Shown: one piece after another, positions 1-64,000 of the stretch
Numbering within the stretch: position 1 is the stretch's first letter
Layout: every line of letters starts with the position of its first letter
DNA from: Erysipelatoclostridium sp. An173
GTDB lineage: Bacteria > Bacillota_I > Bacilli_A > Erysipelotrichales > Coprobacillaceae
DNA: 64,000 bases
Direction of reading: 5' to 3'
Assembly (NCBI RefSeq): GCF_002160495.1
Contig: NZ_NFKR01000004.1
Coordinates: 62,001-126,000 of the forward strand
Translations under genes and position numbers: made by a program
The notes under the pieces: generated by a model
Seen by the model: only the letters and a program-made list of their open reading frames with translations
Told to the model about the DNA's origin: nothing
Databases searched by the model: none

Positions 1-1182
1 ATGGGACCTTCACCAGAACCAAACTTAACAGTATTATATTCTTCTAGATTACCTGAAAACTTTAAGAAATATACATCAAAAATTTCTATTGAAACAAGTT
101 CAGTTCAATATGAAAATGACTGTGTAATGCGTCCTGTATGGGGTGACGATTATTCAATTTGCTGCTGCGTTTCTGCAACTCAAACTGGTAAAGAAATGCA
201 ATTTTTCGGAGCTCGTGCTAACTTAGCTAAATGTTTATTATATGCTATTAACGGTGGTATTGATGAAAAAACAAAACAACAAGTAGCTCCTGAATATCGT
301 CCAATTACTTCTGAATATTTAGATTATGATGAAGTAATGAGAGCTTATGATCAATGTATGGATTGGTTAGCTGATATTTATGTAAATACACTTAACTTAA
401 TTCAATATATGCATGATAAATATTACTATGAAGCAGCTCAAATGGCTTTAATTGATACAGATGTAAAACGTACATTTGCAACTGGTATTGCTGGATTCTC
501 TCATGTAGTAGACTCTTTAAGTGCAATCAAATATGCAAAAGTTAAAACAATTCGTGATGAAGATGGAATCGTTGTTGATTACGAAACTGAAGGAGATTTC
601 CCTCGTTATGGTAACGATGATGATCGTGCAGATGATATCGCAGTATGGTTATTACAAACTTTCTTAGAAAAAATCAAAAAACATCATACTTATCGTGATT
701 CAGAAGCAACTACTTCTATCTTAACTATTACTTCTAACGTAGTTTATGGTAAAGCAACTGGTTCATTACCTGATGGACGTAAAGCTGGTGAACCTTTATC
801 TCCAGGTGCTAACCCATCTTATGGTGCTGAAAAATCTGGTTTATTAGCTTCATTAAACTCTGTAGCTAAATTACCATATGAATGGGCATTAGATGGTATT
901 TCTAATACTCAAACAATCAGCCCTGATACTTTAGGACATGATCTTGAAGAACGTAAAAATACATTAGCAAGAGTATTAGATGGATACTTTGATCAAGGTG
1001 CTCATCACTTAAATGTTAACGTATTTGGAACTGAAAAATTAATTGATGCTATGGAACATCCAGAAAAAGAAGAATATGCAAACTTCACAATCCGTGTATC
1101 TGGATATGCTGTTAAGTTCATTGATTTAACTCGTGAACAACAAATGGACGTTATTTCAAGAACTTGCCATAAATCAATGTAA
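1..1182 (+). CDS. pflB: Formate acetyltransferase (pyruvate formate-lyase), C-terminal part
   Basis: Glycyl-radical enzyme that converts pyruvate and CoA to acetyl-CoA and formate in anaerobic fermentation. Only the C-terminal 393 residues are in the window. The first codon is an internal Met (MGPSPEPN matches the middle of PflB), so about 350 N-terminal residues lie upstream. The catalytic cysteine pair is at residues 55-56 of the fragment (YSICCCVSA), preceded by an extra Cys where many homologues have Ala. The radical glycine is Gly368 in RVSGYAVKF, 26 residues from the end as in other PFLs. A terminator follows, then the activase gene. Identification is secure; only the 5' end is missing. 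Confidence 0.97.
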
Positions 1183-1203
1183 TTTATTCAAGAATATTGA
1201 AAT

Positions 1204-1236
1204 AAAACAGCCTCTTAGTTAAAGAGGCTGTTTTGA
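1204..1236 (+). terminator. Rho-independent terminator after pflB
   Basis: Thirteen-base arms at 1204-1216 and 1222-1234 with a 5-nt loop; the 3' arm ends in a T run. It separates pflB from pflA, so pflA is probably partly read through or separately transcribed. Confidence 0.85.
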
Positions 1237-1263
1237 TAAATAATATGTGAAATGGAGAATAAT

Positions 1264-2013
1264 ATGGACAATGTAATAAAAGGACAAGTACATTCAATTG
1301 AAAGCTTTGGTTCTGTTGATGGTCCTGGAATTAGATATATTTTATTTTTATCTGGATGTCCATTACGTTGTAAATATTGCCATAATCCAGATACTTGGGC
1401 TAATGCTAAGCCAACAATGGAAATGACACCACAAGAAGCTTTAGAAAAAGCGATGAAGTATCAAAGCTATTGGGGTGAAAATGGTGGTATTACTATTAGT
1501 GGTGGAGAACCTTTATTACAAATCGATTTTTTAATTGAGTTATTTAAATTAGCTAAAAAAGAAGGAGTTAATACTTGTATAGATACTAGTGGAGGTAACT
1601 TTACACGTGAAGAACCTTTCTTTTCTAAGTTCAATGAATTAATGAAATACACTGATTTGTTATTAGTAGATATTAAACATATCAACGATCAAGAACATCG
1701 TGAATTAACAGGAAGAAGTAATGCTAATATTTTAGATATGGCTCGTTATTTATCAGATATTGAAAAACCAGTTTGGATCAGACATGTTTTAGTTCCTGGA
1801 ATAACTGATAAAGATGAGTATTTAATGGAATTAGATAAATTTATTAGTTCATTAAAAAATGTAAAAAAAGTAGAAGTATTACCATACCATACATTAGGTA
1901 CATTTAAGTGGGAAGAATTAAATATTCCTTATCAATTAGAAGGAGTTAACCCACCAAGTAGCGAACGTGTTGAAAATGCTAATAAAATTCTACATACTGA
2001 TAAGTATAAATAA
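1264..2013 (+). CDS. pflA: Pyruvate formate-lyase activating enzyme
   Basis: Radical-SAM activase that abstracts hydrogen from the PFL glycine using a [4Fe-4S] cluster and AdoMet. The cluster motif CPLRCKYC (CxxxCxxC) lies near residue 32, followed by HNPDTW. A GGISGGEP-like element (GGITISGGEPLLQ) and the WIRHVLVPGITD segment are typical of PflA. An in-frame ATG exists at 1252, but GGAG at 1254-1257 sits 6 nt before the ATG at 1264, which gives a 249-residue protein, close to the usual length of about 246. It lies directly downstream of pflB, the normal arrangement. Confidence 0.95.
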   Translation: MDNVIKGQVHSIESFGSVDGPGIRYILFLSGCPLRCKYCHNPDTWANAKPTMEMTPQEALEKAMKYQSYWGENGGITISGGEPLLQIDFLIELFKLAKKEGVNTCIDTSGGNFTREEPFFSKFNELMKYTDLLLVDIKHINDQEHRELTGRSNANILDMARYLSDIEKPVWIRHVLVPGITDKDEYLMELDKFISSLKNVKKVEVLPYHTLGTFKWEELNIPYQLEGVNPPSSERVENANKILHTDKYK

Positions 2014-2017
2014 TGAT

Positions 2018-2046
2018 GGATAAACTTTAATGGTTTATCCTTTTTT
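2018..2046 (+). terminator. Terminator after pflA
   Basis: Eight-bp stem (2018-2025 with 2033-2040) with a 7-nt loop, followed by six T residues. Confidence 0.85.
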
Positions 2047-2109
2047 ATTCATTTATAATTAAATTTAAGTTATAATATAAGAGGTATATGACAAGGAGGA
2101 AAATTGAAA

Positions 2110-2991
2110 ATGAAATTAGGTGCAATTGAAGCCGGAGGAACAAAATTCGTCGTATGTATCGGTGATGAAAATGGTAATGTTTTAGAAAGAGATTCATTTC
2201 CAACTGAAACGCCAGAAAAGACATTAGCAAATATCTTTAAATTTTTTGATGGTAAAGATATTGAAGCACTAGGGGTAGGATGTTTTGGACCAATCGATCC
2301 TGATTTAAATAGTCCAACTTATGGATATATTACTACTACACCAAAACCTGGTTGGGGTAATTTTAATATCATGGGTGCTTTAAAAGAACGTTATAATATT
2401 CCTATGGGATTCGATACTGATGTAAATGGAGCTTGTTTAGGAGAAGCTTATTTTGGTGCTGCTAAAGGATTAGACAGTGCTTTATATATGACTATTGGAA
2501 CTGGAATCGGTTGTGGAGCTATCGTGGAAGGAAATTTAGTTCATGGTTTATTACATCCAGAAATGGGACATATGAAAATGATTGTTCGTGAAGATGATAA
2601 TTACGCTGGAAAATGCCCTTTCCATGGAACATGCTTTGAAGGATTGGCTGCTGGACCAGCAATTGAAGCTCGTTGGGGTAAAAAAGGACAAGAATTACCA
2701 GAAGACCATCCAGCTTGGGATTTAGAAGCATATTATATTGGACAAGCATTAGCTACTTACGTGCTAGTATTATCACCAAAGAAAATAATATTAGGTGGTG
2801 GGGTATCTAAGCAAAAACAAATGTTCCCAATGATTTTTAAATATTTAAGAGAATTCTTAAATGGATATATCCAAAAAGATGAAATCTTAACTGATAAAAT
2901 TGAAGATTATATTGTTTCACCAGCTTTAGGTGATAATGCAGGTGTATGTGGTGCCTTAGCACTTGCAAAACAAGCTTTAAGTAAAAAATAA
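2110..2991 (+). CDS. scrK: ROK-family sugar kinase, probable fructokinase
   Basis: ATP-dependent cytoplasmic hexose kinase of the ROK family. The N-terminal phosphate loop AIEAGGTKF, the GTGIG motif near residue 130 and the zinc-motif region (HPEMGH followed by CPFHGTCFEGLAAGPA) match the fructokinase subgroup (GmuE/ScrK type). A TTG at 2104 is in frame, but AAGGAGG at 2093-2099 is better spaced (10 nt) for the ATG at 2110. A TATAAT at 2071-2076 could drive it separately from pfl. A GH32 fructosidase gene 4 kb downstream on the other strand fits sucrose or fructan use. Exact sugar specificity cannot be proved from sequence. Confidence 0.85.
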   Translation: MKLGAIEAGGTKFVVCIGDENGNVLERDSFPTETPEKTLANIFKFFDGKDIEALGVGCFGPIDPDLNSPTYGYITTTPKPGWGNFNIMGALKERYNIPMGFDTDVNGACLGEAYFGAAKGLDSALYMTIGTGIGCGAIVEGNLVHGLLHPEMGHMKMIVREDDNYAGKCPFHGTCFEGLAAGPAIEARWGKKGQELPEDHPAWDLEAYYIGQALATYVLVLSPKKIILGGGVSKQKQMFPMIFKYLREFLNGYIQKDEILTDKIEDYIVSPALGDNAGVCGALALAKQALSKK

Positions 2992-3015
2992 CAGGAAATT
3001 CCTGTTATTTTTTAT
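2987..3015 (+). terminator. Terminator between convergent scrK and arylsulfotransferase genes
   Basis: Nine-bp stem 2987-2995 with 3001-3009, then a T-rich run. It overlaps the scrK stop codon and may also serve the opposite-strand gene ending at 3012. Confidence 0.75.
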
Positions 3016-4658
3016 TGAAACCAGTAATCATTATAATCATATTTGAAAACTCGATACCACCAGGTAGCTCCAGTACCTTTAACAGTTTGAATAAGCTGAT
3101 TATTGCTATCGTATTCAGATGCTTCAAAAGCACCACCACTATCGATTAAAACATTATCACCTAATTTCTGGACAGAACTAACATATCCAGAATAAGTAAC
3201 TGGAATTCTTTCCACCAATGAAAAAGTTCTATTGTTTTCATCAATTAAATATTTGTCATAATAAGAAGTTTCTCCATCGGAACCAACACCAGTATTATAA
3301 TAACTGTTGTCTGATGAATAGTTATAATCTCTAGTAGAACAAATAGTATTATTGTTATTGTAGAAATACAAATAATATTGACCTGCTGGTAGGCTTTGAT
3401 CTTCTTGATAAACTACACAGTGTTGACCAGCATTTATTGAAAAATCACCAATTTGATTTAATACTAAATTATCGTAATTACTTTCCTGCCAGAATTGTTT
3501 TGAACCAATAATATAATCAATTTCTGGTTCATCATAGATATTGTTAATTTTTATGATTGATGATGTTTCTCTCGAACTGATAATTATTGTATCGTCACCA
3601 ACTAATTCAATAGAATTAATATGAATCCAATCTAATGGTTCATCATCACTGTTATTTGATAAATTAGAATAATAATTTTTAAATAATTCTTTTAAATCAA
3701 TAAGTTCTCTTACTTCGCCACTAGCTTTATCAATGCTAATAATGATATCTTCTTCAGTAGAACTATCTTCCTTTGATGCTAATACTAAAAAGTTATTATC
3801 ATTTCCAAAAATGTAGTCATGATGTAAATTGTAATTAGAAGTATCATAGATAGCAGTAATTTGACCAGTTTGATTCATAGCAGCAATTTTACTAGCGCTA
3901 ATGCTAAAATACATCGTATTATCTTCAAATAATAAACGACAACTGCGATAACTAATAATCGGTATTTCACTGCGGATAGTACCATCGTTATCATAGATCA
4001 AAATAAAATCAATTTCTTCGTTATCTTCGGTAGTGCGATTACCTAGCATTGTATAAAGACCATCATCTAAAGCTTGTGTACTTTCCCCGCTAGTAACATC
4101 AAGCTGGATGTTATCTTCACTACCAACTAACTCTGGTGCATCGTAGCTCCAGCTTAAGGTGTCAATAACTTCATCGTTTTGATTAGTTAATGTTACAGTT
4201 ATGAAATTTTTGACCCCTGGAATACTGCCAACTAACAAATATTCATGTTCATTAGTATAGCCATCTTCACTATTGTTGTTTAATGTTTTTGAAAAAGTGC
4301 TATAACCATCAGCTTCTATTGTATAACTGGCTTTACAAGCTTCATCACTTGAAAAATACATATAAATACCAGTTGTGTTAGTACCGTAAGGATTAGCAAT
4401 TAATAATGGATTTTGCAAAGTATAATCATTTTTATCGATTAAATTACTTATCTGCTCATTAATTTCATTTTGATAATCTAAATCATAGATATCTTCAATA
4501 TCATCATAATCTTTATTTAGATTTATATAAGTGATACTGTTATTGTCATCACTAGATTGTTCGCTAGTAATTGTTTCTCTATTTAGTATCAAAACGGCTC
4601 CTACAACAATCACTACAACAATAGCTAAAATAAATATTTTCTTTTTTGCCCTCTTCAT
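3012..4658 (-). CDS. Membrane-anchored arylsulfotransferase (AssT-like)
   Basis: 548-residue protein with an uncleaved N-terminal membrane anchor (about residues 7-25) and an extracellular beta-propeller-like region of the arylsulfotransferase family (PF05935). Those enzymes move sulfate from one phenolic ester to another through a sulfohistidine. All four expected active-site positions seem present: His279/280, His346 (DWIHINSIEL), Arg363 (IISSRETSSIIKI) and His413 (NAGQHCVVYQ). The spacing resembles E. coli ASST His252, His356, Arg374 and His436. AGGAGG precedes the start. Some homologues need a DsbA/DsbB-like pair, and none is nearby. The family is well supported; substrates are unknown and could be dietary or host phenols. 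Confidence 0.8.
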   Translation of the reverse strand: MKRAKKKIFILAIVVVIVVGAVLILNRETITSEQSSDDNNSITYINLNKDYDDIEDIYDLDYQNEINEQISNLIDKNDYTLQNPLLIANPYGTNTTGIYMYFSSDEACKASYTIEADGYSTFSKTLNNNSEDGYTNEHEYLLVGSIPGVKNFITVTLTNQNDEVIDTLSWSYDAPELVGSEDNIQLDVTSGESTQALDDGLYTMLGNRTTEDNEEIDFILIYDNDGTIRSEIPIISYRSCRLLFEDNTMYFSISASKIAAMNQTGQITAIYDTSNYNLHHDYIFGNDNNFLVLASKEDSSTEEDIIISIDKASGEVRELIDLKELFKNYYSNLSNNSDDEPLDWIHINSIELVGDDTIIISSRETSSIIKINNIYDEPEIDYIIGSKQFWQESNYDNLVLNQIGDFSINAGQHCVVYQEDQSLPAGQYYLYFYNNNNTICSTRDYNYSSDNSYYNTGVGSDGETSYYDKYLIDENNRTFSLVERIPVTYSGYVSSVQKLGDNVLIDSGGAFEASEYDSNNQLIQTVKGTGATWWYRVFKYDYNDYWFQ

Positions 4659-4784
4659 TTTTACCTCCTTGTATTTATTATCAAATTGAATTATGGGAAA
4701 AATACCACTTAATTAACTAAAAAAACCAAATATTAAAATATTTTATTAGATATGTATTATAAATCTATAACAATATAATATTAA

Positions 4785-4818
4785 TTGACAGATAATATTA
4801 TACATCATATAATATTAT
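4785..4818 (+). promoter_or_regulatory. Consensus promoter with perfect inverted repeat upstream of padR
   Basis: TTGACA at 4785-4790, a 17-bp spacer and TATAAT at 4808-4813. A perfect inverted repeat with 11-base arms (4792-4802 and 4808-4818, 5-nt centre) covers the spacer and the -10 box, where a repressor would block RNA polymerase. Because padR is the first gene, autorepression by PadR is likely (inference). Confidence 0.8.
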
Positions 4819-4848
4819 TGAAATAAAAGTTAGGAAGGGGTTTGACTA

Positions 4849-5166
4849 ATGATATTTAATACTGGAGCGGCATTATTAGATACAATTGTTTTATCAGTTA
4901 TATCTAAAGAACCTGAAGGTACTTATGGTTATAAGATTACTCAGGACGTAAGAATGGCTTTAGATGTATCTGAGTCAACTTTATATCCGGTTTTAAGACG
5001 TTTATTAAAAGATAATTGTTTAGAAACATATGATCGACAATATCAAGGTCGTAATCGTCGGTATTATAAAATAACACCTCAGGGGAAGGCTCAATTATCT
5101 TTGTATAAAGAGCAATGGTATATCTATGTAAACAAAATTAATAAAATTATAGGTGGGGGAAATTAA
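4849..5166 (+). CDS. PadR-family transcriptional regulator
   Basis: 105-residue winged-helix regulator. GTYGYKITQDV, then STLYPVLRRLLKDNCLETY and GRNRRYYKITPQGKAQL are the hallmark PadR recognition helix and wing. It is a short PadR without a long C-terminal ligand/dimer domain, the kind usually encoded with HAAS-domain membrane proteins. A strong SD (AGGAAGGGG) precedes the ATG. It starts a compact four-gene operon, with the next gene's SD overlapping its stop. The inverted repeat over its own promoter suggests autoregulation and control of the envelope proteins downstream. Confidence 0.92.
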   Translation: MIFNTGAALLDTIVLSVISKEPEGTYGYKITQDVRMALDVSESTLYPVLRRLLKDNCLETYDRQYQGRNRRYYKITPQGKAQLSLYKEQWYIYVNKINKIIGGGN

Positions 5167-5167
5167 A

Positions 5168-5887
5168 ATGAATCGTAAGGAGTTTATAGAGCAGTTGTCT
5201 TATTTACTGCAAGATATTGAAGATGAAGAACGTCAGGCTGCTTTAGAATATTATGAAGATTATTTTGATGAAGCGGGAATTGAAAATGAAGCATTGATAA
5301 TTGAAGAATTAGGGTCACCTGAACGAGTAGCGGCTATAATTAAAGCGGGTTTGGAAAATCGCTTTGATCAGGATATTGAATATACTGAAAGTAAGATGGA
5401 TAATGCTTATTATCAACAAAATCAAGAAATTATTGAAGCCAAGATTGTAGATGACAAAACTAACCAAACAAAAGATAGTCATTTTAAAGGCAATCCTGAA
5501 CGAAATCGGATATTATTAATAGGTATAATTGTTGGAGCAATATTTCTTTTTGGAATAGCAGGCAGTGCTTTAATATCGATAGCTTTTGCCTTATTCATGG
5601 CTATATTAGGAGTTTGCTTAGGTATCTTGATAGGTGGTTTTGCTTGTCTTATTGGTGCTGTTGTTTGTTTTATTAAAGGAATTATGCTATTAGGAAGTTA
5701 TTTAGGTGCTGGATTGCTTATATTAGCAACAGGATTTGGATTATTAGCGTTATCATTATTGTTTTTCTATCTTGATGGCTGGATCATTAAGTTAATACCA
5801 AGAATTTTTAAAGCTTGTGTAAAATTGGCTCGAGAAGCGTTATATTTTTTACAACAATTTTTTAATCGGGGAGGGCAAACAGAATGA
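5168..5887 (+). CDS. HAAS domain (DUF1700) membrane protein
   Basis: The N-terminal ~65 residues (MNRKEFIEQLSYLLQDIEDEE..., then YYEDYFDEAG and ELGSPERVA) are a HAAS/DUF1700 domain, a helical module typically paired with PadR regulators. After a charged linker, residues from about 120 to 215 contain several Gly/Ala-rich hydrophobic segments (about four membrane helices). The ATG at 5168 was chosen over an in-frame GTG at 5153 because GGGGGA lies 7 nt before it and just after the padR stop. Its last bases overlap the next gene by 4 nt. Probable role: a membrane component that transmits envelope state to the PadR circuit; mechanism unknown. Confidence 0.88.
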   Translation: MNRKEFIEQLSYLLQDIEDEERQAALEYYEDYFDEAGIENEALIIEELGSPERVAAIIKAGLENRFDQDIEYTESKMDNAYYQQNQEIIEAKIVDDKTNQTKDSHFKGNPERNRILLIGIIVGAIFLFGIAGSALISIAFALFMAILGVCLGILIGGFACLIGAVVCFIKGIMLLGSYLGAGLLILATGFGLLALSLLFFYLDGWIIKLIPRIFKACVKLAREALYFLQQFFNRGGQTE

Positions 5888-6663
5888 AGAAATTGAAGTA
5901 TTTCATTTTAGGTTCAATCATAGTGTCTGTTGTTTTGCTTGTTTCGGGATCAATTTTAGGAGGCTTTGATCAATTGGATACTTTGTATCAACGTGGTGAG
6001 TTTGATATCGAAGTACCGTTTGTTGAAACTGTAGACATAAAAAATGAATATAGTAATATTGAGAACCTGGAAATTGATTGTCAAATTGGAACTGTTGATA
6101 TTGTTGAATATGAGGGAACAGTTATTAAAGTAGAAGGCAAAAATATTAGTTCAACAATTAAAGTTGAAAAAGATAATGACACATTAGTTATTAAAGATGG
6201 TTCGCAGTTAAATCGTTTGATAAATTTTAATGATGATAATACTGGAATTACTATATTTGTACCATTTAATTATCATTTTGATAAAGTGGAATTAGAAGTT
6301 GATGCTGGTAAAATGAATGTAGCTAATATTTATGCTCGTGATTTAGAAGTGAATGTTGATTTAGGATCTTTCGATGCTGATAATCTAGTTGTTGAAAATG
6401 CTAAAATTGATGTTGATGCTGGAGATATCAAGATTAATTATCTTGATAGTCTTGATAGTGAATTTAAATGTGATTTAGGGGATATTGATGTCACCCTAGC
6501 TGGTTTAGAAAGTGATTATGATTATAAAACAGATTGTGATTTAGGTGATATCACGATCAGTAACTATGAAAGTGATATTTTAAAAGATAGTAATCAGCGT
6601 GGTAAGCGCAGTTTTACAGCTGATTGCGATGCTGGTAAAATAACGATTAATATGGGGGTGTAG
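5884..6663 (+). CDS. DUF4097 beta-strand repeat envelope protein
   Basis: 259-residue protein with an N-terminal membrane anchor (about residues 5-27) and an extracellular region of regular short beta repeats. Recurring Asp-Gly or Asp-Leu-Gly turns (EVDAGKMNV, NVDLGSFDAD, DVDAGDIKI, KCDLGDIDV, DCDLGDITI, DCDAGKITI) occur about every 20 residues. This is the DUF4097/DUF4098 putative adhesin-like beta-helix. It overlaps the HAAS gene by 4 nt, so translation is probably coupled. PadR-HAAS-DUF4097-PspC operons are common in Firmicutes and are thought to respond to membrane or wall damage; that role is inference here. Confidence 0.88.
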   Translation: MKKLKYFILGSIIVSVVLLVSGSILGGFDQLDTLYQRGEFDIEVPFVETVDIKNEYSNIENLEIDCQIGTVDIVEYEGTVIKVEGKNISSTIKVEKDNDTLVIKDGSQLNRLINFNDDNTGITIFVPFNYHFDKVELEVDAGKMNVANIYARDLEVNVDLGSFDADNLVVENAKIDVDAGDIKINYLDSLDSEFKCDLGDIDVTLAGLESDYDYKTDCDLGDITISNYESDILKDSNQRGKRSFTADCDAGKITINMGV

Positions 6664-6666
6664 TAA

Positions 6667-6846
6667 GTGAAAAGATTATATCGTTCAACTCATGATCGAA
6701 TGATATTTGGTGTTTGTGGTGGTTTAGCTGAGTATTTTGATGTTGATCCTACTTTAGTAAGATTGGCTTGGGTTATTTTTTGTGCATTTGCTGGTAGTGG
6801 CATTTTGGCTTATATTATTGCTGCAATTATTATTCCAAATCGTTAA
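6667..6846 (+). CDS. PspC-domain small membrane protein
   Basis: 59-residue protein starting with GTG at 6667, only 3 nt after the DUF4097 stop. [23 protein letters not shown] followed by [13 protein letters not shown] and a hydrophobic C-terminal helix ending IIIPNR is a complete PspC domain. PspC proteins sit in the inner membrane and take part in phage-shock or envelope-stress signalling. It is the last gene of the padR operon and is followed at once by a terminator. Short, but the family match is clear by eye. Confidence 0.9.
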
Positions 6847-6853
6847 AGATAAT

Positions 6854-6886
6854 AAAAATAGTGCTCGTATGAAGCACTATTTTTTA
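6854..6886. terminator. Bidirectional terminator between PspC gene and GH32 gene
   Basis: Twelve-base arms 6854-6865 and 6873-6884 with a 7-nt loop, a T run on the plus strand and an A run before the stem. It can therefore end both convergent transcripts; the GH32 stop codon lies in the 3' arm. Confidence 0.88.
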
Positions 6887-8175
6887 TAGATAGTAAAATT
6901 AGTATTACTATTAATGTCATTTGATAAGTTGTAAACAATATTTGATAAAACATATTCACCATTATTAATATAGATTTCAATAATGTGCTGGTCATAGAAA
7001 ATTTTTAACTCACATTTATCTAATTTGGGTGATGATAATTGTTTTAAACCAGCATCATAATTATAAACTAAGCTTCGATCAATATTTAATTTACCATCAA
7101 AACTGATTTGATAACCACCAATATTTAAATAATCCCCGATATCTAATTTAGTTGTAATTTTACATGCAATTTCATTATTAAAATCATTTGTTTCACTAAC
7201 AAAAAGGTTATCGACATTAGGATGTATATCACTATAGATATGATTGTTTCGATACGTGATTATTCGAGGATAAGTAATTAATCCAATCCAGTTTTCATCA
7301 TCTGGTGCAGGCATCCGCATCCAGGCAACATAAATTCTACGACCATCTTCATCAATTGTTGATTGTGGAGCGTAAAGATCCAAACCATAATCTAAATAAT
7401 TTAATGGACCAGTAATTTCTAACTTACAATTTTCATGATCAAAATTAATAGTTGTAATTCGACCATGTGATGGGTAACCATCTTTATTAGTTCGTTCTGG
7501 AGACATAATTAAAATATCCTGACCATCAACATTAAATATATCTGGACACTCCCACATATCACCGTATTTAAGACCACGATAATTATTTACATATTTCCAA
7601 TCTTTACCATCGGTAGAATTATAAAATAACAATTGACCATTGTAATTATTTGTTTCATCTAAATACTTACTTGCAAGAACCATATAATATTTATTGTCAT
7701 GATACCAGACTTTTGGATCACGGGTGTGAGTAGGATGTCCGATTTGACCTTCTTTAAAAACAGGGATAATCATTTTTTTACTATTTAGATTATCGAATTT
7801 AAACCCATCTTCACTAATGATCATACTCTGACTTGATAAAAATTCATCACCGGTAAGAGTAGTATGGATATTTTCAGGATTTGTTTTAGTATATCTTACT
7901 GAAGTATAATAAATATACATTTTACCATCTATTTTAATGCTTGAACCAGAAAAACAACCATTAGCGTCAAAGTTTTTGCTTGGGTATAAAGCAATTCCTA
8001 AATCTTGCCAATTAATTAAGTCTTTACTTATTGCATGACCCCAGTGCATTGTTCCCCAACGGTTTTCATAGGGAAAATATTGATAAAATAAATGGTAATT
8101 ACCTCGATAGTAGATAAAACCATTAGGATCATTGATCCAATGTTTAGGGGCTGTTAAATGATATTTTGGATGCAT
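6877..8175 (-). CDS. Glycoside hydrolase family 32 (sucrose-6-phosphate hydrolase / fructosidase)
   Basis: 432-residue enzyme that hydrolyses beta-fructosides. The GH32 catalytic triad is intact: Asp16 in HWINDPNG (nucleophile), Asp153 in TRDPKVW (transition-state stabiliser) and Glu209 in WECPDIF (acid/base), plus FSGS near residue 75. There is no signal peptide, so it acts in the cytoplasm, which suits sucrose-6-phosphate, sucrose or short fructo-oligosaccharides brought in by a transporter not seen here. A five-bladed propeller fills residues 1 to about 310 and a shortened beta-sandwich follows. AGGAGG lies upstream. The nearby ROK fructokinase could phosphorylate the fructose released. 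Confidence 0.9.
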   Translation of the reverse strand: MHPKYHLTAPKHWINDPNGFIYYRGNYHLFYQYFPYENRWGTMHWGHAISKDLINWQDLGIALYPSKNFDANGCFSGSSIKIDGKMYIYYTSVRYTKTNPENIHTTLTGDEFLSSQSMIISEDGFKFDNLNSKKMIIPVFKEGQIGHPTHTRDPKVWYHDNKYYMVLASKYLDETNNYNGQLLFYNSTDGKDWKYVNNYRGLKYGDMWECPDIFNVDGQDILIMSPERTNKDGYPSHGRITTINFDHENCKLEITGPLNYLDYGLDLYAPQSTIDEDGRRIYVAWMRMPAPDDENWIGLITYPRIITYRNNHIYSDIHPNVDNLFVSETNDFNNEIACKITTKLDIGDYLNIGGYQISFDGKLNIDRSLVYNYDAGLKQLSSPKLDKCELKIFYDQHIIEIYINNGEYVLSNIVYNLSNDINSNTNFTIYKK

Positions 8176-8308
8176 AAGTTCCTCCTTTTTATATAATATT
8201 TTCAGTTTTTATTTTACTATAGATAAAAAATAATTTAAATCTTATCTTTAATATTACAAAAAAATTACTGACTATATTATAAAATTAAAATAAATTTTAA
8301 TACGTCGA

Positions 8309-8405
8309 TATTATCATGATAATAATTTTATGTTGACTAATAATCCGTTTTGTAGTATTCTATAACTATACTAAGAATTGTATACATGTATGAAGTGATA
8401 CAATT
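8309..8405 (+). promoter_or_regulatory. Promoter and symmetric elements upstream of the first opp operon
   Basis: A perfect 16-bp palindrome (TATTATCATGATAATA, 8309-8324) lies just before a -35 box TTGACT (8333-8338). A 17-bp spacer leads to TATTCT (8356-8361). Downstream of the probable start site is a second inverted repeat with arms AATTGTAT (8376-8383) and ATACAATT (8398-8405). Both are candidate operator or leader structures for opp control; the regulator is unknown. Confidence 0.65.
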
Positions 8406-8424
8406 TGGAAGAAGGGGGATAAAA

Positions 8425-10023
8425 ATGAAGAAATTTTTAGCAGTTCTTGCTAGTCTAGCAATGATGGTTTCACTAACAGGCTGTGGTGGTGGAAGCGATG
8501 AAAATGTTTTCTACTATGCTCTAGATACTGAAGCTAGTTCACTAGATTCTACAGTAGCTACTGACGGGGCATCATTTACTGCAATTCATCAATTTATTGA
8601 TGGTTTAACTTGCCGTGGTGAAGATGGTGAAATTACTAAAGCTTTAGCTGAAGATTATAGTACTAGTGAAGATGGTCTTACTTGGACTTTTAAAATTAGA
8701 GATGATGCTAATTGGGAAAATGGAGACCCAGTTACAGCAAATGATTTTGTTTACGCTTGGACAAGATTACTTAAAAATGGTGGCGAATATTCATCAATGT
8801 TTGGACCAGATGGTGCTAACATCGTAAACGCTACAGCTATTATGGAAGGTACAATGGAAGCCGACCAATTAGGTGTAAGCGCAGTTGATGATAAAACTTT
8901 AGAAATCCATTTAGTTACTCCATGTACATTCTTCTTGGAATTAATGAACTTTGCGGTATTCTATCCACAAAATCAAGCATTTGTCGAAAAAGTTGGGGAA
9001 GACAAATATGCAACTTCTGCAGATAATTTATTATCTTGTGGCGCATTTAAAGTAACAGATTATCAACAAGGTTCTCGTATTTCTTATGAAAAGAATGAAG
9101 AATATTATGATGCTGATGCAGTTCAGTTAGATGGTGTGGAAATTTATCAAGCAGTTGAATCTGATACAGGTACAATGGGATTTGAAAATGGTGATTATGA
9201 CTTTGTACCAATTAGTTTTGAAATGGTAGATAAATATACAGATTCAGATGCTTACTACACTTACCAACAAGGATATATGCACTTTATCATGTTCAATTAT
9301 CAAAATGAACAATTACAAAACATTAACTTACGTCGTGCTATTTCATTAGCAATCGATCGTAGCGATTTTGCAAAGAACGTCTTAAAAGATGGTTCAGTTG
9401 CTGCTCAAGGTTTTGTACCTAGCAACTTATCAGAAAGTTCTGCAGGAACTGATTTCCGTGATGATTCTGGAAGTTATTTAAGCTATGATTTAACTCAAGC
9501 TCAACAATATTTAGATGCTGCTTTACAAGAATTAGGAGTTTCTGAAATTACATTAGAATTATTATATGGTAACAATGAAGCACCTAACGATACTTGTGCT
9601 GAATACTTAGAAAGTGCTTTAAGTAAATTAAATGGTTTAAATATTGAAATGAAAGTAGAAACTAAAACTGCTCGATTAGATGATATGACAAATGGTAACT
9701 TTGATATGGCAGTAACTCGTTGGGGACCAGATTTTGCCGACCCTACAACATATTTAACATTATATAACTCTACAAATAGTAATAATGATGGTAAATATTC
9801 AAATCCTGAATTTGATGCTATTTTAGAGCAAATCACTAATGAAAACAACGTTGATGCTCGTTGGCAATTAATGATTCAAGCTGAAAAAATGTTAATGGAT
9901 GATTGTGCTATGGTACCTATCTTTGAAAAAGGTGGTACAGCTTTAATGAATACAGATTATGAAGGTTTAGTAATTAGAGTGACTGGACCAAACGTATTAA
10001 AATATGTTCATAAAGCTAAGTAA
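8425..10023 (+). CDS. oppA: Oligopeptide ABC transporter substrate-binding lipoprotein (system 1)
   Basis: SBP_bac_5-type (cluster C) peptide-binding protein anchored outside the membrane. Signal peptide with lipobox LTGC; lipidated Cys20 follows a hydrophobic stretch (FLAVLASLAMMVSLTG). Family segments include ALAEDYSTSEDGLTWTF, NGDPVTANDFVYAW and the C-terminal RWGPDFADPTTYL. An upstream in-frame ATG (8386) would add 13 hydrophilic residues before the signal peptide. The ATG at 8425 with AAGGGGG before it is clearly the start, giving 532 residues. It leads the oppABCDF operon but is separated from oppB by a strong hairpin. Confidence 0.93.
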   Translation: MKKFLAVLASLAMMVSLTGCGGGSDENVFYYALDTEASSLDSTVATDGASFTAIHQFIDGLTCRGEDGEITKALAEDYSTSEDGLTWTFKIRDDANWENGDPVTANDFVYAWTRLLKNGGEYSSMFGPDGANIVNATAIMEGTMEADQLGVSAVDDKTLEIHLVTPCTFFLELMNFAVFYPQNQAFVEKVGEDKYATSADNLLSCGAFKVTDYQQGSRISYEKNEEYYDADAVQLDGVEIYQAVESDTGTMGFENGDYDFVPISFEMVDKYTDSDAYYTYQQGYMHFIMFNYQNEQLQNINLRRAISLAIDRSDFAKNVLKDGSVAAQGFVPSNLSESSAGTDFRDDSGSYLSYDLTQAQQYLDAALQELGVSEITLELLYGNNEAPNDTCAEYLESALSKLNGLNIEMKVETKTARLDDMTNGNFDMAVTRWGPDFADPTTYLTLYNSTNSNNDGKYSNPEFDAILEQITNENNVDARWQLMIQAEKMLMDDCAMVPIFEKGGTALMNTDYEGLVIRVTGPNVLKYVHKAK

Positions 10024-10040
10024 TAAATAAAAAAGTAGGT

Positions 10041-10080
10041 AGAAACACATTATAAATTTATCTATAATGTGTTTCTTTAT
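10041..10080 (+). terminator. Intercistronic hairpin between oppA and oppB (system 1)
   Basis: Perfect 14-bp stem (10041-10054 with 10063-10076), 8-nt loop and a short T-rich tail. Partial termination or 3'-end protection would let oppA be made in excess over the permease, a common arrangement for binding proteins. Confidence 0.8.
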
Positions 10081-10097
10081 TAAAGGAGGAAAAAGAT

Positions 10098-11039
10098 ATG
10101 GATAAAGCAATGACTAAATATATAGCTAAGCGATTAGCCATTTCTCTAATAACTCTGTTTGTTATTATCATTGTATTGTTTGTGATGATCAGATCACTAC
10201 CCGGTACTCCTTTTAATTCAGAAAGGATGACAGATGCCCAGCTTGCTGCGGCTAATGCTAAATATGGTTTTGATCAGCCGTTATTAGTACAATTTGTTAT
10301 GTATTTAAAAGATATGGTAACTGGGGATTTTGGTATTTCATTTACATTATATAAAAATGTGTCAGTTGCTTCTTTAGTAGGTAATGCTGCTAAAATTTCA
10401 TTTATTTATGGTATTGCAGCTTGTATTTTTGGTACTTTAGTAGGAATGCTTTTAGGTGTTATTGCTGCATTAAAAAAGAATACAATCTGGGATACTATAA
10501 CTACTACGATTTCAGTATTAGGGGTTTCTATTCCATCATTCGTTTTTGCGTTATTGATGGTTATGATTTTTGCTTATGAATTGAAAATTTTACCACTCCA
10601 ATATAGTAATCGAAATCCGTTTTTTAGTTCGATACTGCCGGTTTTAGCCTTGTCTATGAGTGTTATTGCCAATGTGGCTAGGTTTACAAGAACAGAAATG
10701 ATTTCGGTGTTAAATAGTGATTATATTACTTTAGCTAAGGCTAAAGGGTTAGATGGTAGAACTTTAATTTTAAAACATGCTTTAAGAAATGGGTTAATTC
10801 CAGTAATTACAATTTTAGGACCTATCTTAGTTAACTTGATGACTGGGACAATGGTCGTTGAACAGATTTGCGGGGTACCTGGTTTAGGTAAATTGTTGAT
10901 CAATGGTATTTCAGCAAATGACTATGATATTGTTTTAGCATGTGCATTCTTATATGCAGTTATGTATATAGTAATTGTTTTTGTTATTGACGTTTCTTAT
11001 GGATTGATCGATCCAAGAATTCGTTTAGGAAGGGGGTAA
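10098..11039 (+). CDS. oppB: Oligopeptide ABC transporter permease OppB (system 1)
   Basis: 313-residue inner-membrane permease of the BPD_transp_1 family with about six helices. The N-terminal OppB signature (YIAKRLAISLITLFVIIIVLF, then MIRSLPGTPF) and the EAA-loop region (TEMISVLNSDYITLAKAKGL with ILKHALRNGLIPVIT) are clear. AAAGGAGG precedes the start. It forms the translocation pore with OppC; the EAA loop contacts the OppD/OppF ATPases. Confidence 0.94.
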   Translation: MDKAMTKYIAKRLAISLITLFVIIIVLFVMIRSLPGTPFNSERMTDAQLAAANAKYGFDQPLLVQFVMYLKDMVTGDFGISFTLYKNVSVASLVGNAAKISFIYGIAACIFGTLVGMLLGVIAALKKNTIWDTITTTISVLGVSIPSFVFALLMVMIFAYELKILPLQYSNRNPFFSSILPVLALSMSVIANVARFTRTEMISVLNSDYITLAKAKGLDGRTLILKHALRNGLIPVITILGPILVNLMTGTMVVEQICGVPGLGKLLINGISANDYDIVLACAFLYAVMYIVIVFVIDVSYGLIDPRIRLGRG

Positions 11040-11045
11040 GCTATA

Positions 11046-11975
11046 ATGACTGAAAAATATGAATTTTTAGCTGATGATTTTGAATTTGTTAGTGAAAATA
11101 AAGATGATATTAAAGACGTCGTTATGCCAGCTAAACCTTTTTGGAAAGATTCAATAGGACGTTTTATTAAAAATAAAGGATCAGTAATTGGAATAATCTT
11201 TATTGCTGTATATATTCTTTTAGCAATAGTTGTACCAATGATAAGCAGCTGGGATTATGCGGCAATTGATACATCACTTGCTAATATTGAGCCTAATGCA
11301 ACGCATCTTTTTGGTACTGATAACTTCGGACGTGATTTATTTGTACGTTTGTGGCGTGGTGCTCGTGTTTCATTGATGATTGCTTTTTTAGCAGTATTTA
11401 TTGATGTTATTGTGGGAATGACTTATGGTTTAATTTCTGGATATTTTGGTGGTAAAGTCGATATGATTTTACAAAGAATTCAAGAAGTTTTAAACTCAAT
11501 TCCAACATTAGTAGTTTTAACATTATTATTAACAGTAATGAAATCATCATTATTCACGATTGTAATTGCATTGTCATTTACTGAGTGGATACCGATGTCA
11601 CGAATTACTAGAGCTCAGGTTCTAAAAGTAAAAGAAGATGAATTTGTTTTAGCTTCAAGAACACTAGGAGCTTCAAATTTCTTTATCATTTTTAAAGAAA
11701 TTTTACCAAATATTATTAATCAGTTAATTATCATGTGTATGATGACAGTTCCAAATGCGATTTTCTATGAAGCATATTTATCATTTGTTGGATTAGGATT
11801 ACCAGTTCCAGAAGCTTCACTTGGAACATTGATAAATGATGGTTTTGAATTCTTCTTGATCTATCCTTATCAAATGTTAATTCCTGCTGTTGCCTTAGCA
11901 ATCTTGATGTTATGCTTCAACTTAGTTGCTGATGGACTTCGTGATGCATTAGATCCAACGATGAAGGAGATGTAA
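11046..11975 (+). CDS. oppC: Oligopeptide ABC transporter permease OppC (system 1)
   Basis: 309-residue partner permease. It has the OppC N-terminal cytoplasmic tail (FWKDSIGRFIKNKGSVIG), a first helix, then HLFGTDNFGRDLFVRLWRGARVSL, the signature of OppC/DppC, and an EAA loop (VKEDEFVLASRTLGAS). The C-terminus DGLRDALDPTMKEM is typical. It starts 6 nt after oppB and its stop overlaps the oppD start by one base, so expression is tightly coupled. Confidence 0.94.
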   Translation: MTEKYEFLADDFEFVSENKDDIKDVVMPAKPFWKDSIGRFIKNKGSVIGIIFIAVYILLAIVVPMISSWDYAAIDTSLANIEPNATHLFGTDNFGRDLFVRLWRGARVSLMIAFLAVFIDVIVGMTYGLISGYFGGKVDMILQRIQEVLNSIPTLVVLTLLLTVMKSSLFTIVIALSFTEWIPMSRITRAQVLKVKEDEFVLASRTLGASNFFIIFKEILPNIINQLIIMCMMTVPNAIFYEAYLSFVGLGLPVPEASLGTLINDGFEFFLIYPYQMLIPAVALAILMLCFNLVADGLRDALDPTMKEM

Positions 11976-13069
11976 TGATGGAAGCAAGTAAAAAAAGAGA
12001 AAGAATTTTAAAAGTTAGAGATTTGCATATCTCTTTTAAAACAGATTCCGGTAAAGTAAATGCAATTCGTGGTGTGGATCTTGATTTATATAAGGGTGAA
12101 ACAATAGCTATTGTTGGTGAATCTGGTTCAGGTAAAAGTGTTACTACAAAAGCTATTTTAGGTATTTTAGCAAACAATGGTACTATTGACAGTGGTTCAA
12201 TTGAATATGTCTGGTATGATGAATATACTGGTGAACGTCAAGAACGTGATATTGTTCAAATGAGCGAGCGAGAAATGCAAAAAGAAATTCGTGGTCGTAA
12301 AATTGCCATGGTATTCCAAGATCCAATGACTTCATTGAATCCAACAATGACAATTGGAAAACAAATCATGGAACCAATGATTTACCACTATAAACGTTCT
12401 AAGGAAGAAGCGTATGCTAAAGCAATTGAATTATTAGAATTAGTTGGTATCACTGATGCCCAAAAGAGAATGAAAAACTATCCGCATCAATTATCAGGAG
12501 GGATGCGTCAAAGAGTTGTTATTGCTATTGCTCTTTCATGTGATCCTTATGTATTGATTTGTGATGAACCAACAACTGCGCTTGATGTTACCATTCAAGC
12601 AAAAATCCTAGAATTAATTAAAGAAATCCAAACTAAAAAGGATTTATCAGTAATTTATATTACTCATGACTTAGGTGTTGTTGCAAAAGTAGCGGATTTT
12701 GTTAATGTTATGTATGCTGGTAAAATAGTTGAACAAGGAACTATTGATGAAATATTCTATGATCCACGTCATCCATATACATGGGGATTATTATCATCGA
12801 TGCCAGATCTAGATACAAATGATGATGTTTTATATACAATTCCTGGAACACCACCAAACTTAGCTTATGAAATAGTTGGGGATGCTTTTGCTCCTCGTAA
12901 TCCATATGCTTTAAATATTGATTTACGATTAGAACCACCGATGTTCGATGTACCTGGTTCAAAAACTCATAAAGTAGCCAGCTGGCTAATGCATGAAAAA
13001 GCACCAAAGGTAGAAATGCCAGAATCATTGAAAAAAAGGTTAGAAAAAATGAAAGTTGAGGGACTGTAA
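11975..13069 (+). CDS. oppD: Oligopeptide ABC transporter ATPase OppD (system 1)
   Basis: 364-residue cytoplasmic ATPase. Walker A GESGSGKSV (near residue 50), Q-loop VFQDPMTSLNP, signature LSGGMRQR, Walker [13 protein letters not shown] and the switch histidine YITHDLG are all present. The helical region between Walker A and the Q-loop carries a charged insertion (YDEYTGERQERD). The C-terminal oligopeptide-transport domain (IPGTPPNLA ... FAPRNPYAL) lacks the cysteines seen in the second OppD of this window. Two adjacent ATGs (11975, 11978) are possible starts; the first overlaps the oppC stop. Confidence 0.94.
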   Translation: MMEASKKRERILKVRDLHISFKTDSGKVNAIRGVDLDLYKGETIAIVGESGSGKSVTTKAILGILANNGTIDSGSIEYVWYDEYTGERQERDIVQMSEREMQKEIRGRKIAMVFQDPMTSLNPTMTIGKQIMEPMIYHYKRSKEEAYAKAIELLELVGITDAQKRMKNYPHQLSGGMRQRVVIAIALSCDPYVLICDEPTTALDVTIQAKILELIKEIQTKKDLSVIYITHDLGVVAKVADFVNVMYAGKIVEQGTIDEIFYDPRHPYTWGLLSSMPDLDTNDDVLYTIPGTPPNLAYEIVGDAFAPRNPYALNIDLRLEPPMFDVPGSKTHKVASWLMHEKAPKVEMPESLKKRLEKMKVEGL

Positions 13070-13070
13070 G

Positions 13071-14003
13071 ATGGAAACAAGAGAACCTGTATTAGAAGTT
13101 GAAAACTTAAAACAATACTTTCGAATCAATCGTAAATTTACAGTTAAAGCAGTCAACGGTATTTCTTTTAAAATTTATCCAGGGGAAACATATGGTTTAG
13201 TAGGTGAATCTGGTTCTGGAAAATCAACTACAGGTCGGAGTATTATTAGATTATATAAGCCAACTGATGGTAAAGTACTATTCAAAGGTAAAGATATTTC
13301 TGGTAAGATGTCTAAAAATGATTTGAGATTATTAAGAACTAAGATGCAGATGATTTTTCAAGATCCAATGGCTTGTTTAAATCCTCGTAAAAAGGTTTTA
13401 GATATAATTGCTGAAGGTTTAGATATCCACCACTTGTATAAAACTACTGAAGAAAGAAATCAAAAAGTATATGAAATTTTGGAACTGGTTGGGTTATCTA
13501 AAGAACATGCTAGTCGTTATCCGCATCAATTTTCTGGTGGACAACGGCAAAGAATCGGGATTGCTCGAGCATTAATTATGGATCCTGATTTAGTTATTGC
13601 TGATGAAGCTATCTCTGCTTTAGATGTTTCAATTCAAGCTCAAGTGGTAAACTTGATGAAGAAAATTCAAAAAGAAACTAATACTGCTTATTTATTCATC
13701 GCTCATGATTTGAGTATGGTTAAATATATTTCGGATCATATTGGTGTTTTACATTTAGGGCACTTAGTAGAAACAGGAACTACTGATGAAATTTTCAATA
13801 ATCCGATTCATCCATATACTAAATCATTATTAAGTGCAATTCCTATTCCTAATCCAAGGGTAGAAAAAACACGTACTTCAATCAGTTATGATTATGATAA
13901 TAATGATATTGATTATGAAAAAGGAACTGAACATTTAGTTGAAGGAACTCATATGGTTTTAGCAACTGATGAAGAATTTGAAGAATGGACAAAACGGGTT
14001 TAG
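13071..14003 (+). CDS. oppF: Oligopeptide ABC transporter ATPase OppF (system 1)
   Basis: 310-residue second ATPase. Walker A GESGSGKST, Q-loop IFQDPMACLNP, signature FSGGQRQRIGIARAL, Walker B VIADEAISALDV and LFIAHDLS are intact. The tail (RTSISYDYDNNDIDYE ... GTHMVLATDEEFEEW) is the acidic, cysteine-free C-terminus of Gram-positive OppF. The ATG at 13071 with GAGGGA 7 nt before it is preferred over an in-frame TTG at 13056 that would overlap oppD. It is the last gene of the operon and is followed by a terminator. Confidence 0.94.
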   Translation: METREPVLEVENLKQYFRINRKFTVKAVNGISFKIYPGETYGLVGESGSGKSTTGRSIIRLYKPTDGKVLFKGKDISGKMSKNDLRLLRTKMQMIFQDPMACLNPRKKVLDIIAEGLDIHHLYKTTEERNQKVYEILELVGLSKEHASRYPHQFSGGQRQRIGIARALIMDPDLVIADEAISALDVSIQAQVVNLMKKIQKETNTAYLFIAHDLSMVKYISDHIGVLHLGHLVETGTTDEIFNNPIHPYTKSLLSAIPIPNPRVEKTRTSISYDYDNNDIDYEKGTEHLVEGTHMVLATDEEFEEWTKRV

Positions 14004-14050
14004 TTATTAGAATGCCTCGATCAAATTAAAAGATTAAATAATCAAAATTG

Positions 14051-14086
14051 TATTCCTACTAGTTTACTAGTAGGAATATTTTTTTA
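14051..14086 (+). terminator. Terminator of opp operon 1
   Basis: Perfect 12-bp stem (14051-14062 with 14067-14078), TTTA loop, followed by a run of T. Confidence 0.92.
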
Positions 14087-14120
14087 TTTAGTAATTATAT
14101 TGATTGCTCATTTTTCCAAA

Positions 14121-14170
14121 TAAAAATCTCCTAGTAAATAGTATTTGCTTTTACTTTTTTCTAGGAGATT
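14121..14170 (-). terminator. Terminator of the pepT-lipid kinase transcript
   Basis: Ten-base arms 14125-14134 and 14161-14170 around an AT-rich centre. Read on the minus strand, the stem is followed by T residues. Confidence 0.7.
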
Positions 14171-14201
14171 ATCAAATTAAACTTAAGTTATACAATAAAG
14201 A

Positions 14202-15098
14202 TTAAGGAATTAAGATATTAAGAGCTTGAGGAACAACTTCGATAGTAACTGGCAATGGTGAACCTTCTTCACCATCAATATCAATTACTAACTCTTGTTT
14301 AGTACTGATAGTAATTTTTTTGGCTTGAGTATAAAAAATAAACGGACTTTTAGCGTGTTTATGCAACAAATAATCTTTAGATAAAGTCATTAAATCAGTA
14401 ACTGAACATTTTTTTATAATAATTAAATCCAATAAACCATCTTGAACATCGGCATAAGGAATAATACGATCAAAGCCACCCACGCGATTAGTATTACTAA
14501 CCATAAACATTTTTGCTTCAAACTCTTTAGTTTCGTAATTGTCAATAACGACTTTTAAATCAATATTAGTGTTTAACTGACTTGGTAAATTAGCAATTCC
14601 ATTAATGTAATATGCTAACGGACCTAATCTTTTTTTATCTGCTTTGCTAACGGTAAAAGAAACATCGCTAAACATTCCCCCTGCAGCAACATTCATAAAA
14701 TAACGATCATTAATTTTACCAACATCTAAGCATAATGTTTTAAATTGTTTGATCATGGCACATACTTTATCAACCTGATTAGGAAGATTTAAGTAATTAG
14801 CAAAATCATTTACTGTTCCAGCTGCCAAAATACAAAGTGGAATTTTCTTGTTGGTGCTTACCATACCGCTAACAACTTCGTTAATGGTGCCATCACCACC
14901 GACAACAATGATAAAATCATAATTTTTTTCATCGACATTTAATACATGATTGTAAGCATCATCTTTTTTTTTGGTGTAAAAGACATCAATGTGATTTACT
15001 AATTGTTGTAAAATCAGTTGACCGGTAAGTTTATCTAGTGAATTTTGAATTGTTCTTTGACCAGAAGAAGGATTAATAATTAATAAACAACGTTTCAT
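14202..15098 (-). CDS. Diacylglycerol kinase-like lipid kinase (YegS/BmrU family)
   Basis: 298-residue DAGKc-domain protein. IINPSSGQR at the N-terminus, VVGGDGTINEVVSG (nucleotide-binding glycine-rich loop, near residue 82) and AAGTVNDFANYL are the catalytic-domain signatures. The C-terminal beta-sandwich includes GGFDRIIPYADVQDGLLD and VIDIDGEEGSPLP. It probably phosphorylates diacylglycerol or a related lipid to recycle it into phospholipid synthesis (DgkB-like), but BmrU/YegS paralogues of unknown substrate look the same. It starts 4 nt after pepT and is probably cotranscribed. A second paralogue is at 40341. Confidence 0.88.
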   Translation of the reverse strand: MKRCLLIINPSSGQRTIQNSLDKLTGQLILQQLVNHIDVFYTKKKDDAYNHVLNVDEKNYDFIIVVGGDGTINEVVSGMVSTNKKIPLCILAAGTVNDFANYLNLPNQVDKVCAMIKQFKTLCLDVGKINDRYFMNVAAGGMFSDVSFTVSKADKKRLGPLAYYINGIANLPSQLNTNIDLKVVIDNYETKEFEAKMFMVSNTNRVGGFDRIIPYADVQDGLLDLIIIKKCSVTDLMTLSKDYLLHKHAKSPFIFYTQAKKITISTKQELVIDIDGEEGSPLPVTIEVVPQALNILIP

Positions 15099-15102
15099 TT
15101 AG

Positions 15103-16311
15103 TTATTCTTTTATTAATTCTTTTAAAACTTCTACTGCTTGTTTCATCATTGTCAAGGAAACAAATTCAAAAGGACCATGGAAATTAGCACCACCAGTTC
15201 CGATATTAGGACAAGGTAGTCCCATAAAAGTTAAACGAGCTCCATCAGTACCACCACGAATTGGAGTTGCCTGGGCCTTGATGCCTACTTTAGTCATTGC
15301 TTGATTTAAATTATCAATAATATAATAATTATCTTTAATTATCTTTGCCATATTAAGATATGATTCCTGAATATCTAATTTTACTAATTCATAACCATAT
15401 TTTTCATCAAGATATGTTTTGATTCGTTTAAAATCAGCAATTTGTTTTTGAGCAATATCGTAGTCGTGGTTACGGATGATATATTCCATTGTTGCTTTTT
15501 GGCAACCACCTTCTAAATGATGAAGATGATTAAAACCATCGTAATTATCAGTATAATATGGTTTCATTTGTTCTGGTAACATATTTTCAAATTCAATTGC
15601 AACATTAATGGCACTAACCATTTTATTTTTAGCATCACCAGGATGAATTGATTTTCCAGTAATTTCTACCTTTGCGCTATAAGCATTGAAGTTTTCATAA
15701 TTATATTCTTCAATATCACCACCATCTAAAGTATAAGCATATTGAGCGTTAAATTTTTTAACATCAAAGTTATCAGGTCCCCGACCAACTTCTTCATCAG
15801 GCGTAAAAGCTATTTTAATATCATTATGTTTAACTTCAGGATGTTCATATAGATAATTAGCTAAATCCATAATGATAGCAACACCAGCTTTATCATCAGC
15901 ACCTAATAATGTCGTACCATCAGTAGTGATTAAATCATGACCAATCATTTTATTTAAAATATTAAATTTATCAGGATCTAGTGTTAATCCTAATTCTTTG
16001 TTAATAGTAATGATTGAACCATCATAATTAGTTATTTTTTGTGGTTTTATGTTTGTACCACTAGCATCAGGTGAGGTATCCATGTGGGCGATAAAACCAA
16101 TGACATCACCTTGACCACCATTGCCTTTAATAGTTCCATAAACAATTCCGTATTCATCTAAATGAGCATCACTAATACCAATTTCCAACATTTCTTTAAC
16201 TAGTTCTTTTCCTAGTTCTAATTGTTTTAAAGTTGATGGGGTAGTATTTGAGTATTCATCTGATTGTGTATCAAAACTTACATATTTTAAAAATCTTTCT
16301 TCAATATTCAT
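15103..16311 (-). CDS. pepT: Peptidase T (tripeptide aminopeptidase)
   Basis: 402-residue M20 zinc aminopeptidase that releases the N-terminal residue of tripeptides in the cytoplasm. Metal-site motifs are visible: IAHMDTSPD (His76, Asp78), LLGADDKAG (bridging Asp), FTPDEEVGRG (catalytic and metal Glu pair), TLDGGDIEEYN and the terminal FHGPFEFVS histidine. The lid domain includes SIHPGDAKNKM. Length matches PepT (about 408). It lies between two peptide importers and probably processes their cargo. GGGAGA precedes the ATG. Confidence 0.95.
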   Translation of the reverse strand: MNIEERFLKYVSFDTQSDEYSNTTPSTLKQLELGKELVKEMLEIGISDAHLDEYGIVYGTIKGNGGQGDVIGFIAHMDTSPDASGTNIKPQKITNYDGSIITINKELGLTLDPDKFNILNKMIGHDLITTDGTTLLGADDKAGVAIIMDLANYLYEHPEVKHNDIKIAFTPDEEVGRGPDNFDVKKFNAQYAYTLDGGDIEEYNYENFNAYSAKVEITGKSIHPGDAKNKMVSAINVAIEFENMLPEQMKPYYTDNYDGFNHLHHLEGGCQKATMEYIIRNHDYDIAQKQIADFKRIKTYLDEKYGYELVKLDIQESYLNMAKIIKDNYYIIDNLNQAMTKVGIKAQATPIRGGTDGARLTFMGLPCPNIGTGGANFHGPFEFVSLTMMKQAVEVLKELIKE

Positions 16312-16689
16312 TTTTAGTACTTCTCCCTTATTTGATATTTAATAATAATTATACTCATAAATTGATTTTTTAACAATGTTTAGATTTTTTTTATATATAA
16401 ATTTGATGAGAAGTGGTAGTTTTAAAAGAAAAGTTAATTTTTTTTAAAATATTATTTTAAGTTGTATTCTGATATTGTTGTATACAAATAAGTGGAAATA
16501 AATGATTATTTTAGGATTTTAATAAAATATGTGGAATAAAATTGTGTTTTATAGTAAAGGTTATGTAAAATTCAAGTAATTTTTGTAGGATATTGTCGCA
16601 ATTAAAGGTTGACAAGAAAAAAATTTTTTATTACACTAGAAAAAGGCAATATCATATTTGATTGCTTAAAAAAAGGAAGGGGAATAGAT
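16312..16689 (+). promoter_or_regulatory. Long intergenic region with promoter for opp operon 2
   Basis: 378-bp AT-rich gap between divergent pepT and the second oppA. The best promoter is TTGACA (16609-16614), 17 bp, TACACT (16632-16637), about 50 nt before the start codon. A TTGTATACA sequence near 16480 resembles the one in the other opp leader near 8378. No conserved riboswitch or extra gene was recognised in the rest; short upstream codons in frame with oppA lie before the real signal peptide and are not coding. Confidence 0.6.
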
Positions 16690-18399
16690 ATGAAACTAAA
16701 AAAACTAGTTGCCTTAGCATTAACAGCAACTATGTTGGTTGGTTGCGGTGGCGGATCTGGTTCTAGCGATGAAAATGCTATTAGTATCGATTTGACACAA
16801 GAACCACCACAAATGAATTCGATTCTGACTTCAAGTACAGGATCAGGAAACGTATTAAGACATTGTATGGAAGGTTTGGTTTCATTAGATGAAAATAGTG
16901 AACCTGTTCCAGGAATGGCTGAAAGCTGGGACGTAAGTCCAGATTACAGAACTGTAACTTTCCATTTAAGAAAAGGAGCTAAATGGTCTTCTGGTGAAGA
17001 AGTAACTGCAAAAGACTTCGTATTTGCCTTAGATCAATTATTTACTACTTCTAATGCAGCACCTTATTCTGGTACTTGGGCACCTAGAATCGTAGGAGCT
17101 GAAGATTATATGGCAGCAACTGAAAAACTTGCTGAAGCTGAATCTGCATTATCTAAAGCTAAAAAAGATAAAGGAGATACATCATCAGCAGAAGCAGCTG
17201 TAGCAGCAGCAGAAGCAGAAGTTGCAAGAGTACACGAATCAATCGGTTATAAAGCTGTAGATGATTATACTTTAACATTTAATTTAACTGGACCTTATGA
17301 ATATTTTGTTGCTTTAACAGCATTCTATAATTTCTTACCTGTTAATGAAGAAGAATTCAACAAATTAGGTGGAGTTGAATCATATGCTACTGAAGCAGAT
17401 AAAATGGTTTATAACGGACCATTCGTTATTACAGATTGGACTCATGAAGATTCAATCGTTCTTGAAAAGAATCCAGATTACTGGGATGCTGATTCTATTA
17501 AATTAGATAAAATCACATTCAGAATGATCAAAGATTCAAATACTCGTTTAAATGAATATCAAGCAGGTTCAATCGATGTTATTGAATTAACTGGAGATCA
17601 AGTACAAGATTTACAAAAAGAAGATCAATATAAAGACTTAATTAAAGAATTTGATGATGGTTCAAACTTCTATTTACAATATAATGTAACTAGACCTGGT
17701 TTAAACAATGCTAATATTCGTAAAGCAATCACTTATGCAGTAGATGCTCAACAATTTATTGATAGTATTGTTAAAAATGGTTCAACTGTAGCAAACTCAT
17801 TTACACCACCTGCAATTAATAATGGTGAATTTACAGCTTCAGTTGGAGATGTTTATCATCGTGATAGTGTAGATCCAAAAGCTTTATTAGAACAAGGATT
17901 AGCTGAAACTGGATTAACTGTTGATGAATTAAAATTCACAATGATCGCTGATGATACTGATTCAGCTAAAACTTATGCTGCTTTCGTTCAAGAACAAGTT
18001 AAATCTAAATTAGGTGTAAATATTGAAGTTAAAGCAGAAACTTATAAAGCACGTATTAATGATATGAACAATCATAACTTTGATATCGTATTCGCTGGAT
18101 GGGGACCTGATTATAACGACCCAATGACTTTCTTAGATTTATTTGTTACTGGAGCTGGAAATAACTCTGGATTATATAGCAATCCAACTTATGATAGTTT
18201 AGTAGAACAAGCAAATGCAGAAGCTGATCAAACTAGACGTAATGAATTAATGGTTCAAATCGAACAAATTCTAGCTCAAGATTGCCCAATCGGTTATGTA
18301 TATAATAGAAAGAAAAGTTATATTACTTCTGAAAGAGTAAAAGGATTAGTACGTACTGCATTCTCTGATATTGATGCAAGACATGCTAGTGTAAAATAA
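16690..18399 (+). CDS. oppA: Oligopeptide ABC transporter substrate-binding lipoprotein (system 2)
   Basis: 569-residue SBP_bac_5 lipoprotein. Signal peptide with lipobox LVGC (Cys19). Family motifs include GMAESWDVSPDYRTVTFHLRKG, VTAKDFVFALDQ and GWGPDYNDPMTFLDLF. Residues about 140-182 (DNA 17110-17236) hold an Ala/Glu/Lys-rich helical insertion (EKLAEAESALSKAKKDKG ... AEAAVAAAEAEVARV) that looks like a two-strand coiled coil absent from OppA1. The start is the ATG at 16690 with AAGGAAGGGG before it. It heads the second oppABCDF operon and is separated from oppB by a GC-rich hairpin. Confidence 0.93.
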   Translation: MKLKKLVALALTATMLVGCGGGSGSSDENAISIDLTQEPPQMNSILTSSTGSGNVLRHCMEGLVSLDENSEPVPGMAESWDVSPDYRTVTFHLRKGAKWSSGEEVTAKDFVFALDQLFTTSNAAPYSGTWAPRIVGAEDYMAATEKLAEAESALSKAKKDKGDTSSAEAAVAAAEAEVARVHESIGYKAVDDYTLTFNLTGPYEYFVALTAFYNFLPVNEEEFNKLGGVESYATEADKMVYNGPFVITDWTHEDSIVLEKNPDYWDADSIKLDKITFRMIKDSNTRLNEYQAGSIDVIELTGDQVQDLQKEDQYKDLIKEFDDGSNFYLQYNVTRPGLNNANIRKAITYAVDAQQFIDSIVKNGSTVANSFTPPAINNGEFTASVGDVYHRDSVDPKALLEQGLAETGLTVDELKFTMIADDTDSAKTYAAFVQEQVKSKLGVNIEVKAETYKARINDMNNHNFDIVFAGWGPDYNDPMTFLDLFVTGAGNNSGLYSNPTYDSLVEQANAEADQTRRNELMVQIEQILAQDCPIGYVYNRKKSYITSERVKGLVRTAFSDIDARHASVK

Positions 18400-18436
18400 T
18401 TAATTGATTAAAGTTTGTGTGCAAAATTGTTTAAGT

Positions 18437-18460
18437 GGGCTGTATGTATCCATACAGCCC
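18437..18460 (+). terminator. Intercistronic hairpin between oppA and oppB (system 2)
   Basis: Perfect 10-bp GC-rich stem (18437-18446 with 18451-18460), TATC loop. Flanking TTAAGT/ACTTAA can extend pairing. No long T run follows, so it may stabilise the oppA message rather than terminate fully. Confidence 0.7.
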
Positions 18461-18500
18461 GCATATGTTTATTACTTAAATTTTTAAAGGATGTGAATTT

Positions 18501-19445
18501 ATGGCGAAATATATAGCTAAAAGAATTTTTTACGCACTAATTACAATCTTTGTATTAATTTCCCTAACCTTTTTAATGATGCATTTATTACCGGGTGAAC
18601 CATTTTTAGGTGATAAAGCGATGTCTGAAGCCACAAAGCAAGCAATGCGTGTAAAATATGGCTTAGATCAGCCGGTATTAACGCAATATATTAACTATAT
18701 TGGTAGTGTATTACATGGTGATTTAGGAACTTCTATTACTTCAAATCGTCCTGTAGCTACAATTATTATGGAATCATTCCCAATTTCATTTGATTTAGGT
18801 GTTCGTGCTATTATTTTAGCAGTTGTATTTGGAATTGGTTTGGGATCATTAGCTGCAATCAAACGCGGTAGAAAAGCTGATACATTTGCTATGTTAGTTG
18901 CAGTTATTGGTGTTTCTGTACCAAGTTTCATTATTGCTGCCTTATTGCAATTCTTTATTGCTTTAAAATTAGGTCAATCTTTGGGAACGTACATATTCCC
19001 AGTCAGTGGCTGGACAACGTTTGCTTCTAAGATTTTACCACCGATTGCCTTATCATTTGGTTCAATGGCAACTATTTCACGATTAATGCGTACAAGTATG
19101 TTAGATGTTTTAAGTTCGGATTATATTAAAACAGCTAAAGCAAAAGGATTATCACAAAAATTAATTGTTTGGCGTCATGCTATTCGTAATGCTGTTATGC
19201 CAGTTATCACTGTATTAGGACCAATTACTGCTAGTGTATTAACAGGGGCTTTTGTTGTTGAAAAAGTCTTTGTAATTCCTGGCTTAGGACAATTCTTTGT
19301 TAACTGTGTAACTCAATTAGATTATCCGATGATTTGTGGTAGTACAATTTTCTATGGCGTATTTTTAATTATTGCAACATTAATTGTTGATATCTTATAC
19401 GGTGTAATCGACCCAAGAATCAAAATTCAAGGAGGTAAGAAATAA
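18501..19445 (+). CDS. oppB: Oligopeptide ABC transporter permease OppB (system 2)
   Basis: 314-residue permease. YIAKRIFYALITIFVLISLTF and MMHLLPGEPF form the N-terminal signature; the EAA loop is SMLDVLSSDYIKTAKAKGL followed by IVWRHAIRNAVMPVIT. It ends VIDPRIKIQGGKK, with the SD of oppC inside the last codons. About six membrane helices. Paralogous to the permease at 10098. Confidence 0.94.
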   Translation: MAKYIAKRIFYALITIFVLISLTFLMMHLLPGEPFLGDKAMSEATKQAMRVKYGLDQPVLTQYINYIGSVLHGDLGTSITSNRPVATIIMESFPISFDLGVRAIILAVVFGIGLGSLAAIKRGRKADTFAMLVAVIGVSVPSFIIAALLQFFIALKLGQSLGTYIFPVSGWTTFASKILPPIALSFGSMATISRLMRTSMLDVLSSDYIKTAKAKGLSQKLIVWRHAIRNAVMPVITVLGPITASVLTGAFVVEKVFVIPGLGQFFVNCVTQLDYPMICGSTIFYGVFLIIATLIVDILYGVIDPRIKIQGGKK

Positions 19446-20413
19446 TGGATATGAAAAAAAATCAAGATTTAATTGATGAAAATATTGCAGCCGATGAATT
19501 TGAATGGGTTGGTCAAGATAAAGATGCAATGAATGCAATCTCTCGTGAAAGTATTAGTTTCTGGAAAGATTCATTGAGACGTTTAAAGCAAACAAAATCT
19601 GCATTAGTGTTTTTAACTATCTTAATCATTATTACTTTGTGTGCAATTTTTATTCCAATGTTCTATCCAATTGAACAATCAGTTCAACATTATGATTGTA
19701 TGAATTTAGGGATGTTTTCTTCTTGTAACGAAGGTGGATTTATGCATATCTTTGGTACTGATTCATTAGGTAGAGATATCTTTATTCGTATTTGGGAAGG
19801 AGGACGTGTTTCTCTTACAATTGCCTATTCTGCAATCGCTATTGACTGTGTAGTTGGTGTTATCTATGGTGGTATTGCTGGATACTTTGGTGGTATGGTT
19901 GATAATGTTATGATGCGTATCGTTGAAATCGTAACTGGTATTCCATATATCTTAGTTGTTATCTTGTTTATGATGGTTATGTCTCCAGGTATTGGAACAT
20001 TAATTATCGCTTATGCTATTACTGGTTGGGTTAGTATGGCTCGTCTGGTTCGTGGACAAGTTATTCAATTAAAAGAACAAGAATTTGTTGTTGCTTCACA
20101 AACCATGGGTGCTTCAACAAAAAGAATTATTTTGAAACATTTAGTACCTAATTTACTTTCTATTATTATTATTCAATTAACATTAGAGATTCCTTCTGCA
20201 ATCTTTACAGAAGCATTCTTGTCATTTATTGGTTTAGGTGTACCTATTCCAAATTCATCTTGGGGTACTCTTGCAAACGATGGTATTCAAGTATTTAGAA
20301 ATTATCCAACACAATTGCTTATCCCAGCATTCTTTATTAGTATTACAATGTTAAGTTTCAACTTATTAGGGGATAAATTAAGAGATGCATTTGACCCTAA
20401 ATTAAGGAGGTAA
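19445..20413 (+). CDS. oppC: Oligopeptide ABC transporter permease OppC (system 2)
   Basis: 322-residue permease with an acidic N-terminal tail (DENIAADEFEWVGQDKDAM), SISFWKDSLRRL before the first helix, then HIFGTDSLGRDIFIRIWEGGRVSL and the EAA loop LKEQEFVVASQTMGAS. Its start overlaps the oppB stop by one base, with GGAGGT 8 nt upstream. The C-terminus LGDKLRDAFDPKLRR is typical. It pairs with OppB to form the channel. Confidence 0.94.
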   Translation: MDMKKNQDLIDENIAADEFEWVGQDKDAMNAISRESISFWKDSLRRLKQTKSALVFLTILIIITLCAIFIPMFYPIEQSVQHYDCMNLGMFSSCNEGGFMHIFGTDSLGRDIFIRIWEGGRVSLTIAYSAIAIDCVVGVIYGGIAGYFGGMVDNVMMRIVEIVTGIPYILVVILFMMVMSPGIGTLIIAYAITGWVSMARLVRGQVIQLKEQEFVVASQTMGASTKRIILKHLVPNLLSIIIIQLTLEIPSAIFTEAFLSFIGLGVPIPNSSWGTLANDGIQVFRNYPTQLLIPAFFISITMLSFNLLGDKLRDAFDPKLRR

Positions 20414-20417
20414 TTAA

Positions 20418-21416
20418 ATGGCTAAAAATGTTTTAAATATAAAAGATTTATATGTATCATTTGATACATATGCAGGTGAAGTCCAAGCAGTGCGTGGGGT
20501 TTCTTACCATGTTGATGAAGGAGAAGTTTTAGGAGTAGTAGGTGAATCAGGATGTGGTAAATCAGTAACTGCTCAAACTATTATGAAATTAAATCCAATG
20601 CCACCTGCAAAAATCAAATCTGGAGAAATTACTCTAGATGGTATTGATATTATCGCTACATCTGAAGATAAGATGCAAGAAATTCGTGGTAAGGAAGTTA
20701 GTATGATTTTCCAAGACCCAATGACATGTTTGAATCCAACAATGAAAGTTGGTCGTCAAATTACCGAAGCAATTAAGCATCACCAAAAATTATCTAAAGA
20801 AGAAGCTGAAAAAAGATCAATTGAAATGTTGAAATTAGTGCAAATTCCAAACCCAGAAGAAAGAGCACAACAATATCCTCATGAGTTTTCAGGAGGAATG
20901 AGACAAAGAGCGATGATCGCGATGGCTTTATCTTGTAATCCAAAATTATTGATTGCCGATGAACCAACAACAGCGTTAGACGTTACAATCCAAGCGCAAA
21001 TTATTGATTTATTAGGTGATATTCGTAAAAAAACTGGTACAGCAATTATTTTGATTACTCATGACTTAGGAGTTGTAGCTTCATTAGTTGATCGTGTTGC
21101 TGTTATGTATGCTGGTAAAATCGTTGAGACTGCAAAAGTAAATGATATCTTTAAAAATGCAGCTCATCCATATACAAAAGCACTTTTAAGTAGTTTACCT
21201 TCTCATGATACTTCAAAAGAAGATAAATTAACATCTATTCCAGGAACACCACCTGATTTGATCAAACCTCCAGTTGGTTGTGGTTTTGCAAGCAGATGTG
21301 AAAAATGTATGAAAATTTGTAAAGCAAAACAACCACCTGTATTTGATTTAGGTGATGGTCACAGTGCATCTTGCTGGTTATTACATAAAGATTGCCCTCA
21401 AGGAGGTAATAAATAA
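20418..21416 (+). CDS. oppD: Oligopeptide ABC transporter ATPase OppD (system 2)
   Basis: 332-residue ATPase with Walker [48 protein letters not shown] and LITHDLG. The C-terminal oligopeptide-binding domain contains a four-cysteine set ([20 protein letters not shown] and a later SASCWLL), a pattern that holds a [4Fe-4S] cluster in a structurally studied DppD. OppD1 in this window lacks these cysteines. AGGAGG lies just before the start, overlapping the oppC end. Confidence 0.94.
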
Positions 21417-22375
21417 TGGCAGATAATATTTTAGTTAAAGTAGATAATGTTTCTAAACATTTCCATACTGCTGGTGGAGTAGTAAAAGCTGTTAATAATG
21501 TTTCTTTTGAAATCGCTAAAGGTGAAACAGTAGGTTTAGTAGGTGAATCAGGATGTGGTAAGTCAACTTTAGGACGTACTCTTATGGGAATCTATCAACC
21601 AACTGAAGGTAAAATTTATTTTAATAACGAAGAAATTAATATTAAAAAAGCTAAAGATCGTTATAAATACGCTAAAAAAGCTCAAATGATCTTTCAAGAT
21701 CCATATGCTTCATTAAATCCACGTATGACAGTAGGAAGTATTATTTCTGAAGGTATGGAAATTCACAACATGTATACTCCAGAAAAGAGAAAAGAACGTG
21801 TTGGTGAATTATTAGACTTAGTTGGGTTAAATAAAGAATATGCTAACCGTTTCCCACATGAATTCTCAGGTGGACAACGTCAAAGAATTGGAATTGCTCG
21901 TGCTCTTGCAATTGAACCAGAGTTTTTAATCTGTGATGAACCAATTTCAGCATTAGATGTTTCAATTCAATCACAAATCATTAACTTGTTAATTGATTTA
22001 CAAAAAAGATTAGGATTAACATATTTATTTATTGCCCACGATTTGGACATTGTAAGATATATTTCTGATCGTATTGTTGTAATGTATCTTGGACATGTTG
22101 TGGAAATTGGTGAAAGTAATGAAGTTTATTCAAATGCATTGCACCCATATTCACAAGCATTATTATCAGCAGTACCTATTCCAGATCCAGAATTAGAACG
22201 TGAAAAGAAAAGAATTATCCTTGAAGGTGATATTCCAAGTCCAATTAATTTACCTAAAGGATGTCCTTTTGCAGGTCGTTGTCATTATGCAAAACCTGAA
22301 TGTAGTGAATCTATGCCTGAATTAAAAGAAGTTTCTGCTGGTCATTTTGTGGCTTGTCATAACATAAATAAATAA
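21416..22375 (+). CDS. oppF: Oligopeptide ABC transporter ATPase OppF (system 2)
   Basis: 319-residue ATPase: [47 protein letters not shown] and FIAHDLD. Its C-terminal domain also has four cysteines (KGCPFAGRC, PEC, FVACH), as is common in cluster-bearing Opp/Dpp ATPases. It starts on the last base of oppD. Last gene of the second operon, with a terminator overlapping its stop. Confidence 0.94.
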   Translation: MADNILVKVDNVSKHFHTAGGVVKAVNNVSFEIAKGETVGLVGESGCGKSTLGRTLMGIYQPTEGKIYFNNEEINIKKAKDRYKYAKKAQMIFQDPYASLNPRMTVGSIISEGMEIHNMYTPEKRKERVGELLDLVGLNKEYANRFPHEFSGGQRQRIGIARALAIEPEFLICDEPISALDVSIQSQIINLLIDLQKRLGLTYLFIAHDLDIVRYISDRIVVMYLGHVVEIGESNEVYSNALHPYSQALLSAVPIPDPELEREKKRIILEGDIPSPINLPKGCPFAGRCHYAKPECSESMPELKEVSAGHFVACHNINK

Positions 22376-22410
22376 GATATTGTTTTTAAATAAGCAATAT
22401 CTTTTTTTTT
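22374..22410 (+). terminator. Terminator of opp operon 2
   Basis: Nine-bp stem (22374-22382 with 22395-22403) followed by a long T run. Confidence 0.9.
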
Positions 22411-22436
22411 GCAAAAAAAGCAGCGAACTGCTTTTA
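22411..22436 (-). terminator. Terminator of the minus-strand membrane-protein gene
   Basis: Eight-bp stem (22416-22423 with 22428-22435) that reads as a TTCG tetraloop hairpin with a T run on the minus strand. Confidence 0.88.
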
Positions 22437-23078
22437 ATGATTATTATTTACTATTTTTAATAAATGATTAAATAGTTGTTTAGAGTTTTTGTATTTTGGT
22501 GAGATTATCATATTTAACTTACCATCTAAAAATTTATTGCTTTCATGATCTTTTTCACGAATATCTAAACAGACTAATTGTTTTTTTTGCTTTAATAAAG
22601 TTGCTTTTTTAATGATACGGACATTAACTCCTTCAAGATAACGATCACTATTTAATACTTTTTCATAAGCCTGTTTTTCATTCAAAAAGTCACCAAGATA
22701 TTCATTTTCATCAAAATACCGTTTTAACATCGGACCAGCAATTGGTTCTTGATTTTCATTGTAGACAAGATAAAAGTTACCATTAGTATCTTCAACAAAT
22801 ACAAATAAATAAGCTAGAAAATCATATTTATTATGATTTAAAATAAAATATGTTATTGCTATAACAAATAAAAAAGCAATCAAATAACTAACTATATATG
22901 GAAATGGAGCAAATAACATCAATAAAGTAAGTAAAATAATTGTTAAAGCGACGATAATAATTATATGAGGAATTTTAATACCAGACATAATATTTGGCTC
23001 ATCATATAGCCTTAAATCATAAGTGTAAATTTCTTCTATTTCAACAGGTGATTTTTCTAAATAATATAATGATTTCAT
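22434..23078 (-). CDS. Hypothetical protein with two central membrane helices
   Basis: 214 residues; family not recognised. Residues about 35-80 form two adjacent hydrophobic helices (IIIIVALTIILLTLLML and YIVSYLIAFLFVIAITYFIL). An N-terminal cytoplasmic segment of about 33 residues and a C-terminal soluble domain of about 130 residues flank them. The latter has a beta-rich start (FVFVEDTNGNFYLVYNE) and a basic, mixed end. AAAGGGA lies before the ATG, and it has its own terminator. Conserved-looking composition suggests a real gene; function unknown. Confidence 0.75.
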   Translation of the reverse strand: MKSLYYLEKSPVEIEEIYTYDLRLYDEPNIMSGIKIPHIIIIVALTIILLTLLMLFAPFPYIVSYLIAFLFVIAITYFILNHNKYDFLAYLFVFVEDTNGNFYLVYNENQEPIAGPMLKRYFDENEYLGDFLNEKQAYEKVLNSDRYLEGVNVRIIKKATLLKQKKQLVCLDIREKDHESNKFLDGKLNMIISPKYKNSKQLFNHLLKIVNNNH

Positions 23079-23241
23079 ATAATACTCCCTTTACTATTTT
23101 TATATAAAGTATATACTTTTAGACTATTTTTCGCAACTAACATTTTAATATCTTTCGAAGTTTAATTTAGTTTATATTCTATTTATTTTAGTGTATAATG
23201 ATGTCCTGTACTTGGATTGTAAAATAAAAGGAGTGAATTAG

Positions 23242-23832
23242 ATGGCAAAATATTATGCAGTAAAAAAAGGACACAAACCTGGTATTTATACTAGCTGGGA
23301 TGAGTGTAAAAAACAGGTAGAAAAGTTTAGTGGAGCTGTTTATAAGTCTTTTACATCATTAGAGGATGCTAAAAACTTTATCAAATTAGAGGAAGAAAAA
23401 ATAGTTGATTATAGCTTGATTGCTTATGTTGATGGTAGCTATAATATTAAAACTAAAGAATATGGATTCGGCTGTATTTTAATTGAAGGACAAAAAGTCA
23501 TTAAGGAATTATCAGGAAAAGGAGATAAAGAAGCTTTAGTATCAATGCGTAATGTTGCCGGTGAAATTTTAGGTAGTTTAGCTGCGATGAAATTTGCTTT
23601 AGAAAATGGCTATCCAGGAGTTTGTATATATTATGATTATGAAGGAATCGAAAAATGGGCTAATGGACTTTGGCGTGCTAATAAGATTGGAACACAGAAT
23701 TATCAAAAACTAGTCAATGAATATCGAAAAAAAATCAATATTTCATTTATAAAGGTATTAGCTCATAGTGGTGACTTTTTTAATGAACGTGCTGATAAAT
23801 TAGCTAAAAAGGCGGTGGGAATCAATGGCTAA
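23242..23832 (+). CDS. rnhA: Ribonuclease H with N-terminal RNA-hybrid-binding domain
   Basis: 196-residue RNase HI of the eukaryote-like (RNase H1) layout. Residues 3-47 form a caulimovirus viroplasmin/HBD domain (YYAVKKGHKPGIYTSWDEC, then FKSFTSLEDA-like SFTSLEDAKNF). The catalytic domain has the DEDD set: Asp64 (YVDGSYN), Glu108 (NVAGEILG), Asp132 (YYDYEGIEKW) and Asp185 (NERADKLAK). It removes RNA from RNA-DNA hybrids. Its 3' end overlaps the thermonuclease gene by 8 nt, so the two nucleic-acid enzymes are cotranslated. A TATAAT at 23194-23199 is the likely -10. Confidence 0.93.
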   Translation: MAKYYAVKKGHKPGIYTSWDECKKQVEKFSGAVYKSFTSLEDAKNFIKLEEEKIVDYSLIAYVDGSYNIKTKEYGFGCILIEGQKVIKELSGKGDKEALVSMRNVAGEILGSLAAMKFALENGYPGVCIYYDYEGIEKWANGLWRANKIGTQNYQKLVNEYRKKINISFIKVLAHSGDFFNERADKLAKKAVGING

Positions 23833-24355
23833 AAAAATTAAGTTGACTAAAAGAAAAAAACGCTATTTAGCTAAAAGCTGGTTAGGGCTATTAGTTTTAG
23901 CAATTATTGCGGGTTATAATTTTTATCAAGATCATAAAACAATTAAGCCTGGAGAACGCTTCGAAGTTACTTTAAATGAATGTATTGATGGTGATACAGC
24001 CTGGTTTGATGTTGATGGCAAAAATACTAAGGTTCGTTTTTTATACATCGATACCCCTGAATCTACTAATCAGATTGAAGCTTATGGAAAAGAGGCGAGT
24101 GAATATACTAAAAATGAATTAACTACTGCTAAAACTATTGAGTTAGAATTAAACAATGATGGTGATCAAACTGATAAGTATGATCGATTGTTGGCATGGG
24201 TTTTTGTTGATGGTGAATTATTACAAGAAAAACTAGCTCGTGAAGGTTTAGTGGAAAAATTTTATGACTACGGTTATGATTATACCTATAAACAAAAAAT
24301 AATTGCTGCTGATAATCAGGCTAAAGAGGAACATTTAGGAATTTATAATAAATAA
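23825..24355 (+). CDS. Membrane-anchored thermonuclease (SNase family)
   Basis: 176-residue staphylococcal-nuclease homologue. A very basic N-terminus and one membrane helix (about residues 19-34) should tether the enzyme outside the cell. Residues equivalent to the SNase active site are kept: Arg71 and Glu79 (VRFLYIDTPES), Arg121 (KYDRLLAWVF) and calcium ligands Asp57, Asp76 and Thr77. It degrades DNA and RNA at the cell surface, perhaps for nucleotide scavenging. It overlaps rnhA by 8 nt. A bidirectional terminator follows. Confidence 0.92.
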   Translation: MAKKIKLTKRKKRYLAKSWLGLLVLAIIAGYNFYQDHKTIKPGERFEVTLNECIDGDTAWFDVDGKNTKVRFLYIDTPESTNQIEAYGKEASEYTKNELTTAKTIELELNNDGDQTDKYDRLLAWVFVDGELLQEKLAREGLVEKFYDYGYDYTYKQKIIAADNQAKEEHLGIYNK

Positions 24356-24386
24356 AAAGAACTGAAATAATTAACAGTTCTTTTTA
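24354..24386. terminator. Bidirectional terminator
   Basis: Eleven-base arms 24354-24364 and 24375-24385 with A and T runs on either side; it serves the thermonuclease gene and the convergent small membrane-protein gene. Confidence 0.88.
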
Positions 24387-24680
24387 TTATTTTTTATTTT
24401 TCTTTTTTGCTCTTCTATTGCAAAAATAGGCAATACCAATAGTAATTACAGCAACAATTGGTAAGATCCAAAGGAAATTTGAATTAATATAACGATAATC
24501 TCCTGACCAGATTGAAGTCCATTCACCAATCTTTTTAATTAAAATGGCAATTGCATAAGAAGTTGTAACTACTTGTACTGCTCCAACAATAAACTTAATT
24601 ATTTTTGGGAATACTTCTGCAAATAGAATTAGTGAGATAATACATACTGCACTAATAAAACAGTTTATTACAAAATACAT
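24387..24680 (-). CDS. Small hypothetical membrane protein
   Basis: 97 residues with about three hydrophobic helices (MYFVINCFISAVCIISLILF, VGAVQVVTTSYAIAILI and FLWILPIVAVITIGIAYF) and a basic tail RRAKKKNKK. Starting at the ATG at 24680 places AAAAGGAG at the right distance; a longer in-frame start at 24719 would include the SD in coding sequence. No family recognised. It lies alone on the minus strand. Confidence 0.7.
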   Translation of the reverse strand: MYFVINCFISAVCIISLILFAEVFPKIIKFIVGAVQVVTTSYAIAILIKKIGEWTSIWSGDYRYINSNFLWILPIVAVITIGIAYFCNRRAKKKNKK

Positions 24681-24798
24681 AGCGATTCTCCTTTTATAAG
24701 TACCTAAATAAAATACCATAAAATGATAAGAAATGCAATATCAACTACATATTATCAAATAAATATGCTAAGATATAATCATTAGGGGGTTATTAATC

Positions 24799-25791
24799 GT
24801 GAAACTATTAACAATTTGTATTCCTTGTTATAATGCAATAAATTATATGCATAAAGCATTAGGATCTTGTTTATTATTAAAAGATGAATTAGAGGTCATT
24901 GTTATTGATAAAAATTCAACTGATGATACATATCTAGCAGCATTAGAGTACCAAAGAGACTATCCAGATACATTTAAAGTAATTAAAAATACAAATAATG
25001 AAGATGATATAAAATTAGCTTACCAGCATGCTACTGGTTTATATTTTAAATTATTGAATAGTTATGACTGGCTTGATCGCGCCTCATTAGTTAGAGTTAT
25101 TGAAACTATCAATGATGTTATCCGAGTTCAAGCTAATTTAGATGTAATTGTGACGGATTATTGTTATCATTATGGCAAGAAACCACAAAAAGTTAATTAC
25201 CATAAATTATTGCCAACAGATAAGATATTTGGCTGGCATGAAATTAAACGTTTTAAAAAGAATCAATATTTATTAAGTCCAGCTTTAATTTTAAAAACAC
25301 AAATAGTAAAAAACATTATTGATCATTTTTCAATGGACACTAGTTTCCATATGGAAATGTTAGCTTATGCACCACTTCCATATATTAGATCTTTTTGTTA
25401 TATCGATATGCCACTATATTGTTTCGGTAGAGATCCTTTTAGATGGGTTAAAAATAATTCTTTAAAAAGTGATGAATTGTTGAAGGTAGCTCGATTATAC
25501 TATGATTATTTTGATATTTATAGTTTACGTTCACGTAAACAACGTAATTATATGATTAAATATCTGGCGATGGTTAGTTTAGTAGTTTCTATTTTGTTAT
25601 GTAAAGAAAACAGTGAGGAAAGTATGCAGGCTAGAGAAGATATGTGGAATTATTTAAAATATACTAATGCTCGCTTGTATAATGATTTAAAAGGTACTTT
25701 ATATGGTAAGTTATCAATTGTTGATGGACAGCTTCCAAATAAGGTTATTAGCAAAGGTTATGAGCTTATCGCTAAGGTTTATGGGCGCTAA
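24799..25791 (+). CDS. Glycosyltransferase family 2
   Basis: 330-residue GT-A fold enzyme without membrane helices. It opens with LLTICIPCYNAINYMHKAL, then VIVIDKNSTDDTY and the acceptor/metal-binding region YFKLLNSYDWLD, all expected of GT2 enzymes that add sugars to wall or exopolysaccharide. The start is GTG at 24799 with GGGGG upstream; TATAAT at 24774-24779 may be the -10. It is monocistronic, followed by a long non-coding gap. Donor and acceptor are unknown. The N-terminal domain strongly supports the family; the C-terminal half is unassigned. Confidence 0.85.
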   Translation: MKLLTICIPCYNAINYMHKALGSCLLLKDELEVIVIDKNSTDDTYLAALEYQRDYPDTFKVIKNTNNEDDIKLAYQHATGLYFKLLNSYDWLDRASLVRVIETINDVIRVQANLDVIVTDYCYHYGKKPQKVNYHKLLPTDKIFGWHEIKRFKKNQYLLSPALILKTQIVKNIIDHFSMDTSFHMEMLAYAPLPYIRSFCYIDMPLYCFGRDPFRWVKNNSLKSDELLKVARLYYDYFDIYSLRSRKQRNYMIKYLAMVSLVVSILLCKENSEESMQAREDMWNYLKYTNARLYNDLKGTLYGKLSIVDGQLPNKVISKGYELIAKVYGR

Positions 25792-25876
25792 TTGTATACA
25801 TATTTATGATTTTACCTTTATAATTTAGGGAATAGCTAAATATAGATAAAAAAATTAGATTTTTTCAATATTTATG

Positions 25877-25904
25877 TTGACATTTTTTAAATGATAGATA
25901 TAAT
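25877..25904 (+). promoter_or_regulatory. Near-consensus promoter in a non-coding gap
   Basis: TTGACA (25877-25882), 16-bp spacer, TATAAT (25899-25904). Both hexamers are perfect. No coding gene starts directly downstream; a hairpin and terminator follow within about 110 nt. Confidence 0.8.
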
Positions 25905-25910
25905 CTATGT

Positions 25911-26014
25911 ATAAATCAGAAATGGTTTATAGGTAGGGGAAGAAAGATACACACTATAATAGTATCTAATAATCATAGACAGAACTCATGGGGGATGGGC
26001 TCTGTTTTATTTTT
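25911..26014 (+). ncRNA. Candidate small RNA or terminated leader upstream of cysE
   Basis: The transcript expected from the promoter at 25877-25904 would be about 100 nt. It contains a hairpin with AGATAC/GTATCT arms (25946-25951, 25962-25967). It ends in an 11-bp stem with one mismatch and one GU pair (25979-25989 with 25995-26005), a GGGGG loop and a T-rich tail. No open reading frame with an SD was seen, nor a T-box, SAM or other riboswitch core I know. It could be an independent small RNA or an attenuating leader for cysE. The 5' end is estimated from the promoter. Confidence 0.5.
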
Positions 26015-26059
26015 GCCTAAAAGAAATGTATTTTAAAACATAAATATATACTATATTAG

Positions 26060-26088
26060 TTGCAATATTTTAAAAATATCAGTATAGT
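26060..26088 (+). promoter_or_regulatory. Promoter for cysE
   Basis: TTGCAA (26060-26065), 17 bp, TATAGT (26083-26088). It lies after the upstream terminator-like hairpin, so cysE need not depend on the upstream promoter; the resulting 5' leader would be very short. Confidence 0.6.
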
Positions 26089-26108
26089 AACTAGAAGGAG
26101 TGAAAATT

Positions 26109-26651
26109 ATGAAGAATAAAAGTTTGATAAAAAAGGTTATTGAAACTGATCCAGCTGCTCGATATGCCTTGAATGTAATCATTAATTATCCAGGAGTCCA
26201 TGCGATGTTTTGTTATCGTATTAATCATTTTCTGTGGACTAAATTGCATTTAAAACTATTAGCTCGCTTATTAAGTCAGGTTGCTAGATTCTTAACAGGA
26301 ATTGAAATTCATCCAGGAGCAACAATTGGAAAACGGTTATTTATTGATCATGGTATGGGAGTTGTAATTGGTGAAACAACGATTATTGGTGATGATTGTG
26401 TTTTATATCAAGGGGTAACTTTAGGTGGAGTAGGTACTGGTGAACATAAAGTAAAGCGTCATCCAACATTATTGAATAATGTTATGGTATCAGCAGGTGC
26501 TAAGGTTATTGGTGATGTAACAGTTGGTAATAATTCTATTGTTGGGGCACAGACAGTTGTTTTAAAAGATGTTCCTGATAATTGTACGGTTGTTGGTGTT
26601 CCAGCGTTTATAGTTAAAGAAAATGGTATCAAAGTTAAAAAAGAATTATAG
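26109..26651 (+). CDS. cysE: Serine O-acetyltransferase
   Basis: 180-residue enzyme making O-acetylserine from serine and acetyl-CoA, the precursor of cysteine. It has a helical N-terminal part ([20 protein letters not shown]) and a left-handed beta-helix of hexapeptide repeats ([56 protein letters not shown]). The catalytic His/Asp region [11 protein letters not shown] is intact. The ATG at 26109 lies 8 nt after GAAGGAG; a GTG at 26100 falls within the SD. It overlaps the PAP2 gene by 29 nt. Confidence 0.94.
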
Positions 26652-27225
26652 ACGTTATCTATTTTTAATACCATTAGTTTTATTTATCGCTGATTATTTA
26701 TTGATCGTTAATGGCTGGATGAAAATAATTGATCAGTTTGTTTTTGAATCATTGCGTTTTTTTGCTAGTGATCAATTAAAAGAAATTTTTAAAATTATCA
26801 CCAACTTAGGTAGCTTTTGGGGAATTTTAATTGTAATCTTCTTAGTTTTTTTGGTTAATAGAAAAGTAAGTTATATTTGTTTAGGTGCTTCGATAATCCA
26901 AACATCTTTAAACAGAGTGATTAAAGCAATTGTTAGACGCCCTAGACCAAATGTAGATGTTTTTATTAGAGAGAGTAATTTTAGTTTTCCTAGTGGACAT
27001 GCTATGGCTATTACGTGTTTGTATGGTTTATTAATATATTATTTATATAAAAGTGAAATAAGATATCGAAAATTATTAATAGTCATTTGTGTTTTAATAA
27101 TTGTTTTAGTATCATTAAGCAGAGTATATTTAGGAGTACATTATTTTAGTGATATTATTGGTGGTATTTTGTTATCATCAAGTTTAGTTTTATATATTAG
27201 TGATATTCCCTCTTGTCAGGCATAA
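26623..27225 (+). CDS. PAP2-family phosphatase, membrane
   Basis: 200-residue type-2 phosphatidic-acid-phosphatase-like protein with about five membrane helices. The three-part phosphatase site is complete: KAIVRRPRP (Lys101, Arg108), SFPSGH (123-126, His126) and [12 protein letters not shown] (Arg167, His173, Asp177). Such enzymes dephosphorylate undecaprenyl pyrophosphate or phospholipid intermediates at the outer membrane face. The only plausible start (26623) lies inside cysE and has no clear SD, so translation is probably coupled to cysE. A terminator overlaps the stop codon. Confidence 0.9.
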
Positions 27226-27246
27226 GGTTATGATAAGAGGTTTTTT
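27209..27246 (+). terminator. Terminator after the PAP2 gene
   Basis: Ten-bp stem with one GU (27209-27218 with 27231-27240), then six T residues; the stop codon lies in the loop. Confidence 0.88.
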
Positions 27247-27331
27247 ATGTTTTAATATCTAGAACAAAATGAAGAAATGTCTAAAAAAATGTGATATAAT
27301 ATTACTACTGATTTAAGGAGAAAGGTTAGCG

Positions 27332-28429
27332 ATGCAAAAATTTAATTTAAAACAATATAGTAGTTTTTTAATACTAGGTATTCTTTTTATAGTTTTATTT
27401 AAGGTGTTTGATCCGTCATGGTTTTCAACTATCTTAAATGCTTTTTATCCAGTAATTATTGGAGCTGTACTTGCTTATTTTTTAGATCCAATAGTTAAAA
27501 TAATTGCACGCTTATTAAATAAAAGCCAAAATAGTTTTTTGATAAAACATCAACGAGTAATCAGTGTTTTAATTGTATTTATTGGGTTAATTTTGTTGTT
27601 GATACTATTATTAAACTGGCTGATTCCTACTATGATGGGTTATGTAGTGGAGTTAATTAGTAATATTGATACATATGTTCTAAATTTTGAAAATACGATT
27701 AGAAGCACTTTTGAAGATGAAAAAGTAGTTAATTTTATTATAATGGCTGCTGATAAATTTGGTGATTCGATAAAAGTATTATCAACTAATGATTATATAG
27801 AAATGATTGCTTTTGCTGGTAAAACAGGTAGTACGTTATTAACAATATTAATGGGTTTGATTTTTTGTCCATATATTTTAGTAGAAACAAAGAAATTATT
27901 AAATATTTTTGATCGCTTGATGTTATGTTTTATTAGTGAACGGAAACTAGCATTAATTCATGAATATGCTTATAAATCGCATCAGATTTTTGGTAGTTTT
28001 GTTTATGGAAAGTTTATTGATTCATTAATTATTGGAATAATTGCTTTAATTGGATTTGGATTAATGGATTTACCGTTCTTTCCATTATTGGCTTTTGTAA
28101 TTTTCATAACTAATATTATTCCATATTTTGGACCGTTTATCGGGGGAATTCCAGTTACATTTGTTGTATTTTTAATCGATGGTTTAATGACTGGAATTGC
28201 AACAGGATTATTCATCTTTGTTTTACAACAATTTGACGGTTTATTACTTGGTCCTTATATATTAGGTGATACGGTTGGTATTTCTCCATTTTGGATTATT
28301 ACTTCAATAACTGTTTTTGGTAGTTTATTTGGTTTTTTTGGAATGTTTTTGGGAGTACCAATGATTTGTGTAATTAGAATGTTTTTTGATGATTTTGTAG
28401 CTTATCGAAAAAAGAAAAAAGCTACTTAA
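27332..28429 (+). CDS. AI-2E family transporter (UPF0118 permease)
   Basis: 365-residue integral membrane protein with about eight helices. The family fingerprints are FYPVIIGAVLAYFLDPIV near the N-terminus, the long extracellular amphipathic stretch (residues about 100-165), FITNIIPYFGPFIGGIP and the conserved end DTVGISPFWIITSITVFGSLFGFFGMFLGVP. Members include TqsA (AI-2 export) and sodium/proton or peptide-related exporters, so the substrate is not predictable. An extended -10 (TGATATAAT, 27292-27300) precedes it, with an SD GGAGAAAGG. It is monocistronic. Confidence 0.9.
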   Translation: MQKFNLKQYSSFLILGILFIVLFKVFDPSWFSTILNAFYPVIIGAVLAYFLDPIVKIIARLLNKSQNSFLIKHQRVISVLIVFIGLILLLILLLNWLIPTMMGYVVELISNIDTYVLNFENTIRSTFEDEKVVNFIIMAADKFGDSIKVLSTNDYIEMIAFAGKTGSTLLTILMGLIFCPYILVETKKLLNIFDRLMLCFISERKLALIHEYAYKSHQIFGSFVYGKFIDSLIIGIIALIGFGLMDLPFFPLLAFVIFITNIIPYFGPFIGGIPVTFVVFLIDGLMTGIATGLFIFVLQQFDGLLLGPYILGDTVGISPFWIITSITVFGSLFGFFGMFLGVPMICVIRMFFDDFVAYRKKKKAT

Positions 28430-28457
28430 CCTTTGCATTAGCAAAGGTTATTTTTGT
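28427..28457 (+). terminator. Terminator after the AI-2E family gene
   Basis: Perfect 10-bp stem (28427-28436 with 28441-28450), ATTA loop, T run. Confidence 0.9.
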
Positions 28458-28459
28458 AT

Positions 28460-28485
28460 AAAAAAAGCGAGATTAATTCTCGCTT
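28460..28485 (-). terminator. Terminator of the aminotransferase gene
   Basis: Eight-bp stem (28465-28472 with 28478-28485), followed on the minus strand by a T run. Confidence 0.88.
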
Positions 28486-29735
28486 AATTTTTCAATAGCT
28501 GCAATTTGAACGCAGATTGATAATAACAAAGCTGCTTTAGTTAATTCATCTACCGAAGGATATGATGGAGCAATACGAATGTTACTATCTTGAGGATCTT
28601 TACCATAAGGGAAAGTTGCTCCAATAGTTGTTAAAGTAACCCCAGCTTCTTTACATAATTCACCAACTCTTTTTGCACATCCTGGCATAACATCTAAACT
28701 AATGAAATAACCACCATTAGGTGTTGTCCATTTAGCTACTTCTTTTCCTGCTAATTCTTTTGTTAGAGAATCAATAACGCAGTCAAATTTAGGTTTTAGA
28801 ATTTCAGCATGTTTTTGCATGTGTTTTTTTAATGTCGGAATATCTTTAAAGAATACTAAATGACGTAACTGATTCATTTTATCTTGAGAAATAGATTGAA
28901 TAGTTAAACGTTTCTTTATATCAGCAATATTGTTATCACTAGCAACAATACATGATACCCCAGAACCAGCAAAAGTAATTTTTGAAGTTGATGCTACCAT
29001 GATTACTAAATCTTCATTATTATATTTTGGTAATTCATCAAAAATATTTAATAGCTGATCACCTGGTTGAGATAAATCATGAACATAATAAGCATTATCA
29101 TAAATAATTCTAAAATCTTTGGCAGCAGGTTTTAATGCTGCTAACCCTTTAACAATTTCATCACTATATGTAGTTCCAGTTGGATTTGAATATTTTGGTA
29201 CACAGAACATTCCTTTTACATGATCGTCTTTTATATATTCTCTAATTACATCTAAATCAGGGCCATCTTCATTCATTGGAACAGTTATCATTTCAATACC
29301 AAAATACTCTAAAAAAGCAAAGTGACGATCATAACCTGGAGCGGGACATAAAAATTTAACATGATCTAGTTTTGACCATGGTGTATTTCCTAAAACTCCT
29401 GATAACATTGCTTGAGTTAAATAGTCAAACATCAATGTTAAACTAGATGTTCCACCAATAAGTACATTATCAACATTTACTGATAATAATTCAGCAAAGA
29501 ATTTTCTTAAATCCATTAATCCTTCTAAACCACCATAATTTCTACAATCAACACCATTGCTTAGGTATTCATGGCAATTTAATAATTCCATTGATAAATC
29601 AAGCTGTTTACTAGAAGGTTTCCCTCTTGACATATCAAGGTTTAAATGTTGTTGTTTAAATTCATTATATTTTTGATCTAATTCAATTTTAGTTGCTGCT
29701 AATTCTTCTTTAGTCATTTCTATAAATGCTTTCAT
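28473..29735 (-). CDS. Aminotransferase class I, aspartate aminotransferase subgroup Ic type
   Basis: 420-residue PLP enzyme of fold type I. LDMSRGKPSSKQLDLS near residue 34 is characteristic of the subgroup Ic aspartate aminotransferases (PF12897). PLP-site residues include Asn184 (YSNPTGTTY), Asp213/Tyr region (IIYDNAYYVHD) and Schiff-base Lys252 (VASTSKITFAGSG). It probably interconverts aspartate and 2-oxoglutarate with oxaloacetate and glutamate. GAAAGGAG lies upstream. Monocistronic on the minus strand. Confidence 0.88.
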   Translation of the reverse strand: MKAFIEMTKEELAATKIELDQKYNEFKQQHLNLDMSRGKPSSKQLDLSMELLNCHEYLSNGVDCRNYGGLEGLMDLRKFFAELLSVNVDNVLIGGTSSLTLMFDYLTQAMLSGVLGNTPWSKLDHVKFLCPAPGYDRHFAFLEYFGIEMITVPMNEDGPDLDVIREYIKDDHVKGMFCVPKYSNPTGTTYSDEIVKGLAALKPAAKDFRIIYDNAYYVHDLSQPGDQLLNIFDELPKYNNEDLVIMVASTSKITFAGSGVSCIVASDNNIADIKKRLTIQSISQDKMNQLRHLVFFKDIPTLKKHMQKHAEILKPKFDCVIDSLTKELAGKEVAKWTTPNGGYFISLDVMPGCAKRVGELCKEAGVTLTTIGATFPYGKDPQDSNIRIAPSYPSVDELTKAALLLSICVQIAAIEKLSEN

Positions 29736-29908
29736 GATATTCTCCTTTCTTCTCTATATAAGTCTAATGTATTGTACCTATTATATGGCAAATTTTCAAG
29801 ATTTATAATTGAATTTAAGCTAAAATATTTATTATTTTTTTTAGAAATATTGACTTAAAGTTAACTATAAGTATTAAAATTATTTTATAGTAAAGTTGGA
29901 GGTTCAAA

Positions 29909-30912
29909 ATGGAAACAAAAATATTGGGTAAGGATTTTAAAGTATCAGCAACTGGTCTTGGCTGTATGGGAATGACTCATGGTTTTGGAGATGCTTCTAA
30001 TCAAAAAGAAATGATCGAAGTAATTAGAAAAGCTTATCAAGAAGGAATTACAATGTTTGATACAGCAGAATGTTTGATAGCCAAGGTAATAAATTATATA
30101 ACGAAGATTTATTAGGAGAAGCTTTAAGTATCTATCCTCGTGATAGTTATCAAATAGCAACAAAATGCGGTATAAAGGTTGTTAACGGTCAACAGGTCTT
30201 AGATGCCCGTCCAGAAGTAATTAGAGATTCTTTAGCAAATTCATTGAAAAGATTAAAAACAGAATATGTTGATTTATATTATTTGCATCGTGTTGATCCT
30301 AATACCCCAATTGAAGTTGTTGCTAAGACAATGAAAGAATTAATGGCTGAAGGTAAGATTAAACATTGGGGATTAAGTGAAGCTGGAAACGAAACAATTA
30401 AAAAAGCACATGCAATTTGTCCATTAACAGTTGTTGAAAGTGAATATTCGATGATGTTTAGAGACCCTGAAAGAAATGGTTTATTAAAAACATTAGAAGA
30501 ATTAAACATCGGTTTTGTTCCTTTTGCTCCATTAGGAAAAGGATTTTTAACAGGTACAGTTGATGTTAATCAAAGATTCCCAGCTAACGATACTCGTAGT
30601 AAACAGCCAAGATTCAAACCAGAAAATATGAAGGCAAACCAGGTTTTACTTGATTTGATAAAATCTATTGCTGCTAAGAAAAATGCTACACCAGCTCAAA
30701 TTGCTTTAGCATGGGTGATGGCAAAGGCACCATGGATCGTACCTATTCCTGGTAGTCGTAAATTAAGTCGAATCAAAGAAAATATCGAAGCTACTAATAT
30801 AAAATTAACAGCACAGGAATTAATGGAAATTAATGAAATGTTAGATAAGATGGAACTAAAAGCTGAGCGCTGGGATCTTGATTCACCAAATGCTAAAAGA
30901 GTAGGTAAATAA
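29909..30912 (+). pseudogene. Aldo/keto reductase, frameshifted
   Basis: The N-terminal 56-57 codons read METKILGKDF ... GLGCMGMTHGFGD ... GITMFDTAEC in one frame. The remainder (DSQGNKLYNEDLLGEAL to PNAKRVGK) reads in another, joining at about 30071-30076 (TGTTTGAT). Restoring one base there gives a continuous AKR of about 334 residues with catalytic Asp (FDTAE), Lys (IATKCG) and His (YLHRVDP). Either a recent one-base deletion inactivated it or the base is a sequencing error. A promoter-like TTGACT is at 29850. The MerR regulator gene downstream may have controlled it. Confidence 0.85.
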
Positions 30913-30926
30913 TTATAATCTTTAAA

Positions 30927-30955
30927 TTGCTCACTATTTAAAAGTGTTTTATAAT
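30927..30955 (+). promoter_or_regulatory. Promoter for the MerR regulator gene
   Basis: TTGCTC (30927-30932), 17 bp, TATAAT (30950-30955), about 20 nt before the start codon. Confidence 0.7.
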
Positions 30956-30975
30956 ATATTTATGAGGTGAGTTTA

Positions 30976-31371
30976 ATGACAATTGCAGAAGTAAGCAAGA
31001 AATTTGATATAAGTTCGACAACATTAAGATATTATGAAAAAATTGGTTTAATGAATCCTGTTTCTAAAAATGCTAGTGGACATCGTGATTATCAAGAGGC
31101 TGATTTCCGTCGGATTAATTTTATCAAATGTATGCGAAAAGCGGGAATGACAATAGAACAGATAAAGTTATATGTCGATTTATTTAATGAGGGTGAGCAT
31201 ACTATTGCTAGACGTAAAGAAATAATGATTGAACAGCTTGGTAATTTAGAAGCACAAGTAAGTGAATTAGAAAATATAATTGCTTATTTAAAACATAAAA
31301 TTGATAATTATGAAAATACATTAGTAAAACGTGAGATGGAACAACGTCATAAACAAGCAGTTGCAAAATAA
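30976..31371 (+). CDS. MerR-family transcriptional regulator
   Basis: 131-residue regulator: winged HTH (TIAEVSKKFDISSTTLRYYEKIGLM, then DYQEADFRRINFIKCMRKAGMTIEQI) followed by a long dimerisation coiled coil (EQLGNLEAQVSELENIIAYLKHKIDNYE). There are no metal-binding cysteines at the C-terminus, so it is of the AdhR/YraB-like group that often controls aldehyde-responsive reductases. It follows the broken aldo/keto reductase directly, which fits. The ATG at 30976 has GAGGTGA before it; an in-frame GTG at 30967 lies within the SD. Confidence 0.92.
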   Translation: MTIAEVSKKFDISSTTLRYYEKIGLMNPVSKNASGHRDYQEADFRRINFIKCMRKAGMTIEQIKLYVDLFNEGEHTIARRKEIMIEQLGNLEAQVSELENIIAYLKHKIDNYENTLVKREMEQRHKQAVAK

Positions 31372-31373
31372 CA

Positions 31374-31413
31374 AAAATCTCGTAGATTAAAATAGTTCTA
31401 CGAGATTTTATAT
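31374..31413 (+). terminator. Terminator after the MerR gene
   Basis: Perfect 13-bp stem (31374-31386 with 31397-31409), T-rich tail. Confidence 0.9.
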
Positions 31414-31477
31414 GTTATAATGAAATAAGTAAAGATAAACAACTTAATATTTAGTTGTTTTTAATGGAGGGTCGAAA

Positions 31478-31807
31478 ATGGGAATAAATCTAATTATTGG
31501 AATCGTTATTGTTGTTGTTTTATTAATTATATTAATAATATTTTTAAGAAAAAGATCACATCGACCAAAATATTATGTATTATTAGTTAGTTTTGATGAT
31601 GGATATTACGTTGATTTATCTAATGATGAACGTTTTAAAAAAATGGCTCGCTTTGAAAAAGATAAAGATGGATTTATTGCCGAAACTAATTTAAATGAAG
31701 TACAACTAAAAAAAGAAATTGGTCATATCTTAGAAATGGATTTAGCGAAAATTCATGTTATAGTAAAAAGATGGTGGTTAAATCGTAATTATGACGATTT
31801 TATTTAA
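31478..31807 (+). CDS. Small membrane-anchored hypothetical protein
   Basis: 109 residues: one N-terminal hydrophobic helix (IIGIVIVVVLLIILIIFLRKR), then a cytoplasmic soluble domain of about 80 residues (KYYVLLVSFDDGYYVDLSNDERFKKM ... DLAKIHVIVKRWWLNRNYDDFI). GGAGGG lies before the ATG. I do not recognise a family. It sits between MerR and LysR regulator genes without obvious operon partners. Confidence 0.75.
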   Translation: MGINLIIGIVIVVVLLIILIIFLRKRSHRPKYYVLLVSFDDGYYVDLSNDERFKKMARFEKDKDGFIAETNLNEVQLKKEIGHILEMDLAKIHVIVKRWWLNRNYDDFI

Positions 31808-31895
31808 GCGTGGTAGTTGCCATGCTTTTTATATTATAAATTTGTTTATATAATAAATTTTAAAATAAACGTGTTTGATAAGGAGGATAGCATTA

Positions 31896-32804
31896 ATGGA
31901 AATTCGGGTCTTAGAGTATTTTTTAGCGATTGCCAGAGAAGAAACTATATCAGGAGCTGCAAAAGCATTGCATATTACACAACCAACTTTATCGAGACAA
32001 ATGAAAGATTTGGAAGATGAAATTGGTAAGCAATTATTTATTAGAAGTAATAAAAAAATAACATTGACAGATGAAGGAATTTTACTTAGACAAAGAGCTG
32101 AAGAAATTGTTAGTTTGATAAATAAAACTGAACAAGAATTAATAACAATGGATTCAGTTTTAAGCGGTAATATTTATATTGGATCAGGTGAATGTCAAAC
32201 ATTAAGAATCATTACAAATGCAATGAAAAAAATGCAAAAATTACATCCTGGAGTAAAGTTTAATATACATAGTGGTAATGGTCCTGATATTATTGAAAAG
32301 ATTGATAATGGTTTAATTGACTTTGGAATGATTACAAAACATCCTAAAATTTCTAATTACAATCATTTAGAAATGCCAATCAGACATCATTGGGGTGTAC
32401 TAATGTTAAAAGATGATCCACTAGCACAACTTGAAACAATATCTTTTAATGATATTAAAGATAAACCACTGATTATTTCTAAAGAAACAAGTGAAAACTC
32501 TGAATTGGTAGAATGGTTTAATAATGATATCGATCACTTAAATATAATTTCTAAGTATAGTCTGTTATTTAATGCGACTTTGATGGTTGAAGATGGACTA
32601 GGATATGCGATTTGTTTTGATAATCTAGTCAATACTACTGGTAAAAGTAATTTATGTTTTCGACCATTAGAAGCTTCAATAGAAGTTACTTACTATTTTA
32701 TTTGGAAAAAATATCAAGTTTTAAATAAAGTTTCTCAATGTTTTTTAGATATTGTAAAAAAGACAATTGATGAATATGGTAATTTAGATATTAAAGGTAA
32801 ATAA
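31896..32804 (+). CDS. LysR-family transcriptional regulator
   Basis: 302-residue LTTR. N-terminal HTH (MEIRVLEYFLAIAREETISGAAKALHITQPTLSRQMKDLEDEIG) and a C-terminal periplasmic-binding-protein-like effector domain (GNIYIGSGECQTLRIIT onwards). The start at 31896 is fixed by AAGGAGG at 31880-31886 and gives the canonical MEIRVL start; a longer in-frame start at 31875 is not needed. The effector is unknown. A terminator separates it from the next genes, so it is a single-gene unit, perhaps controlling neighbouring accessory genes. Confidence 0.92.
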   Translation: MEIRVLEYFLAIAREETISGAAKALHITQPTLSRQMKDLEDEIGKQLFIRSNKKITLTDEGILLRQRAEEIVSLINKTEQELITMDSVLSGNIYIGSGECQTLRIITNAMKKMQKLHPGVKFNIHSGNGPDIIEKIDNGLIDFGMITKHPKISNYNHLEMPIRHHWGVLMLKDDPLAQLETISFNDIKDKPLIISKETSENSELVEWFNNDIDHLNIISKYSLLFNATLMVEDGLGYAICFDNLVNTTGKSNLCFRPLEASIEVTYYFIWKKYQVLNKVSQCFLDIVKKTIDEYGNLDIKGK

Positions 32805-32814
32805 TGCAAAAACT

Positions 32815-32847
32815 AGTATATGCTTATAAAGCATATGCTTATTTTTA
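32815..32847 (+). terminator. Terminator after the LysR gene
   Basis: Eleven-bp stem with one GU (32815-32825 with 32829-32839), 3-nt loop, T-rich tail. Confidence 0.88.
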
Positions 32848-32909
32848 TTATAGGTATTTGATATTAAGAATATGCAAAGTTAAAATAATAATTAAGGAGG
32901 GCTGGTGTG

Positions 32910-33137
32910 ATGAAAAATCAATTAGATGAAAATGAAATAAAGTCTTGTTTATTAGAAATTGGGTGTAAACAGGTTGAAGATGTTATTGAAAATTTAAAGA
33001 ATGATAATTTAAAAAATGCTATTCATCTTTTAAAAATTGAAAGATGTCATTTATTGGAAAAATTACATCATGAACAAAAGAAAATTGATTGTTTAGATTA
33101 TTTAATTTATAGCCTGAAGGATAATAATCAAAAATAA
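32910..33137 (+). CDS. Small helical hypothetical protein
   Basis: About 75 residues, predicted as a helical hairpin: NEIKSCLLEIGCKQVEDVIENLKND, then KNAIHLLKIERCHLLEKLHHEQKKIDCLDYLIYSLKD. The second helix has heptad-like Leu/Ile spacing. A strong AAGGAGG (32894-32900) precedes GTG 32907 / ATG 32910; the ATG is preferred. Stop and next start are 13 nt apart with an SD between, so it shares an operon with the rhamnosidase pseudogene. Similar small proteins occur next to regulators in Firmicutes; function unknown. Confidence 0.7.
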   Translation: MKNQLDENEIKSCLLEIGCKQVEDVIENLKNDNLKNAIHLLKIERCHLLEKLHHEQKKIDCLDYLIYSLKDNNQK

Positions 33138-33150
33138 GGAGAAAGACAAA

Positions 33151-35865
33151 ATGGAAGATAATTTGGTTATTAAAGAAATAACAGTTGAAAATTTAATAGA
33201 GCCAATTGGAATTGATAGTTACAAGCCACGTTTTGCATGGAAACTAGAAAGTTTTGAAAGTAATGTTTTTCAAAAAGCCTATCAAATTCAAATATTTGAT
33301 GAAAATAAATTAGTGATTGATACCGGAAAAGTTGAAAGTAATAGTAGTATTGAAAATATTGTAAAAGGATTTATTCCTAAACCAATGGTTAGATATATAA
33401 TTAAACTTAATGTTTGGGATAACTATGATCATAAAGCTTATTATGAAACTTATTTTGAAACTGGGCGTTTAAATATACCGTTTGAAGCTAGCTGGATTGA
33501 ACCAGAACAGGAACCAACACCTTAAAGTTTGGAAGGAAAACAGATGGACCGGGAATCTGTTGCTTCTAATACAAATTTAGATAGAGAAAGAGATTTTGCT
33601 GAATTTAGACCATCTAAATATATTCGAATCCCTTTTGAATCAAAAAAAGCAATTAAAAAGGCACGTGTATATATGACAGCACATGGTATTTATCAGTTTT
33701 ATGTTAATGGAGTGCGCTATGATAATAGAGAATTTGCACCAGAAAATACATCTTATCATAAATTATTACAATATCAAACTTATGACATTACTCCATTATT
33801 ACAAATGGGTAAAAATGTTTTTGGTATTATTATAGGTGATGGCTGGTGATGTGGTCGAGTAGGAACAACAGGTGATAGTTGTCAATATGGAAATAAACTA
33901 GGATTATTATTTGAAAGTGTTATTACCTATCATGATGGTTCTAAACAAATTATTACTGGTAGTCAAGGGAAATCAATGAGCGGTCCAATTATTTTTTCAG
34001 ATTTATTTGTAGGCGAAAAATATGATGCTCGAAAAGAGTTATCTGGCTGGTTAAAAACAGATTATGATGATAGTAACTGGGATGAAGTTAAAGAAGTTGA
34101 TTATCCAATTGATAATTTAGTTGGCCAAAGTAGTGAGCCAGTACGGATAATTAATAGTTTTAAGCCAAAAAGAATTATTAAAACACCAGCTAACGAAACA
34201 GTTATTGATGCTGGTAAAATTGTTGCTGGATTTGTTGAATTTTCATTAACTGCTAAAGCTGGAATTGAAATTAAACTAGAACATTCAGAAGTTTTGGATA
34301 CTAATGGAAATTACTATAATAATATTTTAGGTACTAATAAAGAACAGACTGATATTTATATTACTAAAGATGGTTTTCAAACGTTTCGACCTCATTATAC
34401 TTATCATGGTTTCCGTTATATTCGAATTACTAACTGGCCACAAACAATATCCCTTGATGATTTTAAAATTAATGTAATAAGTAGTGATATGGAATCAATT
34501 AGTTCTTTTAAAACTAATAATCAATTAATAAATCAATTACAACATAATATTGTATCTAGTCAAGTAGCTAATTCAATTTCAATTCCAACCGATTGTCCTC
34601 AGCGTGAAAAAGCTGGCTGGACTGGAGATATCATGGCTTATGCTCCAACAATGTGTTTTAATTCTAATGCTCACTCTTTTTTAAGAAGCTGGATGAATAA
34701 TGTTCGTGTTGATCAGTTAAAAAATGGAGAAATCCCCGTAGTTGTTCCTTATTTGAAAGCTTATGAAATTTTTATTAAAGGAATGACTGGTTTTGAAACT
34801 AGCTGTGGCTGGGGTGATGCTGTTTTAACAGTGCCATATGCCATTTATGAGGCTTATGGTGATAAACAGGTTTTAATTGATAATTATGATGCTATGAAAA
34901 AATGGATGAATTATATTGAAGAGCGAATGCATAATCATCATCCTAAAGATTATGATACTTATGATCAGGCTAGAAAGAAACGTAGTTATTATTTATGGAA
35001 TACTGATTTTCATTTTGGTGATTGGCTAATACCAAGTCTAGTTTTAAATAATCCTGATGGTGGAGCAATGATGGATACTGCATATGCAACAATGGAAATT
35101 GTTGCACCAGCCTATGCTGCTTTTAGTTGTCAATACATGGCTAAAATTGCAACTATTTTAAAAAAAGAAGATGATAGTCAAAAATACAAGCAATTATATG
35201 ATAAAATTCGCCAGGCTTTTATTGAAGAATATGTTCATGAAGATGGTACTATTGATGCTGATTTTCAAGGAATATATGTTATTGCTTTAAAAAATAATTT
35301 AGTTAGTGAAACAGTGCGTCCTAAAATGGTTGAACATTTATGTAAATTAATAAAAGATAATAATAATTGTTTAGATACTGGTTTTTTAAGTGTGTTATTT
35401 TTAATGGATGTATTGTGCGAAAACGGAAAACGTGATGTTGCTTATCAATTGTTATTTCAAACAAAATGTCCAAGCTGGTTATACATGGTAGAACATGGAG
35501 CTACATCAATATGGGAAAGCTGGGGTGCTGTTGGTGAAGATGGAACAGTAAGTACCTATAGTTATAACCATTATGCTTTTGGCTGCATTGGTGACTGGAT
35601 GTATAGAGAATTAGGAGGATTACAAATAATTGAACCAAGTTATAAAAAATTCAAAGTTGCACCAGCACTTGATTGTGGTTTGGAATTTGTATCGATTCAA
35701 GAAAACAGTCCTTATGGAAAGATTAAAGTTGATTGGCAACGAATTAAAAACCAGATAATTGTTCATGTAACAGTTCCAGTTAATACTACAGCTGATATTG
35801 TTTTATCAAATTTTGTTAAAAAAGATGTTGGCAGTGGAAATTATACATTTGTAATTACAATTTAA
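33151..35865 (+). pseudogene. Alpha-L-rhamnosidase (GH78) with two in-frame stop codons
   Basis: One continuous reading frame of about 905 codons is interrupted by TAA at 33523-33525 and TGA at 33847-33849. The parts match GH78 in order: an N-terminal carbohydrate-binding/Ig-like region, the PSKYIRIPFE and ARVYMTAHGIYQFYVNG domain, GDGW then (after the TGA) CGRVG, and the (alpha/alpha)6 catalytic domain with DCPQREKAGWTGD, FGDWL and SIWESWG, then a C-terminal sandwich. Restoring both codons gives a normal-length enzyme. GGAGAA precedes the start. It would cleave rhamnosides of plant or host glycans; as it stands it should be inactive. Confidence 0.88.
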
Positions 35866-35873
35866 TATGTTTA

Positions 35874-35935
35874 AGTTTATCTTATATTAAAAAGTACTGT
35901 TATAAAATGCAGTGCTTTTTATATATAAGATAAAG
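35874..35935 (+). terminator. Long terminator hairpin after the rhamnosidase pseudogene
   Basis: Inner stem 35889-35899 with 35910-35920 (one GU pair) is extended by outer arms at about 35875-35886 and 35923-35934. Confidence 0.75.
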
Positions 35936-36011
35936 TTAATTTGGATCTGTTGTTATTGACTTAAGATTAGAAAAAATGGGTAATATATTTTATGGAGGCG
36001 AAATTTTTATA

Positions 36012-36188
36012 GTGATTAATAAAGTCAAGCTTTTTTTAGGTGCTCAAGACATAAGAGGATTACCTTTATCTACTAAAGAATTATATATAATAATTGCAAC
36101 AGGTTTTTGTTATAGCGTTATCGAAGATCAAAATAGTCAGCAGTATTACATTAATAATAAATATATTGATTTTGAGTCTGAAAATTAA
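36012..36188 (+). CDS. Small orphan protein
   Basis: About 58 residues from GTG 36012 (VINKVKLFLGAQDIRGLPLS ... SVIEDQNSQQYYINNKYIDFESEN); an in-frame ATG at 35976 would give 70 residues but overlaps a possible promoter (TTGACT at 35956). GGAGG at 35994-35998 is rather far (13 nt) from the GTG, so the start is uncertain. A terminator overlaps the stop. A degenerate second copy of its C-terminus lies at 37571-37630, also with a terminator, which supports it being a real gene family. Function unknown. Confidence 0.5.
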   Translation: MINKVKLFLGAQDIRGLPLSTKELYIIIATGFCYSVIEDQNSQQYYINNKYIDFESEN

Positions 36189-36202
36189 ATTCAGGCTTTT
36201 TT
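36175..36202 (+). terminator. Terminator of the small orphan gene
   Basis: Eight-bp stem (36175-36182 with 36190-36197, one GU), followed by T residues; it overlaps the stop codon. Confidence 0.75.
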
Positions 36203-36210
36203 AATAAATT

Positions 36211-36242
36211 AAAAAATACCCAACTTTTATTAGTTGAGTATT
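36211..36242 (-). terminator. Terminator of the acyltransferase gene
   Basis: Stem 36215-36225 with 36232-36242 (one GU), followed on the minus strand by a T run. Confidence 0.85.
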
Positions 36243-36264
36243 CTATCTATTATTAACAATAAAT

Positions 36265-37278
36265 CTAAGTAATCTTTCTACCTAATTTAAAATGCCTTAA
36301 TAGCCAAACACAAACAAAGGATATAATAGCAATCGTTATTGTAAGCATAGGTATCGCAATCCATGCTGATAAATCAGCTGCTTGCATATGATTTTTATAA
36401 ATATCTAAAAAGATAATATGGATTAGATATATCCCAAATGAACAACCGCTTAATAAATCAATAATTTTTTTTGTTTTTATACTAGGCGTTATTTTATACT
36501 TCGCAAGCCGCAATACAAAAAGGAAAAAGGCAGCACTAGCTAAGATAATTAATGGATTGCCATATTCTAATATTTCTTCATAGTGATCACCAATTGAATA
36601 TGATATTGATGCAGTTAGAAATGCTGTAATTGCCATTGAACCTAAAAATGTAATTATTAAATTTTTTTGATTTATAGGTATGTGTTTTTTATATTTGTAA
36701 ATATAATAACCGATAAAGAAATAATAAGAATATACTCGATCACCAATTAACGGTAAGTCATAATATGGCTTTAGTTCATCTAATGATAATATATAATTAA
36801 ATATAACAGTGATTGTAATTATTATCAAAAATGCTCGTTCTGTTTTTAATGACATATGGCGACACATTATTTGAAAGAACGGTAATACTATATAAATTGG
36901 AATTATTGCATATAGATACCATAGATGCTCGGTTATTGGAAAATATAAAATTTCTCTAAATAACTGAGGTTCTTTTAAATAATAAATATTCCAAAAATAA
37001 TAAATTATGCTCCATACGATAAAAGGAATGAGAAATCTTATAAGACGATGCCAATGTTTTTTTAATGGCTCATCCCTTCCTAGTAATAAAGCACCTGAAA
37101 TCATGAAAAAGCATGGAACACTGACCCTAGCTAATGTATCAAGAATCAAAGAAAATATATACTCATTTTGAGGTATTTTATCAAATGCTCGACAGTAATA
37201 ATTTGCTATATGAATTATAATAACCGATAGAAATGATATATTACGGATAATCTCTAGATTATAATCTTTTTCTTTCAT
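36265..37278 (-). CDS. Acyltransferase family 3 membrane protein
   Basis: 337-residue multi-pass protein (about ten helices) of the acyltransferase-3/OafA-WecH superfamily. The diagnostic N-terminal helix has NLEIIRNISFLSVIIIHIANYY with the catalytic-type His, followed by ARVSVPCFFMISGALLLGR, the conserved second helix. Related enzymes O-acetylate exopolysaccharide, peptidoglycan or lipids. AGGTGA precedes the start. It is alone on the minus strand in a region of decayed genes and may be horizontally acquired, although its composition resembles its neighbours. Confidence 0.87.
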   Translation of the reverse strand: MKEKDYNLEIIRNISFLSVIIIHIANYYCRAFDKIPQNEYIFSLILDTLARVSVPCFFMISGALLLGRDEPLKKHWHRLIRFLIPFIVWSIIYYFWNIYYLKEPQLFREILYFPITEHLWYLYAIIPIYIVLPFFQIMCRHMSLKTERAFLIIITITVIFNYILSLDELKPYYDLPLIGDRVYSYYFFIGYYIYKYKKHIPINQKNLIITFLGSMAITAFLTASISYSIGDHYEEILEYGNPLIILASAAFFLFVLRLAKYKITPSIKTKKIIDLLSGCSFGIYLIHIIFLDIYKNHMQAADLSAWIAIPMLTITIAIISFVCVWLLRHFKLGRKIT

Positions 37279-37526
37279 TGTTCTTCATCACCTGTTCTTA
37301 TTTAAAATATTTCTTTGTTGAAAAGAATTGTACGGTAGAATTTTACAAAAATTTTTATTATTAATAAAGTTTAAAGTTAAAATTTCTATAAATATTATAT
37401 TACAAAATACAATGCTAGTCACTATGATGAATCATTCATCATGATTTGAAAATATATTATCTATAAAAAACTTTAGCTATTATAAAATGAAATAGTTAAC
37501 TATAATAAATTTTACTGCCATGCTCA
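37279..37526. other. Non-coding AT-rich stretch
   Basis: Upstream of the acyltransferase. No open frame with an SD, no RNA gene and no clear promoter beyond AT-rich hexamers was seen. It leads into the duplicated tRNA-terminator sequence at 37527. Confidence 0.5.
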
Positions 37527-37570
37527 ATTTTCAATAAAAACCCCGCACTAGAATACGGTATTTAGTCAAT
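37527..37570. repeat. Detached copy of the tRNA-Arg terminator region (copy 1)
   Basis: 44 bp, about 90 percent identical by eye to 37733-37777, which lies directly 3' of tRNA-Arg. It keeps the hairpin sequence (CCGCACTAG ... TACGG) but has no tRNA next to it; it is fused to a gene fragment at 37571. This looks like the scar of a duplication and deletion, or of an integration event. Confidence 0.75.
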
Positions 37571-37630
37571 ATTGAAGATAAGTATCACAAATTGTATTAT
37601 GTAAATAACAAATACATTGAAAGATCCTAG
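37571..37630 (+). pseudogene. C-terminal fragment of a paralogue of the small orphan protein
   Basis: Twenty codons ending in TAG read IEDKYHKLYYVNNKYIERS, aligned without gaps to IEDQNSQQYYINNKYIDFE of the protein ending at 36188. No start or upstream part remains; the fragment begins exactly where the terminator repeat ends. A 7-bp terminator stem (37624-37630 with 37641-37647) follows. Confidence 0.65.
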
Positions 37631-37732
37631 GGCTTATACTCTAGGATTTTTTATATCTTTTTTAACAAGAGTTTTGTCTATTTTATGTTTGATGATAATA
37701 AATAAAATTATGCATGAGTTATGCACAACGAT

Positions 37733-37777
37733 ATTTTCAATAAAAAAAACCGCACTAGAATGCGGTATTTAGTCAAT
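37733..37777. repeat. tRNA-Arg terminator region (copy 2, in place)
   Basis: 45 bp directly downstream (minus strand) of tRNA-Arg(CCG) and the partner of the repeat at 37527-37570. It contains the functional terminator. Confidence 0.75.
37742..37766 (-). terminator. Terminator of tRNA-Arg(CCG)
   Basis: On the minus strand, a CCGCA/TGCGG stem with a TTCTAG loop is followed by eight T residues. Confidence 0.9.
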
Positions 37778-37778
37778 C

Positions 37779-37853
37779 TGGCATCCTCAGTAGGAATCGA
37801 ACCTACAACTTAACCTCCGGAGGGTTACGTGATATCCATTTCACTATGAGGAC
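37779..37853 (-). tRNA. tRNA-Arg, anticodon CCG
   Basis: 75 nt including encoded CCA. The cloverleaf folds: acceptor GTCCTCA with TGAGGAT (G1-U72), D-arm, anticodon stem TAACC/GGTTA with loop CTCCGGA (anticodon CCG) and T-arm with GGTTCGATTCC. It reads codon CGG, which is rare in this AT-rich DNA. The 3' flank is duplicated nearby. Confidence 0.95.
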
Positions 37854-38061
37854 ATTACTAGACAAGTATAACACTAATATTGATAAAAATAAATAAATAT
37901 ATAAAAAATTATCTTAAATATTTAAGGATAAATTATATAATATTAATAGTTATAATTCATTAAATAAAAAAATTTTTAAAAGAATGAATGGATTTTTACT
38001 TACCAATCGTATTATTTATGAAGGCACAAGTTAATGTCTAAATAATCGAGGAGGGATATCA

Positions 38062-38439
38062 ATGAAAAAAATAGTAGTTAGTATTTTAACAGTTGTGATA
38101 ATGTTAACAGTTGGAGTAAAAATTCTAAAGGCAGATTCACCAGATACGTATACGCCTGAAAACGAAACTAAATATAGTTATGTTACTAGTAAAGAAGGTG
38201 TGAATAATTATATTAATAGTGGTTGTTTTCATGTTGATAGTGATAATAATGGGATTTGTGATGGCTGTGGTATATGTCAAAATAATGTAAGTACATCAAA
38301 TAATGGCAATAATTGTGATATTTGTGGTAAGAGCAATTGTAATCATAAACATAATTCTTGTCATTACAGTGATTCAAATAGTGATGGTATTTGTGATAAT
38401 CGGCATAGTCATCACCGACAACATAATAGACATCATTAA
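38062..38439 (+). CDS. Secreted Cys/His-rich protein of an ECF sigma operon
   Basis: 125 residues with a signal peptide (about 1-24, VVSILTVVIMLTVGVKILKA). The mature part contains 9 Cys and 10 His. Two copies of a C-[FH]-[HY]-x-D-S-x-x-x-G-I-C-D unit (residues 55-67 and 100-112) resemble EF-hand or thrombospondin-3-like acidic loops. CxxC pairs occur between (CDGCGIC, CDICGKSNC), and the tail is His-rich (HSHHRQHNRHH). GAGGAGGG precedes the ATG. It begins a three-gene unit with an ECF sigma factor and RsgI-like anti-sigma. Binding of a metal ion outside the cell is a reasonable inference; no named family recognised. Confidence 0.75.
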   Translation: MKKIVVSILTVVIMLTVGVKILKADSPDTYTPENETKYSYVTSKEGVNNYINSGCFHVDSDNNGICDGCGICQNNVSTSNNGNNCDICGKSNCNHKHNSCHYSDSNSDGICDNRHSHHRQHNRHH

Positions 38440-38456
38440 TAAAAAGGATAGTTTTA

Positions 38457-38939
38457 ATGCGAAGCGAACAAGAGGTAAATAGAGTAATTGAGTTATATGG
38501 CGATACTGTTCGACGATTATGTATGATTTATTTGAAAAATTATGCGGATACCGAAGATATATTTCAAAATGTTTTTTTGAAATATGCTACAAGTTCAATA
38601 AAGTTTGAAAACGATGAACATGAAAAAGCGTGGTTTATTCGAGTTACAATTAATAAATGTAAAGATTTACTCAAAAGTTTTTTTAGAAATCGCACAGTAT
38701 CATTGGATGATATAGTTGAAAAGCCTGAAGCGATACCATCAGAATATAGAGAAGTTTTAGAAGCTGTTCTTTCGCTTCCTCAAAAGTATCGCAATGTTGT
38801 TTATTTACATTATTATGAAGGCTATAGTGCACCACAGATTAGTCATATTTTAGGTAAAAATGTAAATACTGTTTATACGCTCCTAACTCGTTCTAAAAAA
38901 ATGCTTCGAGAAAAATTAGGAGGTGATGAGTATGAATGA
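38457..38939 (+). CDS. ECF-type RNA polymerase sigma factor (sigma-70 family)
   Basis: 160 residues. Region 2 (VIELYGDTVRRLCMIYLKNYADTEDIFQNVFLKY, then KAWFIRVTINKCKDLLKS) and region 4 (LSLPQKYRNVVYLHYYEGYSAPQISHILGKNVNTVYTLLTRSKKMLREKL) are complete; there is no region 3, as expected of ECF sigmas. It starts 17 nt after the Cys/His-rich gene. Its TGA stop lies 8 nt inside the anti-sigma gene, so the sigma/anti-sigma ratio is coupled by translation. It probably directs transcription of this operon and other envelope genes. Confidence 0.93.
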   Translation: MRSEQEVNRVIELYGDTVRRLCMIYLKNYADTEDIFQNVFLKYATSSIKFENDEHEKAWFIRVTINKCKDLLKSFFRNRTVSLDDIVEKPEAIPSEYREVLEAVLSLPQKYRNVVYLHYYEGYSAPQISHILGKNVNTVYTLLTRSKKMLREKLGGDEYE

Positions 38940-39672
38940 AAAAATTAAAAAGGCTTTTGATCAGATTCAAGCTGAAGATGAACTAAAAAATAAGACTAAG
39001 GATTTTATTTTAAATAAAACTAATGGTTACAATCAAAAACCTAAAAAGACTAGGTATTGGCGTTTAGTCCCAATTGCGATATGTGTGTTATTTGCTTTTT
39101 GGGGTGGTTATTGGCTTTATTTTACACCAACAGTAGAGATTAGTATGGATGTCAATCCATCAATTGAATTGAGTGTTAATCGCTTTGATAGAGTAATATC
39201 AGTAACAGGTTATAATGATGATGGTCAAGAATTAATAGAGTCATTGGATATAAAACATATGAATTATAATGATGCTATTGATAAGATATTAAATAGTCAG
39301 GATATTATAGAGCTTTTATCTAATAACGAAGTCATGACTATTTGTGTAATTGGCAAAGACGGTAAACAGTCAACTAGAATTTTTTCTAATATAGAATCAT
39401 CTACAGCAAAAACAGAAAATACCTATTGTTATCATGCTCAAATGGAAGAAGTTGAAGAGGCTCATGATGTAGGTCTTTCATATGGTAAATATAAGGCATA
39501 TTTAAAAATTAAAAGTTTAGATCCTGATATAACACTTGAACAGGTACAAGAGATGACGATGAAAGAAATACATGATCTAATTCATTCTTTATCAAATAAT
39601 AATCAAAATGACACTGATGCTGACCAGCATGGACATCAAGGTAGTCATCATGGTCATCATGGACATAAATAG
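38932..39672 (+). CDS. RsgI-like anti-sigma factor with His-rich tail
   Basis: 246 residues. The cytoplasmic N-terminus of about 40 residues (MNEKIKKAFDQIQAEDELKNKT) should bind the sigma factor. One membrane helix follows (about 46-63). The extracellular part (VEISMDVNPSIELSVNRFDRVISV, DDGQELIESLDIKHMNY) matches the RsgI middle domain of anti-sigma-I factors. The C-terminus ends HGHQGSHHGHHGHK with seven His. The ATG at 38932 has AGGAGG 8 nt upstream, inside the sigma gene. It probably senses an extracellular cue, possibly a divalent metal, and holds the sigma inactive; the cue is inference. Confidence 0.85.
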   Translation: MNEKIKKAFDQIQAEDELKNKTKDFILNKTNGYNQKPKKTRYWRLVPIAICVLFAFWGGYWLYFTPTVEISMDVNPSIELSVNRFDRVISVTGYNDDGQELIESLDIKHMNYNDAIDKILNSQDIIELLSNNEVMTICVIGKDGKQSTRIFSNIESSTAKTENTYCYHAQMEEVEEAHDVGLSYGKYKAYLKIKSLDPDITLEQVQEMTMKEIHDLIHSLSNNNQNDTDADQHGHQGSHHGHHGHK

Positions 39673-39684
39673 AAAACTAACAAG

Positions 39685-39716
39685 TTGCGATATGTAATTC
39701 ATATCGCAATTTGTTT
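39685..39716. terminator. Bidirectional terminator after the ECF operon
   Basis: Perfect 10-bp stem (39685-39694 with 39700-39709), with T-rich flank on the plus strand and A-rich flank on the other side. Confidence 0.85.
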
Positions 39717-40327
39717 TATGGTGAATGTTTTTTAATTAATAAATATTGGCTAGGAAAATAAAATAACCACGAAAACTTACATAAAGAAGGAGGTAGTATT
39801 TTTAAGTAAGTTAAGGCAATAATAATATCACAACATAGTAAAAGAGTAATTACCATTAACATATTTGTGTTTTTACTTTTAATACAATAAATTAAATTAG
39901 TTAAACTAAAAAATAAATAAACTAATGCTAGACTAATAAGAGAATCAATAAAAATTATAATTAAAAATAACCATGGTAAATAACTTTGATAAGATAGTAA
40001 TTTCATATATTGAATTTGCACTAAGATAAAAAAGATAATACCTAAAATATAATAATCTGTAAATAATAAAAGATAATCAGCAATAAGTGAAAAAAATACT
40101 GCTTTTAATATAAAAGAATTTTTTAAATAAAGAATGGAATAAATAAAGTTGTTTAATGTCGTAAACCATTTTATATAACTACTATTAATATTTAAAATAT
40201 CAAAAAAGATAAATAATCCAAAAAGCATTAAATTAATAAATAACATCATGTCACCAAAATAATTATTAACGATTAAAACTATTATTAGTATCAAAAAATT
40301 AATAAATTTGTTAAAATATAGATACAT
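39716..40327 (-). CDS. Multi-pass hypothetical membrane protein
   Basis: 203 residues, almost entirely hydrophobic, about seven helices with short loops. Segments such as LKAVFFSLIADYLLLF and YYILGIIFFILVQIQYMKLL faintly recall the YhhN/TMEM86 lysoplasmalogenase family, but key residues are not convincing. No SD is seen before the ATG at 40327; an internal start is possible. It diverges from the lipid kinase gene with only 13 bp between start codons, so their promoters must lie within each other's coding region or further off. Confidence 0.65.
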   Translation of the reverse strand: MYLYFNKFINFLILIIVLIVNNYFGDMMLFINLMLFGLFIFFDILNINSSYIKWFTTLNNFIYSILYLKNSFILKAVFFSLIADYLLLFTDYYILGIIFFILVQIQYMKLLSYQSYLPWLFLIIIFIDSLISLALVYLFFSLTNLIYCIKSKNTNMLMVITLLLCCDIIIALTYLKILPPSLCKFSWLFYFPSQYLLIKKHSP

Positions 40328-40340
40328 TGGAGGTTAAAAC

Positions 40341-41216
40341 ATGAATCAAAAGCACATATTTATAATAAAGCCCAATCCTAATAACGTAAAAATAGAAACA
40401 TTAATCGTAAAAAATATGCAGGGTTATCCCTATGAAATCAAATATACAAAATATCCTAAACACGCAAGTGCTATAGCAGCTAGTTATCAAGGCTGTCATC
40501 ATCGTATTTATGCAGTTGGCGGTGATGGATTGATTCATGAAGTTGTTCAAGGTTTAGCAGGCAGTGATAATGAATTAGTAATTTTGCCAGCTGGTACTGG
40601 TAATGATTTTATTAGAATAATTGCCAATACCCGAGATTTAGAAACTTTGTTAAAAAAATCATTAAAACTACCAGCCCAGCCAATTGATTTGATCAAAGCT
40701 AACGATATTTATTGTATCAATGTTTTTTGTTTAGCACTTGATAGTGATGTAGCAAATAATGTTCATAAATATCGTCAAATTAAAGTATTACCACGTTCAT
40801 TACAATATGTAAATGTACTAGTTCGACGCTTTGTAAAATACCATCCTCTACCAGTTACTTTGCGTTATCAAGGAAAGACTATATATAAAGATAAGCTACT
40901 AATAGGTGCTTTTTGTAATGGTAAATATTTTGGTGGTGGATTTAAAATAGGCAAATATGCTGATGTTAAAAATGGTTTAATTGATATTAATTTAGTACCA
41001 CAGTTAAAAAAATCACAGTTACCATATTATGTAACGTTATTGTTAACTGAAAAGTTAGAACAAGGTAAATTGTATTATCATAAGCAATTAAAAGAAGTTG
41101 AAGTTGAAAGTAACAAGGAAGTAAATATTGACGGGGAAGTTTATCCAGCGGGAATTTATCAACTTAAAATTGTAAATAAAGCAATAAATGTTGTTTTATT
41201 TGAAAAAAATGATTGA
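40341..41216 (+). CDS. Diacylglycerol kinase-like lipid kinase (second copy)
   Basis: 291-residue DAGKc-domain protein. FIIKPNPNN, AVGGDGLIHEVVQGL (glycine-rich nucleotide loop) and LPAGTGNDFIR are intact. The C-terminal part includes GAFCNGKYFGGGFKIGKYADVKNGLID and EVNIDGEVYPAG. Compared with the paralogue at 14202, the N-terminal NPSSG motif is replaced by KPNPN. GGAGG precedes the ATG. It ends in TGA, which also carries the -35 box of the downstream riboswitch promoter. Substrate is probably a lipid alcohol, unproven. Confidence 0.87.
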   Translation: MNQKHIFIIKPNPNNVKIETLIVKNMQGYPYEIKYTKYPKHASAIAASYQGCHHRIYAVGGDGLIHEVVQGLAGSDNELVILPAGTGNDFIRIIANTRDLETLLKKSLKLPAQPIDLIKANDIYCINVFCLALDSDVANNVHKYRQIKVLPRSLQYVNVLVRRFVKYHPLPVTLRYQGKTIYKDKLLIGAFCNGKYFGGGFKIGKYADVKNGLIDINLVPQLKKSQLPYYVTLLLTEKLEQGKLYYHKQLKEVEVESNKEVNIDGEVYPAGIYQLKIVNKAINVVLFEKND

Positions 41217-41241
41217 CTTTAGTCAAGTTTAAGTTTAGAAT
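41213..41241 (+). promoter_or_regulatory. Promoter for the Mn riboswitch-ATPase unit
   Basis: TTGACT (41213-41218), 17 bp, TAGAAT (41236-41241). The -35 is half of the inverted repeat TTGACTTTAGTCAA, a possible operator. Confidence 0.75.
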
Positions 41242-41248
41242 GATTTTC

Positions 41249-41378
41249 ATAAAAGGGAGTAGCTGACACAGTAGTGTTTACGATTTCGTCAATACGATGA
41301 TTTAAATCATCCGGAACGTGATTAAATAGCGAGACTTTTATTGCAAAATTATTATGCAATAAAAGGGCTCGCTTTTAT
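41249..41378 (+). promoter_or_regulatory. yybP-ykoY manganese riboswitch with terminator
   Basis: Core elements of the Mn2+-sensing yybP-ykoY aptamer are present in order: AAAGGGAGTAGC, then CGTCAAT, ATCATCCGG and TAGCGAGACTTTTAT. P1 can form from ATAAAAG (41249-41255) and CTTTTAT (41335-41341). The same CTTTTATTGC (41335-41344) pairs with GCAATAAAAG (41356-41365), extended by GCGAG/CTCGC, to make a terminator followed by T residues. The two folds exclude each other, so Mn2+ binding should allow transcription of the downstream ATPase. Confidence 0.92.
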
Positions 41379-41401
41379 TGTGTTAAAAAAGGAGAAAAAA
41401 G

Positions 41402-44002
41402 ATGAAAGCTTATTACAACAAAAGTAAAACAGAGGTAAGAAAACAAGTTAATGGATCCCTAAAACCGTTAACAGAACAGCAGGTTAAAGCTAATCAAGAA
41501 AAGTATGGTTTAAATGAGCTTGTTGAAGCTAAAAAGAAAAGTCTGCTGATGGTATTTTTAGAGCAATATAAAGATTTCTTAGTTATAATCTTGATTATTG
41601 CAGCGATAATTTCAGGATTTTTAGGAGATTTTGAAAGTGCAATCGTAATTTTAATTGTTATTACAATTAATGCTATTTTAGGAACTGTTCAAACAGTTAA
41701 AGCAGAACAATCTTTAAATAGTTTAAAAGAATTATCGTCACCGACTGCTAAAGTCTTAAGAGATGGTAAGATTGTTGAAATTCCTAGCAAAGAAGTAACT
41801 ATTGGTGATGAAGTTCATCTTGAAGCTGGTGATTATATTCCTGCTGATGGAAGAATTTTAGAAAACGCTAGTATGAAAGTTGATGAAAGTGCATTAACTG
41901 GTGAAAGTGTCGCTGTTGAAAAAGATACTGATGCTATTGAAGGCGAAGTTCCACTTGGAGATCGTACTAATATGGTTTATTCAGGAAGCTTTGTTACTTA
42001 TGGACGTGGAACATTTTTAGTAACTGCAATTGGTATGGAAACTGAAGTTGGTAAAATTGCTCAGTTATTAAAATCTACTTCAGAAAAGAAGACACCTTTA
42101 CAAGTTAACTTAGATAATTTTGGAAAAAAATTATCAATTATCATTATTATTTTCTGTGCTATTTTATTTGGTTTAAATATTCTTCAAGGTGGTAATGTTG
42201 GCGATGCCTTCATGTTTGCAGTTGCATTAGCTGTTGCTGCAATTCCAGAAGCATTAAGCTCAATCGTTACAATTGTATTGTCATTTGGAACTCAAAAAAT
42301 GGCTCGTGAAGGAGCAATTATTCGTAAATTACAAGCTGTTGAAGGTCTTGGAAGTGTATCAATTATTTGTTCTGATAAAACAGGAACATTAACACAAAAC
42401 AAAATGACTGTTGAAGATTATTATGTTGAAGGACAAAGAATTCCAGCTGATCAAATTGATCCAAATATTCCTTTCCATAAAGATTTAATGCGAATGAGTG
42501 TTTTATGTAATGACTCTTCAAATGTAGATGGTAAAGAAATTGGTGACCCTACTGAAACAGCACTTATTAATTTAAGTAAAAAATTAGGAGTACCAGCAAG
42601 TAGAGTTCGTGGTGTTTACCCACGTTTAAGCGAATTACCATTTGATAGTGATCGTAAAATGATGTCAACTTTCCATTTATTAAAAGATGGCTATACAATG
42701 ATTACTAAAGGGGCTGTTGATGCCTTGATGGGTCGTATTAAATATATTCGTAAAAATAATCAGGTAGTTGAAATTACTGATCAAGATAGAGAAGATATTT
42801 TAGCAATGAACATGGAATTTTCTAAAAATGGTCTTCGTGTTCTTGCTGTTACTTATCGTAAATTTGACCAAGAAAAAGTTCTTGAATATGAAGATGAAAA
42901 TGAATTAATTTTCTTAGGATTAATCTCTATGATGGATCCACCTCGTCAAGAAAGTGCTGAAGCCGTAAGAAAAAGTAAAATGGCAGGAATTACGCCAATC
43001 ATGATTACTGGTGACCATAAAATTACAGCTGCTGCAATTGCAAAAAGAATTGGTATTTTAACAGATATTTCTCAAGCCGTTGAAGGTAGTGCAATTGATA
43101 AGTTAAGTGATGAACAATTACGTGAATTTGTTGAAGATAAACGTGTTTATGCTCGTGTTTCTCCTGAACATAAGATTCGAATTGTTAAGGCATGGCAAGA
43201 TAAAGGTAATATCGTAGCCATGACTGGTGATGGTGTAAATGATGCTCCAGCATTAAAACAAGCTGATATTGGTGTTGCTATGGGTATTACTGGTAGTGAA
43301 GTATCTAAAGATGCTGCAGCAATGGTATTAACTGATGATAACTTTGCTACAATTATCAAAGCAGTTGAAAATGGTCGTAATATTTACGCTCATATTAAAG
43401 ATGCTATTCAATTCTTATTATCTGGTAACTTTGGAGCTATTTTAGTAGTTTTATATGCATCTGTATTGGCATTGCCGGTACCATTTGCTCCAGTTCATTT
43501 GTTATTTATTAATTTATTAACTGATAGTTTACCAGCAATTGCTTTAGGGTTAGAACCTCATGATAGTTCAGTAATGAATGAAAAACCTCGTCCAATGAAT
43601 GAATCAATTTTAACTCGTACTTTCTTAACAAGTATTGGATTAGAAGGTTTAGTAATTTCTATTATGACTATGATTGCTTTCATGATTGGTTATCAAGAAA
43701 ATGCATTACTTGCAAGTACAATGGCATTTGGAACTTTATGTTTATCAAGATTAGTACATGGTTATAACTGTAAATCTAAAGCACCAGTGTTATTTAAACG
43801 TGGGTTCTTTAATAATAAGTATTTACAAGGTGCATTTTTAATCGGATTTGTTTTAATTACTTGTGTCTTAATGGTACCATTCTTAGATTCAATGTTTAAA
43901 GTTCAAACTCTTACAATCCAACAATTAATGATTGTTTATGGTTTAGCGTTAGCTAACTTACCAATTATTCAAGTAATTAAATGGATTAGAAATAGAAAAT
44001 AA
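41402..44002 (+). CDS. P-type cation ATPase (Ca2+/Mn2+ exporter type)
   Basis: 866-residue P2A ATPase. Phosphorylation site Asp325 in ICSDKTGTLTQNKMT, actuator ALTGES, hinge MTGDGVNDAPALKQADIG, and ten membrane helices. M4 holds VAAIPEALSSIVTIVL (Pro282), the form found in Listeria LMCA1-type calcium pumps, and the C-terminal cation-ATPase domain is complete. Control by a manganese riboswitch, as for streptococcal and lactococcal homologues, suggests that it exports Mn2+ (and perhaps Ca2+) to prevent overload. GGAGAA precedes the ATG. A terminator follows. Confidence 0.93.
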   Translation: MKAYYNKSKTEVRKQVNGSLKPLTEQQVKANQEKYGLNELVEAKKKSLLMVFLEQYKDFLVIILIIAAIISGFLGDFESAIVILIVITINAILGTVQTVKAEQSLNSLKELSSPTAKVLRDGKIVEIPSKEVTIGDEVHLEAGDYIPADGRILENASMKVDESALTGESVAVEKDTDAIEGEVPLGDRTNMVYSGSFVTYGRGTFLVTAIGMETEVGKIAQLLKSTSEKKTPLQVNLDNFGKKLSIIIIIFCAILFGLNILQGGNVGDAFMFAVALAVAAIPEALSSIVTIVLSFGTQKMAREGAIIRKLQAVEGLGSVSIICSDKTGTLTQNKMTVEDYYVEGQRIPADQIDPNIPFHKDLMRMSVLCNDSSNVDGKEIGDPTETALINLSKKLGVPASRVRGVYPRLSELPFDSDRKMMSTFHLLKDGYTMITKGAVDALMGRIKYIRKNNQVVEITDQDREDILAMNMEFSKNGLRVLAVTYRKFDQEKVLEYEDENELIFLGLISMMDPPRQESAEAVRKSKMAGITPIMITGDHKITAAAIAKRIGILTDISQAVEGSAIDKLSDEQLREFVEDKRVYARVSPEHKIRIVKAWQDKGNIVAMTGDGVNDAPALKQADIGVAMGITGSEVSKDAAAMVLTDDNFATIIKAVENGRNIYAHIKDAIQFLLSGNFGAILVVLYASVLALPVPFAPVHLLFINLLTDSLPAIALGLEPHDSSVMNEKPRPMNESILTRTFLTSIGLEGLVISIMTMIAFMIGYQENALLASTMAFGTLCLSRLVHGYNCKSKAPVLFKRGFFNNKYLQGAFLIGFVLITCVLMVPFLDSMFKVQTLTIQQLMIVYGLALANLPIIQVIKWIRNRK

Positions 44003-44007
44003 GTTAG

Positions 44008-44034
44008 AAGCGGTCAATTTGATCGCTTTTTTTG
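44008..44034 (+). terminator. Terminator after the P-type ATPase
   Basis: Eight-bp stem with one GU (44008-44015 with 44021-44028), followed by a T run. Confidence 0.88.
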
Positions 44035-44092
44035 TAACCTTTATTAAATATTAATTGTCTATATAGTGAATCGATTCAAAGGAGGTATCAAT

Positions 44093-44569
44093 TTGAAGAA
44101 CAATGTTGAATTAAACATTGATTTAATTATTGAAGAATATAGTCACTATGTATTTACAATTATTTATAATCTTGCGGGAAATAAATTATCTTATCAAGAT
44201 ATAGAAGAAATTATTGCTGATACTTTTTATCTTTTTTGGAAAAATCAAGATAATATTAAAAACATTAAATCATATCTGGCAGTTATAGCTAAAAACTGTA
44301 CTTATAATAAATTAAAACAAACTAAACAATACGTTGAATACAATGATCAGATTTTAAACAAACAGGGATATTATCAAGAAGATTTTAATTATATGTTGCT
44401 TATTGAAGAAAAAATGCAACATCTAACTGATGATGAAAAAGAAATATTTCAACTTTATTATATTGAAGGATATAAGATTAAAGAAATTGCTAAAATAAAA
44501 AAGCAGAAAACTAATTATATGAAAGTAAAATTACATAGAATTAGAAAAAAACTAAGGAGGAAAGAGTAA
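44093..44569 (+). CDS. ECF-type sigma factor (second system)
   Basis: 158 residues from a TTG start at 44093, set by AAAGGAGG (44078-44085) 7 nt upstream; no ATG is in frame nearby. Region 2 (LIIEEYSHYVFTIIYNLAGN, then DIEEIIADTFYLFWKN and SYLAVIAKNCTYNKLK) and region 4 (LTDDEKEIFQLYYIEGYKIKEIAKIKKQKTNYMKVKLHRIRKKL) are recognisable. The next gene begins 1 nt after its stop, with the SD inside the sigma gene. It is likely controlled by that membrane partner. Confidence 0.88.
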   Translation: MKNNVELNIDLIIEEYSHYVFTIIYNLAGNKLSYQDIEEIIADTFYLFWKNQDNIKNIKSYLAVIAKNCTYNKLKQTKQYVEYNDQILNKQGYYQEDFNYMLLIEEKMQHLTDDEKEIFQLYYIEGYKIKEIAKIKKQKTNYMKVKLHRIRKKLRRKE

Positions 44570-44998
44570 ATGCTACAAATTGATACTGACAAAATTAAAA
44601 TGATGACCGGTAATAAAATTGCTTATACTCTTTATGAAAGAAGGTTAAATATGAAAAAAAAGAAATTAAAAAAAGTAATGTTTAGTATGGTTACTTGTTT
44701 AGTATTATTAGGTGGAGTAAAAACTGTTGATGCTTTAACTGAAGGTAAAATCAGTAATACTGTTAAAGATACTATTAGAGTTTTTTTTATTGGTGAAGAT
44801 AATCAACAACAAGAAATGATCGGGGAACAGTATGTTGATGAAAATGGTGATATTTGGGTTAAATTTAAAGATCAAAGTGAAAATAAAGTAGATGTAAATG
44901 ACAGTGAGTTAGAAAAAGAAGGATTACAGAGTAATACTGAAATAGATAAGTCAAGTGATGAGATAAATACGGATATAAAAGATAATCAAACTAAATAA
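44570..44998 (+). CDS. Small single-pass membrane protein, probable anti-sigma partner
   Basis: 142 residues: about 35 cytoplasmic residues (MLQIDTDKIKMMTGNKIAY), basic KKKKLKK, one helix (VMFSMVTCLVLLGGV), then an acidic extracellular tail (GEQYVDENGDIWVKFKDQSENKVDVND, SSDEINTDIKDNQTK). The layout and the position directly after an ECF gene suggest a minimal anti-sigma factor; I recognise no conserved anti-sigma domain. AAGGAGG lies in the end of the sigma gene. Confidence 0.7.
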   Translation: MLQIDTDKIKMMTGNKIAYTLYERRLNMKKKKLKKVMFSMVTCLVLLGGVKTVDALTEGKISNTVKDTIRVFFIGEDNQQQEMIGEQYVDENGDIWVKFKDQSENKVDVNDSELEKEGLQSNTEIDKSSDEINTDIKDNQTK

Positions 44999-45007
44999 AG
45001 ATATATG

Positions 45008-45045
45008 CACACATATTCATAAAAAAACGAATATGTGTGTTTTTA
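45008..45045 (+). terminator. Terminator of the second ECF unit
   Basis: Perfect 11-bp stem (45008-45018 with 45029-45039), then T residues. Confidence 0.9.
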
Positions 45046-45165
45046 CTTAAATTACAATTATTATCATGATATAATTAGCGAGTGTAAACAAGATGTTTAT
45101 AAACAAAAAACATTATAGTTTTTTAGACATTTTATAATACAATAAAGATAAATGAGGTGGAAATT

Positions 45166-46542
45166 GTGGAAGTTGCATTAAAAACAGATTCAAGAAAAGT
45201 AAAACCAGGTGATACATTTATCGCTATTCCTAATGTTGTAAGAGATGGACATGATTATATTGAACAAGCTATAAAAAATGGAGCGATTAAAATAATTGCT
45301 GAACATGGAAAGTATAGTGTTGAGACAATAATAGTTGAAAGTACTCGAGAATATTTAAAAGAATATTTATATAAAAATTATTATCCATTAATTAAAGATA
45401 TGAAATTAATTGGATTAACAGGGACTAATGGAAAAACAACTACATGTTTAATGATTTATCAGATTTTAAAAATGTTAGGGCAAAAAGTAGCTTATATGGG
45501 AACAGTTGGTTTTTATTATGGTGATGTTAAAAAGCCAATGGTTAATACAACTCCAGATGTTGATGTACTATATAATATGTTATTAGAAGCTAAAGATCAT
45601 GGTGTAGAATATTTTGTTATGGAAGTAAGTTCACATGCTTTAGATATGGAAAGAATCTATGGACTAGAATTTGATGAAGTTGCTTTTACTAATTTGACGC
45701 AAGATCACTTAGATTATCATAAAACTTTAGAAAACTATGCTAATGCTAAACAAAAATTGTTTAAAAAAACACGTAATAACAAAGTTGCAGTTATCAATGG
45801 TGATGATCTTCATTATCAACACTTTGTTTTAGATAATAATAACAATATTATTATTAGTGCTAATGAAGGGGATTTATTAATTGAAAAAATTACTTTCAGT
45901 CATTTAGGAACTAGCTTTAAATTTAACTATCAAGGCAATGAATATAAAACATCATTAAATATGGTTGGCCGTTATAATGTTTATAATTATTTAATTGCCT
46001 TGTTATTAGTTCATTGTTTAGGTTTTAAAATAGAAGATATTTTACAATTAAATGAAGAATTAAAGGCACCAGCAGGACGAATGGAACTTATCAAGTATGG
46101 CACTAACAGTATTTTTGTTGATTTTGCCCATACCCCTGATGCAGTTTTAAATGTCTTAAGAAGTGCTCATGAATTTAAAGCAGGTAAAATTATTACAATT
46201 ATTGGTTGTGGTGGTGATCGCGATCCTTTAAAACGACCTATAATGGGTAAAATAGCTGTTGAAAATAGTGATTATGTTATTTTTACTAGTGACAATCCTC
46301 GAAGCGAAGATCCTTTAAAGATTCTTGATGATATTACTGCTTCGCTTACAAATGATAATTATGTAGTAGAAGTTGATCGTGTTAAAGCAATTCGTCAGGG
46401 AATTGATTTATTAAAAGGTAATGATGTGTTGATGATTTTAGGAAAAGGACACGAAGATTATCAAATTACTAAAGAAGGAAAACATCATTTTAGTGATCAA
46501 GAAGAAGTAGCTAAGTATCTTGCAATCAAATCAGGAAAGTAG
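45166..46542 (+). CDS. murE: MurE-type UDP-MurNAc-tripeptide synthetase
   Basis: 458-residue Mur ligase that adds the third residue of the peptidoglycan stem peptide. ATP loop LTGTNGKTTTC, then VNTTPDVDVLY, MEVSSHAL and NLTQDHLDYHKTLENYANAK with the carbamylated-Lys region. The specificity motif DNPRSEDP (SDNPRSEDP) indicates meso-diaminopimelate rather than lysine. The N-terminal UDP-binding domain is short (DSRKVKPGDTFIAIP starts at about residue 8), so the protein is slightly shorter than usual (about 485). Start: GTG 45166 after GAGGTGG, with an alternative GTG at 45157. It stands outside a division-wall cluster, so it could be the main MurE or a paralogue. Confidence 0.9.
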   Translation: MEVALKTDSRKVKPGDTFIAIPNVVRDGHDYIEQAIKNGAIKIIAEHGKYSVETIIVESTREYLKEYLYKNYYPLIKDMKLIGLTGTNGKTTTCLMIYQILKMLGQKVAYMGTVGFYYGDVKKPMVNTTPDVDVLYNMLLEAKDHGVEYFVMEVSSHALDMERIYGLEFDEVAFTNLTQDHLDYHKTLENYANAKQKLFKKTRNNKVAVINGDDLHYQHFVLDNNNNIIISANEGDLLIEKITFSHLGTSFKFNYQGNEYKTSLNMVGRYNVYNYLIALLLVHCLGFKIEDILQLNEELKAPAGRMELIKYGTNSIFVDFAHTPDAVLNVLRSAHEFKAGKIITIIGCGGDRDPLKRPIMGKIAVENSDYVIFTSDNPRSEDPLKILDDITASLTNDNYVVEVDRVKAIRQGIDLLKGNDVLMILGKGHEDYQITKEGKHHFSDQEEVAKYLAIKSGK

Positions 46543-46548
46543 CTAGAT

Positions 46549-46830
46549 ATGAGAATTCATCAGTTAGATATTAATGATATTCAATATCAAAAAAAGGAAT
46601 TTTCAGATAGTTTATTATCGTCAGTAAAACGAATTGGCTTATCGATTCCAGTTAAAGTAAGATACGAAAATGGCCAATATTATTGTCAAGATGGTCATAA
46701 AAGATTAAGTGCTATTGCTAGTATTGAAGATCCTGTTTTATATGATAAACGGCGGAAAATTAATGTTATAATTATTAATAATGGTGATTTGCGTTCTAAT
46801 GATTGCTGGCGCAGTCGTAATATGCATTAA
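46549..46830 (+). CDS. Small ParB/sulfiredoxin-like domain protein
   Basis: 93 residues. MRIHQLDINDIQYQKKEFSDSLLSSVKRIGLSIPVKVRYENGQYYCQDGHKRLSAIASI matches the ParB N-terminal (ParB/Srx) fold. DGHKRL takes the place of the G-x-R/H-R nucleotide-binding loop. There is no HTH or C-terminal domain. It starts 6 nt after murE and probably shares its transcript. CTP- or ATP-binding is possible by homology; function unknown. It is not a chromosome-partition ParB. Confidence 0.7.
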   Translation: MRIHQLDINDIQYQKKEFSDSLLSSVKRIGLSIPVKVRYENGQYYCQDGHKRLSAIASIEDPVLYDKRRKINVIIINNGDLRSNDCWRSRNMH

Positions 46831-46856
46831 AGACGAGGGGACTCCTCGTCTTTTAA
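46829..46856. terminator. Terminator between convergent murE and metH units
   Basis: Ten-bp stem (46829-46838 with 46844-46853), short T run; symmetric enough to serve both directions. Confidence 0.85.
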
Positions 46857-46865
46857 TTTATAATT

Positions 46866-49226
46866 TTAATCAATGATACGATTTAATAATTCAACAGCAT
46901 CCATAGCATCTTTTGAATAATAATCGGCGTTGATTTCTTTAGCATAATCAGCAGTTAAGACAGCACCGCCAACAAAAATCGGACACATATTATCAATCTT
47001 TTTCAACATTGCAATCGTTTTTTCCATTGAAGCAACAGTAGTTGTCATTAAAGCACTTAAACCGATTGCTTTAGGATGATATTGATAGAAAGCATCAACA
47101 ACTGTTTCAGGTGGTACATCTTTTCCTAAATCGATGATTTTATAACCATAACTTTCTAATACTACTTTAACGATATTTTTACCAATATCATGAATATCAC
47201 CATGGACAGTTGCCATAATTACTGGACCTTTAGTAGCTGTTGTTTCTTTAAAAGTATCTTTGATTACACCAAAAGCAATTTTTGAAGTTTCAGCAGCTTG
47301 AATTAACTGTGGTAAGAAAATTGTATTATTTTCATATTGTTTTCCTACTTTATCTAAAGCAGGAATTAAAATGTTATTGATAATTTCTAGACCATCTTTA
47401 GTTTCTAATTGTTTTTTTGTAGCTGTTTTTACTTCATCTTTTAAACCACGAATAATAATATCTTCTAATGTAAAATCAGTTGTATTTTTTATAGAAGTAA
47501 CAGTTTGATTAGATTGATTTTGAATATAAATAGTAGCATCTTGATCATAATTATATAAAACATTGAAAGCATCAATAGCATCCATTAGTTCTTTATCTAA
47601 AGGATTAATTATTGGTAAGTCTAATCCAGCTGCCATAGCCATAGTTAAAAAGGTTTTATTTAAAAGTGGTCGATTAGGAAGCCCAAAAGAAACATTGCTA
47701 ACGCCTAATACGGTATGAACACCTAATTCTTCTTTAACCATTCTAACAGCTTTAATTGTTTCCATTACTTCTTTTTGTTGAGCAGAGACCGTCAAAACTA
47801 AACAGTCAATAATTATATTTTCTTTACTAATTCCATATTTAGCAGCAGTTTTGATAATTTTTTTAGCGATTTCCAGACGATCTTTAGCTTTAGGTGGAAT
47901 ACCATTTTCATCTAATGTTAAACCAATAACAACACCACCGTATTTTTTAACGATTGGGAAAATAGCTTCCATGGTTTCAGTCTTACCATTTACAGAGTTT
48001 ATTAATGGTTTACCATTATAATAACGACATGCCTGTTCAATTGCTTGTGCATTAGAACTATCAATTTGTAATGGTAAAGAAATAACTTCTTGTAATAGTT
48101 TGATTACATGTTTCATTGTTGCTACTTCATCAATTCCTGGTAAACCAACATTTACATCAAGAACATGAGCCTTAGCCTGATCTTGTTTAATAGCTTCGAT
48201 AACTAATTCATCATAGCGCTGCTGTTTTAAAGCTTCTTTTAATTTTTTCTTTCCGGTTGGATTTAAACGTTCACCACAAACAACAACATGATGACCAAAT
48301 TCAACAGTTTTGCTGCCACTAGATACTCTAGTAGCTTTAACTGGAGTAGTAATAACTGGTTTGGCTGGTATTGCTTTTTTTAATTTGGCGATAAATTCTG
48401 GTGTTGTTCCACAACAACCACCAATAATGCGGACACCATTTTTGACATGTTTAATACTTTCAGCAACGAATGTATCGCTATCCATGTTGTAGCAGGTTTT
48501 ACCGGCAACTAAACATGGTAAACCAGCATTTGGTTGTAAAATAACCGGTAATGAGGCTGTTTTTAAGACTTCATTAATAATCGGTGTTAATTCCACTGGC
48601 CCTAATGAACAGTTTATACCTAAAGCATCAACATTTAATCCTTCAAGAATATTGACCATTGTAACAGGATCGCAGCCTGAAAGAGTTCGCTGGTTAGTTT
48701 CATAAGTCATAGTAACAAAGACTGGTAAATCACTATTTTCTTTAACAGCCAAAACCCCAGCTTTAACTTCATATATATCAGTCATTGTTTCTAATAAAAC
48801 TAAATCAACCTTATCTTTAGCGAGCAATACTTGTTCTTTGATAATTTCATAAGCCTGGTCAAATGATAAAGTACCCATTGGCTCTAATAATTGACCAATA
48901 GGACCAATGTCTAAAGCAATATAACTATTATTTTGACGATTGGTATTTTTTTGAGCTGCTTTAGCATTATCGATTGCTGCTTCAATTATTTCTTTTAAAC
49001 TATAGTTAACATCTTTCATTTTTAAAGCATTGGCACCAAAAGTATTAGTTGTAATAAAGTCAGCACCAGCATTTAAGTATTTTTGATGAATAGATTGGAT
49101 TAATTCAGGATGAGTAATATTTAAACATTCTGGAATTTCACCAGCTTTTAAGCCGGCTTCTTGTAATTGGGTCCCCATGGCACCATCAAATACTAATATT
49201 TCTTTTTTTAATCGTTCTTGTAACAT
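46866..49226 (-). CDS. metH: Cobalamin-dependent methionine synthase lacking the reactivation domain
   Basis: 786 residues that methylate homocysteine using methyl-tetrahydrofolate and B12. Domains in order: homocysteine-binding barrel (residues 1 to about 285; zinc ligands in GINCSLGP and IGGCCGTTPEF), pterin-binding barrel (about 310-565; VVCGERLNPTGKKK, HVLDVNVGLPGID), the four-helix cap (about 590-660) and the cobalamin domain with GDIHDIGKN (His679 as the cobalt ligand). The AdoMet reactivation domain is absent here and is encoded by the preceding gene, which it overlaps by 19 nt. GAGGTC serves as SD. Confidence 0.94.
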   Translation of the reverse strand: MLQERLKKEILVFDGAMGTQLQEAGLKAGEIPECLNITHPELIQSIHQKYLNAGADFITTNTFGANALKMKDVNYSLKEIIEAAIDNAKAAQKNTNRQNNSYIALDIGPIGQLLEPMGTLSFDQAYEIIKEQVLLAKDKVDLVLLETMTDIYEVKAGVLAVKENSDLPVFVTMTYETNQRTLSGCDPVTMVNILEGLNVDALGINCSLGPVELTPIINEVLKTASLPVILQPNAGLPCLVAGKTCYNMDSDTFVAESIKHVKNGVRIIGGCCGTTPEFIAKLKKAIPAKPVITTPVKATRVSSGSKTVEFGHHVVVCGERLNPTGKKKLKEALKQQRYDELVIEAIKQDQAKAHVLDVNVGLPGIDEVATMKHVIKLLQEVISLPLQIDSSNAQAIEQACRYYNGKPLINSVNGKTETMEAIFPIVKKYGGVVIGLTLDENGIPPKAKDRLEIAKKIIKTAAKYGISKENIIIDCLVLTVSAQQKEVMETIKAVRMVKEELGVHTVLGVSNVSFGLPNRPLLNKTFLTMAMAAGLDLPIINPLDKELMDAIDAFNVLYNYDQDATIYIQNQSNQTVTSIKNTTDFTLEDIIIRGLKDEVKTATKKQLETKDGLEIINNILIPALDKVGKQYENNTIFLPQLIQAAETSKIAFGVIKDTFKETTATKGPVIMATVHGDIHDIGKNIVKVVLESYGYKIIDLGKDVPPETVVDAFYQYHPKAIGLSALMTTTVASMEKTIAMLKKIDNMCPIFVGGAVLTADYAKEINADYYSKDAMDAVELLNRIID

Positions 49227-49840
49227 CTTTGACCTCTTTTCCGATAATTACAATTATCTTTAAGTTTACATGAAAAACAATGTTTTTTAATTTTATCATC
49301 ACCAATACCAATTAAACCAATCATTGATTTTTGAGGTAATAATAAATCATTGGGTAAAACAGTTAGACCAATATGTTTATCACATTGTAGAGCGCTAGCT
49401 AATTGATGATTAAGTTCTAATGGCACATTACCATAACCAGGACAAAATCGAAAAGTACGTTTACCAAAATTTTGCTGTTTTTCAAATTCATCAGCTTTAT
49501 ATTCAAGATAGCTGCTTGCAAGAGCATCTAATATTGTCATTCTAGTTACATCAATAACTGAGTAATACTTTAATTTTCGATCTAAATCAATTCCTAGTGT
49601 ACATGCCATAACAACAACTTGATTGCATGAGTCAAATAAATCAATTAAATCAGGATAATCTATGTTCAAATCTAATTCTTTAATTTTTAAAGGCTTTTTA
49701 GATAAGGTATAGATTTTATACATGTATTTAAATGAGAACTGTTTAAGTTCTTCTAATTCCTGATCTAATAACAAATTAGTTTGTTGATCAAGTTTTTGAT
49801 TTTGATAACCTAAGTATTTTAAAGCATTTTCTTTAATCAT
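49208..49840 (-). CDS. Methionine synthase activation (AdoMet-binding) domain protein
   Basis: 210 residues. The reactivation-domain signature RFCPGYGNVPLELN with VLPNDLLLPQKSMIGLIGIG is clear. A C-terminal cluster CFSCKLKDNCNYRKRGQRC could bind a metal or iron-sulfur centre, as in stand-alone reactivation proteins. It probably re-methylates oxidised cob(II)alamin in the adjacent MetH. The ATG at 49840 overlaps the metF end by 8 nt and is preferred over an in-frame TTG at 49855. It overlaps metH by 19 nt, so the three met genes are coupled. Confidence 0.9.
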   Translation of the reverse strand: MIKENALKYLGYQNQKLDQQTNLLLDQELEELKQFSFKYMYKIYTLSKKPLKIKELDLNIDYPDLIDLFDSCNQVVVMACTLGIDLDRKLKYYSVIDVTRMTILDALASSYLEYKADEFEKQQNFGKRTFRFCPGYGNVPLELNHQLASALQCDKHIGLTVLPNDLLLPQKSMIGLIGIGDDKIKKHCFSCKLKDNCNYRKRGQRCYKND

Positions 49841-50723
49841 TTTTAAATTCCGCAAATATATTATTAGTTCTCATCAATATTTCTTTAGCTATTTCAGGAC
49901 GATTCATTGTATATAGATGGATACCATCAACACCATTAGTAATTAAATCAATAATTTGATTAGTAGCATAATTTAATCCTACTTCTTTCATTGCTTTTGG
50001 ATTATTACGGAAACGTTCTAAAGAAGCAGAAAGATTATAAGGAATATTACCACCGCTTAATTTAGCGATATTTAATAATGAGCGCGCATTAGTTGCAGGC
50101 ATAATTCCAGCGATAATTGGAACATTAATTCCTTTTAAACGTGCTTCACGAACAAGACGATAATAATAGTTATTGTCATAGAATAATTGAGTAATTAAAT
50201 ATTGTGCTCCTGAATCAACTTTTTTCTTTAATGCTTCTAAGTCGGCTTCTAAGGAAACTGCTTCTTGATGTACTTCAGGATAACAAGCTCCACTTAAACA
50301 AAATGTATCAGGATAATTTTTGTTGATAAATGTATTTAATTCACTAGCATATTTAAATTCGTGTGGTGCAGTTTTAGGATCGTAATCTTTAGGGTAGTCA
50401 CCACGTAAAGCTAGAATGTTTTGAATATTATTATCTTTTAGTTCATTTAATATTTTTGTTAGTTGTTTTGATGTAGCATCAATACAGCTTAAATGAGCTA
50501 CCGCTTCAATACCGTATTGATTTTTAATTTTAGAAGCAATTTCAACAGTATGTTCAGTTGTTGATCCCCCAGCACCATAAGTTACTGATATAAAATCAGG
50601 TTTTAATGCTGATAATTCATCTATTGTTTTATAAATTGATGAAATGTCGCCATCATGATTTTTTGGTGGAAAAATTTCAAAAGACAAAGTCGGTTTTTTT
50701 AATAACATATCAATAATTTTCAT
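49833..50723 (-). CDS. metF: 5,10-methylenetetrahydrofolate reductase
   Basis: 296-residue flavin-dependent TIM-barrel enzyme that makes the methyl-tetrahydrofolate used by MetH. LSFEIFPPKNHDG (catalytic Glu), FISVTYGAGGSTTEHTVE, VAHLSCIDATS, ILALRGDYP and AQYLITQLFYDNNYYY are standard. It begins the metF-activation-metH operon. The ATG at 50723 with GGGGG 8 nt before it is preferred over an ATG at 50738 lying in the SD. The leader is too short for a SAM riboswitch. Confidence 0.95.
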   Translation of the reverse strand: MKIIDMLLKKPTLSFEIFPPKNHDGDISSIYKTIDELSALKPDFISVTYGAGGSTTEHTVEIASKIKNQYGIEAVAHLSCIDATSKQLTKILNELKDNNIQNILALRGDYPKDYDPKTAPHEFKYASELNTFINKNYPDTFCLSGACYPEVHQEAVSLEADLEALKKKVDSGAQYLITQLFYDNNYYYRLVREARLKGINVPIIAGIMPATNARSLLNIAKLSGGNIPYNLSASLERFRNNPKAMKEVGLNYATNQIIDLITNGVDGIHLYTMNRPEIAKEILMRTNNIFAEFKND

Positions 50724-50754
50724 TTGTATAACCCCCATTTAATAAATTAGGTAT

Positions 50755-50783
50755 ATTATAAAAAATAGCTTGATTTTCGTCAA
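50755..50783 (-). promoter_or_regulatory. Promoter of the met operon
   Basis: On the minus strand TTGACG (50778-50783), 17 bp, TATAAT (50755-50760). It overlaps the end of the DUF1836 gene and leaves a leader of about 25-30 nt. Confidence 0.75.
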
Positions 50784-51331
50784 CTATCTTCATCTGGATT
50801 ATCGTTGTCAATAATTCCTTGAATAATACTGGTTATTTGATTAGAAAGTGATGCTAAAGCTAATACAGTCAATAAGCGATTGTTATGATTATCAAGGTTG
50901 AGATCATAATCAGAAATGATTTGATTTAAAAATGTATTTAATGCTTCACTTTGAGTTTTTTTGAGAGTGATAAATTGATCATAGATTGCTTCTAAATCTT
51001 GATCTTGTTCATATATTGGTGATAATAATTGTTTAATTTCTTGAATTGTAATTGTGTTTTTTAAATTATAGATTATTAACATGCCAATTATTTGTTCTTT
51101 AGTATATTTTTTTCCTTTAACCGGTTTAATAACGCCAGCTTTAGAATAATTATTGATCATTGTTTTAGTAAGTAATTTATCATCTTTGAATCTTTTATTG
51201 TCGCTTAGATTGTTTTCAAATAAAGTCATTATTTGATCCATATATAAATCTAATTCTGGTATATCCTGAGTTTTTAAATCACTTTTATTGAGTGATTGTG
51301 TGATTATTGTTTTAAAATCCTTTTGTTCCAT
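50780..51331 (-). CDS. DUF1836 protein (MerR-like HTH)
   Basis: 183 residues. IPELDLYMDQIMTLFENNL, LLTKTMINNYSKAGVIKPVKGKKYTKEQIIGMLIIYNLKNTITIQEIKQLL is the DUF1836 domain, a MerR-type winged-helix with wing residues around VIKPVKGKKY. It has no recognised ligand domain; the C-terminal part is helical and acidic. AGGTGA precedes the ATG. It lies upstream of metF but has a promoter between, so it may or may not be cotranscribed. Probable DNA-binding regulator. Confidence 0.88.
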   Translation of the reverse strand: MEQKDFKTIITQSLNKSDLKTQDIPELDLYMDQIMTLFENNLSDNKRFKDDKLLTKTMINNYSKAGVIKPVKGKKYTKEQIIGMLIIYNLKNTITIQEIKQLLSPIYEQDQDLEAIYDQFITLKKTQSEALNTFLNQIISDYDLNLDNHNNRLLTVLALASLSNQITSIIQGIIDNDNPDEDS

Positions 51332-51386
51332 AATTAGTCACCTCGAAATAATTGTAGCTTAATTTTTAAATATCTTCAAGATGTGG

Positions 51387-51444
51387 TTGACATAGATAAT
51401 ATTAGTGATATTATAGATACATAATGTAGTATTTAAAACTACAT
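51387..51444 (+). promoter_or_regulatory. Promoter and inverted repeat upstream of the hemolysin III gene
   Basis: TTGACA (51387-51392), 16 bp, TATTAT (51409-51414). An inverted repeat ATGTAGT / ACTACAT (51424-51430 and 51438-51444) lies at or just after the start site, right before the SD AAGGAGG; a candidate operator. Confidence 0.65.
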
Positions 51445-51458
51445 AAGGAGGTTTTGAC

Positions 51459-52115
51459 ATGAAAATATTTAAAAAAGCAATGGATCCAATAAGTAGTGAA
51501 ACGCATTTTATTGGGGCTATATTATCACTGGTTGCCTTGATTATTATGATGATCGTTGCAGCAGTTGAAAATTCTCCATCTTTAACTAAAGTAGGGATTA
51601 CAGTTTTTGGTTTATCATCAGTAGCGTTATATAGTGCTAGTAGTATTTATCATTATTTTAATGGTAATGAAAATAATAAAATAAAACAATTTTTAAGAAA
51701 AATGGATCATGCAATGATCTATGTTTTGATTGCTGGAACATATACACCAATATGTTTAACATATCTAGATTATCCTCATAGTATTTATTTTTTGATAGTT
51801 ATCTGGTCAATTGCAGCAATTGGTATTTTAATAAAGCTTTTTTGGATAAATGCACCTAGATTTTTATCAACACTATTTTATTTATTAATGGGCTGGGCAG
51901 TAATTTTTGATTTTCCCGCATTTTCAAAAATACCATTAGGATGTTTGGCTTTAATTGCTTGTGGTGGTGTTAGTTATACGATCGGGGCTATTATTTATAT
52001 TTTGAAAAAGCCTAACTGGTTTAAAAATTTTGGTTTCCATGAATTATTTCATATTTTTGTAATGATTGGATCAGCTTTCCATTTTGTTGCTATTTTCTTT
52101 TATGTATTATTGTAA
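51459..52115 (+). CDS. Hemolysin III / TrhA family membrane protein
   Basis: 218-residue, seven-helix protein of the PAQR superfamily. MDPISSETHFIGAILSL, SSVALYSASSIYHYF, KMDHAMIYVLIAGTYTPICL and GFHELFHIFVMIGSAFHFVAI keep the conserved Ser, Asp and three His that form a zinc site in PAQR proteins. TrhA homologues affect membrane fluidity; direct haemolytic activity is doubtful. AAGGAGG precedes the start. Confidence 0.93.
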   Translation: MKIFKKAMDPISSETHFIGAILSLVALIIMMIVAAVENSPSLTKVGITVFGLSSVALYSASSIYHYFNGNENNKIKQFLRKMDHAMIYVLIAGTYTPICLTYLDYPHSIYFLIVIWSIAAIGILIKLFWINAPRFLSTLFYLLMGWAVIFDFPAFSKIPLGCLALIACGGVSYTIGAIIYILKKPNWFKNFGFHELFHIFVMIGSAFHFVAIFFYVLL

Positions 52116-52132
52116 AATAATAAAATGATTAG

Positions 52133-52162
52133 AGGTTCCTTTTTTATCAAGGGACCTTTTTA
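52133..52162 (+). terminator. Terminator after the hemolysin III gene
   Basis: Seven-bp stem with one GU (52133-52139 with 52151-52157), followed by T residues. Confidence 0.8.
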
Positions 52163-52185
52163 ATAAAGAGGAAACCTGCTTTTTC

Positions 52186-52214
52186 TTGTGGTTAGTTTTC
52201 AATTATTGTATAAT
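52186..52214 (+). promoter_or_regulatory. Promoter of the lspA-rluD-comEB operon
   Basis: TTGTGG (52186-52191), 17 bp, TATAAT (52209-52214), about 20 nt before the lspA start. Confidence 0.65.
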
Positions 52215-52234
52215 ATTTTTGGGTGATATAAATA

Positions 52235-52720
52235 ATGAAATTAAGTAAAAGAGATAAGATAATATATTTAATTACGATGTTTGTGGTTCTTGGGGGAGAT
52301 CAGTTTACAAAACATCTAATATCTTCATCAATGCAATTAGGACAGTCACATGAGATAATTGATGGCTTGTTTTATTTTACCTATGCTCAAAATACTGGTG
52401 TTGCCTGGGGGATGTTTGCAGGTCACTTAGCACTTTTTATTTTAGTTGCTTTAATAGCAGCAGTGGTTATGATTATATATTTTAGAAAAACTAAAAAAGA
52501 AGAAGTATTAACTCGTTTTGGTTTAGTTTTGGTTTTTGCTGGGTTATTAGGAAATTTAATTGACCGGGTATTTTTTGGCTATGTTCGAGATTTTATTGAT
52601 GTAATTATTTTTAATTATAATTTCCCGATTTTTAATATTGCCGATATGGCAGTTGTTATCGGAGTAGCATTAATTATTATTGAAATTATTTTTGAGGAGT
52701 ATATACATGGAAAAAATTAA
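52235..52720 (+). CDS. lspA: Lipoprotein signal peptidase
   Basis: 161-residue, four-helix aspartyl protease (signal peptidase II) that cuts prolipoproteins such as the two OppA proteins before the lipidated Cys. Catalytic Asp119 (YVRDFIDVI) and Asp137 (FNIADMAVV) are present, along with YAQNTGVAWGMF and LLGNLIDRV. The SD is weak (GGGTGA). Its end overlaps the rluD start by 14 nt, the usual lspA-rluD linkage. Confidence 0.96.
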   Translation: MKLSKRDKIIYLITMFVVLGGDQFTKHLISSSMQLGQSHEIIDGLFYFTYAQNTGVAWGMFAGHLALFILVALIAAVVMIIYFRKTKKEEVLTRFGLVLVFAGLLGNLIDRVFFGYVRDFIDVIIFNYNFPIFNIADMAVVIGVALIIIEIIFEEYIHGKN

Positions 52721-53630
52721 TATTGTAGTTGAAGAAAATGCCAATTGGCGATTAGATAAGATCGTTGCAAAAAAAATGCCGGAATTTTCTCGAACTAGGA
52801 TACAGGAAATGATAAATCACGGACTTGTATTAGTTAATCAAAAAATGGAAAAACCAAGTTATAAAATAAAAATTGGTGATCAAATCGAAATTATAGTTGT
52901 TGATAATACTGATTTAGATTTGGAACCGGAAAATATACCTTTAAATATAGTTTATGAAGATAACGATATTATAGTTGTAGATAAACCATCGGGGATGATC
53001 GTTCATCCTTCGCCTGGTATCGTTCATGGTACTCTAGTTAACGCACTGCTTTATCATTGTGATGATTTATCAGGAATCAATGGTGTTAATCGACCAGGTA
53101 TTGTTCATCGTATCGATAAGGAAACAAGTGGTTTGTTAGTTGTTGCCAAAAATGATCATGCTCATCGAATGTTATCACAACAATTAAGAAATCATGATAT
53201 GACTAGAAGTTATATTGCTTTAGTTCATGGTTTAATTCCTCATCAACATGGTAAAGTTGATGCACCAATTGGTCGTGATAGTAAAGATCGTCAAAAAATG
53301 GCTGTTACTATGCATAATAGTAAACGGGCTGTAACGAATTTTACGGTTTTAAGACGTTATCGCTCAATGAGTTTGATTGAATGTCGTTTGGAAACTGGAC
53401 GAACTCATCAAATCAGGGTACATATGAGTTATATCGGTTATCCAGTTTATGGTGATCCTAAATATGGCTGGCGTAAAGATGATCAGACTTATGGACAATT
53501 TTTACATGCTAAAAAATTAGGATTCATTCATCCAACAACAAATAAATATATGGAATTTGAAAGCGAGTTGCCTGAATACTTTAAACAAAAATTAATTCAA
53601 CTTCAGGAGGAAATGGAATATGCAAAATAG
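52707..53630 (+). CDS. rluD: RluD-type 23S rRNA pseudouridine synthase
   Basis: 307 residues. An S4 domain (WRLDKIVAKKMPEFSRTRIQEMINHGLVLVNQ) precedes the RsuA/RluA catalytic domain. The active-site Asp137 lies in VHRIDKETSGLLVVAKN, and ECRLETGRTHQIRVHM is intact. It modifies uridines in helix 69 or nearby positions of 23S rRNA. The ATG at 52707 follows GAGGAG and overlaps lspA; an upstream in-frame ATG at 52680 lacks an SD. Confidence 0.94.
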   Translation: MEKINIVVEENANWRLDKIVAKKMPEFSRTRIQEMINHGLVLVNQKMEKPSYKIKIGDQIEIIVVDNTDLDLEPENIPLNIVYEDNDIIVVDKPSGMIVHPSPGIVHGTLVNALLYHCDDLSGINGVNRPGIVHRIDKETSGLLVVAKNDHAHRMLSQQLRNHDMTRSYIALVHGLIPHQHGKVDAPIGRDSKDRQKMAVTMHNSKRAVTNFTVLRRYRSMSLIECRLETGRTHQIRVHMSYIGYPVYGDPKYGWRKDDQTYGQFLHAKKLGFIHPTTNKYMEFESELPEYFKQKLIQLQEEMEYAK

Positions 53631-54087
53631 AGTCATCAATTGGACTGAGTATTTTATGGGAGTAGCTAAATTATCGGCTTTTCGTTCTAAAGATCCTAAT
53701 ACTCAAGTAGGAGCTTGTATTGTTAATCAGGAAAATAAAATTGTTGGAGTTGGTTATAATGGCTTACCTTGGGGTTGTGAAGATGATGAATTTCCATGGG
53801 AAGTTAGAGAAGGGGATCTTTATGATACTAAATATCCATATGTTGTTCATGCTGAGTTAAATGCTATTTTAAATAGTACGTCTAATTTAAAAGGTTGTAA
53901 AATTTATGTATCATTATTTCCATGTCACGAATGTGTTAAGGCGATTATTCAAAGTGGTATTAGTGAAATAATTTATGAAGATGATAAATATAGTGGAACT
54001 GATAGTGATCGAGCAGCAAAAAGAATGTTAGATGCAGCTGGAGTAAAATATACTAAAGTAGCGCCATTTACTATTGAAGTTAAATAG
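53620..54087 (+). CDS. comEB: dCMP deaminase (ComEB-like)
   Basis: 155-residue zinc deaminase. Zinc site and catalytic Glu are YVVHAELNAIL (His77, Glu79) and LFPCHECVKAI (Cys102, Cys105). It makes dUMP from dCMP for thymidylate synthesis. KDPNTQVGACIVNQENKIVGVGYNGLPWG is typical. It overlaps rluD by 11 nt with AGGAGG inside rluD. The ComEB name reflects homology; no competence operon is nearby. Confidence 0.93.
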   Translation: MQNRVINWTEYFMGVAKLSAFRSKDPNTQVGACIVNQENKIVGVGYNGLPWGCEDDEFPWEVREGDLYDTKYPYVVHAELNAILNSTSNLKGCKIYVSLFPCHECVKAIIQSGISEIIYEDDKYSGTDSDRAAKRMLDAAGVKYTKVAPFTIEVK

Positions 54088-54096
54088 CTTATATCA

Positions 54097-54135
54097 GGAA
54101 ATTGACTTATCATAAGTTAATTTCCGTATTTTTTT
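54097..54135 (+). terminator. Terminator of the lspA-rluD-comEB operon
   Basis: Thirteen-bp stem with one GU (54097-54109 with 54113-54125), then a long T run. Confidence 0.92.
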
Positions 54136-54156
54136 ATTATATATTGGAGAGATAAA

Positions 54157-54714
54157 ATGAATGTGAAAATAGATTTAAGTCAAACATATTTAAAAACTAA
54201 ACGTTTGATACTACGACCTTGGCAAGAAGATGATGTTGAAGACTTTTATGAATATGCTCGTGTAGAAGGAGTAGGGGAAATGGCTGGCTGGTCACATCAT
54301 CAAAATATTGAAGAAAGCCAGATGATTTTAAAAACGTTTATTGAAGAAAGAAAAACTTTAGCGATTGTATATCAGGAAAATAATAAAGTTATTGGGTCAA
54401 TTGGTTTAGAATATTGTCGCGATGATTTAGATAGTTCTTTTGATAATTTAAAAGGAAGAGAAATTGGATATGTTTTAAATAAAGATTATTGGGGCAAGGG
54501 CATTATGAGTGAAGCGGTTGCTTGTGTAATTGATTATTGTTTTAAAGAGTTACAGTTTGATTTTTTGTGTTGTGGTTATTTTTTAGAAAACAGTCGTTCA
54601 AAAAGAGTAAATGAGAAAATGGGATTTACTTTTTATAAAAACGTAATTCATCGTACTAGATATGGTGTTGATAAAAAAACTGTTTTAAATGTACTTTATA
54701 ACAATAGCGAGTAA
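54157..54714 (+). CDS. GNAT-family N-acetyltransferase (RimJ/RimL type)
   Basis: 185 residues. LKTKRLILRPWQEDDVEDFYEYAR begins the Acetyltransf_3 domain. GREIGYVLNKDYWGKGIMSEAVACVIDYCF contains the acetyl-CoA pyrophosphate loop and the GKG motif, and ENSRSKRVNEKMGFTF is the conserved end. It acetylates a protein N-terminus or a small amine; substrate unknown. GGAGAG precedes the ATG. Monocistronic with its own terminator. Confidence 0.9.
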   Translation: MNVKIDLSQTYLKTKRLILRPWQEDDVEDFYEYARVEGVGEMAGWSHHQNIEESQMILKTFIEERKTLAIVYQENNKVIGSIGLEYCRDDLDSSFDNLKGREIGYVLNKDYWGKGIMSEAVACVIDYCFKELQFDFLCCGYFLENSRSKRVNEKMGFTFYKNVIHRTRYGVDKKTVLNVLYNNSE

Positions 54715-54718
54715 GCTG

Positions 54719-54748
54719 GAAATCTGTTTTTTTACAGATTTCTTTTTA
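54719..54748 (+). terminator. Terminator after the GNAT gene
   Basis: Nine-bp stem (54719-54727 with 54734-54742) followed by T residues. Confidence 0.9.
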
Positions 54749-54771
54749 TCATATTATTAAAAGGACATAAT

Positions 54772-54794
54772 AAAAAAGGATAACCCAGTTATCC
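54772..54794 (-). terminator. Terminator of the RNase HIII gene
   Basis: Seven-bp stem (54778-54784 with 54788-54794), 3-nt loop, T run on the minus strand. Confidence 0.85.
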
Positions 54795-55549
54795 TAAATT
54801 AAATCCTTAATCCTTTTATAATTTGTCATATTCGTTTTAGTAACTTTGTTAAGCATTTTTGGACCATATTTTTTTGCTACCTCAATAGCTATGGCATCAA
54901 CACTATTACTATTACCACGAGGTAATCTCATCTTTAAACTACGTGACATATTATTAAAATATTGCAAGTAAGCATATCTAGATAAGATAATTGAACAAGC
55001 GATACCAAGATAATTTTCTTCACCTTTTTGTAAGAATTTTAAATCTTTAACAACAATGACTTCGCTTTTTAGATAATTATAATAAGTTTTTGGTGACACG
55101 AATTGATTTACTAATTTATCTTCAACCGGCATTCCAATTTTTTGCATTACGTTTGTTACTGCTTGATTATATAATTTGGCTTTAATATTTGCTAAATTAT
55201 TACCAGCTTTAACCATTGCATTGTAATGAGAATTATCAAGAATTAAAAGACTGTAAATAATTCGATCTTTAATTTCTTTTGCTACTTGCACTAACTCTTT
55301 ATTATCCATTTCTTTGGGATCGCGTACTCCGACACTCAATAGCCAGTCGTAATCGCGTTCATCAACGTAACAAGAAACCACGCATAGAGGTCCAAAGAAA
55401 TCACCAGAACCAGTTTCATCGCAAGCAATATGACTAATATTTACATAGTGATGATTAACCGTACTAGAGTAGGGAAGAGTCGCAAGTTTATCGTAAGCAT
55501 GCATATTAATAACACTTATTCTTTTTGAATTATTTTTTTCTACATTCAT
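54794..55549 (-). CDS. rnhC: Ribonuclease HIII
   Basis: About 251 residues. CDETGSGDFFGPLCVVSCYV is the first catalytic Asp-Glu block of RNase HII/HIII; SVGVRDPKEMDNKEL, LLILDNSHYNAMVKAGNNLANIKAKLYNQAV and KGEENYLGIACSIILSRYAYL follow. The DUF3378 substrate-binding domain of classical RNase HIII is reduced to a short N-terminus. Usual GTGD is GSGD here. It removes RNA primers or hybrids and complements the RNase HI at 23242. The ATG at 55549 has AGGAGG 12 nt upstream, a little far; a GTG nine bases earlier is the alternative. Confidence 0.88.
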   Translation of the reverse strand: MNVEKNNSKRISVINMHAYDKLATLPYSSTVNHHYVNISHIACDETGSGDFFGPLCVVSCYVDERDYDWLLSVGVRDPKEMDNKELVQVAKEIKDRIIYSLLILDNSHYNAMVKAGNNLANIKAKLYNQAVTNVMQKIGMPVEDKLVNQFVSPKTYYNYLKSEVIVVKDLKFLQKGEENYLGIACSIILSRYAYLQYFNNMSRSLKMRLPRGNSNSVDAIAIEVAKKYGPKMLNKVTKTNMTNYKRIKDLI

Positions 55550-55579
55550 GTTCTTCACTTGCCTCCTAGTCCTAATATT

Positions 55580-55631
55580 ATTATAACATGTTTTTAATAT
55601 TTTTGACAGTACAAATTTGTTTTGATACAAT
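55580..55631. promoter_or_regulatory. Divergent promoters between rnhC and cvpA
   Basis: Plus strand: TTGACA (55603-55608), 17 bp, TACAAT (55626-55631) with an extended -10 TG, serving cvpA-mutS2-uvrC. Minus strand: extended -10 TGTTATAAT with TATAAT at 55580-55585, serving rnhC. Confidence 0.75.
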
Positions 55632-55659
55632 GTATACTAAAAGAAATTGAGGTGTTTCC

Positions 55660-56472
55660 ATGAATTTTGTGATAAATCCGATTTTCATTGATATAATTAT
55701 TGCACTAATTATTTTATTAATGGTAATCTTTGGTTATATTAAAGGTTTTGTTTATAGTGCTTATCGTTTAGCGTCAACGGTTGTTTCTTTGATTGTAGCT
55801 TTATATCTATCAAGCTATCTAGCAGTTATTTTTAAGATTTATGAAGTACAGGGAATCGGCCAAGGTATTGGCGAGATGATTAATCGATTTTTAATTTTTA
55901 TTATTCTTTTAATTGTTTTAAAAATTATTTTTGCTTTTATTGGAAAAATTATTATTCCTTTATTAAAAGGAATAATTGATACAATAGGATTATTAAGAAA
56001 GCTAGATGGTCTTTTAGGGGCAATTTTTAATCTAGTTGAAAGTTTAATTTTGATTTATTTAGCTTTAGTTTTCATTATTACACCGATTGTTCCTGGTGGT
56101 AAAGAAGCAGTTGAAAATACTATTATTGCAAATAAGATATTAGAATTAGTACCAACGCTTAGCGAAGAGGTAAAAAAATTAAGTGATGGTAATAATGTTA
56201 TTGATCAAATAATTAATGATGGTTTAAATAATGATAGTTTTGATAGTGATTCAATGAATTCAATTATTACTTCGCTTACAACAGCTTATGATTGGGGCTT
56301 GATTGATCAAGAGTATCTTGCAGATATATTATATCGCTATTATGATCAGGTCCAAACACCAATAGCGGTTAATAATGAACAATATAATCAGACAGTTGAG
56401 TTATTAAATAAGTTAAATATGGTTGAGTTTGATCAAAGTAGAGTTTTAAATAAAATGGTAGTGAGTGGATAA
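55660..56472 (+). CDS. cvpA: CvpA-family membrane protein
   Basis: 270 residues. FIDIIIALIILLMVIFGYIKGFVYSAYRLASTVVSLIVALYLS and LRKLDGLLGAIFNLVESLILIYLALVFI are the CvpA/colicin V production family core with four helices, followed by a C-terminal extracytoplasmic tail of about 110 residues. GAGGTG precedes the ATG. It lies 2 nt before mutS2, a conserved Firmicute arrangement. The function is unclear (stress tolerance or envelope). Confidence 0.9.
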   Translation: MNFVINPIFIDIIIALIILLMVIFGYIKGFVYSAYRLASTVVSLIVALYLSSYLAVIFKIYEVQGIGQGIGEMINRFLIFIILLIVLKIIFAFIGKIIIPLLKGIIDTIGLLRKLDGLLGAIFNLVESLILIYLALVFIITPIVPGGKEAVENTIIANKILELVPTLSEEVKKLSDGNNVIDQIINDGLNNDSFDSDSMNSIITSLTTAYDWGLIDQEYLADILYRYYDQVQTPIAVNNEQYNQTVELLNKLNMVEFDQSRVLNKMVVSG

Positions 56473-56474
56473 AA

Positions 56475-58787
56475 ATGAAAGATATATATGATACTTTAGA
56501 ATTTAATCAGATAAAAAAAAGAATAAGTGAATATTGTGCAAGTGATTTGGCTAAAGAACAAGTATTGAAAATTATGCCATTTAGCGATTATGATGATTTA
56601 TTATTGGAACAAAAGTATTTAGATCAGGCAATTCGTCTGGTCTATAAATATGGTCGCTTACCAATTGGTTCTTTTGTAGATATTAAACCTTATTTAAATA
56701 AGGCCAATAAAGATGGAACATTATTTGGCGATGAGTTTGTCGCAATAGTTTATTTATTAAATAATGTTAAAGAAATTAAAGAATACTTAGATGATAAAGA
56801 ATTAGATGATGACGAGTTATTTCAATTTTGTCAACAATTGATTTTACCAAAACAATTATTAGATAGCATTAATCGTTGTATTGATAGCAGTGGAAATGTA
56901 TTAGATAGTGCCAGTCCAAAATTAAAACAGTTACGACGACAAATAATTTCAATAGAAACTAATATTCGTAGCCGGATTGAACAAATCAAAAGTGCTAATA
57001 AAGATTATTTAAGTCAGGAAAATATTTCTAGTCGTAATAATCATTTAGTTTTACCAGTTAAAGCAGGTAATCGAAATAATGTTAAGGGAATTGTTCATGC
57101 TGTTTCTTCTAGTGGACAAACAATGTTTATTGAACCAGATGTAATTGTCCAAATGAATAATCAGCTCGTTAATGTTAAAGAAGAAGAAAGACGCGAAGTA
57201 CAGCGTATTTTAAAGATGCTTTCAGTTGCCGTCAAAGAAAATTATGATTGTTTATATGAAAATCAAGAATTAATGGTAGCTCTTGATGTGATTTTTGCTA
57301 AAGCAAATTATGGTATTAAATTAGACGCTATAGTACCAGAAGTAGTAACTAGCTATGAAACATTGAGTTTAAAAAAAGCTCGCCATCCATTAATAGATCA
57401 AGATAAGATCGTTGCTAACGATATTGTTTTAGCGCCACCTAAACGAACTTTATTAATTAGTGGTTCAAATACTGGGGGTAAAACTGTTGTTTTAAAAACT
57501 GCTGGACTTTTAAGTTTAATGTCATTATGTGCAATGGCGGTACCTTGTTTACAAGCAACAGTACCATTATTTGACCAGATTTGTGTTGATTTAGGTGATG
57601 AACAGTCAATCGAACAATCATTATCAACTTTTTCTAGTCATATGAAACGATTAGTAGAAATTACTAATCAAGTTACTGAAAAATCATTAGTTTTATTAGA
57701 TGAAGTAGGTTCGGGAACAGATCCTCATGAGGGTCAAAGTATTGCTGAGGCTATTTTAAGATATTTAAAACAAATTAATCCAATTGTTTTAGCTTCTACC
57801 CATTATTCTGGATTAAAAGAATTTGCTAAAAATGAAGATTCAATTTTAGTTGCTGCAGTTGAGTTTGATCAAGAAAAGATGCGACCAACATATCGATTAA
57901 TTGCCGGTAGTGTTGGTAACTCTTATGCAATCGAAATTTCAAGAAGATTAGGGTTAAAACCAGAAATTGTTGATATGGCTTTTAAAATTAAAGAAGAAAG
58001 CTTAACAGATACTGAAAAACTAATGGAAAAACTACACGATGAATTAACAGCGGTGCAGTTACAAAAAGATCAGTTAGAAGAGCTGACTAAGGAAACAGAA
58101 GCTAACCAAAAACGGTATCAGCGTTTAATTGAAAACTATGAAAAGCAAAAAGATAAGATGTTACAAGATGCTAAAAAGCAGGCTAATCAACTATTGGAAG
58201 AAGCAAAACAGGAAATTGATATTGTTGTTGAAGATTTAAAGAAAAGTTCAACGATCAAACCACATGTTGTTATCGATGCTAAAAGAAACCTTGATTTATT
58301 AAAACATGAAGAGAAAAAAGAAATAAACAATGAAAAACGAGATTACCAAATTGGTGATGTTGTTAAGGTTTTATCAGCAAATCGTCAAGGTGAAATTCTA
58401 TCAATTAATAAAAAAGGGGTTTTAACTATTGATATGAGCGGTTTAAAAGTTAATGCTAAACCTGAAGAAGTAATGTTTGTATCAAAAAAAGTTAAACCTA
58501 AAAAAGTAAGATCTAATCTTAAAGCAGTTCGTAAAGCATCAAATCAAAGTGTAGAAATTAATATTATTGGTCAACGCTATGAAGAAGCTATGCGTAATGT
58601 TGATAAATTCTTAGATAATGCTTTAGTCAATAATTATTCTATGGTAAGAATAATTCATGGTATGGGAACTGGAGCATTACGAAATGGAGTGCGACAATTG
58701 TTGAAAAAAAATAAAAATGTTGTTAGTTATCGCGATGGTGGTCCTAATGAAGGAGGACTAGGGGCAACTCTAGTATATTTTGAATAA
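56475..58787 (+). CDS. mutS2: MutS2 endonuclease / ribosome-rescue ATPase
   Basis: 770 residues. Core and clamp helices (1 to about 310), the ATPase with Walker A LISGSNTGGKTVV (near residues 327-338), DLGDEQSIEQSLSTFSSHM, LLDEVGSGTDPHEG and ASTHYSGLK. A long coiled coil follows (about 515-600), then a KOW-like segment and a C-terminal Smr domain (about 693-770; EINIIGQRYEEAM, IIHGMGTGALRNGV). MutS2 acts in anti-recombination and in sensing collided ribosomes. Its stop overlaps the uvrC start by one base. Confidence 0.96.
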   Translation: MKDIYDTLEFNQIKKRISEYCASDLAKEQVLKIMPFSDYDDLLLEQKYLDQAIRLVYKYGRLPIGSFVDIKPYLNKANKDGTLFGDEFVAIVYLLNNVKEIKEYLDDKELDDDELFQFCQQLILPKQLLDSINRCIDSSGNVLDSASPKLKQLRRQIISIETNIRSRIEQIKSANKDYLSQENISSRNNHLVLPVKAGNRNNVKGIVHAVSSSGQTMFIEPDVIVQMNNQLVNVKEEERREVQRILKMLSVAVKENYDCLYENQELMVALDVIFAKANYGIKLDAIVPEVVTSYETLSLKKARHPLIDQDKIVANDIVLAPPKRTLLISGSNTGGKTVVLKTAGLLSLMSLCAMAVPCLQATVPLFDQICVDLGDEQSIEQSLSTFSSHMKRLVEITNQVTEKSLVLLDEVGSGTDPHEGQSIAEAILRYLKQINPIVLASTHYSGLKEFAKNEDSILVAAVEFDQEKMRPTYRLIAGSVGNSYAIEISRRLGLKPEIVDMAFKIKEESLTDTEKLMEKLHDELTAVQLQKDQLEELTKETEANQKRYQRLIENYEKQKDKMLQDAKKQANQLLEEAKQEIDIVVEDLKKSSTIKPHVVIDAKRNLDLLKHEEKKEINNEKRDYQIGDVVKVLSANRQGEILSINKKGVLTIDMSGLKVNAKPEEVMFVSKKVKPKKVRSNLKAVRKASNQSVEINIIGQRYEEAMRNVDKFLDNALVNNYSMVRIIHGMGTGALRNGVRQLLKKNKNVVSYRDGGPNEGGLGATLVYFE

Positions 58788-60553
58788 TGGATCGTCAGAT
58801 GATTAAAGATAAACTTTCATTATTACCGTTACAACCTGGTTGTTATTTAATGAAGGATAAAAATAATGAAGTTATTTATGTAGGGAAAGCAAAGAAACTT
58901 AAAAATAGGGTATCTTCTTATTTTGTTGGGGCTCATAATTATAAAACGACAAAATTAGTCCAGGAAATTGTTGATTTTGATTATATTGTAACTGATTCTG
59001 AAAAAGAAGCGTTGCTATTAGAGATCAATTTAATTAAAGATTATTCTCCAAAGTATAATATCTCTTTTATGGATAATAAATATTATCCTTATATTCAATT
59101 AACTAGAGAGAAAAATCCGCGTTTAAGAATTGTTCGTAATGCCCAGGATAAAAAACATAAACACTTTGGACCATTTCCTGATGGAACAGCAGCTAGAGAG
59201 ACCTTTAAATTATTAAATCGTTTATTTCCGTTGCGTAAATGTAATCATATTCCTAAAAAGCCATGTTTATATTATTCGTTAAATCAATGTGTAGCTCCTT
59301 GTTTACAAGAAGTCGATGAAGCAGTTTATAAAGAAATAACATCAGGAATTACTAAATTTATTCAAGGTGATACTAAAGAAGTTATTAATAGTTTAACTGA
59401 TAAAATGATGGCTGCCAGTGAAGTTCAAAATTATGAACTGGCCAAAGAATGTCGGGACTTGATTGCGCATATTCAACATGTTACAAGTAAACAGCATGTC
59501 CAATTCAATGATTTGGTTGACCGGGATATTGTTGGTTACTATCATGATAAGGGATATTTATGTTTGCAATTGTTTTTCATGCGAAATGGAAAATTATTGG
59601 CTCGTGATTTAAATCTGGTTCCGTTACAAGATGATTTTCAAGAACAGATTATTTCGTTTTTAGTAAGTTTTTATCAAGAAAATACTGAACCTAAAGAATT
59701 ATTAGTACCTAAAGATTTGGATGTTGATTTGTTGAAGGAGATTATTACATGTAAAATAATCAAGCCTCAAAAAGGAAATAAAGCTAGTCTAGTGGAAATG
59801 GCTAATGAAAATGCTAAAGAGCAGTTAGAAAAGAAGTTTTTGCTGATTCAAAAAAACGAAGCAGCAACAATTGGTGCTATCAAGCAATTAGGACAGCTAT
59901 TGGATATTCCATTACCTAGAAGAATTGAGTTGTTTGATAACTCAAATATTCAAGGAGCTTATGCGGTAGCTGGGATGGTATGTTTTAAAGATGGAGTTCC
60001 ATCAAAAAAAGATTATCGTAAATTTAAAATTAAAACCGTTGAAGGACCTGATGATTATGCCAGTATGAAAGAAGTAATATATCGTCGCTACTATCGAGTA
60101 TTGATGGAAGGATTAGAAAGACCGGATTTAATAATTGTCGATGGTGGTAAAGGGCAGATCAAGGTAGCTAAAGAAGTAATAGATGGTTTAAATTTAAATA
60201 TAAAAGTATGTGGGTTAGCTAAAGATGATCGGCATTCTACTTCGATGTTATTAGACAGTGATGGTAATGAGGTTAAAATTGATCGTAAAAGTGAATTATT
60301 CTTTTTACTTACTAGAATGCAAGATGAAGTGCATCGTTATGCTATTAGTTTCCATAAAAATGTTCGTTCTAAATCGCTGTTTCAGTCGATATTAGATGAT
60401 GTTGAAGGCATTGGTCCTAAACGGAAAAAACTTTTATTACGTAAATTTGGTAGCGTTAAACGTTTAAAAGAAGCAAGCTTACAACAGCTTGAAGAACTAT
60501 TACCAAAAGACGTAGCAGCAAATCTGTTCAATGTACTAAAAGATGACACTTAA
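58787..60553 (+). CDS. uvrC: Excinuclease ABC subunit C
   Basis: 588-residue nucleotide-excision-repair nuclease. GIY-YIG domain (PGCYLMKDKNNEVIYVGKAKKLKNRVSSYF), four-Cys region (LRKCNHIPKKPCLYYSLNQCVAPC), UVR motif (around residues 200-235, NYELAKECRDLI), RNase H-like endonuclease core (RIELFDNSNIQGAYAVAGMVCFKDG, IIVDGGKGQ) and C-terminal helix-hairpin-helix (DVEGIGPKRKKLLLRKFGS). Complete. It makes both incisions at lesions with UvrAB. Confidence 0.96.
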   Translation: MDRQMIKDKLSLLPLQPGCYLMKDKNNEVIYVGKAKKLKNRVSSYFVGAHNYKTTKLVQEIVDFDYIVTDSEKEALLLEINLIKDYSPKYNISFMDNKYYPYIQLTREKNPRLRIVRNAQDKKHKHFGPFPDGTAARETFKLLNRLFPLRKCNHIPKKPCLYYSLNQCVAPCLQEVDEAVYKEITSGITKFIQGDTKEVINSLTDKMMAASEVQNYELAKECRDLIAHIQHVTSKQHVQFNDLVDRDIVGYYHDKGYLCLQLFFMRNGKLLARDLNLVPLQDDFQEQIISFLVSFYQENTEPKELLVPKDLDVDLLKEIITCKIIKPQKGNKASLVEMANENAKEQLEKKFLLIQKNEAATIGAIKQLGQLLDIPLPRRIELFDNSNIQGAYAVAGMVCFKDGVPSKKDYRKFKIKTVEGPDDYASMKEVIYRRYYRVLMEGLERPDLIIVDGGKGQIKVAKEVIDGLNLNIKVCGLAKDDRHSTSMLLDSDGNEVKIDRKSELFFLLTRMQDEVHRYAISFHKNVRSKSLFQSILDDVEGIGPKRKKLLLRKFGSVKRLKEASLQQLEELLPKDVAANLFNVLKDDT

Positions 60554-60563
60554 AAATAAAATT

Positions 60564-60583
60564 CTCATATATTATAATATGAG
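60564..60583 (+). promoter_or_regulatory. Inverted repeat over the -10 and SD of the LuxR-type mini gene
   Basis: CTCATAT (60564-60570) and ATATGAG (60577-60583) flank ATTATA. A TATAAT lies at 60573-60578, and the 3' arm runs into GAGGTGA, the SD. It could be an operator or an SD-sequestering hairpin. Confidence 0.55.
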
Positions 60584-60594
60584 GTGAATTGATG

Positions 60595-60798
60595 ATGAAT
60601 ATTATCCTGACCCCAAGGGAAAAGGAAATTTTTGATTTGCTTGTAAAAAATCAGTCTACTAAAGAAATTGCTAAAACATTAGGGATAAGTGAAAAAACAG
60701 TTCGTAATCACATTTCTAATGTGATCCAAAAATTAGGGGTTGATTCACGAATTCAAGCGGTTTTTGAGTTGATTAGATTTAAGGAATTAGAATTATAG
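60595..60798 (+). CDS. Stand-alone LuxR/GerE-type HTH regulator
   Basis: 67-69 residues consisting only of a LuxR C-terminal HTH (ILTPREKEIFDLLVKNQSTKEIAKTLGISEKTVRNHISNVIQKLGVDSRIQAVFELIRF). It has no receiver or sensing domain, so it resembles GerE of Bacillus sporulation in layout. Three in-frame starts (TTG 60589, ATG 60592, ATG 60595) follow GAGGTGA; the last has the best spacing. A terminator overlaps its end. It may act on nearby envelope or spore genes; target unknown. Confidence 0.88.
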   Translation: MNIILTPREKEIFDLLVKNQSTKEIAKTLGISEKTVRNHISNVIQKLGVDSRIQAVFELIRFKELEL

Positions 60799-60813
60799 GC
60801 TAATTCCTTTTTT
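60781..60813 (+). terminator. Terminator of the LuxR-type mini gene
   Basis: Ten-bp stem (60781-60790 with 60800-60809), T run; the stem begins inside the coding end. Confidence 0.88.
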
Positions 60814-60828
60814 GTTATGTAAAATATT

Positions 60829-61062
60829 TATAATATCTATAGTCATGGTGTTTTTAAGGAATATACTAAAACGGGTTTTGATTATTGTTTTACATATAAA
60901 TCAGTGATTAAGGCTTTATATTAGATGTGGAATTAAACTTTCCATTCTATATAAAATTTTGATAAAATATATAGTCATGGCATTTTTTTGGGAAATATGC
61001 TAAAATAGGTTGTAATTGTTATTTAATATATAGATTAGTGGTTATATTAATAATGTAGATTT
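60829..61062. repeat. Diverged direct tandem repeat in a non-coding gap
   Basis: Two units of about 100 bp with a period of 132 bp, sharing ATAGTCATGG at 60839-60848 and 60971-60980. Similar following sequence includes a TACTAAAAC / TGCTAAAAT block and a CAGTGATTA / TAGTGGTTA block. About three quarters of positions match by eye. Each copy has a TATAAT-like box just before the shared block. No ORF or stable hairpin was seen. Function unknown; a repeated promoter or regulatory unit is possible. Confidence 0.6.
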
Positions 61063-61102
61063 TTTAAATATAGTTTTAATATGATTGAATAAGGGTGATT
61101 TT

Positions 61103-62266
61103 ATGAAACTTAGAAAAGGACATTTATATATAATTGTTACATTGTGTTTTGTAATATCTTTTGTTGCCATTAATTGTAAATATGATCGTTTTTATCGTGT
61201 TAATGGAATTAACAATGATAATCGTGCTTTAATAGAGATGTATTTAGATGAACAGGAACAAGAATATTTAATCGAAAATGCTATTCCTGTAAACGAGTTT
61301 ATTAAATATATTACTTATTCAGAGTTTAATCTAGAATATTATCAATTTTATAATGCGTTAGATAAAACTAAAAAATATAGTAATTATGATGAATTGATTT
61401 CAGTAGCCAATCAGTTAGCTAATAAATTAGAAGTAGCTTATGGTAATGATGCTATTTCATATTGTGATACGCTAGTTCATAATGATCTGGTTTTAGCTTA
61501 TATTAATCAAGATTCTTTTGATTTTGATAATATTGATTATTATCAGTTAATTCGTTCAATATACGATGAAAGTGATTATAGCTATATTAGTGATACAAAT
61601 AAATATATTCAAATCATGCAAGAAGATGAAGACTTAAATGATGATGATTTATATGATCAGGTTAAGGAATTAAGCGCTAATTTTACTAAAACATCATTGG
61701 CAACGTTGTTCAATACTGAATTACAGCCAAATGCTCAAAGGATTTATAATCCAAGTGAGCCAACATTAGTGGTTAATAATACAACATATATTGGTGGCTA
61801 TGAACCGAAAAATCTTGTTACTACATTAGGTATTCCAAGAACAAATTATTCTATGTATTTACAAGAAGAAACATTTAATCATTTATTGGAAATGTATCGG
61901 GCTTGTTATCAAGAATGTGGTAGTGGAATGATTTTAACAAAAGCCTATGTTGGTTATGATGTAGCTACTTTAGAAGATCGTGGGGTAGTTGCCGGATATA
62001 ACGAATTCCAATTAGGTAATACTGTTACATTGCAACAATTAGAAATTAGTGTCGAAGATTTTGTGGAAACAGAAATTTATCAATGGCTATTAAATCATAG
62101 TTATGAATACGGATTTGTTCTTCGTTATCCGGCTGATAAAACAATTATAACTGGTCATGAATTTAATCCAACGATATTTAGATACGTTGGTGTTGAAGTA
62201 GCAACAACTATGCATCAGCAGAACTTATGTTTAGAAGAATATAATAATTTAAATGTTAATGAATAA
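61103..62266 (+). CDS. VanY-like protein with the catalytic zinc site lost
   Basis: 387 residues with an N-terminal membrane anchor (about 8-26) and an extracellular region. The C-terminal 90 residues align with the D,D-carboxypeptidase VanY family (YQWLLNHSYEYGFVLRYPADKTIITG, FRYVGVEVATTM, LCLEEYN). The zinc residues are replaced: the S-x-H-x-x-G-x-A-x-D motif reads NEFQLGNTVT (His to Phe302, Asp to Thr309), and EPWHFRYVG reads NPTIFRYVG (His to Ile358). It is therefore probably a non-enzymatic peptidoglycan-binding protein. The ATG at 61103 after AAGGGTG is preferred over a TTG at 61085. Confidence 0.8.
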   Translation: MKLRKGHLYIIVTLCFVISFVAINCKYDRFYRVNGINNDNRALIEMYLDEQEQEYLIENAIPVNEFIKYITYSEFNLEYYQFYNALDKTKKYSNYDELISVANQLANKLEVAYGNDAISYCDTLVHNDLVLAYINQDSFDFDNIDYYQLIRSIYDESDYSYISDTNKYIQIMQEDEDLNDDDLYDQVKELSANFTKTSLATLFNTELQPNAQRIYNPSEPTLVVNNTTYIGGYEPKNLVTTLGIPRTNYSMYLQEETFNHLLEMYRACYQECGSGMILTKAYVGYDVATLEDRGVVAGYNEFQLGNTVTLQQLEISVEDFVETEIYQWLLNHSYEYGFVLRYPADKTIITGHEFNPTIFRYVGVEVATTMHQQNLCLEEYNNLNVNE

Positions 62267-62291
62267 AACGAGCTTGATTGGCTCGTTTTTT
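62265..62291 (+). terminator. Terminator after the VanY-like gene
   Basis: Nine-bp stem (62265-62273 with 62281-62289), T run. Confidence 0.9.
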
Positions 62292-62350
62292 TATTTAAAA
62301 TAATCATTTTAAAATCGATAGTTCATATGATTATAATGGGGTGACCAGAA

Positions 62351-63262
62351 ATGAAGAAAAAGCTTTTAATAATTTTTGCTATCGGTATTTGTGCTGTGGC
62401 TAGTTTTGTTTATTTGAAAAATAATAATGAAAAAGAAAAAACAGCTAACACAAATGATCCAAATTATCAAACTGTTGTTTTTAAAGATAAACAAGATACA
62501 TTAGTTCCTATAACAGTTGATTTTGCTAGAGAAATGGAAGATGATACAAAATATAGAAATATGATTGAAGTGATGAAATCAACCGACTATGAATATTTAG
62601 GATTATATCCTATTTTAGATTCCAATTTACAAGTAAATGCTATTTCTTTAAATGAAAACTCATTAACATTTGATTTAAGTGATCATTTATATGTAAATAA
62701 TAATCAGGAAGCATTAGATATTTTAGAAATGTTTTCTTATGTATTTTGTGTTGATGGTGTTAAAAAAGTTAATTTAAAAATAAATGGTAATGATATAAGT
62801 GAAATTCCTAATAGTACGATACCTACTAGCTGTATTACTGATAATTTAGGCATAAATAATTTTGAATCAGCTACGAATTATATTTATAAAACAACGCCAG
62901 TAGTAGTTTATAATACTAAAAAAATAAATAATAAAGAATATTATGTTCCAATTACAAAAAGAGTAGAAACAAATGCTACCGATATAGATACAAAAGTTGC
63001 TTTGATGTTAGAAGAAATCGAATATGATAAACCGCTAAGTTTAGTAGATAGCTGCTCGTTGCAAGAAGGGGTATTAACGATTCATCTAGCACCAAATATT
63101 TTAAATGATAATGAATCGATAGATAATACATTATATAATCGTATCGTTAAGTCAGCTAATCATCTTGATAATGTTGAAAGTGTTTCGATTTTTATTGATG
63201 ATCAGGAAATTTTACCAGTTGAAGATGTTAATGGTGAAGTTGATAATCGAATAAAAATATAA
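62351..63262 (+). CDS. GerMN-domain membrane-anchored protein
   Basis: 303 residues: membrane anchor or signal (KLLIIFAIGICAVASFVYL), then two GerMN-like modules. One is around residues 90-165 (AISLNENSLTFDLSDHLYV, EALDILEMFSYVFC, VKKVNLKINGNDI) and the other around 205-295 (DTKVALMLEEIEYD, EGVLTIHLAPNIL, VESVSIFIDDQEI). GerM-type proteins localise at the spore septum or envelope. The next gene encodes a YsnB/YfcE phosphoesterase, which matches the gerM-rph-ysnA-ysnB neighbourhood of Bacillus. GGGGTGA precedes the ATG. Confidence 0.82.
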   Translation: MKKKLLIIFAIGICAVASFVYLKNNNEKEKTANTNDPNYQTVVFKDKQDTLVPITVDFAREMEDDTKYRNMIEVMKSTDYEYLGLYPILDSNLQVNAISLNENSLTFDLSDHLYVNNNQEALDILEMFSYVFCVDGVKKVNLKINGNDISEIPNSTIPTSCITDNLGINNFESATNYIYKTTPVVVYNTKKINNKEYYVPITKRVETNATDIDTKVALMLEEIEYDKPLSLVDSCSLQEGVLTIHLAPNILNDNESIDNTLYNRIVKSANHLDNVESVSIFIDDQEILPVEDVNGEVDNRIKI

Positions 63263-63314
63263 TATGATTTCTTTTTTTTGACTGATTGTGTATAATGTTG
63301 TTTAGGTGATGAAA

Positions 63315-63782
63315 GTGAAAAAGATAGTAGTAATGTCAGATAGCCATGGTTATCATCGGGCAATTGAAGAAGTAAGAGATTTAGAACCTGATGGTGATGT
63401 ATATGTTCATTGTGGTGATAGTGAGGCAGAACCAGAATTACTTGAAGGCTGGGTTGTTGTTCGAGGTAATAATGACTGGTTTTATCCTTATGATGAAGAA
63501 GCTGTTTTTGAAATTGAAGGGGTGCGGTTTTTAGTAACTCATGGACATCGTTATGGCTATTATAATCGTAAAGAAGCAATGGTTGATGATTTGAAACGGC
63601 ATTATTGTGATGTGTTGTTATCTGGTCATACGCATGTTCCTCAATTTGAAGAAGAATCTGGTTTTTATTTGATCAATCCTGGTTCGACAACTTTACCTAG
63701 ACGCGGCAGTGATAAGATGTATTGTGTGATAAATGTCGACGATGGTAAAATAGATGTAAAATTTAAACAAATTTTTTTCTAA
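63315..63782 (+). CDS. YfcE/YsnB-type metallophosphoesterase
   Basis: 155-residue calcineurin-like phosphodiesterase. The metal-binding motifs are complete: VMSDSHG (Asp, His), HCGDSE, VRGNNDW, VTHGHRYG and LLSGHTHVPQ. The GTG at 63315 lies 5 nt after AGGTGA and gives the typical VKKIVVMSDSHG start; an ATG at 63309 lies in the SD. Natural substrate is uncertain (YfcE acts on model phosphodiesters). Last protein gene before tRNA-Arg(TCT). Confidence 0.93.
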   Translation: MKKIVVMSDSHGYHRAIEEVRDLEPDGDVYVHCGDSEAEPELLEGWVVVRGNNDWFYPYDEEAVFEIEGVRFLVTHGHRYGYYNRKEAMVDDLKRHYCDVLLSGHTHVPQFEEESGFYLINPGSTTLPRRGSDKMYCVINVDDGKIDVKFKQIFF

Positions 63783-63788
63783 AAACAC

Positions 63789-63817
63789 TTGCACTTCTCT
63801 TTTAGATATGCTATTAT
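63789..63817 (+). promoter_or_regulatory. Promoter of tRNA-Arg(TCT)
   Basis: TTGCAC (63789-63794), 17 bp, TATTAT (63812-63817) with an extended -10 TG at 63809-63810; the tRNA starts 24 nt after the -10. Confidence 0.8.
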
Positions 63818-63840
63818 ATATGAGCAGTCAGGAAAGAGAG

Positions 63841-63917
63841 GTCTACGTAGCTCAGCTGGATAGAGCACACGCCTTCTAAGCGTGCGGTCAGGGGTTCGAA
63901 TCCCTTCGTGGACGCCA
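63841..63917 (+). tRNA. tRNA-Arg, anticodon TCT
   Basis: 77 nt with encoded CCA. Acceptor GTCTACG pairs with CGTGGAC (one GU), D-arm GCTC/GAGC, anticodon stem CACGC/GCGTG with loop CTTCTAA (anticodon TCT), T-arm AGGGGTTCGAATCCCT. It reads AGA, a major Arg codon in AT-rich genomes. Confidence 0.97.
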
Positions 63918-63950
63918 TTTGAAAAATAATGAGATTGATAAAATCTCTTG

Positions 63951-63981
63951 AAACCCTTGGTGTTAATCAAGGGTTTTTATT
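63951..63981 (+). terminator. Terminator of tRNA-Arg(TCT)
   Basis: Nine-bp stem (63951-63959 with 63968-63976), followed by T residues. A smaller GAGATT/AATCTC hairpin (63931-63947) lies before it. Confidence 0.88.
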
Positions 63982-64000
63982 TTGCGATTTATTAGTTTTA

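Follow-up and report, generated by a model that had tools for sequence, protein, structure and literature searches.

Conserved association of a calcium-loop-like secreted protein, an ECF sigma factor and an RsgI-like anti-sigma factor in a putative autoregulated surface-signalling module

The analysed window, i.e. the whole stretch of 64,000 nucleotides from Erysipelatoclostridium sp. An173, contains three consecutive open reading frames on the forward strand (38062-39672), the second and third of which overlap by 8 nt (38932-38939). The features of this locus are as follows:

37985..38014, forward strand: predicted ECF-type promoter of the operon, TGAATGGATT-N12-TCGTATTA, recognised by recurrence of the motif upstream of the secreted-protein gene
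38019..38022, forward strand: conserved TGAA just 3' of the -10 element, its T kept in 79 of 80 aligned promoters
38048..38055, forward strand: ribosome-binding site GAGGAGGG, from the sequence
38062..38439, forward strand: small, predicted secreted protein of 125 aa with 9 Cys, 10 His, a signal-like N-terminus, two loops and a His-rich C-terminus
38236..38262, forward strand: calcium-loop-like motif 1, D-S-D-N-N-G-I-C-D
38371..38397, forward strand: calcium-loop-like motif 2, D-S-N-S-D-G-I-C-D
38404..38436, forward strand: His-rich C-terminus of the secreted protein, HSHHRQHNRHH
38457..38939, forward strand: ECF sigma factor of 160 aa (Sigma70_r2, 1.9e-8; Sigma70_r4_2, 3.1e-14)
38932..39672, forward strand: RsgI-like anti-sigma factor of 246 aa with a TM helix at about residues 41-64 (RsgI_M, PF23750, E=1.3e-28)
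39154..39159, forward strand: Asn75-Pro76, predicted self-cleavage site of the anti-sigma factor, NP being kept in 70 of 74 homologues
39427..39429, forward strand: Cys166, near-invariant extracellular Cys (68/74 homologues)
39463-39465, forward strand: His178, near-invariant extracellular His (67/74 homologues)
39628..39669, forward strand: His-rich C-terminal tail of the anti-sigma factor, last 14 residues HGHQGSHHGHHGHK, 7 His
39685..39709, forward strand: probable terminator 3' of the anti-sigma gene, in which a T-rich run comes after a perfect inverted repeat of 10 bp

An earlier note on this DNA had described the three frames, their order and 8-nt overlap, the Cys/His composition, two D-x-[DN]-x-[DN]-G-I-C-D loops and a run of seven His within 14 residues, and all of this proved exact to the residue. 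Its reading of the locus as an ECF/RsgI-type operon with a dedicated secreted partner is likewise borne out (see below). The operon is isolated, with a tRNA gene lying upstream on the opposite strand. Beside this tRNA gene, a terminator-like sequence (CCGCACTAGAATNCGGTATTTAGTCAAT) is present in two copies (37540-37580 and 37743-37782), which may be what is left of a further tRNA copy since lost.

Finding the three genes together elsewhere, as the earlier note had suggested, succeeded strongly. The analysis covered 104 loci, of which 23 belong to Erysipelotrichales (the order of the window) and about 80 to Clostridia and their relatives; the order secreted protein - ECF sigma - RsgI-like anti-sigma was kept in nearly all. 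A scan of 84,980 species genomes with the anti-sigma factor gave 80 loci, the best of at least 568 confirmed relatives; their record names include Lachnospiraceae, Oscillospiraceae, Anaerostipes, Blautia, Sellimonas, Frisingicoccus, Merdibacter and Thomasclavelia. In 63 of 148 genomes of relatives an RsgI-like match was detected, and the strongest matches carried the full trio in unchanged order. A DNA pattern for the loop motif occurred in 18 of these 148 genomes, represented by 15 trio genomes, two in which the secreted-protein gene had no sigma or anti-sigma gene within the roughly 2 kb examined (L207 in G067 and L214 in G048), and one antisense chance match. The secreted protein and the anti-sigma tail of a Thomasclavelia locus (L066) were identical to those of a genome from the window's own genus (G004), so that the window itself probably belongs to Thomasclavelia. 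About 100 other loci share the gene order, the loop motif and the promoter, which is more than chance would give. The earlier note knew of no characterised system of this kind, and the papers within reach of our search, which took in little of the subscription literature, do not describe one.

Clustering of neighbours across the loci revealed no conserved flanking gene, and thus no fourth member and no metal transporter or other metal gene as a conserved neighbour. The two largest neighbour clusters were antisense frames of the operon genes themselves, and the others were generic families found in few loci. The P-type ATPase gene at 41402 was considered as part of the module and placed outside it because it recurs in only 4 of 80 loci.

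The sigma factor consists of regions 2 and 4 only, both above Pfam cut-offs, and in NCBIfam it is matched best by families of the ECF type; the partner of the anti-sigma factor is therefore not SigI. A candidate promoter motif for this sigma factor, which the earlier note had proposed to seek upstream of 38062, was indeed present at 37985-38014. The same TGAATGGATT-N12-TCGTATTA arrangement precedes the secreted-protein gene in 83 of 93 distinct loci, with identical spacing in 80 of the 93, as would be characteristic of an autoregulated ECF-type promoter, here a predicted one. Within the host genome of 2.93 Mb, the exact motif occurs once, at the operon (reversed-pattern control, zero), and with up to one mismatch it was matched in 26 of 30 trio genomes, mostly in a single copy (reversed-pattern controls, 0). 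Sites with three mismatches were not in excess in the host genome (47 vs 71 in controls). As the consensus promoter is present once in the host genome and usually once per trio genome, the main predicted output of the sigma factor is its own operon; in the simplest reading of these sequences, the secreted protein would be what it puts out. This estimate of regulon size depends on consensus matches, so weaker promoters would escape it.

Several further candidate promoters were rejected. The single one-mismatch site in the host genome sits within an ftsY-like coding frame, and second matches in other genomes fell within a large pyruvate carboxylase-like frame in one case and at the end of a LysR-type gene in another. 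Separately, in locus L168 (about 1457-1530) a one-mismatch copy is located about 45 bases 5' of an efflux-type membrane-fusion-like gene. The TGAA element, with consensus GTGAAG, follows the -10 element by about 5 bases in nearly all promoters (37985-38022 in the window; upstream regions of L001-L137), which is unusual for an ECF promoter; it is perhaps an initial-transcript or operator element.

As for the anti-sigma factor, RsgI_M was matched in all 74 homologues. An AF2 model reached a mean pLDDT of 89.7, and it had strong structural relatives only in the six solved RsgI entries, at Z 12.7-16.6 against 5.4 for the next, unrelated structure, with the fold alignment starting at residue 66 or 76. 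Solved RsgI chains in the post-cleavage state start at a Pro aligned with Pro76. RsgI_N (PF12791) had no match in the whole host genome, while the control matched in B. subtilis. Since RsgI_N is absent and the partner is an ECF factor, the protein is, as far as sequence tells, RsgI-like rather than RsgI proper. The earlier description of it as RsgI-like thus holds for the extracellular domain (RsgI_M, fold and NP site) and fails for the RsgI_N domain and the SigI partner. Cys166 and His178 have no counterparts at the corresponding positions in the solved RsgIs compared, and are a possible thiol or metal site. Seven His within 14 residues, as in the tail, occur in 2 of the 55 stop-to-stop frames of at least 150 codons within the window.

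In four of the 74 homologues (L015, L017, L018 and L026, from four genera and two families) the NP site has been lost, and the anti-sigma tails of these are also His-poor. The host genome contains two more RsgI-like genes (G000, contig 34, 24756-27460), lying close together and coding for longer proteins of another type; similar pairs were found in the relatives G024, G032, G036, G040 and G041.

The secreted protein matched no Pfam family at E<=1. Within the host genome, the loop-motif DNA pattern is present solely in its gene. Among 85 secreted homologues, 83 have a signal-like N-terminus, and the loop, with consensus N-[YF]-V-D-x-[DN]-x-[DN]-G-[IV]-C-D, occurs mostly one to six times per protein (205 motifs in total, with Cys in 202; three proteins lack the motif). 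The loops are followed by a Gly-rich tail with Arg or His, basic on average. A structure prediction for one homologue was mostly of low confidence (pLDDT 59.7), and a search of solved structures with the secreted protein returned an OmpA-family chain (E=6e-4). In three homologues (L102, L105 and L113) an apparent BspA-like (LRR_5-like) insert lies within or before the loops, the LRR_5 match in L105 being weak.

Within the secreted family, the D-x-[DN]-x-[DN]-G-x-C-D loop represents the universal trait and the most constant part, whereas Cys/His richness, on which the earlier note had built, is no family constant: many clostridial members carry Gly/Arg tails. Weak matches to calcium-binding repeats were obtained, namely to Excalibur (best E 3.6e-4, in 3 of 34 members), to TSP3_bac (E 0.0015; 18.7 bits against a cut-off of 25), and to EF-hand and Dockerin models, all below Pfam cut-offs (gathering scores). 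The loops are thus calcium-loop-like by sequence and nothing beyond.

Finally, the His content of the two extracellular tails was compared. Over 85 loci, the His fraction of the anti-sigma tail correlated with that of the secreted C-terminus, taken as the final 25 residues (Spearman 0.73, falling to 0.71 as a partial correlation on GC). Phylogenetic independent contrasts, computed on a tree from the sigma factor and the anti-sigma core, gave r=0.68 (sign-flip p<5e-5; 56 contrasts agreeing, 18 disagreeing). Outside the tails, His gave contrasts of 0.34 both for the anti-sigma core and for the remainder of the secreted protein. The link persisted when GC, Asn, and His of the core and of sigma were entered as covariates (t=6.6), was present in Clostridia and Erysipelotrichales separately, and stood at 0.52-0.63 at other tail lengths. 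The hypothesis came from the first loci read, which are themselves inside the test set; the later clostridial loci, serving as an independent check, gave rho 0.58 (n=67, p 3.5e-7). At a threshold of at least three His, both tails qualified in 40 loci, only the secreted tail in 1, only the anti-sigma tail in 22 and neither in 22. The dependence is thus one-sided, a His-bearing secreted tail being found with no His-bearing anti-sigma partner in 1 of 41 cases. Gene conversion was rejected as the source of matching tails, as the longest shared DNA measures 7.8 nt within a locus vs 7.6 between matched loci. That the tails are functionless compositional drift of disordered ends has little probability, for although they are variable and of low complexity, the contrasts correlate for His and more weakly for Asn (0.48), with values near zero both for His of the sigma factor (r=0.01) and for the residues G, R, K, Q, S, D and E.

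This covariation hints, indirectly, that the two extracellular tails share a ligand, probably a metal. The divalent-metal ligand proposed by the earlier note is partly supported, in that the His richness of both extracellular parts is linked after control for phylogeny, GC and His elsewhere, and weakened by the inconstancy of the Cys/His richness; support for calcium is as good as for Zn, Ni or Cu. Because 22 of 85 loci have fewer than three His in both tails, a His-held transition metal is unlikely as the universal ligand. Calcium at the loops and a transition metal at the His tails are mutually compatible.

The best explanation of these observations, to which we give about an even chance of being correct in full, is a stand-alone surface-signalling module that regulates itself, has a single secreted effector and probably senses or buffers a divalent cation. 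The three genes are conserved together as a unit, preceded by a single ECF-type promoter motif. The anti-sigma factor would span the membrane, cut itself at Asn75-Pro76 like RsgI proteins, and hold the sigma factor, presumably by its N-terminus. A change at its outer part would separate the two halves, leading to intramembrane proteolysis (RseP) and degradation by ClpXP; the steps from self-cleavage onwards are modelled on RsgI biology, described in part in PMC12203970. The freed sigma factor would mainly turn on its own operon, so that the main product would be the small secreted protein. With less certainty, a divalent cation present at the cell surface may be the signal. The secreted protein would fold around its calcium-loop-like motifs, and, as drawn solely from covariation and composition, the His-rich tails of both proteins may have a ligand in common or be joined to one another by a metal; the secreted protein could thereby buffer the ion or feed back on its own sensor. 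A more specific variant, which we put forward tentatively and think rather unlikely in this exact form, is that the two co-evolving tails bind one metal between the proteins, so that the secreted effector docks on the anti-sigma factor and gates release of the self-cleaved RsgI domain. To our knowledge, no such metal-gated autocrine feedback switch has been described.

Other readings place the signal differently. In a calcium circuit, the repeats would bind calcium, the secreted protein would act as a calcium-dependent co-sensor or buffer, and the His tails would be secondary. The constancy of the loop and its resemblance to known calcium-binding repeats favour this, as does the reported CaBP-SigV loop of Caulobacter (PMC13171946) as a parallel. 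However, it leaves the His-specific covariation unexplained, and with the loops under every family cut-off we regard it as possible though less likely.

Alternatively, the anti-sigma tail could probe the integrity of the cell wall, and the secreted protein could act at the wall in repair or as a matrix factor. The disordered tail of B. subtilis RsgI has been proposed to probe the cell wall; the anti-sigma factor shares its fold (8t9n), its own tail is of low confidence in the AF2 model and probably disordered, and Gly-rich tails that are basic in the secreted protein would suit such a role. The shortness of the tails, the His link between the two proteins and the lack of a wall enzyme in the module make this unlikely.

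It is improbable that the sensor responds to a glycan or host ligand, with an adhesive or matrix protein made upon surface contact: although clostridial RsgI anti-sigmas sense polysaccharides (PMC12203970) and three secreted homologues seem to bear a BspA-like insert, this insert is rare and Pfam recognises no carbohydrate-binding domain in the anti-sigma factor.

The trio was met again in Lachnospiraceae, Oscillospiraceae and Erysipelotrichales, and many of these carriers are, by record names, gut bacteria. Many gut Firmicutes thus share a three-gene switch in which an ECF sigma factor is combined with a small secreted calcium-loop-like protein and with an anti-sigma factor at the surface that has a predicted self-cleavage site. 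If a dedicated sigma factor mainly makes one small secreted cation-binding protein, this would offer a simple model for how Gram-positive commensals sense ions outside the cell. The module would also take self-cleaving RsgI domains, known with SigI and polysaccharides, to ECF factors and perhaps to metals, and the tail covariation predicts a shared ligand or contact that is directly testable.

Among known systems, CaBP-SigV of Caulobacter vibrioides, compared by description, is alike in that an ECF sigma gene adjoins the gene for a small Sec-exported protein with calcium-loop motifs, the two reportedly regulating each other; it differs in its proteobacterial host, EF-hands as described and other gene arrangement, and its abstract mentions no RsgI-like anti-sigma factor (PMC13171946). 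The calcium loops of Excalibur (PF05901), bacterial TSP3 (PF18884) and EF-hand (PF00036) have the D-x-D-x-D-G core in common with the trio loops, which differ by Cys at the eighth position and match below Pfam cut-offs. In CnrYXH of Cupriavidus metallidurans, an ECF sigma factor, an anti-sigma factor and an extracytoplasmic metal-binding partner are encoded in one operon that controls metal efflux. The likeness is one of outline of working only, and its metal-efflux target is absent at the trio. The solved RsgIs, from Clostridium thermocellum as well as B. subtilis (8hdj, 8heq, 8hep, 8her, 8u9o and 8t9n), share RsgI_M, the fold, the Asn-Pro site and the membrane topology. Compared with these, the trio anti-sigma factor lacks RsgI_N and a recognised carbohydrate-binding domain, is paired with an ECF factor instead of SigI, and bears a short His/Gly-rich tail together with the near-invariant Cys166 and His178.
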